Assembly (NCBI GenBank): GCA_034190875.2 | Contig: CM067344.1 | Coordinates: 28,671,877 to 28,735,876, forward strand | Origin: Urechis unicinctus | Taxonomy: Eukaryota > Annelida > Polychaeta > Xenopneusta > Urechidae | Reading direction: 5' to 3' | Length of the DNA: 64,000 nucleotides | Shown: positions 1 to 64,000 of the stretch, one piece after another | Numbering within the stretch: position 1 is the first letter of the stretch | Layout of the letters: each line of letters opens with the position of its first letter | Translations under genes and position numbers: made by a program | The notes under the pieces: model-generated | Database searches by the model: none | What the model saw: only the letters and a program-made list of their open reading frames with translations | What the model was told of the DNA's origin: nothing

Positions 1-2268
1 CGCCACATCACGTGTCGCGTGGTGACAAATGCCATCGAACAAATGACTAGTTGCAGGCTTTATGTCGGCAGATTTATCCGTTGTAGAAACGTCACCATTT
101 TACCCCACTCTAGTGGTCCCGCTCATATATTCTGTGACCTATTCTTAATGGACGATTGGCTGATATGCATCCTGTGCTAAGCTCATCCAGGTCACTTGCC
201 TTCCGCCGTTGTATATGTGTGCATGTGTGCTTTGTGTGACGGAGACTTATTGACAAACCGTTTACCTGGCTAATCTGGTACATTATGCAGGAGAGGTTAT
301 TGCATGGTTCCAAGACTAAATGCGTCGTATTTTACAATAGCATCCATTAAGACTATCATTTACAGTCTGAGTTGTTAGAAATGACAATGGACCTTTCCGG
401 GGAGATTTACGTAAACCTGCGGGGCGCCCCCTCAGCGATGCCTTAGGAGTGGAGCTCTGATAAAATGGCTATTCACAGTTGGGCTACTACCATCAAGACG
501 AATGTGTTGTTTTTCTTTAAACATTCAATCCTACAATCACTTTAATTCTGAAACTGAAATATAGGTTAAACGATTTCAGTTTTTTTATGAACCAGGGTAG
601 TTACCTACCCTACTACCCTGATTTGTACACATGCACCATTTTTACGGTGCAACGCTCTGGTTGTTTCATATTTGGAACGGGGTTGCCCAGCCAGCAATCG
701 GCGATGTAACCACTCCTTGGAAACCGAAGATTTAATGTTTTCAGCATTTTAGTCGCTGCGTGGTGCTGTAGTCTCTGACAATAGATCCATTGCCATTGTT
801 GTCGTCGGCAATGACGCATTAATACTCGTTGGTCTCAGTTGTGTATAATGTGGTCATTAATACAAAGAATCTAACGCGGTTATGATGATGCTATCTTTTA
901 CCGACCCATATTTATTAAAACTGTCATGAGCGCAGTTCATGCGTTAATCGTTGTAATATAGAATCAAAATAATCCCTGATTGTCTTAATTTTATTATTTT
1001 AAGCAATTAAATTATTTTCTCCTCTATAGCAATATAAATCCCGAATTATGTGTAATATTATTTTACGTCAGATATCAGTGTGTGACGATTTGCGTTCAAA
1101 TACATATTTCAGATTAACAGACTATAGTGCACCTGAAGATATCGATATAGCTTTAATATTTATAATTAACAATTATTCACACCTATATAACACAGTGCTG
1201 TCTTTGTGATGCAGATGTTCCTGTATGTCACCCATGTAACCCTACATATCCTACTTTGTTACTAATGACTGAACACTCTTTTTGTTGTATCTGTTAGATA
1301 TTTCTAGAGTAGATTGTGCTTCATTGGATAAAAATGACACATACTATCGACATAGCTTTGATGCATATATTATTAACTTAATAGTCTTTCTAATCATATG
1401 ACCAAAACTTTGGTTCTCCGAAAAACAGCATACCTCATCAAAGTACGTTTCTGATATAAGCAATCTAATTTAATGATTCTTTATGGAATGACTACAACGT
1501 TTCAACCATTGTGACTGTCAGGCAACACCACAAAATATTTATCTGTCAGTGTTGGGTAATACAGTAACTTAGTTGATTTGAATCGGTACCGATGCATTCA
1601 TAAGCATTGAAATTATCGTTAAGGGAAGTCAATTGTGCAGGATATAGTTTCATATTCTTATCGACTTTGCAACAGCCTCTACTTCAGTTGGATCAATAAT
1701 GCCAGAACACTCGCTTCGCTAACGTCAGATACACGCAGCAAGTGAGCTCGCTGAAACGGCACAGGGAAGCATGCATGCCTATAGCTTCGTGGTCTTTAAT
1801 TGAAACGTTGGATAGTCTTGTCTCAAATAGATTATACTAGACATCATTGTACCCGAGAAGTATTGCGACATGAATAAATCGTCCATGGCGGTGTATCTGC
1901 AGGACCTCCCTTGAGAATAGCGAATTCATCTATTCTTCAAGAATACATGAAAGTAATCAGTGCAAATGTCGATGACCATCATAAATATAATGTGCGTCCA
2001 GGGACAGAGAGGAAGAAATCGATCTCTTTGCCACCGTTATCTAAATAAACGACATTTATTAATCGATTCGATTTGATGCGTGTAAGCGTGATTACTTATG
2101 CTGCCAGAATTTATCCTGAGCAAAGAATTATATTAATCGCAGCCAGATTCGGTTTGTCCGGTTGGCTATGTAACATAATTCATTGGCAGTTCAGGTATGG
2201 GAATGTATGCAACTTGAGATGGATAATTATATTAATAAAGCACACGATCGCCAAGTAATGGTAATATT

Positions 2269-2605
2269 GAGGTTTAACGTCACTTTCAACGAGGTGATAT
2301 CGAGACGGTTATGGATGAGGATGATTGGGATCCTTGGACAGCTTCTCTTAAGTGCCAGCACCAACTTGGCACAAACCCTTTACCCAGACCGGGGGGCGAA
2401 ACCCACGCCGCTTGGACGAAGGTTCAGCATGGTACTATTAAGCTACCGGGTCGGGTGCATCCCCTTTCGGAGATGGGATCAACATTAAACGTAATCATCT
2501 TAGTCAGGGGGAGCCAGTCAGTTTTTGCACACCTTGGTAACGAACCCACAACCTGTGGGTCGAAAGGCGCTGTTTACCACTACACCACTGGAATAGGCTA
2601 CATGA
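2269..2605 (-). mobile_element. tRNA-headed SINE-like element in copy A
   Basis: On the minus strand, 2,566-2,584 reads as a Pol III A-box-like segment (TGTAGTGGTAAACAGCGCC). 2,536-2,547 reads as a B-box-like segment (GGGTTCGTTACC), about 20 bases further on, as in tRNA-derived SINE heads. The rest of the body, to about 2,269, carries a GGTTTAACGTC-type block that I recall from invertebrate SINEs; that part is recollection. The same element lies at the matching place in copies B (partly deleted) and C, so it inserted before the array was duplicated. The open frame across it has no coding signal of its own. Confidence 0.6.
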
Positions 2606-3411
2606 TCAATAGACAAGCAGAACAGCACAATGCGATATTACATGGATGCAATATTCAGCCAGACTGTGTCGTTGTGAAATGATTAGACTTATTTGCATAG
2701 ATTCTGCTCTTAAAAACGTAATGTCGTTCTTTATGATGAAAAGGGTTTCTCGTATCTTATCGGCACTAAGCAGCGATTATCTTGATTAATAGGAAGACAC
2801 AGATATTATCTTATAATGTTGTCAATACAGTGCGTATTATACATCTACATGTATGTTTGAGAATTCCATCAGCATAAAAAGACTGTCATCCAGTCTATAA
2901 ACAACATAGGATCTTTGCTGTCGTATATGGAATGTCGAAGTAGTGACGGCCAGCTGTATCGACATATACTCAGCGCCAACGCGTTTGTTTTATAGCTAGC
3001 ATATCACTGGCGTTTTATCCCTCCAACATATATAAGATAGCAGCGAAACTAAAATCACACAATTTTATACCATGACTGTATGCGCACAGTTGTTCAGTAC
3101 AGTTGTTATGTGTGCGGTATATTATACCTCTCTCTTCGCCCGATCGTATGTGATGTATGGTTAAACTTGTCGTCTGTAGTTTGATGACCATGAATGCGGA
3201 TGTCGGTGTATCTTACAGTCATACAGTAATAGCTAGTTAGTTGGATAATTAATTGATAGATCGATAACCAATCCGCGTATCGTTAAATTGTTCAGTTATT
3301 TACATCGATTCGGCAGCATTAATATCCATAAATAAAATATATACCACGGAAAACGGGAACTGAAGCATAATGCGACAAGAGTCACATGTCGTTACTGCAC
3401 AACATTCCGCA

Positions 3412-3478
3412 ATATATATATATATATAAAAAGCATATGCTTATTTATATATATAAATAAATATATATATAATTATAC

Positions 3479-3522
<44 letters not shown>

Positions 3523-3556
3523 GGTATATATATATGTATACGGGACTCTCTCTCTC

Positions 3557-3598
<42 letters not shown>

Positions 3599-3752
3599 GA
3601 TATATAGGGGGAGATATAGGGAGAGAGATATGTTTATATAGGGAGATCTGTATATATATATCTATATCTATATTTATATATTTATATCTTTCTATATTAT
3701 ATATATAGATATTATATATATATATAGATCTATAGAGAGATATATATATATA

Positions 3753-3791
<39 letters not shown>

Positions 3792-3792
3792 A

Positions 3793-3833
<41 letters not shown>

Positions 3834-3847
3834 TATATATCTATATA

Positions 3848-3891
<44 letters not shown>
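3412..3891. repeat. Compound (TA)n/(GA)n microsatellite in copy A
   Basis: About 480 bases of TA dinucleotides interrupted by TATC, GAGA and CTCT runs. It sits where copy A skips sequence relative to B: A resumes at about 3,930, matching B at about 36,781. Confidence 0.9.
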
Positions 3892-3892
<1 letters not shown>

Positions 3893-6800
3893 GGGACTAA
3901 TTGCACAAGTGATGCAGTTTTTTAGACCTCTTTGAGCATTCACATCAACACCAGACTGGCAAATTGCCCGCACACTTTGTTGCATGCATGCTGTATTGTG
4001 TCAAAGTCTTTGACTTCTACTATATCGATATCGTGTTTCTCTTTTCATCAGCAAATTGAATCTTTTGTCTCGGTAATTAGATTTTGGAATGAAATGAGGG
4101 ATGCTGTGGTTGTGATGTTATCAATTCAGAGACGATGACAGGCAAAGTGTGACACGTGCATCATATTTATGGCTTTAACGCTGCAGCCTATAATGGATAC
4201 TCCTTTGTGTTTGCTGTGTCGCTGGGATTAGCATGTTATATGTGTTTTGCTGTACATACGCGCTATTTCCTCAACGAACGCGCTATCATGAAGACACAAC
4301 AGCTGACACAAGCAATTGCATTTGGGCAATTACTTTAATGATAAATTGTTTTCTGACTCTTATATGACTCCCAACCAGCTCTTACACAAACCGCTGTTCC
4401 AGGTAAAGGCATAGCGATTCAGGAGAAATCCTGGAAATAGACACTGCCGTGTGAGCAATTTATACTCTTCAACACGTTCCTACCCCCATTAACCCAACAG
4501 GACTCGGTTTGACTAACAAAGGCTCTATTGGCGTTTTCATTTATCATCATTCGCCGATATTGCGTACATCTGTATTAAGGCCTGCATTGAACGCGGCTTA
4601 CATTGTGGCTGCGTTTGAGATGAATATAGTGCGTAAACTCTTTAGATCTGATGGATTCAGTTCCATAAAGAGATTCCATCTGACATCTGCTTATGCAAAT
4701 TTCACTGCAAAGAACTAGGTCCTTCTAGTTTTACCTCTCTTCTTAGCACACTACATAAACTAATAGGGTTGAATGTTTTTTGTATCAATTAGTGCAGCTA
4801 GTTGTTTTGACCTGTGGGCGCACTTGGCACACCCTTCAATCATGTTCTACTGGTGCAAAGCTGCCTATCACTTCATCGTGTTGACTGAGTTTACACAGCC
4901 GTTGATATAAAAAACTTCCCAGCGATCCGAGTTGCATTGAGAATACAATCCAAATATTTGTCCAGTTAAGGCGTTTACTTTCGTTTGTGAGGTGCATCTG
5001 CTCACGCGCGTGCCTACGATTGTGATCATTAGTGCATGTGGCTGCATGAGATCTCAATGATGATGGGGCGCGATTTGACCAATATATTTAGCTCCATGGG
5101 GTTTCGATGGTAACCTACAAATACGTCGCCTAGTTGTGTATGGCTAATTGGAACTCACGTATTTTTGTGTCGGATCGGAGGAAAATGTGCATTAATCAAG
5201 TCATAACATTGTCAATACAATGGGACTGATATATGCACAAGTGTGATTAAGGATGACATCTTAACACAGCTGGCTGTTATACAGTCTATGAACAGTAGTC
5301 CTAAGTGGACAGCTGAAACAATGCTCAGGTCATTAAATGCTAGAAGTAAAAGCACAAATATATTTCTCAAGCAAGAATGCACACAAAAACATCATCCGTC
5401 CAAAGCCATATCTCACAGGTAAAGTATACACACGCTTTGCGTTATTCACAATGGAATTTGATTAGTTCATTTTCATTAAATGTTACATTTTGTTCCTGTT
5501 GTTCTAATAAGAATCATCTCATTGTCCCCCTTCCAAAACGAAGCATTTAGCTTCCGCTAATAGCGATCATATCACTCCTGTACCTTCCTGTTCACCCAGC
5601 AATATTATATTTGTTATTTGACTTCGTAGATGTGATATTTTATGGCGCCATACATATTGCGCATATAAGGTTGCTTTGAATGCAGGACGCAATAAACCTG
5701 AAAAGGTTAGTATAGCATGTGTTTATGCCAGATCAAGATTGATTAGGAATGTAGTATTGTTCGAGAGTGATCATCGCCTTTACCGCGAGAGCCTAGTATT
5801 TCTCGAATATAGCCTACTGGATCGAGAAGTAAATAACATAATTGCATAACATAATTGTTATGCCATATAGCATGTGCAATTTAATCAGGGAAACAATAAC
5901 TTTAACGTGGCATTGACATAATAGAACGGGTTAAAAGGCGAGCATTAAAGCTCGTCACTGTATGTGTGATTGAACCTAAGAAATTAGGTTTCGTTTGTTA
6001 TAGCTGACATATAAAAAAGCAAGGCGTCCCCTTGGGAACCATTTGCAATGATAGAATTGGAGTAATGATCATCAATCATATCAGCTACGCGGTCCTGAAA
6101 ACACAAGTCTCTGAGGACATACACTCACTTTGGTCAAACCTAGGGTAAGGCTGGAACAAAGCAAACTTCTTGCACAGAGTTATAACCTTGTGGAACATTT
6201 AACCAGACGGATTATCTTGTTTTAAGAGCAGTCGCTCTTTTGTGCTTTCCATTTAAACACAGGGAGTCTTTTAATATTACAGTTCCTTCAATTCATATCC
6301 CGTCATTCCTTTGTCAATGTCAATATTGATCAATTGAACGTTTGTATAAGGTCATAAGGTGTAGTTGGCTGGTCTGTCGTTTCTAAACTACTGTGCGGAG
6401 TAGGGGTTCTTCAATAACCATTGTCATTTCTAGGCTTCATACTTACTGATGCAAAAACGATATCACTGGACAGTATTAACTCGCCCCTAAAAACATCTAC
6501 ATTGAATTTACGTTCTATATTTTTATCATGCGATCAGCACTGACTTGGATGTTCACAAGAACTAGACGCAATGTAACTCTGCATTGAATCTTACGCAACA
6601 TGCATATCTTATTCGGTCACTGAGAGGCTTCGAAACACAAAAAGCAGCATCCGCAATTAATTATATATTCTACATTGTAATATTCTTAATCGAAAAGTGA
6701 CAAGACGACCAATCACCATTCAATACAGGTTTGTCACGTGTTCGATGAGATTGTATAAAAGCTACAAAATCTGTCGCATTATTTTCGTTACCAAAGTTTA

Positions 6801-9800
6801 TCAGCTGTACAAAGTCGTCATTTATATACACTCATACATATCGACGTGTTGATAATTAGTACTGGCTGGAACAGCCTTTACGTGTTCAGTGGTCGCTGCA
6901 TGTGTCTCGACAAACGTTTCGTTTGAAGATATCGCCGCGACATCATACGCATAAACAGGGTTAATGATGACCCTATTCTGGTTGTTGTAACCATAAGTGA
7001 ATCAATACCACAGTCATAGTTTACAGAATCACTACTGACTTCTATTCCTACAGTACATGTGCTAAGCTAGTGAAAAATACGGTATGGCTTGATTCATGAG
7101 TGCCTCGATAGAGCATAATTGCTAAAGCTTTAACATACAAATCGTGAGAAAATTGAATATATACAGACTATCAAGTTAGCTTAAGGAAAGCGATATCTAA
7201 AACAGGTTGAAGATAACACGGACAGCGTATCGTGTGATGAATATAAACTAATCTCAGGTACACATTTATCGCCAAGAAACAGCTTGCTTTACATAGCAGG
7301 AAGAGCAAATGCAGTGTATTCAGATCCACTACATCAACTTTGCCTCTCATCAGATGGCTTTCACCTCATGCATCACATCTCACTGAAAACCACTGCTAAC
7401 GATTTGCGGTATGCACCTAGATCCTGCGGGTGCGATATGCTGCATGATGTGAAAGGTCAGAAGGTTCGATCAGCTTCCTTTCAATTAATTACATAGAAGG
7501 GACATTTAGGTTTATATTCTGACTAACACATGTCTGATCTGCCTATTAATGATTTTATTAACGACATAATTGATATCGACATGAAATTCCCAAACCCACA
7601 TTATAAATATAACAAATATTAGCAGCAATTATAAAAGCCAAATACTTTTATTGTCATTGGGTGCCAGCTTTGTTAATTAGTAGTGAGCTGTTCGTTTGAA
7701 GCAATCACTGATGCATGAAACTATGACTGACTGTGCACACCATCTAAAAGTCACGGATTTCAGAACCCCTGGTTCAATAAACAGACAGTTGACCCTAAGG
7801 AGCAATTAGTCGTGTGTTTTCAAACATTCAAATATACTGATATATGTCAGAATGTTTCCCATTTGTTATTCGAGATGTGAACTCGCGTTGCTCCATCCGC
7901 ATATAAAATGCCATGAAATTGTAATAGGCAGCGGTCAGTGATTGATCGAGTAATCAGATATACGGAAGCAAAGAATTATGGGTTCAATACATACCAATTA
8001 TTGCAAGCGATATTTAATCAAGTTTGTCTCAGTTTTGGGAATAAATGACAGGTGGGCGAGAAGCGCGATAATCGTTCGGTTCGATTAAACATTTCTGCAC
8101 ATATTTGCTGTTATTTGCACATATTTACAAGACCATGAAAAATTATTATCATACTTATTTCATATGCATTTTAAGTCCTCCACACATTAAGCCTATGTCA
8201 TTCAGTCCATGTGAATTATCCTTAAGGTTAAGGCGCAAGGGCGATATTTGAGACCTACGTCTCATTAATTTGATATGGCCTTGAGTGGATTTGTATTTGA
8301 TGAAGACTACTCAATCAGTGACCGATGTATCAACAAGTAGCTGAGGACGCCCTGTGTTGAACAATTACCCCGTTTTCAACTTATGTCCATTCGCATGCTG
8401 TTGATTCGCAAGTTCATACTTATGATAACCAAGTTATATCTGGGCCGCTGTGATGTGTCTAGATACACATCACTTTATATGCAAGCGCTATTTGATGCAC
8501 ATCACACCCTCCACCATGCACACAGACTATCAATTCACTGTTGTTAGAACCATGTCCAAGACACATAACAAATAGTTCTTGACGTGTGATGAGTATCAAC
8601 TCCAACCAGTTTTATAATCGACCCCATGGCACCTATAACCATGTATTATTCATTAACGGATTCGTCATCATACTCAAGAGCTCTCAGGCTTATTAAATTT
8701 GATATCTGACATGTAACGTTTAATTGGTAGAATTAGTTACCAAGTTGCTTCGTTCGCCTGTATATTATAGCTCACTCATATCCCTTCACGTTGATTAATT
8801 GCAAGGTCATTTTAATTCATTTGTCACTATGAGTCGATTATTTGAAGTCGTTGGTGTATTAGGAGGACCATATTACAAAATTCATGCTTTTCGTTTGACT
8901 GTCATACAGGGTTCACATAAAAATAAACAATGTCGGCATAGCATAATAGTGTGCGTATAATACAAGAGCAACATCAATTTAATAAATGACAACTTGGTTA
9001 CTAATGTCTCCATTATACAGAGACAGTGGGGTGGACACATAAATTGTTTTATGCATTTCGCCACTAAGTCAAGCATTTGGCAATGCTACAATAATAATAG
9101 CCATCATCCATGTTTACGTATGGTTCCTGTTCCAACCATGTCCAATCAAACGCGACATGAATATAACAAAACAACCCCTTGATTATCAGCCAAATATCAG
9201 AAGAATGATTGCACTAGAGCACGACGCAGGTCGTTGTGGGCTCGAGCAGGACCATGTGCATGTAGTATCGCTACCCAATTCACCACAAATGAGCTAGATC
9301 AAGCAATGTCCTATCCAGTAATCAACAAAATATATACAAATAACACATAATGCATGCAGGTGAAAAAAACAATTAAGGGGGAATATCTGTAAGGACTTCT
9401 TGCATGCACATCATTACGCAAACAGCGTCACGATGTCACTGTCGCCGCAGGGTCAAATTCAACTAACAAAGCTACATTATGTCAGTATGTTCATCATCAA
9501 TGATGGACGTAACTATGTATATCTGATTACTCTGTATAGTTGCACAGTAACTTTTCATTTCAATCAACTGTATTTTTCCTTAATTTTGCCCATCGTGGCA
9601 GTACGCAGCACATGGTGCAGGTATCAGTTACATGGAAAAATTCGACTGATAACATGACAGCTTCTGAGACATCACCACTAGCTCCCAGTTGGACATGTAT
9701 GCACACCTCATTATGACCCGAATGCTGTGGTCATTTTCCGAATCGGAGCAGTGTAATTCACATGAACAAACGTTGATTCAGTTTATTCTTGTCGCTTTCG

Positions 9801-12800
9801 TGAAGTGAATTTCATGCAATTTATTGTCCGCATTCGCCGTTCATCATTTTCATTCTACTCAAATGCACAAATCGGTAGGTAGCATATTAATCGTTCTGTT
9901 CGATGATTTAAGCCATTAACCAAGATAACACTATTTCCTCTGCTGCAGCTTGTGTTCATTCTACCTGTAGTTTCTACGGGGTGAGAAAATTGAATTTCAG
10001 CACTTCCAACTTCCAGCGAGCTTATGTTAACTGGTGTTGTCACCATTGTTTTTGTATTTATATGCTTCATGTGCTACGGTCAAAGCAACATTGGTATTGA
10101 TGAATCGATGTAAGCGTACTTGTCACATCAGCTATAAACATATCATTGATCAAGGGATTGAACAAAGACTACCAATTCTGTTGAACAGTGTGCGATACAA
10201 GATAGATCGAAGATAACACCGTTAGGGTATCCCGTGCGATGGATATCAACTCAAGTCAGCAGGATATTCATCACCATAGGCATCCGCGATTATAATCCAA
10301 ATTTGCGCCGTGTTGAGATCGATAAATGAAACAACCACAACACCTTTAGTCCGCCGTGCATAATTCATTGAATGTCTTAATAAATTTACCCTTCGCCATT
10401 GCACACTAAAAATTTGTATATCTTCTGGCGGCGGATGGCTGTTGGTCCATGGGATGCTAGTTGGACGAAGGACACCAATTAGTGCAACTGTGAAGAAGCC
10501 AGCATACCGCAGTTTCCATGAAGTTATTCTGTTATCACCCATGCAATGTCAGACTATCGTGCGCTCTCGAACATTGTCTTCAATTTGTTTCCAGGTAGTA
10601 GAATTGGATAGAATGATTTCATTAATGTTGGCATTACAGCGTAGCTATCAGGTTATAGTTATTGTAGTAGCTAAATTTCGTTCGTACTTTTTTTATGATG
10701 ATGCTTAATGTATTCTCCAATCGAACAAACACAAGTTGTTTCCTTTTTACGGGGATCATTAGAACCTTTGATAGGTGAGATTTTTCGTTGACAGCCCTCT
10801 AGTGATTCGGGGGCAGCTTGATAATGTATCTGTCATGACAATGTTTAACTTGTCAATTTAGTTGTTTGTGTTAGAAATTAGCAGAACTAAACCCGCTTTT
10901 ACGCAAGTGTATTTTGTGTCTACACCCAGTGCTATTACTTGCAGCAGCATGTACTTACTCAGTATCACATGTGTCTTGTCATGCAATCATGTCTTGGTAC
11001 AAGCATCATAATCTACCCCTCCCAAACAAACCTCCTGACGGATGACATCTTTCACACACCAACTGGACTGTATTGTATACATGCATTACAATGCTTCCCA
11101 CCATGCATAAGCAGCTGAATACATGGCCGACACGTGCCTCGCGACTGGCTTACTCTTTCGTTCATATTACACCTATTCCGATCCAGCTTACATGCCTTCT
11201 ACTACTACGAACTACATTAATAATGCTGTTCACATTTAGCGCTGTTTTACTGTCACACCGCCGTGTCTTTTAAACCGATTGTTTATATCGTGCAAGCAAG
11301 TTCGTGTGCAGTGTGTGGCACATGGTACAAACAGCAGTAAAAAGAAATCGAACGTTCGATCATGCGTCTAGCAATGCTGATGAAAAGATGCTGACTGGTT
11401 ATGTTTGGCGATAGCCTATACATGGAAAAACGTTGGTATTTGCAAGTGTAGATGGTTATCCCTCTTTGGATGACGCCTGAAGTGGTTTTAATGATGCATC
11501 TTGGCAGAACATAAGGAATATATCTTCTTTAGACAACCACGATATGCTGATAAATAAATGCATGGAATATACCTTGAACGTTGGAGACGTATCGGATATT
11601 ACCTTTCGCATAATGTGTCTATCTGCTGTGTGCTCAACCAAGAAAGAACGTATGTTTATATCAATTGTATGTACTGAACACATTGAAATCACTATGTAGC
11701 TCAATATTGATCATCAATGGTAAGGGATCTTGGCAGCGATCAATGAGCCAAAGTCAATCAGAGTGACCAATTCCGTTCGTAGCCTTTGTAAATGCGACTA
11801 AAATGGGATAAATAGATTGCTTCGTGTCAGTATCTCCCGAAATAATTACAAAACGCGTGTTTTTTTCGAATTAGCTACCTAATACAAGGCTAATAAAAAA
11901 ATGTAAATTCCAGCGCGCAGAAAACTTCCATTTCACTTGTGGTTCAATAAACATTGAATAACTGCAAATTGGAATGTCATGATTGATGGCAAGATCAACC
12001 CATTATCATCACTGCAAATGCTTGCTTTTATCCAAAAAACACTGCGGCATGACAGGATTGACTTCAAATGACCCTTACGTAAAACGTCATTTTCAACATG
12101 TTCGTGAACAAATGTGTTGTACTCAAACCCTATGATATCCAATATGCATGAGATTTGAAAGCTCACAATATAATATTGCGCCAATTACTGATGATTCCCT
12201 CATCACTTGAAATAGATATCCTGTAAAATAGTATTACAAGACATTTAGTGGTTTTGAATTGACTTACCCGTCATTGTGAATGATGACGTTCATGGTATTT
12301 ATATCATGTGGGAGACATTTCTTGAAGATTACTGAGATGTTTCTTCTAGATGCGATGGGAGATTTAATGTTATAGATTCATACCATGAGACAGTAGCCGA
12401 TGCCAAATGTTAGCATTACAGTTAGGTACGTGCGCACTTAGCTTGTTGCTACTCAATGGGTTCTTTTTACAAAACTTTCGCCGTTTTTACAAATGCGACA
12501 TTTCACCACAAGGTGGGAGCAGCATTTGTTTGCTACGATAATGATCTCTCTGAATATGTTTTGGATTGAATTATTTAAGTGCCTGTGTGGATTGCTTTTT
12601 GCTAATCAAGTTCTTTCTGATTGTTATTCGCTTTAGGATCCGTCACAGTCCAGAAAGGAAAAGTGCTCCCATGAATTATCTGTATCATGGTTCATATGAC
12701 ATGGCATCATTATAAAACATACCGCATCCTTTTATTGTTAGGGCACAAAATAAATAGCGCACCTGTGGCCATACGGTTAACATCTGGTGCACTTGCTATG

Positions 12801-15800
12801 TAATCATCTATGCCAAACATACTGAACCTGATTGTTGAAATTAGAGGGTTACATGATAAGAGATAGGTAGTATGTTGGGATAGCAGGTTTCAAGTTCGCA
12901 CTATTTAATGTGCAAAACAGTTGAATTGAAGCTCAGGGATTGTTCGGTAGAGCCTTTTACTGCTGTGATCGCTATGTTCAATGTAATTTGTCAAAACTCC
13001 TGTGTGGCTGCGTTAGTCATGAGTATTGTCGAAATGTGGTGAGCACGCACGTTGAGTTGTAGCATTTCCCAGTGTCTGAATAAATATCCAAATAAATTAA
13101 CAAATTCAATATAGTAAATCACGCTCCAAAGTCCACAAAGATAAGCTGCAGAATTATCTATTTTTACAAAATGTCATACCCCTGAAGAAGAGAGAAAAAC
13201 ACACTTCTATCAGTAAAAGGATATCATATGTATATATATTTGTATTCAAATAAAAGCTGCGTATTTGACAAATTTTACAAGATAATTGTATGGACATGAT
13301 AACCGTGTAAGAGTGATATATCAATAATAACAACAAGTAACCCTAATTACCATCCTCAATCTAATCAATATCACGAGATTCTTATCATACCATGTTGCGG
13401 CTATCATCGTCGCGTGTTAAGATCAGAGCGCTATTTCTATTCTAAAAGGCATTGATAACCTTTGGTACAAGGCTCTTCATTGGTATGTTTGGATTAATAT
13501 CGGATTACCGAGTGGGGTACCTGGTCGATATCGTTGGGATGAATCATGATAATACACAGTATAAATATACATATATATCACTATCCATGACGCATGTATG
13601 TGGGCATTCGTCCGATGTAGTATGGTTGTTTCCACCATTATACACTAGCTTTAGTATCTGATATCAAAATTAATATATCACTTTTGCTATTTATCGGGAA
13701 TTGTAACATAATACACAATCCACAATTATCGATACAATATCAGAATACTTACAGTACTGGACGTATCATTTCCAACCAATGTGTCCCGATAATCAGTCAA
13801 ACAATTCATAAGCAGTTTGGTGCCAACATTGTCACAAAAGTTTAATAACGAGTTAAATGGTCTCTACCTATTACTGGGCAACCCTTCACAATGAATGCTA
13901 CGTCTGAATACAATTAGCCGCAGAAATGCACCGACTTGACCTATTAAAGTACGCTACGTGAATCAATCCTTAAAGACTTTCAGAGAACATAAAACCATGG
14001 GGGTGCACAGTGATAAAAACCCCAGGAATATCCAGTTTTATGGGTTTTATCTGTCTTCGATCACTCATGTTTTAAACAGAATGGTAGCTTATGAGTTTTT
14101 GCCATTCTTATCTAACTTATCTAGTGATTGAGTACGCACGCGAGGCAATGATGGGAAGTGTTTCGGTAGATGTTAGTTGGATTAGAGGTCTTTCAGCATG
14201 AGGAGGTCTTTTATAACATCATAGAAATTGATTGCGATCGTTAGACTAGAATACATTGCGAAAGACTTATTCCTTCAGTACAAGCTCCTACGGAATCTGA
14301 ATCTTACTGAACATGGTTTGGTGGTGATTCGCCATGGGGATTTGAATTATAAAATGTGATTGTGTTATCCAATATGAATGACGATGTCTTGTTTCTGAAC
14401 TCTTCGTGGCGCATTATGACTATATGATGTGATGACAAAGTCGCGACGGCGACCTTCTGAACTTCTTCGCAGGATCAGAAGCAGCTTCTGATTATCATTC
14501 AGCAATATGCCTATGAATCACTTTTAGTTTGTTGATGTAAACTGGTTGAATACTCATACAGATAATTGATAGTTGTATATGTGAATAGAATGATAATGAT
14601 CTTATATGATGTATTTTAAAATATGTCAACAATAATTCCAATAATTTAAAAAAGACAGTGATGAAGTTAAGAAATAAACATCCAATGTTTCAGAAATATA
14701 ATAAATGCACTTTACTGATTTGATAAGATTAATACGAATGATATAAATAACAGACAAACAGTCAAATGCAACAATTTTGATTTTCTGTTATTTATAAAAT
14801 ATTCGTGCTGTGAGCGTACATCTATCGCAATAGGTTGGATATTATGTCAAGCTTGATATACACCATGCATCAAAACTAAACCTATAAATTTTAAGATTGC
14901 ACATCCCTCCTGTTATTCTATAAATCGACCATGAAGCTTTATGGCTTCCTTATACCCCACATGCAGTACTACTGCATGTATTCGCATGTGCATCGTTCTT
15001 GTATAATGTAGAGCGCAATACGATGTAATTAACCAAATTAGATGTTTTCTTTGCTGCCAAGACCAATGCAGCAGTTATAGGAGAGTAAAACACAGTCACA
15101 AAGACTTTGAATTTAAACAACATTAACCTCTGCCTTGATAAGCCGTATCCATAATAATATCGCCTGTTTACATGAACAATTCTAACACAGCTAACGTGAT
15201 ACATCAACTACACAAAGCAAACCATACATAAATTCAAAACCAGTAATCGTTAATTCATACAGTATTTTACGAGATAGACGGGAATGGGGAGACGTGGCTG
15301 CAGTTAGAGATCAGGTTTTCTTTTTTTACTCTTGTATACTAGTATAATCTTGGCCAGACTTAGCTGATCAGGAACAGTTTTGTCTTAAATTAGTGAACAC
15401 AATGGATACAGGATGTCTGGAATAATTGTTGTAAACAGATGTCGACTGAGATTATCGCAACCGTGGCATCGTTTAGAATTCCCCATGTGGACTATTGCAT
15501 TTATTTTTGTCACAGTGGTGTCTTTCATGAACACTTTATTAGTGCTTTGTGCTGTGTTGTGTTCGCGAGACATTTTCGTTTGGTATTTACTTCGCTAGTT
15601 GGGAGCCCATATTGACTAAGTATTTGATGAATTCGTTCATAATTTCTTTGGTGTCTGTATTGTTTTTACACAGATGTATTGTAAGATTACAGTTTTACTC
15701 ACTCTCTTGACGAGGCCTTAGTAACTTGTGCAAAACTATATGGAAACTGATGTATATTTAGTGGTCCGTGCTCTAGCATTTAAAAAAAAAAGTGTTTCCT

Positions 15801-16584
15801 TTGGGTCAAACAGTAGGTATAAGGACATTTCCTTGACACATGACTGATAACACCTTCGTATCTAGCTACACCCCTCTCTGTGTCCAAGATTAATCGTTAG
15901 CATTGGTTGTCATACTCGTTTTATTGCGTTTACCAATGTTTACAACTCCAAGTGTCGATCATTAGGTTAATGATATACTGGTGACATGGTACATGTAACA
16001 AATGATTTTTGCGGTATTTATTAATGGTTACAGAAAAATGACACGACGTTCCAATAACAACAAAATTGGCTTACATTCAAATAATATTTGAATTGATCAT
16101 AATAAAAGAACAACAAATCAATTTTGTGCTGTAAGCGCGCTTTTCTGGAGAGAAAATCGAATAAAAGTTGTTTGATTTTAAGTCTTACTTAGGGTGTCAA
16201 TAAAACGCAATACTACGTGGCAAAATATGTACCATACAGAGAGTTCTCTGAACGATTTGACCTTGACCTTAGGCGTTGTGTTGTTTACCAAATCAGTACA
16301 GGGATTGACCAATCAACCCGAGTCAATCAGACAAACATTCAATCACAAAAATAACAATTTTGATTAAATCTTGTTTTTGTTTTGCTTTCAAGTGAGGCCA
16401 TAGAAACCTGTTAATGCCGAAAGCTTGCACGAATAGCGAAGCCCTTGATTTCACAAGAGCATATTATACACTTTATGTCCTTTCCGTAATCTCTTAATGA
16501 TGACACACCACGAAGGCACATAGTTCCGAAGTACGAAAGAGATACACTTTCAGCGATGCTTCGGCATGTTTGCAATAAGCGATT

Positions 16585-17174
16585 ACTTACTCGCTATTGA
16601 ATACTGTATGCAACAATTCACATAGTAAGAATTTTCAACCATCAGCCAAATTCAATGACCGTTTATTTTATTGAAGCGTTCCATCATTTGCATCATTATC
16701 TGGTGATTACAACCCAATGTCCAGTCAGACCGGTACGTTATGCGCGTAACATTGTTTCCCTTCGACATGGAAAATGAATACAATAATGATTATCGTAAGA
16801 AAACTGTATGCGCTGACTGGAAATATCGTGCAATTTAAACTAGTACAATTCTAATGTGTATATAAAGATGAGTGTTTACTTCCTCGCCATTAAATACTGT
16901 ATGCAACGATACACATACTATGATTGTTTTGCCATCTGACAAATCTAATGACCGCTTAGTATATTTATTTCATTCAAGCGTTGCATCCCTTACTTTGTCA
17001 TTTGGTGGTTACAAGCCCAATGTCCAGTTAGACCGGTACGTTATGCGAGTTACATTGTGTCCCTTGGACATGTAAATAATGACTATCGCGAGAAAACTGT
17101 ATGTGCTGACTTTAAATATCATGAAATTTAAAATAGTACAAGGTATAATTCTAATGCGTATATAAAGATAAGTG
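16585..17174. repeat. Local tandem duplication, about 295-bp unit, in copy A
   Basis: Two adjacent diverged units, about 16,585-16,873 and 16,874-17,174. Both run from a block containing ATACTGTATGCAAC through GACCGGTACGTTATGCG to GTATATAAAGAT. Copies B (about 42,800-43,015) and C (about 57,595-57,855) carry only one unit, so the doubling is specific to A. Each unit ends in a TATA-box-like TATATAAAGA. Confidence 0.75.
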
Positions 17175-18945
17175 GATCCAAATGTCAACTTCACCGACCA
17201 AATGTAGCCTTTGTAACGGAATTAACCACGCTCAACCGATCAGATACACATTACGATTTCTGATACATATGCATATGGTTATCCAAATGAATGGTTTTGT
17301 CAAATTCTTATTGCTCATTACACATCTTATATTACTGGCAAAAATGGAATTACTTTATTCACATAACTGGCTAATAGCAGATACAAGTACATTTTCATGA
17401 CGAAAATTAAAACAATCAATAACGCGCCACATGCATAATAAAATTATTTATGACGAGGATTGATAATAGCGGTAGGCCTATCCAATGTAAACTGTTTATC
17501 GATTCAACCCATAATGGCCATCAACCCAGCATTAGCCAATACTTTGAACATCCTTGACAGTTACTAAAATCTTAAGGGGTATTGTGCTCTAAATCCGAAA
17601 ATTATATTCATATATAATTCAGATAAACTGGACTTAGTCAAATGAAATAATAACTCTCGCAGCTACAGGCAACATCTATTGGTCCATACCGATGCTCTTA
17701 GCAATTGCTCAAATCAAATTTAATCAAGGTGGAGTGTGTCGAATGCCGTTGTTATGCCGAAACCAGTAGGATAATGTATTTCTGAGACACCGCTCAACTG
17801 TACTATTTGGTAAATGATAAATGGCTCACATAATTTTGTTGTATTACGCCCTGGTCATTAACAGAAGCTATTAGAGAAATTGGATTTACTTTTATTACGC
17901 CTAATACGATTGTTGCACTCTGTCATGACAATTTCACCGTCCCAACGAAAAACAAGACAAACGTAAGCGACTTGTTGAATGAATAAGATTTCTTCCTGCA
18001 TAACCAAAACGCTAATCAACAAAGCCAATTCATTTATGACCGCATTCAATTACGCGGCATGTTAAAAAACCTACCCATGTAAAAGGGCACACTCTCCTTG
18101 TAGTTATCTGATGCATATTTGATGACATTATAAAGGATGTGCGCGAGCTAATTGCCTGTACGGTGATGAATGAGGACAGCCTGCAGGTGATTATTATCCA
18201 GAGCTTTTCATAATATATATATAGACAAACCCCGGCCAGTCAGGAAATATGCCACCTATTACAAGCTAAGTGTCGTTAACATCCGTGATTTCAGGAAACA
18301 TAGGGTAGATAGGGTAGGTGCTTGTAATGATACCGTTCAAAAACTTGTTAATTTACATGAAAACGGTCTACTACACTGCGACCAAATGCTTCATGCAATA
18401 ATTGATAGATCTGGGATGCAAAGCGGACAAAACGAGCGAAGATGACGGTTATTAAGTTCACCATTACATATTCAGACAAACATTGCCATGTGGCCAAGAG
18501 ACTGGTGTGCCAGGCACAAACACAGTGATATACCGCGAAGTTGCAAGAGTGTGGAAATGATATGAATGCAGGTTTCAAAATTGGAAACGAAATGCTACAC
18601 AGAAAATCCCCACCACCATAACCACCCCATATATCTGCAGCTTAGCCCGTTGAAAGATTTGCAATGTGTTCAGGTAAAGATTGCCTACATTCTCAGGAAA
18701 GAGAACCCGTGGGTTCTCGGAAGAGCCAGGATGCCCACAATTCCTTGGTGGATGTACACCGGTCACCACAGAGCACATTTAGAAGATAAAATCTGTTAAA
18801 TATGCAACTAATTCCAGTGCCTTAGCTCCAATCTTCACGTGGCTGCTGAAAAAGTGCATAAAACAACTCGCACCAGTTATTAACAGCATCACTAATGCAT
18901 TACCGAGAACATCTCGTTCAAACTTCTGCAAAACTGCACACAAAT

Positions 18946-19262
<317 letters not shown>

Positions 19263-19290
19263 CAACATTTTTTATTAGATGGAAATTTAG

Positions 19291-19490
19291 ATCAGTGCAC
19301 TGGAAATCTATAACAGAACAAACCCTCGGCCATTTGGTGTTTATTCTTCATTGCCACTATAAACATGAAGTATCGCGGGAAATTCTGAAACATCAGTGCA
19401 TTGAAAATGTACTTTGGAACAACCCTCGGTAATTAGGCGTTTATTCTTCATTGTCATCTTAAACACAGATAGTCGCGGTAAATTGTAAGC
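19291..19490. repeat. Two-unit tandem repeat, about 101 bp
   Basis: Units start at about 19,291 and 19,392. Each has an ATCAGTGCA start, an ACCCTCGG block, TTTATTCTTCATTG, and a TCGCGG-AAATT end. It sits just inside the left edge of the 11.7-kb insertion in copy B. Confidence 0.75.
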
Positions 19491-20538
19491 AGCTATGACC
19501 CCCCCCCCCATTATATTTTAAGTATGTGAGCTCTGATGAATAAGTTCATTCGCCGCGGCACTCATAATAACCACGAACCAGTTGCATTCTCTTCCATTGT
19601 AGCGCATATGGCTGTCCGATAGTAGTTGCTGCTACTGGGACATTTACATATTCGATATCGACATCTTTTGGTTATATCCGAATTATCATATAATGCTTTC
19701 GCCAAGTTATGTTCGTCAGTCGCGTTTGTTTGTTTGTGGGTTTGTAAACTTTTTTTGGCAGGCGATTTTGGTAGCAATTTTTTGATGAAATTTAGAATTT
19801 TTTTTTCAAAAGGTCGGCAACAATATTGTCAAGAACCCTTTTTGTCCACCTGGACCTTAAACAGAGGTCAAGGTCATCAAAAATGTAAAAATCCAAAATA
19901 CCCAATAACTCCGGATAGTTTTACTCAATATTTATAAAATTAACACATTATTGTAGGTTAATTCAATTGCCAAGTTTTAGCTAAATGTATCGCGTTGTAA
20001 AAAATCAGTAGTTTTCTTAAGCGCCTAAGGTCGAAAAAACGTGGTACCATTCCAAATTTTAAGAAAAATAACTCAATTGCCTAAGAAACAATAACTAATC
20101 GTCCGAAGACAACAAAAATTTTGTTGAATGTTGTCAGTGACACGGTTAGTTGCCTCGTAAAATTTCATGGTTTTTGATGACGATTTTCCCGTCACGAAAG
20201 CATCAAAATGTTAACAAAATGACGCAAGTTCAATGCTCAATACGTCCATGCTTTAGGGTTTGATTTTTAAACAGTTTACAAATTATGGAAGTGTAAACTT
20301 TTTCTTAATATACTTAATAGTAAAATTTTTTGTTAAAATCATAGTAGCAGTTCGAAAATATCTGGTTGCCAAAATCTCTAAATTTTTCATTTTCGCAATT
20401 AATTCACTAATCATACTTCATGAAAAAAAAACATCCTACATTTGGTTTAGTCTAACTTTTACCAGCTTTTATGGATCCACTATCAGGTAAATAGAACTAA
20501 AAAAACAATCCTACATTTGAAAGAAGGGTAAAATCTAA
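19491..20538. other. AT-rich non-coding stretch
   Basis: Contains a 10-base C run at 19,501 and AT-rich DNA. No exon, repeat family or RNA gene could be supported. The open frames here are short and low-complexity. Confidence 0.5.
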
Positions 20539-20808
20539 CTAGTTACCAACTTTTAAGCTAAGCCGACTGGGATAGTTGAAAGATTTACTTGCAAAGCAGA
20601 CCATGTTAACTGAAAGCATAGGTTTTTGAACTGGATCAGAAGGCTGTGGAAATCCTCTATGTAGGAGGTCTGGGCATTGCTTGATAGTCTCTTGATGTCC
20701 TTGCACAATCTCTTGTTGGTGATGATTTTTTCCAATTCCATGGCACACATCGTAAGGACATAAAGAGCAATTTAATTGTAAATGCCTGGTCAAAACATTC
20801 AGGTTCAA
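20539..20808 (-). pseudogene. Remnant of a transposon-associated protein of unknown function
   Basis: Minus-strand frame 20,750-20,553 contains ELEKIITNKRLCKDIKRLS followed by an EDFHSLLIQF-like block. From memory, this spacing (E-x2-I-V/I-T-N-K, then K-D-I-K-x-L-S, then E-x-F-H-S) recurs in a multicopy uncharacterised protein family of aquatic animals that is often associated with mobile DNA. The reading continues in another frame (20,808-20,539), so at least one frameshift separates the halves, and neither end of a full protein is present. No function is assigned. Confidence 0.4.
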
Positions 20809-21647
20809 AATGCTCGCTACACAAAAACTAGTGGGTTGTCGGACCCGGCCAATCTGCCCTTGTACGCCGCACCTGTGATATCCATTGCTTGCGCAACTTC
20901 TCCTCCCGAGGAAAACGGACTAATCGAACGCTTCCCGAAGAAATGATCGAACAATTCGCGACCACGCAGCGTTTTGGCATGACTGATCCATACTAAACAA
21001 GAGAAAAATTCACGGTTAACACATGGTTTCTATGGTAGCTGATTTGGGCGGCAGAAACTGGATTCCCTCATATGCGTTATTTCCGGTTGACCTCGGCGCA
21101 CGCACGAAATGCCGCTTCGCACCAAAGAACGTTAAATATCTCATTTGGAGGCCAAAAATTCCAACACCATTCGATCCGCATCGATTTGTTCAGTTTATAC
21201 TCAAAAATCATATTTTAGGTGTCATAGCCACTTTAAACAATCAGTACTATGTGAAATAAAAGATGTGCAACAAAGAAATATCCGATATCACCCATACTTG
21301 TATATGTATACATTAAAATGAAGTGATCGTCCATATGTTTCTTATATAGTCCTGTCGAAAATGTCCTATGGAATATACTAAGGGATATTCATGGCCTCAC
21401 AACACATCATGGTACGGCAGCATATTCCTGTTTTGATTTTATATCAGCGACACTAGATTATTCACCAGGAACAATTACACATCAATTTAGGTCAATTGAT
21501 TTACCACTTAGCGACGATTTATCAAAATATGAATTCTCGCAGTCAATAGAAGTAGGGAAAAAAGAGCCGATAATGACAGCAAGTTAATTCACATGTAACA
21601 TGAAATAAGTAGACAATTCCAAGGATATACCACACCAGACTTGATCA
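20809..21647. other. Intergenic, downstream of the caspase/CARD/ankyrin gene
   Basis: Nothing recognised. 20,880-21,130 is somewhat more GC-rich than its surroundings but lacks a convincing exon. It should contain the gene's 3' UTR on the minus strand just left of 21,648; I could not pick a clear polyadenylation signal. Confidence 0.4.
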
Positions 21648-21742
21648 TTAGATCCTCTGCTTGTTGGCGACACTCTCTTCCATGACAGGACCGGAACCCA
21701 TTGCTATTAAGAACTCGTTCACTTTGATGTTGATGTTGCGCA
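21648..21742 (-). CDS. Last coding exon of the caspase/CARD/ankyrin gene
   Basis: Acceptor TATGTCACAG. The phase-1 joint gives [19 protein letters not shown] and a short hydrophilic tail ending KQRI and TAA at 21,650-21,648. Confidence 0.7.
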
Positions 21743-24700
21743 CTGTGACATAGAAAACATCTTTATAAGCAGCTCTTGGTAAAAACCAGTGTATGACCCA
21801 CGCTGATATTGCAAGGTGTCCATGACTGACACTGAATAATGGACCCGCCCACTCACCAGGTCATGCTTCCTTGTAATCAATAATTAGACAAACTTAATAA
21901 AATAGGAAGAGTTTAAATACAATAACTTACAAGTATCAATTAAATGCCGTTTCACATCAAGCCCACGGTTGTGTAAATCTTCCAGTTGTTCAGTTGTAAA
22001 CTCCTTCATGGTTGTCTCAATGAATTTGACGAAACTCTAAACAGCAAAACAAATAATACATATATACATATATAATTACCGATATATGTTATGAGATGTC
22101 AACTGGTAAGTCGTCAGTGTTGTGAACGTACCGTCGATGTTGCAAAAAAATCATTTCCTCTGATAAAATTCACAATTGATTGATGACCATTGTCTTCAGC
22201 AATCTGGATGCAGCAGATGCGGAATGATTTAGCGATAATCAAGTATATTACGGCATTATGTGGACCACCATCATAAAATGTGTGCTAATGACATTTAACA
22301 TTGACACGACCTGCACTGGTGTCTTGTTGTCCAGGCTCAGTAGATTTGTATCAGCATTATACTTCTCGACAAGTTCTACCAGGGCAACATTGCCTCGCAT
22401 TGCACTGATGTGGAGAGCAGTGAGGTGGAATGAATCTCGAAGGTTTGGATCAGCACCCGCCTCTAACAGAGCTCTCGCTGCATCAATATTTTCTCTGAAG
22501 CAGGCGATATGCAGTGGAGTTGAGTCTTCTGGCACGGATTCCCCTGCACGCCGACGCTCCTGAATCCGAGAACGGAATCTCTGCTCGAGCTGCTGCATGA
22601 TCGAATCTTCTGGGTCTGTGCCCCAACCAGATTTCACCACCTGAGGTGCAAGAAAATCCAAACACTCGCCTAATAACAAAGCCATGCAGCAAAGCAAAAC
22701 ACGCTCGTCATGCGGCTCATAGTCTGAGAGCACCTAGTCATTTTCGGCTATCAATGCGTACAGAATTACGTCGAAAAGAAGCTGTTTGATTAAGACTCGA
22801 TCAACTATCGTTCTACGTTACAAGCAAGGATTGCCCCTACTCTACTAGGTCTGACAAACGCCTTATATGAATTGGCGTTTATATAGGTTAGTTACTTACC
22901 TTCCCAAACCATGCAACATCAACGGACCCACTTCTGGTTTTCTTGACAAAGAGATGGACCAAGAAACGGAGCACCTCAACGTAGTGCCAAGCGCGCCGTT
23001 CTGCAATGATAACCACTATCTCATGCCTCATTTGCAACAAAACAAACGTCAAGAAATCGGAGAAGTTGCAAACAGTTTAAAGACCTTTGTCTTTGCCTCG
23101 GATAAGGAAGCAGAGTTCGCTGCCTACGTAACAGTCCCGGCTGTTGAGGATTCTATTGAGTTTCCCATCCTTTTGGGCGGTTTTAATGACATGTTCCATC
23201 AACGGACCGCTTCCTCCATGTGCTGCCCAGTTGGGAACAGTTCTCATTCTATCATCTCTGTCTGGCCAGTTCACATGACCTGCACTCAGAATGTATTTGA
23301 CAACAGGAAGTCTTGACGCTTCTGACGCTCGCATGATGGCAGATTTCCCATGTTCGCCTTTGATGCTCGTGTCACCAAGATATGCGTGCTCCACAAGCAT
23401 CTTGTAATATAACTCTCGCCCGTAATAAGCAGCATGCAGACTCAAGTTGCGTGTCAACTGCACCCCGAGGTCCTGGAGCGTTGTAAAACAAACAATGTCA
23501 CCATTCTCTGCAGTGTAATCAAGAGCTGTCTTGCCTGAGATATCCACAGCTTCTTTATCGATTCCCAAGTCAATGAGGGGTTTGATTAGGTGTGAATGAC
23601 CCATCATACAAGCGATGTGAAGCAGGGTTTCCTTCTTCTTGTTCGAGCTTCTCGGGTTGACACCACCTGAACGACAAACTCTCTGGACAAGGTCACTGAC
23701 CCCAGAGACACATACCCAGTACAGTAGAGAGCAACCAAAGTAGGTCTTTCTCATCTTTTAACCTGGACTGTCTTCGTAACAAGTTTCTCCACTTCCTTTT
23801 GGTTTCCTTCCCTGGCAGCCTGGTGCATCTGGTTCAGTGATAATTCCCACCGTTCCATCTCGTCATATTCCACAGTCAGCAGGCGCACTCGTGTTACATT
23901 TTCAGCTATCTGCCGGCCATCCATGCCAGAGCACCGCTCTACTTGATTTACTGGCACCCGCAGCTGTCTCAACGGGGCCCAGTATGCCAAGAGTTGAGAG
24001 AAATATCACTCGCTCATGCTCGCATATACTGTGAAGAACAATCATCCCGCGATCATTTTTCAGGTCAGTTATCAATATCTCACTTCCTCGAAGTTTCGTT
24101 TTTAGAAGTTTCGCAAAATCATGCTCCGAATGGTTTTTGGATGCAATCATCACAAACAGGGTGCCTGTAATGGCATTTAGAAATTCATGTGATTGTTGAC
24201 TGTGGTTTTGTAGTGGAAACATTATTAAAAGCCTCGATCGATTGTTGCTTAAGAACCAGGCCCCCTGGTAACAACGGCTTGGATGAATGCTTCAGTTGCT
24301 TCATTAGAGCCGCAAGCGGTTCCTCCTCGCAATATGAGACGACGACCGCAGCTGGTGGGGGCATAATGTCCAACGAATCCTCCAGGTGCTGATAAGCTGT
24401 CCATGCTTTGAATCTTCCAGGAACTTGACTGTTTTATCTAGTTCTGTACAGTGTAATTCCCTCCAACGCTGGATCTGAGTCGTTTCTGTTATACCATATT
24501 GGTCTTTCAAAGTTTGGCAAAAGCGTGAATGTTTATCAGTCATTTGAGAATTAAACTCCTTCATAATTATTGGTTGTTCATGGTCGCTGACTTGCAGGTC
24601 AAACTTCACTCTCAAATTTTCATCTAGCAACAACCCAAAAAGACGCATGCGCAAACCATTACACATAGTTTTCTGCCGACGTCAAATCTTGTATTGGTGA

Positions 24701-27598
24701 TATCAGTGTCACGGTGATCCTCAATGCGTGCATTGGAGTTATCGGTGTCACGATGATCCTCAATGCAATGCATCTTTATCAGCCGTTATAACATTTTACA
24801 CGTTCACCAAAGAATACTCGACTGTGAATCTTTTGTGCAAGTACACATTAGTATTATCATACTGAACTCACGCTTCCATGGTGCCATCAGACAAGCTGCT
24901 TCTCTGTATGCGATGGTTTCATGGTGGTTGAAATAGCCCAACAAATCCAGTAACCGGTTCGACATTCTTGAGAAGGCCCCAAACAGATGGAGGGCTTCGG
25001 GGATTGACTGCTGTGATTGCAGACAAACGGCTGAAGTTAGAGTCGCCGAGGAAGTTTTTCGATGCCAGTTCTTGTAAGAGGTCTGGTGTGGCTTGCACTA
25101 ACCCCGCCAAGGTTTTGGCGTGGTAAGATATGTTGACCGTAATGAAGCGAATGTTCTTACCTGTTCGGCTGCTTCTTCGTGTACAGGTAGCGGGTCTTTA
25201 CATCAGACGTGAAATGTCAAGATATATCAAATCCTTATTAAATTCATATCTAATATAGTGAAAAAATACAACAATCGACACGATGTTTGCCTATACATAT
25301 AATCTGCCATATAATTTGAACCGTTTGATAGTATTTTCGTTTAAATATTTTTATGGCTAAACGTGAACTCCATGGGATTGAATGAATTTTCAACAAAAGT
25401 TGTTTCTATACATTCGAAAAGAACTAGGTATCTTGTCAGCATACTTCTTTTATTGTGGGTTTAAATATCCTGTCGAATCATTCGCTGCTTAACTTCTACG
25501 AAGCTGTCATTTGCTGCTTAATAAGCTCAGGTAATTGTTTGGCAAGATATGACAAATGTTAAATTGCTAGCATATTTGAATGTAATTTGAAGCAGGCTGT
25601 GATTTTGAAATAACTTACTTGGTATTCCTGGAACAAAGTAAAATTTGGCGTTTAGGTTGTCGTTAACTGAGCATTGATATCCTCCAAATAATCCCCCTGA
25701 ACCTGATACTTCTTTTGTTATCTGTAACAATACAACACATACCATTTAACATTTCCAAATGAAAATAATCATTTTAATGTGTACATACGTGCCTCACTGA
25801 CAATGCATGAATATGTTCAAACGCTTTGCAAGCGCAACAGTGAACAACAAACAGTATTACCATGAAAACTTTTAACTCTACATATATTAAAGAGCTTCAC
25901 ATATATCCGACGAACGCTAGGAATGAATTCACATCACCCAGGGCAAATAGCTTCGAATTACCATAGTCGCCATCTCCAGAATATCCTTCTTATATGCATG
26001 TTCCATCATAATTCGTGTCAATGTTTGTTCAAATGCCTGTCTGGTACCTTTAAGCATTTCTGAAATTATTTAATGGAACGTTAAACAAGAGATAATAATC
26101 GAAAAATATTCATTTGTAGATGATTTATCTACTTTAATATACTAGAAGAGACGATCGGAGAAGTTCATTTCCACATAACGTACCATTTTGCCCAAACACC
26201 TCTTCATACATTTCCGGTTGTGTTGTGGAAAGTAAGTCAAGAACTGTCTCTGAGTGTCAGGACTGGCATCGATCAGAATGTTGAGTAGAGTTTTAGGGAC
26301 ACTTAGAGAAAGCTGTTGCGCTAGTTGAATCCCAGTTTTCGAGTCCAGAAGATTATCATATTTCATCATTTCAATAATAGTATTGACGTCAAGGTTGTTA
26401 CGCAGTCGAGCTGTACAAGGATCAATTTGTGCAGAAAACTCCTTTCTGAACAACGCCTCATCGCCTGGACATAAATATTTGAACTTGATCTTGATGCAAC
26501 TACATTTAGCCACGTGACTTATGTAAAACTGTGCATTTGTTACTTACAGGGGACATGGACCCATTCGAAAATGAAGAAGTCTTCAGCAACGATTAGACTG
26601 GGTGTCGACGATGCTTCTCTCTGGTATTGTGCTAAGAGATACAAGTGGTAAAGGATACTGTACAAAATTACAAAGACCAAATGATCGCATTAAAATGATG
26701 GCAGAATGAATACCAGATAAACGTACCGTCTATAGAGCTTTCTATAATGAAAATTTTTGGTTTTGAGCACAGTTCCGGACAACTTGAAGGTGAAAACAAA
26801 TCTATGACATCGCTGATTTTGAATTTCGGATTTGTTTGCTCCAAGTAAACGACCAGGCAGATGTCTTTCATTTGTTATTCTTCTTCTTGTTTCTTTGATG
26901 ATCATTAAAGGTTCCTGCATTTTACATGATTATCACTTTGATTGTATATGTTAAGGATAACAAAAATCAGTCAATGAATACAACATAATATTCCATGCTA
27001 ATCAATAAAAAAATTGCCCTTTTATTTATCTTTTTCTTACATATGTTATATCGTTATGTCTTGTCACTCAGTATATTGAGATAACTGCCTTTGCCTATAA
27101 GTGTAAGACAATTCACCATTTGTTCATCAAGTGTGGCTTCCGTCACGTCAAGGTGTAAACCGCGGAGGGTTTGTTTCAGACCCTCTCCCTCAACATGGTG
27201 TATCTTGGACGAAATGCGTCTTAAAATCAAACCCTGACCACGATAAGTCAAAAGCTCTTCGGGATGACTCTGGAAAGTCAATACACCATATAAAGCAAAG
27301 TTTAAGCATGCAAAAAGCCAGCCGTCCAGGGAATGCACATATAGACACACAGACAGACACAGTACCATACACACACACATATATATATACACACACAGCA
27401 ACATACATACTCGTTACAATCATGTGGATTCGAATAAATCTATATTGATGATTGAATATTAATTAAGTAAACTCTTAATGTTCATACATTAGTAAACAAA
27501 AGTAACGAGACTGGCTTACTCACATTATATTGTGACAAGATGTCCGGGCGGGATTCACATGAGACATTGTTCATTTTCGATCCACCCAGACCAGCCAT
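21648..27598 (-). CDS. Caspase-like / CARD / ankyrin-repeat protein, about 14 exons, partly frameshifted
   Basis: Gene model read by hand on the minus strand. Proposed exons: 27,598-27,524; 27,269-27,068; 26,864-26,727; 26,631-26,548; 26,464-26,184; 26,059-25,962; 25,721-25,619; 25,195-25,161; 25,097-24,872; about 24,672-22,900; 22,733-22,311; 22,203-22,132; 22,036-21,931; 21,742-21,648 (stop TAA). Most introns have GTAAGT/GTACGT/GTGAGT donors and AG acceptors, and phases agree for exons 1-5, 6-9 and 10-14. Order: pseudo-caspase, CARD-like fold, unrecognised middle, about six ankyrin repeats, short C-terminal tail. The family link suggests a scaffold in apoptosis or innate-immune signalling; that is inference. 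Oddities: phases do not match at exons 5/6 and 9/10, the large exon has several frameshifts, and a TAA lies in frame at 23,074-23,076. It is either a decaying gene or carries assembly indels. Confidence 0.75.
21931..22733 (-). CDS. Ankyrin-repeat exons 11-13
   Basis: Exon 11 (22,733-22,311, 141 codons) has a charged linker with a [16 protein letters not shown] stretch, then [39 protein letters not shown] and KTPVQ. Exon 12 (22,203-22,132) completes the last repeat ([14 protein letters not shown]). Exon 13 (22,036-21,931) starts a helical tail ([19 protein letters not shown]). All joints are phase-consistent with good donors (GTCGTG, GTACGT, GTAAGT). This is the best preserved part of the gene. 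Ankyrin arrays bind protein partners; no partner can be named. Confidence 0.8.
22900..24672 (-). pseudogene. Large exon 10 with frameshifts; carries the first ankyrin repeats
   Basis: Open protein-like sequence passes through three frames: 24,666 to about 24,405; about 24,405 to 24,210; about 24,210 to 23,950; about 23,990 to 23,760; then 23,754-23,077. Ankyrin repeats begin about 23,880 ([20 protein letters not shown]), then [41 protein letters not shown] and [15 protein letters not shown] in frame at 23,074-23,076 is followed by 57 more open codons ending AWFGK at donor GTAAGT (22,899-22,894). A short intron could replace one shift (CAG|GTTAAA to TCCAG, about 23,765 to 23,686). The 5' third is not recognised. 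Confidence 0.55.
24690..24775. repeat. Short direct repeat, about 39-bp unit, in an intron
   Basis: Two copies of a TATC-GTGTCACG-TGATCCTCAATGC unit lie just upstream (minus strand) of the large exon, starting about 24,699 and 24,738. Confidence 0.7.
24872..26059 (-). CDS. Middle exons 6-9, no recognised domain
   Basis: Four exons whose phases agree with each other: 26,059-25,962 ([20 protein letters not shown], helical); 25,721-25,619 (Gly-rich, then [13 protein letters not shown]); 25,195-25,161 ([11 protein letters not shown]); 25,097-24,872 (75 open codons ending near [11 protein letters not shown]). The intron between the last two is only about 63 bases. In the last exon a second frame is also open and protein-like ([14 protein letters not shown]), so a frameshift there is possible. 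Exon 6 does not match the phase of exon 5. Confidence 0.5.
26184..26464 (-). CDS. CARD-like death-fold exon (exon 5)
   Basis: About 93 codons, acceptor TTTATGTCCAG, donor GTACGT. The pattern is typical of CARD helices: [29 protein letters not shown], then [20 protein letters not shown], with the Ldv / Lld / Ld-x2-p-x4-F-L spacing of the family. It follows directly on the truncated p10-like exon in phase 1. This is the reverse of the usual CARD-then-caspase order. A related death fold (DED or DD) cannot be excluded by eye. Confidence 0.6.
26548..27269 (-). CDS. Caspase-like domain (exons 2-4), catalytic residues apparently lost
   Basis: Exon 2 reads RGQGLIL ... [20 protein letters not shown], matching the start of caspase p20 (RG-x-alII, then D-x-L-x3-l-x2-LgF-V, then LT-x2-M). 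Exon 3 reads [21 protein letters not shown] and [19 protein letters not shown], matching the p20 core around the catalytic His and the KPK-x-FIIQACRG strand. At the His-Gly position I read Thr-Asn, and at QAC I read ESS, so neither catalytic residue is visible. Exon 4 reads [16 protein letters not shown], like the beginning of p10 (ADFL-x2-Y-x3-PG), and p10 is cut short. The three exons join in phase 1. The exon 2 donor and exon 3 acceptor are weak, so that joint is the least certain. Known inactive caspase homologues act as regulators or scaffolds; such a role here is inference. Confidence 0.65.
27524..27598 (-). CDS. First coding exon of the caspase/CARD/ankyrin gene
   Basis: ATG at 27,598-27,596 in good context (CAGCCATGG), 25 codons beginning [12 protein letters not shown], then donor GTGAGT at 27,523-27,518. 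It ends in phase 0 and joins the next exon (acceptor TTTCCAG, exon from 27,269) without a frame break. Chosen as the start because the frame matches and a (TA)n tract begins only about 40 bases upstream. Confidence 0.65.
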
Positions 27599-27636
27599 GG
27601 CTGATATAGAGGACATCCAGTTGCATTAACCACAGG

Positions 27637-28088
<452 letters not shown>

Positions 28089-28490
28089 AGTGTACATTTG
28101 GTGATTTTCGTCCTAGTGGGCTTACCATATTGTGTTCTCAAAGAGAGGCTTGCCTCTTTATTCATGCATTGATACAGTTTTTACTCCACCGTTTCATATA
28201 ATGTGTCTGATTTATGATTCCGATGTTTCGTTGCATGTATTATGTTATATATTGCATGTGAACGTTATATTTAGTTAATTAATTAGTTTATGTATCTTTT
28301 GTTGAGTCACGTGACCCTCCCGTATTATATACTCTGGGGCATTGGCGCGAAAGCCCAGATCGAGGTGGCTGTTTTGTTGTTGTCGAGTGACTCTGTTGTG
28401 CCGGAGTCAGATTTAGCTGGACTATTTTCACTCGAATCGTTGGCGAGTTCCATTTGAGGGACTTATTGTTGTATTTACCTGTTCCTCTTA
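28089..28490 (+). promoter_or_regulatory. LTR-like or 5' leader region of a Ty3-type element
   Basis: Lies upstream of the gag fragment. It has a GTCACGTGAC palindrome at 28,306-28,315, a TATA-like ATTATATACT at about 28,324, and then 150 bases of leader; TTGGCG-type candidate primer-binding sites occur near 28,440 and 28,492. No matching 3' LTR was found in the window, so LTR borders are not proven. Confidence 0.35.
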
Positions 28491-29272
<782 letters not shown>

Positions 29273-29450
29273 TAACTCTGAAAAATGCTTGTCCAGTCGG
29301 GCAAGTCCTATATATCTGAAAAACCTACTTTATAGTATGAAAATATGACTAACGCGGAATTTATATCGCCGATCACGCGCTGAGTTGATGAGTCTCGCAA
29401 CGCTTAGTAAGACCTTGAGCTAGCATGGGTTTTCTTTGTATATATATATA

Positions 29451-29490
<40 letters not shown>

Positions 29491-29999
29491 GAAAACTACA
29501 CAGTTGGCACGGCAGATACTCACAAGTTTGATGTTCGTTGTCTTCTCTGGGAGGTATCTCTACCGCTTTCTGTCTATATATACCCGAGCAAGATATTGAT
29601 CGTGGTTAACTGGTTAAACTACGTTTTACTCATTTACAAACAAGCATATCTAACCAGTCTGATTCTGCGAAGCTTATCTCGGTCGTAATCCCTCTCTCCT
29701 CATATCTCGCTCAGATCAGTTCAGAATCTCTCCTCTCAGATAGGGATCGGGTCTCGTCTATACCCAGGCCAACTCTCTAAGATAATACCCATCACGAGTT
29801 GACCCTTACTCCCTATATATCAACCTGCTAACATATATATACATCTTTATACGCCTCGGCTATCACACAGGCTAGATATGTTAGCGTAGCAAAGAGTTTA
29901 CAGCTACGCTAAGATCGCTCACCCAGGCCGCCGGAGGAAATATGTGAATACGCCACCTGTAAACCGAAGCGTTTTGTCATTAGCGCCTCTTAAAGGTGC
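29273..29999. other. Unassigned stretch with a small (TA)n tract
   Basis: (TA)n lies at about 29,439-29,486. The remainder is unique-looking DNA with TCTC-rich stretches at 29,690-29,760 and no recognised gene. It may be the rear of the gag-bearing element or an older insertion; I see no homologue in the window. Confidence 0.4.
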
Positions 30000-30284
30000 A
30001 TTCTTTTTTAAAAAAATGACATTCTGGTTTTTTTTTTGCTCCATTTAATAGAACAACTCTTTTGGAACCCACATAAACCATTTTGCCGACTGGTTCAAAA
30101 CTATATCGTCGATTACACCGTACCTAAATCTGTCGGTCACACCCATGTTTACAAACGAGCATATGTCGATGGGAAAATGACGCATGCGTATTGGAGGGTC
30201 ATTTGTTTACAACACATAGTCGTGACGTCACGCGCAGCGCAGATTTGACAGAAGGTGAAAACGCAAGCAGCCAAAATGGTGAGT
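30000..30284 (+). promoter_or_regulatory. Promoter-like CpG-rich region and orphan first exon (ATG followed by donor)
   Basis: A perfect CRE palindrome CGTGACGTCACG lies at 30,221-30,232. GCATGCG and a reverse CCAAT (ATTGG) lie 30-45 bases before it. A short leader then ends in CCAAAATG with the ATG at 30,276-30,278, followed at once by a consensus donor GTGAGT (30,279-30,284). A first exon ending right after the start codon is common in housekeeping genes such as ribosomal-protein genes; identity cannot be told. Copy B resumes at about 30,936 and no next exon is evident, so the rest is missing or lies outside the window. Confidence 0.45.
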
Positions 30285-30935
30285 CTTTTGATTCCTACAT
30301 TTCTTGTATGACTCTTCTTTGATTGGAGTTGTCGAATGTTATACCAATAAAAGAACCCACCCTAATATAGTGAACACTCTCGGTACAATAGATTACGTAA
30401 ATTTAACAATAAATAGCGTTACACCTGCTAACAAACCCTGAGGTTGACGTCCTATATATTTATATTACCGTTCGACCGGAGCTAACCCTGAGGCTGCGCA
30501 TGTTCAAGCGTAATAAAATCGATATTCTTGACTAGGAGTTAGTGGTGGTATGTATCATCGTATGGGTTTGGACAAGGGACAGTAGACGAGTGTGGAGGTT
30601 TTGGTTCTGATTTAGGTTATTTTAAGTTTGTTGCAACCCACTTTAGTAAGACAATTATAGGCACACAATCTAAACCATGCGTATAAGTCTGGTGTTGTTG
30701 AAGCCTTGGATAGCTGGAATAAATTTGGTGAAATTTAGTGACAGAGATGACCTTTGTATTATTTACAAATTGTTTTTGGCTGACTTTTGCAGGCTGAAAC
30801 ACTGTAACGTTATTGATTGTATTATTCTTGTCATGTTCATTCATTAATTAAATTGAACCAACCCACTCTAAAGTTTAAAGGGTATTTTATTGAATTGGAA
30901 TATTATCTGGGTGATTTAGGTTGATGATTGACTTT
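30285..30935. other. Presumed intron or intergenic sequence
   Basis: Follows the donor at 30,279. No coding signal or repeat recognised up to the point where copy B homology resumes. Confidence 0.4.
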
Positions 30936-33185
30936 TTTAATTGAAACGTTGCATATTCTTGTTTTAAATAGATTATACTGGAGATCATACTTCTTGTGCC
31001 CGAGAAGTATTGCGACAAGAATAAATCATCAATGGCGGTGTATTTGCAGGAACTCATTTAAGAATAGCGAATTCATCTATTCTTCAAGAATACATGAAAG
31101 TAATCAGTGCAAATGTCGATGACCATCATAAACATAATGCGCGTCCAAAATGAGAGGAAGATATCGATCTGAAGAAGGATATATTAAAATCTTTTCCATC
31201 GTAATCTAATCAAACGACATTTATTTATCGATTCCATTTGATGCGTGCAAGCGTGATTACTTATGCTGCCAGGATATATCCTGGCCATAGAATTCTATTA
31301 ATCGCAGCCGGATTTGGTTTGTCGGGTTTGCTATGTAATATTATTCATTTTCAGTTGAGGCATGGGAATGTATGCTGCTCTCTACTACTGATTCAACTTG
31401 AGGTTGATGATGATATTAATACACGATCGCAATGTAATGGTAATGGTAAAATTGGGGTCGGGTGCATCCTCTTTTCGGAAATGGGACTGCTATTTAACCT
31501 AATCATCTTAGTCAGGGGAAGCTAGTCACGGTTCCACAACTGGGTGGGCGATGCAGTTTATCACTACGCCACGGGAATAGGCTTCACGATCATAAAACAA
31601 GCAGAACAGCGCAATGCGATATTACATGGATGCAAAATTCAGCCATCCTTTGTCTTATTTGCATAGATTCTGTCATTAAAAACGTCATGTCGTTATTTAT
31701 GATAACAAGGGTTTCTCATGTTATTTTATCGGCACTGAGAAGCGATTATCTTGATTAAAATGAAGTCAGATATTATCGCATAATATTGTCAATACCGTTC
31801 ATATTATACATCTACATGTATGTTTGAGAATTCCATCAGCATAAAAGCACCCAGTCTATAAACAACATAGGATCTTTTCTGTCGTATGTGGAATGTCGCA
31901 GCAACAAATATTAGGTTAGCTGCTAGGCCATAAAACACAAATTTGTGTCCCAAGCTTGATTGCACACAAAACGAAATGGCTGAAAGTCATGCATGTCACA
32001 TTAGTGACTAATGCAGATTGAATTATTTAATATGATTGATTCATTTGTCATTTATTATTAATTGAGGCAGTGCATCACTCTTTAAGCCAGACACGGTTGG
32101 CTCAAGCTAACATCGATGCCTTGCCGATGTGCATAGATGATTGCAAAACGCATGTATATATTGTAATAATGAATAGGAAGGCAATATTGTTTGACACGTA
32201 GAATGATAACAAAAAGCTAACATTTACATTCCGAATACGCATATAATGGAAGGCAATGTCAACGGCATGGAAAAAATACTGATGCTCCATCAGTTCTGAA
32301 TTTTGCAGAAGCGTTATGGCAGAAAACGATAGCCTCAGAATATTTGGTTCACTATTGTTGTCATATATGAGCTGGTTAAAATGTGTCATTGCTCAACCCT
32401 TACACGAAAAGAACAATGGCCTATTGAGATGGCGTTCGATCGGCACAATATATCGGAACTATGCATGAGATATTGATAAAAGAGAGCATAGAATCGTAAC
32501 GTACAGAAACCCCGCTACTTGGTCGATATTTTTCTACTTGATATAATACAGAACTCGACGTTGTCCGCAATGGACTAACGACATACGATTACAAAATAAA
32601 TCGTAGTGTTGCTCATTATCGCGAATAATGTAAGCCATGGTCCGTGGCTTACTTTTGCAGTTTGATGGAGCCGCTATTGCGAAACGAGGTTGTTTGTGCT
32701 CTGAAATGAAACGCGTGCACTGTTTTATATTGTTGGATTGACCATCAAGGAATACAATATATCTATAGGGCGTGTTTGAGCAGAGCATCAATGTCTGGAA
32801 TTGGTGGTTTAGAATCATTCGTAGAAGGCCAAGCAAAAGATCCCTCAGTTTTAAAACTCGGTCATCATAGCTGGAGTAACCTAGCAAAACATTTTACCGC
32901 CAAATAAATATTTTAAGGCATTTGAAAGAATTCATCGAGGTCCTGGTCTCACAGTGATTCATGTCGCGCTTCTATGACACACACCAAAAGGAAAACTAAA
33001 TGAACATCAAACTCTTTGAGTCAGTATGTTTTTCATAACAATGAAGTAGTTGAGTAAAGATTTGACAAAGAGTTTTTTTACGATTCACTGAAATAGTGAC
33101 GGCTGGCTGTATCGACAATTACTCAGCGCCAACACGTTCGTTATATAGCTAGCATATCACTGGCGTTTTATCTCTCCAACATATG
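30936..33185 (+). repeat. Higher-order repeat, copy B, second part
   Basis: Matches A 1,795-3,020 and C 45,770-46,963 plus 50,578-51,515. Includes about 1.2 kb (31,905-33,090) that copy A lacks but C keeps. Holds the uninterrupted TTA target (31,916-31,918) of the transposon found in copy C. Homology ends at the TCTCCAACATAT block near 33,185. Confidence 0.9.
31438..31590 (-). mobile_element. Partly deleted SINE-like element in copy B
   Basis: Same position in the unit as the elements at 2,269 and 46,301. It keeps the GTCGGGTGCATCC block and a worn tRNA-like head, and lacks the GGTTTAACGTC half. Confidence 0.5.
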
Positions 33186-33510
33186 CAGTCGGGTGAACGG
33201 ATGTCGAACGATTTTGAAGGGGGCGTCGACATATCATGTTTTGGCTGAGAACATGATAGCCAGCTGGTGCGGTGAGGCGAAGAGCAAGAGCCTCTTGTCA
33301 TCAACGCTGCATATCTTTCAGGAAACAATCGGTGGGGGCTTGCTCTTTTGCAAGCTAAACACAAGAACAAATACAGTATAAGCGAACATAATTTGAACCA
33401 ACTGCCTATAGTATCGGGCAACAATGACAATCACTGTGTACACTTAGTATTATACGCAGTTTTACTAAACATTCACTACTCCTGGTACATAGTTATCTAA
33501 CATATTGTAC

Positions 33511-34117
33511 CTCGAACATGAGATCCGTAGGATCCTTTGGGCGTGTGGCCTGTCGGGTGCGGTTAACCATCCTCTTGAGGTTGGCAGGATTTGGTAGTTT
33601 ATGTGCATTTTTGGGCAGACGCAGGAGAACTTCATCCACTAGGGCCATGGCCGTTCGGAATGGTTTATAGGACGCCTTGTCTTTGACATGGGCACTTGAC
33701 CTCTATTCCTGGGTCGGTGGGATGGATGTGGTCGCGAACTCCCCGGACGAAGGAGCCATCCATCAGCGATACGCCCGCGTAGCATCGTTGGTTCCTGTTG
33801 CGGACACTGCAAATCCACTGGCTTGTAGTAGGGCCCTCCTTTTTCAGGCAATACGCGTAGCCTAAGCTATCCACCAGTTTAAACTACCCTCTTCGGCTGT
33901 CTTTCTCGAGTATCTTGTAAGAAACTGGGGTGGGGTCGGCGATCAGAGTTGGTAAAGTTTCGTCCTCAGCGGATTCCTCAGCAGGGCGGTTGGGGGCACT
34001 GAATGACGGTAAAGTGACGGAGAAGGATAGGTCATCAACCGTTGAGCGATGAGGTACTTCCGTGACACTTACATTAAGGAAAATACAGATGAATACGCAG
34101 TGGCTATTTGAACACAA
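33511..34117 (-). pseudogene. FLYWCH zinc-finger exon, broken
   Basis: Minus strand. An acidic, Ser/Pro-rich lead ([12 protein letters not shown] ... [13 protein letters not shown]) is followed by an in-frame TAG. The FLYWCH pattern then runs GYAYCLKKEG, WICSVRNRNQRCYAG, DGSF and DHIHP (Cys-Cys-His-His ligands visible). A frame change near 33,665 leads to a tail ALVDEVLLRLP ... NPANLKRMVNRTRQATRP that I recall following FLYWCH fingers in many invertebrate proteins. The exon may end at donor GTACAA (33,510-33,505). FLYWCH fingers bind DNA and often head MULE-type transposases; no transposase core is present here. Disabled by the stop and the frameshift. Confidence 0.65.
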
Positions 34118-34127
34118 ATATACACAC

Positions 34128-34396
<269 letters not shown>

Positions 34397-34406
34397 ATAT
34401 GGGTTG

Positions 34407-34529
34407 GTTGGGGGCGCTGAATGACGGTAAAGTGACGGAGAAGGATAGGTCATCAACCGTTGAGCGATGAGGTACTTCCGTGACACTTACATTAAGGAAA
34501 ATACAGACGAATACGGTGGCTATTTGAAG
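34407..34529 (-). repeat. Second copy of the FLYWCH exon 5' part
   Basis: Nearly identical to 33,987-34,113 (about 125 bases, offset about 420), including the [12 protein letters not shown] coding block. This is a recent local duplication. Confidence 0.85.
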
Positions 34530-34530
34530 G

Positions 34531-34569
<39 letters not shown>

Positions 34570-34911
34570 TATATATATATATATATATAGATATATGGTG
34601 ATGTATAGCGATAGATATATGATATATATCTCATATATATCGGTGTGCCGCTCGGATATATCGAGCTCTATCTCTATATCTATCTAGCTTATAAATGATG
34701 GATCATTCTATTCGAGCTCTCCATCTATATCTGTCTATATCCATGCGGTATAGATATATATATCTATATCTCTATAGTCTACCATCTATCTCAGTATATC
34801 TATATATATACTCTCTCTCTCTCTCTATAGCTAAAACAGATGGCATCTCAAAGTGATCTATGGATATCTATCTATATCTCTATATATCTATCACCATAAT
34901 TATATATTTAT
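34530..34911. repeat. Microsatellite mosaic containing words of a neighbouring sequence
   Basis: TA/TATC/CT repeats interrupted at 34,643-34,880 by short words that occur in the same order at 35,073-35,276: GCCGCTCGG, TCGAGCTC, GATGGATCATT, TATTCGAGCTCT, CCATGCGGTA, AGTCTACCA, CAGTA, ACTCTCTC, AAAACAGATGGCAT, AAAGTGAT. Confidence 0.75.
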
Positions 34912-36499
34912 ATGGGTTAAGCAACCAGACTGACGTCTGGCAAACCAAACCTTAAAACTCACAATAAAACTTGCAGGTCTGATGTCAAACGCCTTTATAG
35001 TCTTGCCACGTTAGAGCCGTGGTGATGTTGAGCGAAAGATGGGTAATATTGTGACACGGTCTCAGTAGTCACGGTCAGCCGCTCGGTAACTTCGAGCTCC
35101 ACAAAAGGGTCGAGCATGGAAAAAAGATGGATCATTTTATTCGAGCTCTTTTGGTCCGGGAGGAGGGTGCCATGCGGTAAGTAGTGGAAGCAAAAGTCTA
35201 CCAACCAGGCAGTATTCACAACATGTTACTCTCTCGGCTGTCTAACAGCAAAACAGATGGCATGCAAAGTGATATGAGCGGAATCGGTTCATATATTGTT
35301 TTAAGAAGTCACCACAATACCACGTGTTGTCCTTGATATGCAGCGATTCATGTCCAGGAACAAGTTAAGATGGCGGTTCAGGTCGGGATCTGTTTTGATG
35401 TTTCATGCACAATACAGGAGCCGAATAGACAGACAATAGACGGCCAAAACAGGATTCTTGTACTGCAGTAGTTAATTGTTAAAACGGGTTCAGTCCACTC
35501 TTCTGGTTCAGTGTGACAAAACAATGTTGCAACTATCGTCGCCACGTTGTATGATAAGAAGGAACTATTGTCATTTAAAAATTGACATCAAGGCATTGAT
35601 AGCCTTTGGTGCACATTCTGATTCTATTTGTTTTAGCAGTCATCAGGTATAGACGTTCAATGCCCTGAGTCGCACCGAGGATGGCTATGTTTCTGTCGGT
35701 ATCTCTAATGTACGCGTCAATGGTGCTTTCAGTCCATTCATTGTAGGCATTCTCACCGATTCCCGCCAAAGCAGTCGATGGCAAACACATCAATATTTGT
35801 CCGCTCATCAATTATTAAGTCATTTTAAGCCTATTTGGCGCCAGAGGTAAATACAAATTGAATAGGCTACTAACCCGGCCATTGGAAATATTAGTTGTTG
35901 GTTTAATCGTGCATAGCTACATATTCAGAGGGAATCCGATCGCGCCCTAATCTCCATTCAGTGCTCCGGCGAACTCGAACACCAGTTTAGCCTTTGTCGC
36001 CCTTAACGTCATAACATTGCAGTTTGTGAATGCAATGTATATAACATACATTGAATAATAACGCCAGACAAATGAAACGTTTACGTTATCAAACAACATC
36101 AAAATATTTGTGGCCTTGCCTTACAGTCGAAACGGTTGATGCTGTCGAATCAGTAGTTACCTTTCATTTAGCTCCTTGGGTTGGTAGCCTATTCCATTTG
36201 CATATAATTCTTACAGGGCATTAAACATTACACGATTGTAAAGCTGCAAAATTGTTTCATTTTGAATATTGTTTTTTTTTTAAAAAACCTCAAGTATGGC
36301 ATTGAAAGACCAGAAATGTATGCTTGTGGATAATTCTCCTGAATCAAGTTTTATCGAAGCGTTGGTAATATTTCGAATTGTGCTGATAAGGTTATCATTT
36401 ACATAAGGTGATTTACAATAATAGTGAAACGACTTTTATGCCTCAATGAAATATGTGATAACTGCTATTACTTTACTTGAATCGTAAATGCCAGGAAAC

Positions 36500-44462
<7,963 letters not shown>

Positions 44463-44499
44463 TGTTTGTGTTGCGCTTGCCTTCAGCTTCTCATGCACT

Positions 44500-46963
44500 A
44501 CAATACATCATCAGACGTGTATCTAACGAAGTTACCACCCCACGAGCTATGTCAGAATTCTCTTTCAGAAATAATATGTTTGATATCAATACTTTAACTC
44601 GGTGGATGGTTATGATATAGCCAGTAATGGTTGTTCCATTCATTGATCTGGTTTAATGTATCTATTGTGATCTGTTACCGGGCTAATCTGGTACATTATG
44701 CAGGAGTTGTTATTGCATGCTTCCAAGACTAAATGCGTCGTCATTTTACAGCAGCATCCATTAAGACTATCATTTGCAGTCTGGGTTGTGATAAATGATC
44801 TTTCCGAGGCGATTTCCGTAAGCCCGCGTAGCGCCCCCTCAGTGAGGCATTATGCGTGGACATCTAATATTATGGCTATTCACTGTTGGGCGACATCCAT
44901 TAAGACAAAAGTGTTGTTGGTTCTCTTTAAGCATTCAAGTCAATCCTACATTCGACTTCATTTCCATTCTGAAACTGAAATATAGGTTAAACGATTGGAT
45001 TTTGTTTTTAACCGCGGTAGTTGCTTTATTATGCTGCATGTTATTCATTATATCCGTAATTGCGAGACAAATACTGGCAATTTTCTACAATATCTACAAT
45101 AAACTGGTTAATATGTAGTTTCTAATGAAGAATGTCTACCCTACATAATCAAATGACGTGTTGTTACGACTGGGCGAAGCTGTCATCCAAGGGAGACTCC
45201 TTGTAATTGCTACACGGTGAATACTAGCAGCGGTAGTTTGCCACCTGATATGTAACCGCTCCATGGAAACCAAACGTTGAAGGTTTTCAGTATTTTAGTC
45301 ACTGCGCGGTGCTGTAGTCTCTAACAATAGATCCATCGCCATTGCTGTCGTCAGAAATGATGCTTGAGTTCTCGTTAGTCTCAGTTGTGTGTAATGTGGT
45401 AATTGATACAAAGAACCATGATGCCATCTTTTACCGATCCATATTTATTGAAATTGTCATGAGCGCAGTTTCCGCGTTAAACGTAGTAATATAGAAACAA
45501 AACGATCCCTGATTGCCTTGATTGTACAACTTTAAGCAATTTTATTAATTTAACCAATTAAGTACATTGCGTTCATAACAGTGAAATTATCGTTAAGGGC
45601 AGTCAATTGTGCATGTAATAGTTTCACATTCTTATCGGCTTCGCAACTGTCTTTGCTTCAGTTGGATCAGTAATGCCAGGACACTAGCTTCGCTAACGTT
45701 AGCTACATGCAGCTAATGAGTTCACCGAAACGGCACAGGGAAGCATGCAAGCCTATAGCTTCGAGGTCTTTAATTGAAACGTTGGATATTCTTGTCTCAA
45801 ACTGATTTTATTGGACATCATAATCCTTGTGCTTGAGAAATATTGCGACATGAATAAATCCTCAGTGGCGGTGTATTTGCAGGACCTCCCTTGAGAATAG
45901 CAAATTCATCTATGTTTCAAGAATACATGAAAGTAATCAGTGCAAATGTCGTTGACCATCATAAACATAATGTGCGTCCAGGGACAGAGAGGAAGACATC
46001 GATCTGAAGAAGGGTATATTAAACTCTTTTCCATCGTTATCTAAATAAATGACATTTATTAATCGATTCCATTTGATGCGTGCAAGCGTGATTACTAATG
46101 CAGCCAGGATATATACTAGGCATAGAATTCTATTAATCGCAGCCGGAATCGTTTTGTCTAGCTTGCTATGTAACATAATCAATTCGCATTTCAGGCATGG
46201 TAATGTATGCTGCTCTATGCTATTGAATCAACTTGAGGTTGATAGTGATATTGATAAAGTATACGATCGCAAAATAATGGTTATGGTAATGGTGATATTG
46301 GGGTTTAACGTCACTGTCAACAACGCGGAGATATCGCGACGGTGATGGATGAGGATTATTGTGATGCTTGGACAGCTCTCCTAAAGTGCCATTACCCAAC
46401 TCGGGATGCGAAACCCACGCCGCTTGGATAAAGGTTCACAACGGTAACATTAAGCTACCGGGTCGGGTGCATCCCCTTTCGGATATGGGACCGCCATTTA
46501 ACGTAATCATCTTAGTCAGGGGGAGCCAGTCAGGTTTCTATCTTGGTAACGAACCCTCAACCTGTGGGTCGAAAGGCGCTGTTTACCACTACACCACTGC
46601 AATAGGCTACACGATCATAAACAAGCAGAACAGCGCAATGCGATATTACATGGATGCAATATTCAGTCATCCTGTGTCTCTGTGAAATGATTAGTCTTAT
46701 TTGCATAGATTCTGCTCTTAAAAACGTCGTTGTTAATGATACAAAGGGTTTCTCGTGTTATTTTATCAGCCCCGAGAAGCGATTTTCTTGATTAAAAAGA
46801 AAGACATAGATATTATCGTTTAAAATTGTCAATACGGTCCGTGTTATACATCTACATGTATGTTTGAGAATTCCATCAGCCAAAACGACTGTCACCCAGT
46901 CTATGAACAACATAGGATCTTCGCTGTCGCATGTGGAAAGCCGCAGCAACAAATATTAGGTTA
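44500..46963 (+). repeat. Higher-order repeat, copy C, first part
   Basis: 44,828 onward matches A from 420 and B from 19,067; 45,770-46,960 matches A 1,795-2,930 and B 30,939-31,918. It ends at the TTA target site of the transposon. Confidence 0.9.
46301..46610 (-). mobile_element. tRNA-headed SINE-like element in copy C
   Basis: Close match to the element at 2,269-2,605, with the GGTTTAACGTC block and the tRNA-like head (minus strand, about 46,595-46,545). Same position in the unit. Confidence 0.6.
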
Positions 46964-47121
46964 TAGGCGAGTCAAAGTAAGGTTTGACCCCCAAAAAATT
47001 GCAAGAAAAGCTTTTTTTGTCTTTTTGTGTTAAATTAGCTGTACTTAAGCGCATCCTAAAAGTTTACCAAATTTGAGCCACCGGAAAGTGGTGAAATAAC
47101 ATAATATCCAATATGGCCGCC
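46964..47121 (+). repeat. Left terminal inverted repeat
   Basis: Imperfect inverted match to 50,410-50,577. The strongest blocks are at 46,981-47,010, 47,058-47,071, 47,082-47,092 and 47,112-47,121. Confidence 0.85.
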
Positions 47122-47519
47122 ATTGAATTATGAATGTACAGCAAACTTTTTAATGGTTGGTTTTAGACCCCATAAATGTATTACAAACATATATAAATGT
47201 GATACCTTAGATTCAAATAAGGTTATGATGAATTCACCTGGATGTCCCTATGACGTAGTATTGCATCATCATGGCGTAGTGGGTTGCTGAATAGATCAGG
47301 ACCGCCAGAATTGGTAGAAAACCAACATTTCGGCTCTTGATAATCAATCAGATGTACATACACAAGGAACCACAACTTGGAAGGGCTATTGAACCATCTA
47401 CGTCATGGTCATATGCCATACGTCACTCATCATAAATTACCAAAATGTCCCAAATATTGACATAGTACACACCTGAATTTTCCTATCAAGTTCAAGTGGC
47501 ATTCACACAATATAATTGT

Positions 47520-49187
47520 TCAAAACACAGCATGGTTATTATCATCACAATCTTCTTCCTCGGAACCGTCTATGGAAGAATCACTATTATGCGGATTGTA
47601 ACATGACTCAGCTTGGCAGGGTCCACAAGCAGAAGTACATGGAAGACCGTACTTCCTGCAACTACATCGAGTATTACTACAACCTGTTGTACAGTTACAA
47701 TGGATAACCTTGAGAAGCCTTTCTGGAGCCGCTTTCTGGTCAGTCATAACAGGTAACAAAATGTTGTCTTCACACTTCCAACCCCAGTCCTTTGGGTCCA
47801 CGTTTTCATCCTTTCCCATCCACACCATGATCTGATAAAATGAACGTTCAGAGTGGAACTTTGCCGCAGATTCCGTTGGGGGCAATTTGTCGGGCTTCAC
47901 AAATGATTTAGCAGATGAAACCTTTTTAGCAAGCAATGTATTTCTAAGGTTTACCAGAGATGTGCCAGCTTTTCCTCCAAACAAAGAAACAAAGACTTTG
48001 CATCTTGAATCAACTATTGGTCCCTTGATAAGAAATCCTCCATTCTGCCAGAGGAAAAGACGGTATTTATTTCAAAAGACACAAGCGGGTGTGATTTCGT
48101 TTGTCGTCTCTGATGTTCATTGTCCTTGATGCTAGGCTCTTCACTGCATCCGTCAAAAACTACTGTGGCTTGTCCATACTTGGAAAGGGTGAGATTGGCA
48201 TGCTCCTCGGCAATTTCCTCGTAGGTCATCCCTTTTTTCCAAGACAGACGGTGAAGTAAGGAGCCTCCATCAAGCACAAAATGTTCGGAATTTGGCGTCG
48301 AATCTGTTAGAACGGCCTTGCTGGAGCTGGAGGATTCATTTGCGTAATCCCGTAGAGCATCAGCCAACTGTGGCTTGTCAGCCTATTGGAACACATGTTT
48401 TGCCGCGAATAGGGCAGGAGGATATGGACTAAGTTCGTAGTCCATGATATCTTGCAGTGTCAAGTCGCCAGCTTGTGAAACTACAAGACATCTCTGGAAC
48501 AGGAGTTCAGAATTTATCATTTGTTCGGTATTCACTTTCACTGACGATGAGTCACCAAGAGTTTTGGCTTTGTCCTTTCGTTTAAAGGAATAAGTGAATA
48601 TTGGCTGCCCAACCATTTTTTGTACTATGGCCTTCCCGACAGCTCCATTTTCATGTACATTGACATCTGCGTTGGCCACTACACCAGTCACAACATTTCT
48701 TAATGAAGAATCCTCAGCAAATGGATTGCAGTCAACTAATGTTTGCATCAGTTTAGTACTGTCCGCATGATCACGTTGCATCCTTGGCACTGTGGCGTCT
48801 TTGTGCTGTTCACTTGAGGTAAATGATTGTTTAGAGAACTCTTGCATCGCAAGGTTGTACGCAGATGACACGGATGATGACAGTGTCCAGATGGTCCTCT
48901 GTCATGCCACTTCCTCTGGTTAGACCACCGCTACTTTGAAGGGAACGCATGAGAGTCTGTTCAATAGTTAGATCCGATCCCAAACCTGCCCAGAACTGGT
49001 CTGTCCTCCTAATAACATGTAGGCCGTTTTCAAATTTTGTAACAATGTCTGGATGCTTGTGACCTAGTTCATTCATGCACTGTAGGTAGAGGTATGTAGA
49101 CTTAACATAATTGAAATGTCCAGCAGCTGCGAATATCGGAATGCAATCAGACACTGCACTGAGATGCATTCTCCAGTCGCCTTAGCG
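47520..49187 (-). pseudogene. CXC (tesmin/TSO1-like) domain transposon protein, decayed
   Basis: Minus strand, read in pieces: 49,181-48,876 (GDWRMHLSAV, FAAAGHFNYVKS, LHVIRRTDQFWAGL, SDLTIEQTLMRSL, GGLTRGSGM); +frameshift; 48,871-48,383 (IFTYSFKRKDKAK, YELSPYPPALFAAKHV); in-frame TAG; 48,380-48,015 (MTYEEIAEEHANLTL, ATVVFDG); frame change; about 48,010-47,520 (FHSERSFYQIMVWMG, then IHCNCTTGCSNTRCSCRKYG, PCTSACGPCQAESC). The last part is a cysteine-rich CXC-type motif near the C-terminus. From memory, this layout is shared by many uncharacterised multicopy proteins of aquatic animals, where a nuclease-like (PIN-like) segment lies between the third and last pieces; that segment is missing here. 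Role in transposition is inferred only from its position inside the inverted repeats. Confidence 0.7.
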
Positions 49188-49189
49188 AT

Positions 49190-50409
49190 CAACCGAGACA
49201 GTCCTTAGTAAGAGCATGAATATAATGAAATCATATAAAACACAAGAGTGTGCAACCACAAGTGGGCACAGCTTATTCGCAGATGATGGACCCTTCCCTT
49301 CCGATTAATCCCATATACAGGGACGGTATATATTTTCATGGGTAGAACCCTTTTAAACACGTGATAGCACTGAAACAAATTATCTACAATTTTCGCTGCT
49401 TTTGAAATGAGCAGCTTCCAATAGCAGGCTTCTGGCAATTTTGAATATTTCTAGCTTTGTCTTCCCATATAATGTAGGCATGCCATTGAACCACATGGTT
49501 TCACTTTCATTATGACTATTCTATCTACTCAGGCCTGAAATGGGCCTATTTTAATCTTGTTTCACCTACCTTCAGGGTCAGGAGATGCAGAAGATAATTG
49601 GTAATATCAGAGTTGTCTACATGATTAGTTTGTTTTTGTTGATTTCAGGAATATTGTGTTAACAAGAGATAATGAAATAATGAGTTGCTTTTGTTTTGAT
49701 CTTAAGTCTTTGATGAAAGAATAGATGGCAGCACTGTAATCATATGGAGAGCTAATTAGTACAAAATTACATTGAAAATCAATATTTACCTGTATCCTTA
49801 TCCTTGTTAGTCATTATTATAAGGGCTTGTATGCTGGCAGTAACAACCAAATGCCAATTAGAAATGTGATTGCTTTAGATAACATGGGCCGGTATGGAGG
49901 GGGAGTGGCCTCATTGGAGGTTGGCGGGGTGGTGTGGGGGTCAGCTAGGATTACTCCTAACGAACAGGGCACCTTCATCAGAACTCTGTCTCAATGACAC
50001 TGAGCTGAAATGAAAAAAAACCCAACTCCTAAAGCATGCTTACAACAGAGTTTTCGTGTGAGAAATATCAAATCATGAACCAAGGAGACATTTCAAACAA
50101 ATACCAAACAGGGGTAAAAATCCTGAAATTGACCAATTTTAGGGAACCTTTGCTATCTTTATGTTCAGATGTTGCAATTCCTTAATTAATTGGGAAATAT
50201 AAGGTTTCCCTAATATGTACCCAAAATACCAGTTTTGGGGTAGGGTTGCCCCTATTGCACCCCAATCGGGATGTCACACACGAAAGAAACCAGTTTCAGG
50301 TGAAAGTTTGACCTCAAAAACATTAGAAAACATATTTACATAATCAGTTTTGGGTGAAAAATGGCCGAGTTATGGACAGCCAAAAATATTCAAGGATCTA
50401 AAAAAATTT
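49190..50409. other. Non-coding interior of the CXC transposon
   Basis: No further coding segment recognised. A short open frame at 49,438-49,205 (minus) could be worn N-terminal sequence of the CXC protein but lacks a motif. Confidence 0.4.
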
Positions 50410-50577
50410 GGCGGCCATCTTGGAAATTGCCTAATTAACCCACTTTCCGGTCATCCGAGTTTGGTAAACTTTTAGTATGTTAATCTACAGAAGTTCAGGA
50501 ACCAAAAACAACCAAGAAACGTTTTCTTGCAATTTTTTGGGGGTTGACCCCTTTTTTTCCATATATTGACCCGACTA
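50410..50577 (-). repeat. Right terminal inverted repeat
   Basis: Inverted counterpart of 46,964-47,121, ending TTGACCCGACTA before the TTA duplication. Confidence 0.85.
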
Positions 50578-53500
50578 TTAGCAGCTAGGCCATAAAACAC
50601 ACATTTATGTCCCAAGCTTGAACGCGCACAAAAAGAAATGTCTAAAAGTCATGCATGCCGCCTTAGTGATGTAAAGTGACTGATGCAGATTGAATTATAT
50701 AATATGATTGATTCATTTGCCATTTATATTTAATTGAGGCAGTGCATCCCTGTTTAAGCCATACACGGATAGCTCAAGCGAACTTCGATGCTTTGCCGAA
50801 TGATGAGCATGTCCATGGAGATTGGGTTTTTTTTATACAAAACCATTGTGCATAGATGATTGCAAAACGCATGTATATATTGTAATAATGACCAGAAAGG
50901 CAATATTGTTTGACGCATAGAATGATAACAAAAAGTTAATATTTGCATTCCGAATACGCATATAATGGAAGGCAATGTCAACATCATAGACAAAATACTG
51001 ATGCTCCATCAATTTACTGTAAGTTGCAGAAGCGTTATGGCAGAAAACGATAGCCTCGGAATATTTGGTTCACTATTGTTGTCATATATGAGCTGGTTAA
51101 AATGTGTCATTGCTCAACCCTTACACGAAAAGGACAATGGCATATTGAGATGGCGTTCGATCTGCACAATATATCTGAGCTAAGCATGGGATATTGATAA
51201 AGAGAGCATAGAATAGTAATGTACAGACACCCCGTTACTTGGTCGATATTATTCTGCTCGATAAATACAGAACTCGACGTTTTCCGCAGTGATTTATGTC
51301 GCGCTTCTATGACACACACCACAAGGAAAACTAAATGTACATCAAACTCTTTGAGTCAGTATGTGTTTCATAACAATGAAGTAGTTGAGTAAAGAGTTGA
51401 CAAAGAGTTTGTTACGATTCACTGCAATAGTGACGGCCGGCTGTATCCTCAATTACTCAGCGCCAACACGTTCGTTATATAGCTAGCATATCACTGGCGT
51501 TTTATCTCTCCAACATGTATAAGATAGCAAAGCAAAGCTAAGATCACACAATTTCTGACAATAACTGTATACGCGAAATCAACAAAAGCCTGCTGATGGT
51601 TGTGGTACGCACTTAGCTCCTGTGGGTATAATACGCTGCACATATTATATTACAAACATATTTATCATGTAGACAGAATATGTAACCAGCGGTTGTTTTG
51701 ATTGGCATCAATATACTGTTTGCGTTATTCATAATGGAATTTGATTATTAATTTTTCATTAAAGTTTATATTTTTTCTTGTGGTTCCGATAAGATACATT
51801 TGGCTCCCACTAATAGTCACCATGTTGTTTCAGACCTACCGTTTCTGTATCTTCCTGTTCACCCAACAATATCATATTTGTTATTAGACTTCGTAATATG
51901 TTATGGTGCCATACATATTACGCATATAAGGTTGCTTTGAATGCAGGACGCGATAAACATGAAAAGGTTAGTATATCACTTGTTTATGACAGATCAAGAT
52001 TGATTAGGAATGTAGTTAGGTTGGGATGTTCGGCAGTGAAATTGCCTGTACTACGACAGCCCCCATCTAGTATTTCTCGAATATAGCAGACTGAATCGAG
52101 CAGCAAATATCATAATTGGATTACATAACTTTAATGCAAAATGCTTAAAAGTGGCATAGACATAATAGAACGGGTTCAAAGGCGAGCACTAAAGCTCGTC
52201 ACTGGTATGTGTGATTAAACTTACGAAATTAGGTTGCGTTCGTTATAGCTGACATATATAAAAGCATTGCGTTCCCTTGTGAACCATTTGCAATCATAGA
52301 AGATGGAGAGATGGTTATTAACTTTATCCGCTACGCAGTACTGAAAACAGATGACTCTAAGGACATCCATTCATTTTAGTCAAACCTAGGGTAATGCTGG
52401 AGCAAAAGAAACTTCTTTCAAATAATTAAAACCTTATGGAACATTTTGCCAGGCGGATTACCTTGTTTTAAGAGCTGTCGCTCTTATGTGCTTTCCATGT
52501 ATCCACGGACAGCTTTTTAGAGATTACAATTCCCTCAATTCATATCCCACAGTATTAAACTAATGCCAAACATCCATAGCGTCAATCCTTTGTCAATGTC
52601 AGTATAGATTAATTGGACGTTTGTTTACTGGTCATAAGGTAAAGTTTGCTGGTCTGTCATTCATCGACCGCAGTGCGTAGTAGGGGTTCTTCAATAAACG
52701 TTGTCATTTCTAGGCTTCATACTCACTGATGCAACAACTAAATCGCTAGACAGTATTAACTCGTTCCTAAAAAAAACATCTGTTTCGGATTCACGTTCGA
52801 TGATCCCATTTTGAAACTTGTGTACAAAACTCTATGGTTCTGTTTTGTAGTATCATGCAATAAAATACAGCACTGACTACGATGTTTACAAGACATGGAA
52901 GCAATGTAACTCTGCATTGAATTTAACACAACATGCATAAATCGATTGGGTCGCTGAGAGGCTTCGAAACACAAAAAGCAGCATCCACAATATATTCAAT
53001 ATTCTACATTGTAATATTCTTAATCAAAACGTGACAAGATGACTAACCACCGTTCAATACAGGGACGATGAGATTGTGTAAAAGCCACCAAGATCCGTCG
53101 CATTATTTTCGTTACCCAAGTTTATCAGCTGCACAAAATCGCCACTTAGATGCATTCATACATATCGACGTGTTAAGCCTGAGCACTGGCGAGAACAGTC
53201 TTTACTAGTTCAGGAGTCTCTGCATGTGACAAACGATAATAGTTGATGTTCCGTTTGAACTTATCTTCGCGCCATCATACACATTACCAGGGTTAATGAT
53301 GACCCGATCCTTCTGATTACTGTAACCATATGTGAACCAATGCCATACCCATAGTTTACTGAATCACTACTATTCATGCACTACATGTGCTAAGCTCGTG
53401 AAAACTACGATATGACTTGATTAGTGAGTGCCTCGATAGAGCGTAAATGCTAAAGCCTTAGCATACAAATCGTGAAAGAAGGGATATATACAGACTATCA

Positions 53501-53655
53501 AGTTAGCTGAAGGAAAGCGATACCTAAAACAGGTTGAAGATAACACGGACGGTGCACGGACGATATTTGCATGATGCCAAGTATATATATATATATAATA
53601 TATATACTATAACTCAGATAGATATATATATATCGTCATGATATATATATATAAG

Positions 53656-53714
<59 letters not shown>

Positions 53715-56700
53715 TATATCACAAAAGCGTCGGATTAGCTGGTTCAGCTGGACGCGCGTATCGATTTGGTTTAATATGTACCGTTGAGCGAGATGTTACA
53801 CACAGACTGTCCATTCACTGTAGTGGGAACCATGTCCAACACACATAACAAATAGTTCTTGACGTGTTATGAATTTAAACGGATTCGCCATCATACGCAA
53901 AAGCTATGAGGCCTGATTAAATTCGATATCTGAATTGAGACGTTTAATTGGAAGAATTGGTTACCACGTTGCTTCGTTTGCCTATATTATAACTCAAATA
54001 TACCGCTTAACATCGATCAAATGCAAGGTAATATTTTGATGCATTTGTCATCATGAGTCGATAGTTTGAAGTCGTTGATGCATTAGGAGGACAAAATACC
54101 TTTCGTTTGACTTTTAGGTATGGCTTCGTTTTAACGCGGCTGCCATACTATGTTAATATTTGGATAAAAATAAACAATGTCGGTAGAGCATAGTAGTGTG
54201 CGTATAACACGTAAGCAAGGACATGTCACTAAATGACATCTTGGTTACTAATGTCTCTATACAGAGACGGGGGGGAGGGGCACATTAATTGTTGGATTCA
54301 TTTCGTCACTCAGTCAAGCATTTGGCAATGTTGCAAAATAATATACCAACATCCTCGGTTACGTATGGTTCCTGTTCCAACCATGTCCAATCAAACGCGA
54401 CATGAATATAACATAACAACCCCCTGATTATCAGCCAAATATCCGATGAATGAGTACACTAAAGCACGATGTAGATTGTCGTGGGCTCGAGCAGCATTAT
54501 GTGCATGTAGTATTGCTACGTTTGTGAATACATCTACAAGGCCAATATGATGCACCAACTGCACCAGGTGGTATTTCCTTATTTCAATTCATAAGAATTC
54601 GATTGGGTTCTGCTTAATCACGTGGCCGTAATAATGCTGAAAATATACAAAACTGTCACTACATCCTTATTAATAATGCAATACATGTATCAGGCGGAAC
54701 TAACGTTGAGTCTTTCCAGTCTATCAAAACACATGCATCTACCAAGGACAGGTCCCCGAGAATGAGTGATCAAGTTGGGGACGAGAATGCGGCAGCCCCA
54801 TTGATATAATTTATTCACATTTCTCGGGAGAGTTAATTCTGGTATTAAAAGTATTTTTTGTCTCTGTGTCATATGCATTTAGCTTGTTGTTACTCAATGG
54901 GTTCTTTTTACAACATATTTGCGGTTTTTACAAATGCGACATTTCACCACAAGGTGGGGCAGCATTTGTTTGCTACGATAATGATCTCTCTGAATATGTT
55001 TTGGATTGAATTATTTAAGTGCCTGTGTGGATTGCTTTTGGCCATACAAATTCTTTCTGATAGTAATTCGCTTTAGGATCCGTTACAGTCCAGGAAAGAA
55101 AAGTGCTCTCATGAATTATCTGTAGCATATTACATATGATATGGCATCAGATAACTTATAAAACATACCGCATCCTTTTATTGTTAGGGCGCAAAAAAAT
55201 AGCGCACCTGAGGTCATACGGTTATCATCTGGTGCACTTGCAATGTAATCATCGAGATTGTGCAACAAATGCTGAATTTGATTGCTGAAATTAGAGGGTT
55301 GCATGATAAGAGGTAGTACGCTGAAAGTTCAAGTCCGCACTATTTAATGTGCAAAACAGGTGAATTAAAGCTCGGGGTCGTTTGGGAGGGCCTTCCACTA
55401 CTGATATTGCTATGTTCGCGTGTTCCGATGATAGCAGACTTCTAAAAACCACACGCTGCTAGGAAACAAACGTGCCGCACTGATGACGTTATTTAACACA
55501 GTTATGCAATCATTGAAGAAGCTAATATTCAATATTAAAAAGCCGAAATGTTCTCTGTAACATACAATATCTGTATTTAGTGTTTGTTACAAGCATAAGC
55601 ATATAACAAAATGATGTAATACTCTCGCCTACGTGAAAATAGAAGCTGCGTATTTTACAAATGATACAATGTAATTATATGGACGTGATACCTTTGTTGT
55701 AATAGTAAATTTCAGAAATGGGTTTGAACTCCCCTCTTATGCTATGTGATGGTATCAATATTAACAATAAATACCACTAATTACCATTGTCAGTCTTGCT
55801 AATATCACGATGTTCTTATCATGCCATGGCGCGTCTATCATTGTAACGTTTTAAGGTCAGAGCGCCATTTCCATTCTAAAAGGCATTGGTAGCCTTTGGT
55901 ACAAGGCTCCCCATTGGTATGATTGGATTGATATCAGATTGCCGAGTTGGGTGCCAGGTCGATATTGTTTGGCAGATTTATGATAATACACAGTATATTT
56001 ATAATAAATTACAATCCATGATGCATGTAGGTGGGCATTTGTCCGATGTGGTATGGTGTTTCCACAATGATACACTAGCTATAGTATCTGATATCAAAAT
56101 TAATATATCACTTTTGCTATTAATTGGGAAATTGTAGCATAATACACAATCACTTATTATCTATACAATACCAGTATACTTCTAATATTGGACGTATTGT
56201 TTCCAACACTGGGTCACGATAATCAGTCAAACAATACAAAACAGTTTGGTGCCAAAATTGTCACAAAAGTTCCATAACGAATTAAAAGGTCTCTACCTAT
56301 TACTGCTCAACCCTTCACAATGAATGCTATGTCTGAATACAAATAGCCGCAGAAGAGCACCAGCTTATCAGGCGAATGAACACTACGTAAATCAATCCTA
56401 AATGACTTTTATTCATACGCTTGATGTGCTAAGCTCGTAATAACATCGGTATCGATGAATCGATGTGTTCATACATGTCACACCAGTTAGCCACAAATGG
56501 TTGAATAAGGTAATACACAGAGAATATTAAACCCCGGGGTGCGCAGTGATATAAATCCCAGGAGTGGCCAGTTTTCTGGGTTTTATCTGTCTTCGATCAC
56601 TCATGTTTTAAACAGAATGGTAGCTTAAAAGTTTTTGCCATTTATATCCAACTGATTTTGTGATTGATTTCGCACGCGAGGCAATGATGGGAGGTGTTCC

Positions 56701-58063
56701 GGTTGATGTTTGTTGGATAAGAGGTCTTTCAGCATGAGGAGGTCTTTTATAACATCATAGAAATTGATTCCATCGTTAGACTAGAATTCATGGCGAACGA
56801 CTTATTCCTTCAGTACAAGCTCGTACGGAATCTGAATCTTACTGAATATGGTTTGCTGGTGACGTGCCATGGGGATTTGAATTATAAAAATGTGATTGTG
56901 TCATATAATATGAATGACGATGTGTTGTTTCTGAAGACTTCGTGGCGTATTATCACTATATGATGTGAAGACAAAGTAGCGACGGCGACCTTCTGAACTT
57001 CTTGGCAGGATCAGAAGCAACTTCTGGTTATCATTCAACAATATGCCTATGAATCGCGTTTAGTTTGTTGATATAGACTGGTTGATATACTGCAAATAGA
57101 TAATTAATACCTGCATATATGAATGGAATGATAATGATCGTATATGATGTATTTTATAATATGTCAACAACTGAGGGGTTATTTTTGTATGCGCCACTGG
57201 GCGCAATATTGTAAGCTCTTTTTGTCTTGGTTCACAATGCAGATCGCTCATTCATGCTGCCTGTGATCAGCTGATACTTTCGTTATTGATTATATCCGGA
57301 AATATTCGAATAAACCATAATAAAATAATGACAAACCAATTTTCATTGCTGTAATGCGTACTGTTTTGGAGAGAAAATCGGATAAAAGTTGTCTGATTGT
57401 AATTCTTACTTTGAGTGTCAATAAAACGCAACAGCACTTGGCAAACTATGTACTATACAATGAGTTCCCTGAACGATTTGACCTTGACCCTAAGCGTTGC
57501 GTCGATTACCAAATAAGTAAAGGGATTGACCAATCAACCCGAGTTAATCAGACAAACATTTAATCACCGGATGCATCGATGCATATACTTTGAATTTGTT
57601 TTTTACTATCAGCCAAATGTAATGACCGCTTAGTATGTTACTCTTATTCAATCGTTGCATCGCTTGCATCATTATTTGGAGGTCACAACCTAATGTGAAA
57701 TTAGACCGGTACGTTTTGCAAGTAATATCTTATTCACCTTTGACGAAGTTGAATAAAATAATGATTATTGCAAGACAATTGGTGACTTGAAATATCGTGC
57801 AGTCTAAAATAGTTCAAGGTATAATTCTATGTATTTGTATATAAAGATAAGCGGTTCCAAATGTCAACTTCACTGGCCAAATGTAGCCTTTGTACCGGAA
57901 TTGCCCACATACAATATATATACTTAACATTTTCTGACAAAAATGCGTTTGCTTATTTCAATGGGTGGTTTTGCCATATACTTTAAGCTGATAACATATC
58001 TTATATTATTCACAAAAAAGAAATTACTATATTCACATTACTGGCTAATAGCAGATACAAGGT
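50578..58063 (+). repeat. Higher-order repeat, copy C, second part
   Basis: 50,581-51,520 matches B 31,919-33,180. 51,720-53,550 matches A 5,430-7,230. 53,799-54,520 matches A 8,517-9,270. 54,880-58,060 matches A 12,437-17,380. The parts of A between (3.05-5.4, 7.25-8.5, 9.3-12.4 kb) and the last about 1.2 kb of A are absent. No gene recognised. Confidence 0.88.
53580..53711. repeat. (TA)n microsatellite inside copy C
   Basis: TA tract with interruptions, about 85 bases before the GTTACACACAGACTGT block. Confidence 0.95.
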
Positions 58064-58342
<279 letters not shown>

Positions 58343-58347
<5 letters not shown>

Positions 58348-59189
58348 GCTAAATATTGTTTTAAGTCAATCAGTATTACTAACAACATTGTATAAGCAGA
58401 TGGATGGGCGAACATGCCATAAGAGTATGGGTAATTATTTTCCTATTGAATAATTATAATGCTGACATCGTAGTGATATAAAACAATGATGGTCGTTCAT
58501 GCAATGTATTGACTGGAAGACAAGTAAAAAGATCGATTCTGCTCATTTTGGTTGATGATTCAATCAGTGCAATTGATCTGCGCTAACCTATATATCATGT
58601 AGGGTGTCGATTTATGACGCAACAAAGTTGACTGTCATATTTGAGCATTTTCATCGATATTCTGTTGATCATCAAGCTTGCCACAGGAAGGCACCCTGTG
58701 CAATAATCTCAGGGCCCCATATTTTTGCTGTGTGTATGTTTGTGTGTGTATCTTTTGTATGTATAAAATCTAAGCAATCGTTCATAAAGCTGACATTTTA
58801 GGACACGGCCTAATTAACGTCTGCAAACATTGGTGAATCTTACCATTGATAATGATGTCATAAAACTTCTTGGTTTGGCGTATTAGCGCGCGGTATTATA
58901 AGTAATTTGACGGGAGGTATAAAATCCGGAAAGCTACTACTTGGTGCAAAAAACGACTACATTGCACATGGTTGTTGTCAGTCACATTTTGGTCTGTTCG
59001 AAAAGAGTCATGCTGGCCTTGCTGCATCAGCCCAAATGTAGTTCCCACTCGCGGTAATTATTTGCATTAATGCTGCTTGACGCTTTTAATAAACTTGCTA
59101 GGCATGCTATTTCTCGGATGGGCATCAATTTACATACTAATATCGGTTATTTGGCAAGACGGATGTGTTTGTATTGGCTTGACAGCTAG
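58343..59189. other. Unassigned sequence between copies C and D
   Basis: No match to A-C noticed and no exon supported. Could be the missing beginning of the unit, which lies before position 1 in copy A. Confidence 0.35.
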
Positions 59190-61328
59190 GTGTAAATGTC
59201 ATCGACGTTTTCTGTAGCTCGCCGCCTGCTATGTCAGTACCTTCTTCCGGTAATAATATGACTAATATCAATACTATAAATCGGTGGATGCTTTCAAGCC
59301 AGGGACTTGTTCCGTTCCGTGTCTACTGTGATCCGTTACATTGCATGAGGTGCAGTAGAGTGATTGATATATCCAGCTACGAACATTGGAGCATTAATGT
59401 TCGGTTTTTCTAAACTGTAAATGTCCGCTTTTCTGTAGCAGCCGTGCATGTTTTTACTAAGTATCATACATTATCGTGCTTTCAAAGGGAGACAATTAAG
59501 GCGGATGAAGTGTGTGGGGCGTAACATCAAAGGTAGCATGGCAACAGAAAAAGGGTGGTTCCAGGAATTATGTCGGCAGATTTATCCGTAGTAGAACCAC
59601 CACCATTTTATTCTTATCCTGCTGAGCTCATCCAAGTCACTTGCCTTCCGCCTTTGTGTATGTGTAATGTGTGCTTTGTGTAACGGAAACTTATTGGCAA
59701 GCCGCTGGTTATTGCACTAGTGGCAATTTACTGCTGGCTGACTGATGTGCTTAAAGGCATCTGTTCCCGTGTTTGCCAAGGATTGCGATATCCGTTTATA
59801 GGCTGCTTGAAGAATTGACTAGGGTTGCCATTGAAGATGAAGACACGATTTGACGAATACATTTAACTATTTAATACTGATATGCATGCAGAAGAATAAG
59901 CGTACAGCAAATGACACAACATCACCGAGAAGGTGGAAAGCAGATAAGATCCAGCGAATAAACGGAGACGAGGTTGCACGAAATTAATCATTACTACATT
60001 TACATAGTGCATGAGTTAATCCCTTTATCAGTGTCATAGGAAATACAAACGTAAATATTGCTCTCCTCATCTGCGATGACTGATGTTTTTTGACCTGGCA
60101 GCGAGCGTGTGACAGTTAATCAGTCAATATTGCATAAGCATTATGGTCATTTTTATATGAGCCAAGGGCATGTTTTGGATTGTGATACCATACTTCTACC
60201 CAGACGGATATTTGCCGACATAAAAACTCTTCTGGAATCAAGAATGCGCGGATCTACTAGCTCAATTTAAAATAATGCCGTTAAGAAAACTTGTGTATTC
60301 AGCTGGACACACACACGTATATTTATAGCCCTTTAACTATAGTAAAATAAATATTTTGCCATGTAATACATGTGTTGATACCATTTGTTATATATAGATA
60401 AAAATAATAAGGTGGTTTTTGCACTTACAATGTGGTAATGTTTGAATGATGTTTGACATAAAACGCAGCGTATCACTGGCGTCGTTTCCATTCAATGCAG
60501 AGCAATATATACGCATAAAAGTGCGTGTTGTGATGTTCTGCGTTTGTACTGTATTAATCTTATGCATCCATGGACTATGTATTTCTCCACTGTCAAACAA
60601 AACCAGAAATAGAAAATAGCTAAATTAGTATACATTTGTAATGTTACCGTGTCACCCTAGCGGCATATTAGGTAATAAACCCATGTTATTCTTTTCAGAT
60701 ATTTTGTCGATTTTTATCTTCCACTGGCGCTGACATTGAAAAGATTTCCATAAAAGTCATCGGGCGATATTACCTCAATCAACCATAAGTGACCCTTTCA
60801 GAAAGGTTACTTGAAATGATCATTTTATAGTGCTGTTTGCTATTCGATTACGCGTTTTTATGTTATGCAATGATGATACCGTAAGACAATAGAAAAACAC
60901 GGCTGTTTTTCGAACTCGGTTAACCACAAACGTACACTACGGGTAAATATATGGGTCACAGACTACAATGATCGTGTTACAAGAAACTATTTAAGTGCTA
61001 CCCCGTCCAAGTAAAGCTGTTCACAAGATAACAAGGAGACACAGTGTTAACTGGGCAGAGCTCGAGCAAACTGTGTGATAATGATTCAATGATTCTTGAA
61101 CAATTAATCTCTTACAATGGTGTCAGCTGGTGTGTCGACAGCAATATATAAATTACGTTGGAACTTAATAGAAGTTATATGTGATGTGTGCATACTTGTG
61201 ACATAGGTTAATCATTTGAATAAGGATGATTGCACACATTACTTATGGTACAATGCTTGTGTTTAATAACTTTATCATTATCCGATGTTTTTTTTTCCAT
61301 TTACGTTTGTAATTACCGTCACATGTAG

Positions 61329-61595
61329 CAAGTAAACGGTGTATGATGGTCGATGTGAGTTGGTGGGATTATACCAAAGGATCACAGGGTACCACGTTTT
61401 CATATATCAGTATGTACCCGAATCAACTAAAAGCAGGAATATCCGTGACCAAAAACACCGTCTCGCAAAGCATCGAAAAGGAATTAACTAAAATTGTAGA
61501 TCCGTCTCACAAACCATATACAACGCACAGTGCAGCGTCTGCACAAAAACACATGGTCGCCATTACGTCTAATGTGAGCTATAACGCTCTCACTG
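61329..61595 (+). CDS. Possible internal coding exon, function unknown
   Basis: A T-rich tract (61,288-61,298) precedes acceptor ATGTAG (61,323-61,328). An open frame of 88 codons follows (KRCMMVDVSWWDYTKGS ... SYISMYPNQLKAG ... VSYNALTG) and ends at a consensus donor GTAAGT at 61,596. Composition looks like protein rather than repeat translation, and I see no matching segment in copies A-C. No family recognised. It could be chance: flanking exons were not found. Confidence 0.35.
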
Positions 61596-62210
61596 GTAAG
61601 TCTAATTTAACTTAAGAGCAACATTTTCTAAGGTATCTCCGTTGTTATGGCTTACAATAATATGCCATGATTAGTGGCGATTAATTTGATCAGCAACATA
61701 GTTCTGACAGCACAAGACCCCGAAAACACAATAACTTAGGACTTTTGAAAAAGGAAAGCGATATTGCCAGACGGTATTAACTCGCTCTTGCATAATGTCA
61801 CAGTTTGACATAAGCCTACAAACCCAGCATTTTCTTGACGGTTTAACAAGGTCACATAGTGATAGTGCTTCAAATCTTACACAAAATGCATATCGTATTT
61901 GTCACTAAATAAAATCTCGGACTTTTCGCATTATTTCTATCGTCGCGTTTTTATACATGTGACCTATCAAACATTTACAATGAATGCTCCGTTTTAATAT
62001 AGTTAGCGTCATACACACCTTATTATGTTTGATGAAGACCAGATGCCTGTGATATTTTACATGATGTAAATCAAGTCCTTACACATAAGTTGCTCCATCC
62101 CAAATGACTTTTATCCATTCACCTCACGTCATTACAGCTGTATTGCTGGATCTACGCGTTTGTCAGGGAAACATTATTACCAAAGCAGTCAGATACAAAT
62201 AGAAAAACAA

Positions 62211-62396
62211 GGGAATATACAGTCTATCAATTTACCTCAAGGGAATATACAGTTTATCAATTTACCTCAAGGGAATATACAGTTTATCAATCTACCTCAA
62301 GGGAATATACAGTCTATCAATTTACCTCAAGGGAATATACAGTCTATCAATTTACCTCAAGGGAATATACAGTCTATCAATTTACCTCAAGGGAAG
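62211..62396 (+). repeat. 30-bp minisatellite, six units
   Basis: Units start at 62,211, 62,241, 62,271, 62,301, 62,331 and 62,361, plus a partial unit (GGGAA) at 62,391. They differ at only two positions (AGTCTATC/AGTTTATC; TTTACC/TCTACC). The unit is a multiple of three, so one frame reads GNIQSINLPQ repeatedly. Copies A (about 7,150-7,185) and C (about 53,485-53,520) hold a single diverged unit in the same context, showing the ancestral state. Confidence 0.92.
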
Positions 62397-64000
62397 TGTT
62401 ATCCAAAACAGGTTGAACATAAAACCCGTGTGATCAATATCAAACAAATTCAGTCCGACATTTATCACCCAGTGACCAGGAGCAGCGAATTTCATCCAGA
62501 CGGATGAATTATAAAAGACCAAGAGCACACATGTTGCGTTTAGAACAACATGTGACTTGTGCATCTACCGCATCATATTTAGTAAGATGTGGAACATATT
62601 TGCATCGACGATCCTCGTAAAAACAATGCCTTTGGTTTACTGATAGACTAGGAATCTGCTTAACGTGGTAATAATGCAGGTGAAGTAGTGGTTATTTTCA
62701 TTTACTTTCGTACTGAGTAATATAGGATTTTAAAATATACTGCTACACAAGAAATAAACTAGTATTTGTAGCCACTCTAACCTTTCACAAGATTATCAAC
62801 AAAGCTTTTAAATACTTTTGTTTACATACCATACTGAAAATGCATAACTCAGACCGCATATTTGTATATGTAAAGAGCAATCTATCAAACAAACCTTTTT
62901 GTGAAAACCCGAGACAACTGCCAACATAACGGCAGACGGGCTGCTTGAGTGAAGGCATTTGAAAGCTACAGAATAAACATTCACATCATATACGCCTCCA
63001 TAATAAATACACATCAAAGCGCGGTTGATTTTGAAGTAAACGTAACCAGGATGTTTAAGCGAGCACTTTATGATATAAAGCAAGGCCATATACTGTAATG
63101 GTTGCACAGTGTATATATACACTTGCGTTGTCTCTATATTGAGAGGATCTGCTCCGTTGAATCATTGCAAGTTTTTATAGCAGCTGCCGAACTGGGTTAG
63201 AAATGCACAATATCGATATGATATAACTGTGTTTACGTTTACAAGAGTTGACGTGAAGCTACCATTTGCCGTCTTAGTTCTTACGTCTCTGTTATATAGA
63301 GACACATGACGCTATAATTGCAGTTCTGGAATTATGATAACCATAAGTCATGAAAATTTGTGATGCCTATTACAGCCCTGTCAAATAAAACGAAACACGA
63401 ATGTATAACGATATGTCGTAGTAATCACTTAAAACCAAAGAATAATAGCACTTGCGCATGACGCAGGCTTTTTTTGTGGTCTACATGGGTTTTAGCACCT
63501 TGTACATTCACCACCGTTACCTTTTAGGTCACCAATGCGCTCGATCACGCAATTTCTTATCCAAATAATTGACAAAGAGTTAACCTAAAACTGCATTATG
63601 TTCAGCCCTTACTTATTGAGAATTACAAATATATCCGAAAGGAGGATCTTGTAGCTAGTTGCTGCCACACCATGTTGATGGGGAAGAAATTATAAAAGGC
63701 AGGCTACCAAAATGATCATTCTTCCCAGTAAGAGTGACGTAGTTTATTTAAGTCACAACATGTTTTTTTTCCAAAATGGAATCGCTTAATGTTCAATTAT
63801 TGAATTATACCTGTGCACTTTTCATAACACAATAATGCATAGTACAATGTTGGCATGTCAATTGTTGAGCAACATGACAAAATGGTGTCAGTAATAGCAT
63901 TTGGCTCTCAATTATAAGCAACTGAACTGAGTCTTTCATTTTGCGATTCATGGCAGAACCCGACATCTGACGAACACCAGTTATTTTGAACCCTGTTACT

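Follow-up and report, generated by a model that had tools for sequence, protein, structure and literature searches.

The element and its empty site

The 64,000-bp stretch of Urechis unicinctus DNA analysed here (the window) contains a DNA transposon of 3,614 bp at position 46964–50577, bounded by imperfect inverted repeats of about 160–170 bp and flanked on both sides by the target-site duplication TTA (46961–46963 to the left and 50578–50580 to the right). The left terminal inverted repeat, imperfect and about 160 bp long (46964–47123, plus strand), begins at 46964 with the tip TAGGCGAGTCAAAG, and the right terminal inverted repeat (50408–50577, plus strand) ends in ...TTGACCCGACTA, the last base of which is 50577. 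The terminal arms score 104 when aligned, whereas 1,000 shuffles gave no score above 36. When 1,000 random frames of 3,614 bp were drawn from the window, the top score (98) came from a frame covering the element 26 bp out of register; with this frame set aside, the best frame elsewhere in the window scored 71.

A paralogous site with one TTA (31916–31918) is empty. It aligns to the left flank of the element with 664 of 745 aligned bases identical plus 226 gap positions, and to the right flank with 596 of 654 aligned bases identical plus 61 gap positions. An earlier note on this DNA had proposed a TIR transposon of this length with TTA on both sides, and had taken this empty site as proof of its borders; borders and length are right to the base, and the matching flanks confirm both ends. 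The empty site stems from a set of diverged paralogous modules located at 1593–2940, 30936–32572 and 45568–46963 plus 50578–51291. The module near 2940 was considered as a second empty site and rejected, as it diverges before the site. The window also contains a minisatellite at 62208–62395 (30-bp unit, 6.3 copies, 97% matches).

The coding remnants of the element are all on the minus strand. Read in that direction, they begin with a region running from GDWRMHL to DQFWAGLGSDLTIEQ (48894–49199, GDW start at 49181; 89% to the genomic copy L029 by tblastn), followed by a remnant from between the transposase-like part and the nuclease (48509–48886; tblastn 94% to L029) and by the first part of a FEN/XPG-like nuclease (48020–48505), which contains an in-frame stop and retains the LDGG and VVFDG...K..RR motifs. 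A further remnant (47619–48017; tblastn 94% to L029) leads from the end of the nuclease region into a CXC-like tail, and the cysteine-rich, CXC-like protein end, HCNCTTGCSNTRCSC...CYNP, is found at 47592–47702. Two deletion junctions can be placed. At 48019–48020 a stretch of 417–445 bp, present in 20 of 20 copies fetched from the genome (see below), is absent from the window; it encodes the core of the nuclease domain, including HGDAD, GEDTDLL and GCDSTSRIYGIGKK, so that the 445-bp deletion takes out the HGDAD, EDTDLL and GCDSTS...GIGK motifs. At 49191–49192 a deletion of 2,160 bp, relative to a long copy on C9, has removed the upstream transposase-like region. Judged from its sequence, the window copy derives from a longer form by two deletions and is predicted to be non-autonomous, the nuclease that it once encoded appears FEN/XPG-like with its core now deleted, and the CXC-like stretch reads as the end of a larger, element-encoded protein.

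The earlier note had seen only debris of a CXC-domain protein in the element, and had tied that protein to it. The tie holds, whereas the label is weak: a cysteine-rich end is present, but its match to Pfam TCR (E 2.2; 9.1 bits, spanning 3–36 of 38 profile positions) is below the cut-off of 23.5 bits, and the tail thus lacks the TCR match over the cut-off by which Tesmin/TSO1 CXC proteins are recognised.

Copies in the genome and their target duplications

When the left 160 bp was compared with the 1.19-Gb genome, as the earlier note had suggested, 556 first-look candidates were obtained, 40 of which were scored, and all 40 had 98–100% identity. A 28-bp pattern of the left tip occurred 182 times in the genome, and the reversed control pattern did not occur (0 matches). 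The left end is therefore present in many copies. From the surroundings of 20 of the 40 scored left-end copies 10 kb each was fetched, and the elements found there measured 3,376 to 4,080 bp. Over shared bases, the window copy has 99.58% and 99.50% identity to its two nearest relatives among them, which suggests recent movement.

Target duplications were counted in 21 copies with both tips, i.e., 18 of the 20 fetched copies, the window copy and two long copies (see below); L022 and L024, in which the right end is altered or missing, and a long copy on C4 with truncated ends were left out. A duplication of 3 bp was found in 18 of the 21 copies and one of 4 bp in a single copy (L019), while two copies (L010 and L026) had none. 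The 18 three-base duplications comprised 13 different sequences. The variation among the other copies indicates that the TTA of the window copy is not a target preference. Matches to the encoded protein were also found near the terminal repeats: 50 of 144 were within 7 kb of a TIR hit, where 0.15 were expected from shifted positions, and the count is a lower bound, 80 TIR hits having been scored.

Longer copies, the upstream region and the nuclease

Three long copies were chosen via a protein search, and each contains more upstream coding sequence. Two have both tips and measure 6,290 bp (TGA duplication) and 6,386 bp (TAT duplication), while the third has truncated ends. The extra DNA of the long copies, about 2.2 kb, encodes about 720 residues of an upstream, transposase-like region. 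The 2,160-bp segment that is missing from the window relative to the 6,290-bp copy (at 49191/49192) accounts for most of a 726-aa open frame and includes cysteine-rich motifs recognised by eye as well as the motifs ADNVD, TFDQPL and GSFHTLMN. This segment had no match in 17 of the 20 fetched short copies, and in L018, L026 and L028 153–195 bp of one end is retained, which implies at least two deletion forms. In L029 the C-terminal part of the upstream region and the GDWRMHL region are joined in one frame. The predicted protein order, transposase-like region, nuclease and CXC-like end, can be read directly from the DNA, although the frame is interrupted in each of the three long copies examined. 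The earlier note had suggested a transposon group whose transposase is not of a recognised DDE type. This is unsupported, as longer copies bounded by the same terminal repeats do contain the transposase-like region deleted here. The note had also named full-length relatives with a standard transposase instead of the CXC frame as evidence against its proposal; the long relatives do hold a further transposase-like region, but alongside the CXC-like end and not in its place.

The upstream region of the family had no Pfam match over the cut-off; the 726-aa frame did not match DUF6589, the match of L029 to DUF6589 (E 0.021) was below the cut-off, and a profile of the upstream region gave no sensible match in the PDB. 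A distant second family is represented by L030 (G000:C3:51039800-51047000), in which an open frame of 983 aa adjoins a nuclease frame of 456 aa. The 983-aa frame matches DUF6589 with an E value of 7.2e-9, which is over the cut-off, and the upstream regions of the two families are 25% identical. DUF6589, which we take to be the Academ transposase, was not mentioned in the literature searched. No long terminal inverted repeat was found around L030 within the 7.2 kb fetched. The genome has at least 70 matches to DUF6589 (102 scored of 253 candidates), compared to none in 14 control genomes; many of them span only profile positions of about 250 to 405 and perhaps represent further Academ-like families.

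The 456-aa nuclease frame of L030, of which the genome contains many nearly identical copies, is 25% identical to the nuclease of the window element's family. It retains the acidic positions and the K..RR motif and is without the CXC-like tail. The motifs common to both families are DG, FD.Y.P.K..RR, H..AD, DTD and FTGCD.TS...GK, and presumably resemble those of FEN1. A profile made from the two nuclease sequences matched solely Exonuclease 1 in the PDB at E <= 10 (three distinct sequences, E 0.14–0.15), with two motifs in register. The order of motifs is thus shared with the FEN1/EXO1/XPG superfamily at very low overall similarity, and with such weak profile scores the argument for the nuclease rests on the motifs and on the absence of other matches. 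Searches with single nuclease sequences gave nothing useful and no relative, a scan of viral contigs confirmed none of 55 pattern matches as a relative, and an AlphaFold model of the 121-aa nuclease part left in the window was unusable (pLDDT 43.9). A number of Pfam matches below the cut-off were dismissed as chance, i.e., Mn_catalase (E 0.016 and 0.0026), RPW8 (0.0044), PIN-like_DDX60 (0.18), DUF1441 (0.08), DUF681 (0.048), COG7 (0.06) and NorB (0.0089).

Relation to Academ and alternative readings

Very probably, the element belongs to an AcademX-type family of DNA transposons, and the copy in the window is a non-autonomous one, shortened by deletion. The nuclease of AcademX is of the XPG type. 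In the available text of PMC10045372, which does not name the XPG type, AcademX has target duplications of 3 or 4 bp and AcademH of 9 or 10 bp, a difference that is seemingly tied to the encoded nuclease or helicase. Inverted repeats, duplications of 3 and rarely 4 bp and a nuclease, as given for AcademX in that text, are also found in the family of the window element, which, set beside the published description, fits a new family of a known, Academ-like kind. As the nuclease and the 3- or 4-bp duplications are published AcademX traits, and the transposase-like part is deleted in the window copy, no evidence was obtained for a new group without a DDE enzyme. The window copy itself differs from AcademX in having neither the transposase-like region nor the nuclease core. 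AcademH belongs to the same superfamily but is described there with a helicase and duplications of 9–10 bp, whereas duplications in the present family are 3–4 bp and no helicase was matched by Pfam in the pieces scanned. Among molluscs, Academ is found mostly in bivalves according to the portion of PMC10294476 that was available, and the mean length of 5,565 bp given there is near that of the long copies (6.3–6.4 kb). The same portion includes Academ in a count of 17 superfamilies that possess DDE/D domains, and Academ is similarly listed as encoding a DDD/E transposase in the part of PMC9587614 that was available. The CXC-like tail is the one mildly unusual feature of the family.

The longer form, of about 6.3 kb, encodes on the minus strand a transposase-like region with cysteine-rich motifs, followed by the FEN/XPG-like nuclease and, at the end, the CXC-like tail. 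The short relatives have lost the transposase-like part, and the window copy the nuclease core as well. The short copies are presumably mobilised in trans by the protein of the long ones, a putative DDE/D enzyme that would work by cut and paste with a 3-bp stagger, while the nuclease would process ends or flaps.

Other readings can be considered. First, the family may be a distinct Academ lineage, in which the nuclease has gained a CXC-like DNA-binding tail and helps, alongside the transposase, to cut or process the ends, so that the nuclease half is selected for in the short copies; this is rather unlikely. Second, another superfamily with 3-bp duplications, e.g., Zator, for which such duplications are also given in the available text of PMC10045372, may have acquired an XPG-like nuclease. 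This is unlikely, as the combination of a nuclease with 3–4 bp duplications matches the description of AcademX in the same text and no other transposase family was matched in Pfam.

Third, the nuclease-CXC protein may itself be the transposase, a cutter of the FEN/XPG type in a new group without a DDE enzyme. In its favour, the nuclease half occurs without the upstream region in every one of the 20 short copies fetched, the nuclease motifs are well preserved, and the upstream region, with neither Pfam nor PDB support, is only putatively of the DDE type. Furthermore, one match in the protein search that was not among the fetched copies has an uninterrupted frame of 691 aa, and the nuclease half may thus still be produced from some of the short copies. 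Against this, a conserved upstream region lies between the same terminal repeats in the long copies, and the distant L030 retains the same order together with a DUF6589 match. Moreover, the 20 short copies have no frame longer than 529 aa, compared to about 704 for their coding part, and five of them (L009, L011, L015, L023, and L024) have a stop in common, which suggests that they were mobilised by a protein made elsewhere. A nuclease acting as the transposase is therefore very unlikely. Last, a PIF/Harbinger-type element with TWA target duplications, to which the TTA of the window copy would conform, can be dismissed since the duplications are varied, with TTA or TAA in just three of the 18 three-base duplications, and no Harbinger-type Pfam match was found in the pieces scanned.

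An AcademX-type element with a deleted window copy thus remains the preferred reading, and one candidate for a new class of transposons is thereby removed. The empty site within the same window provides a clean demonstration of the 3-bp duplication. The CXC-like fragment is explained as a nuclease tail encoded by a transposon, and this may spare annotators from miscalling such fragments as host genes.
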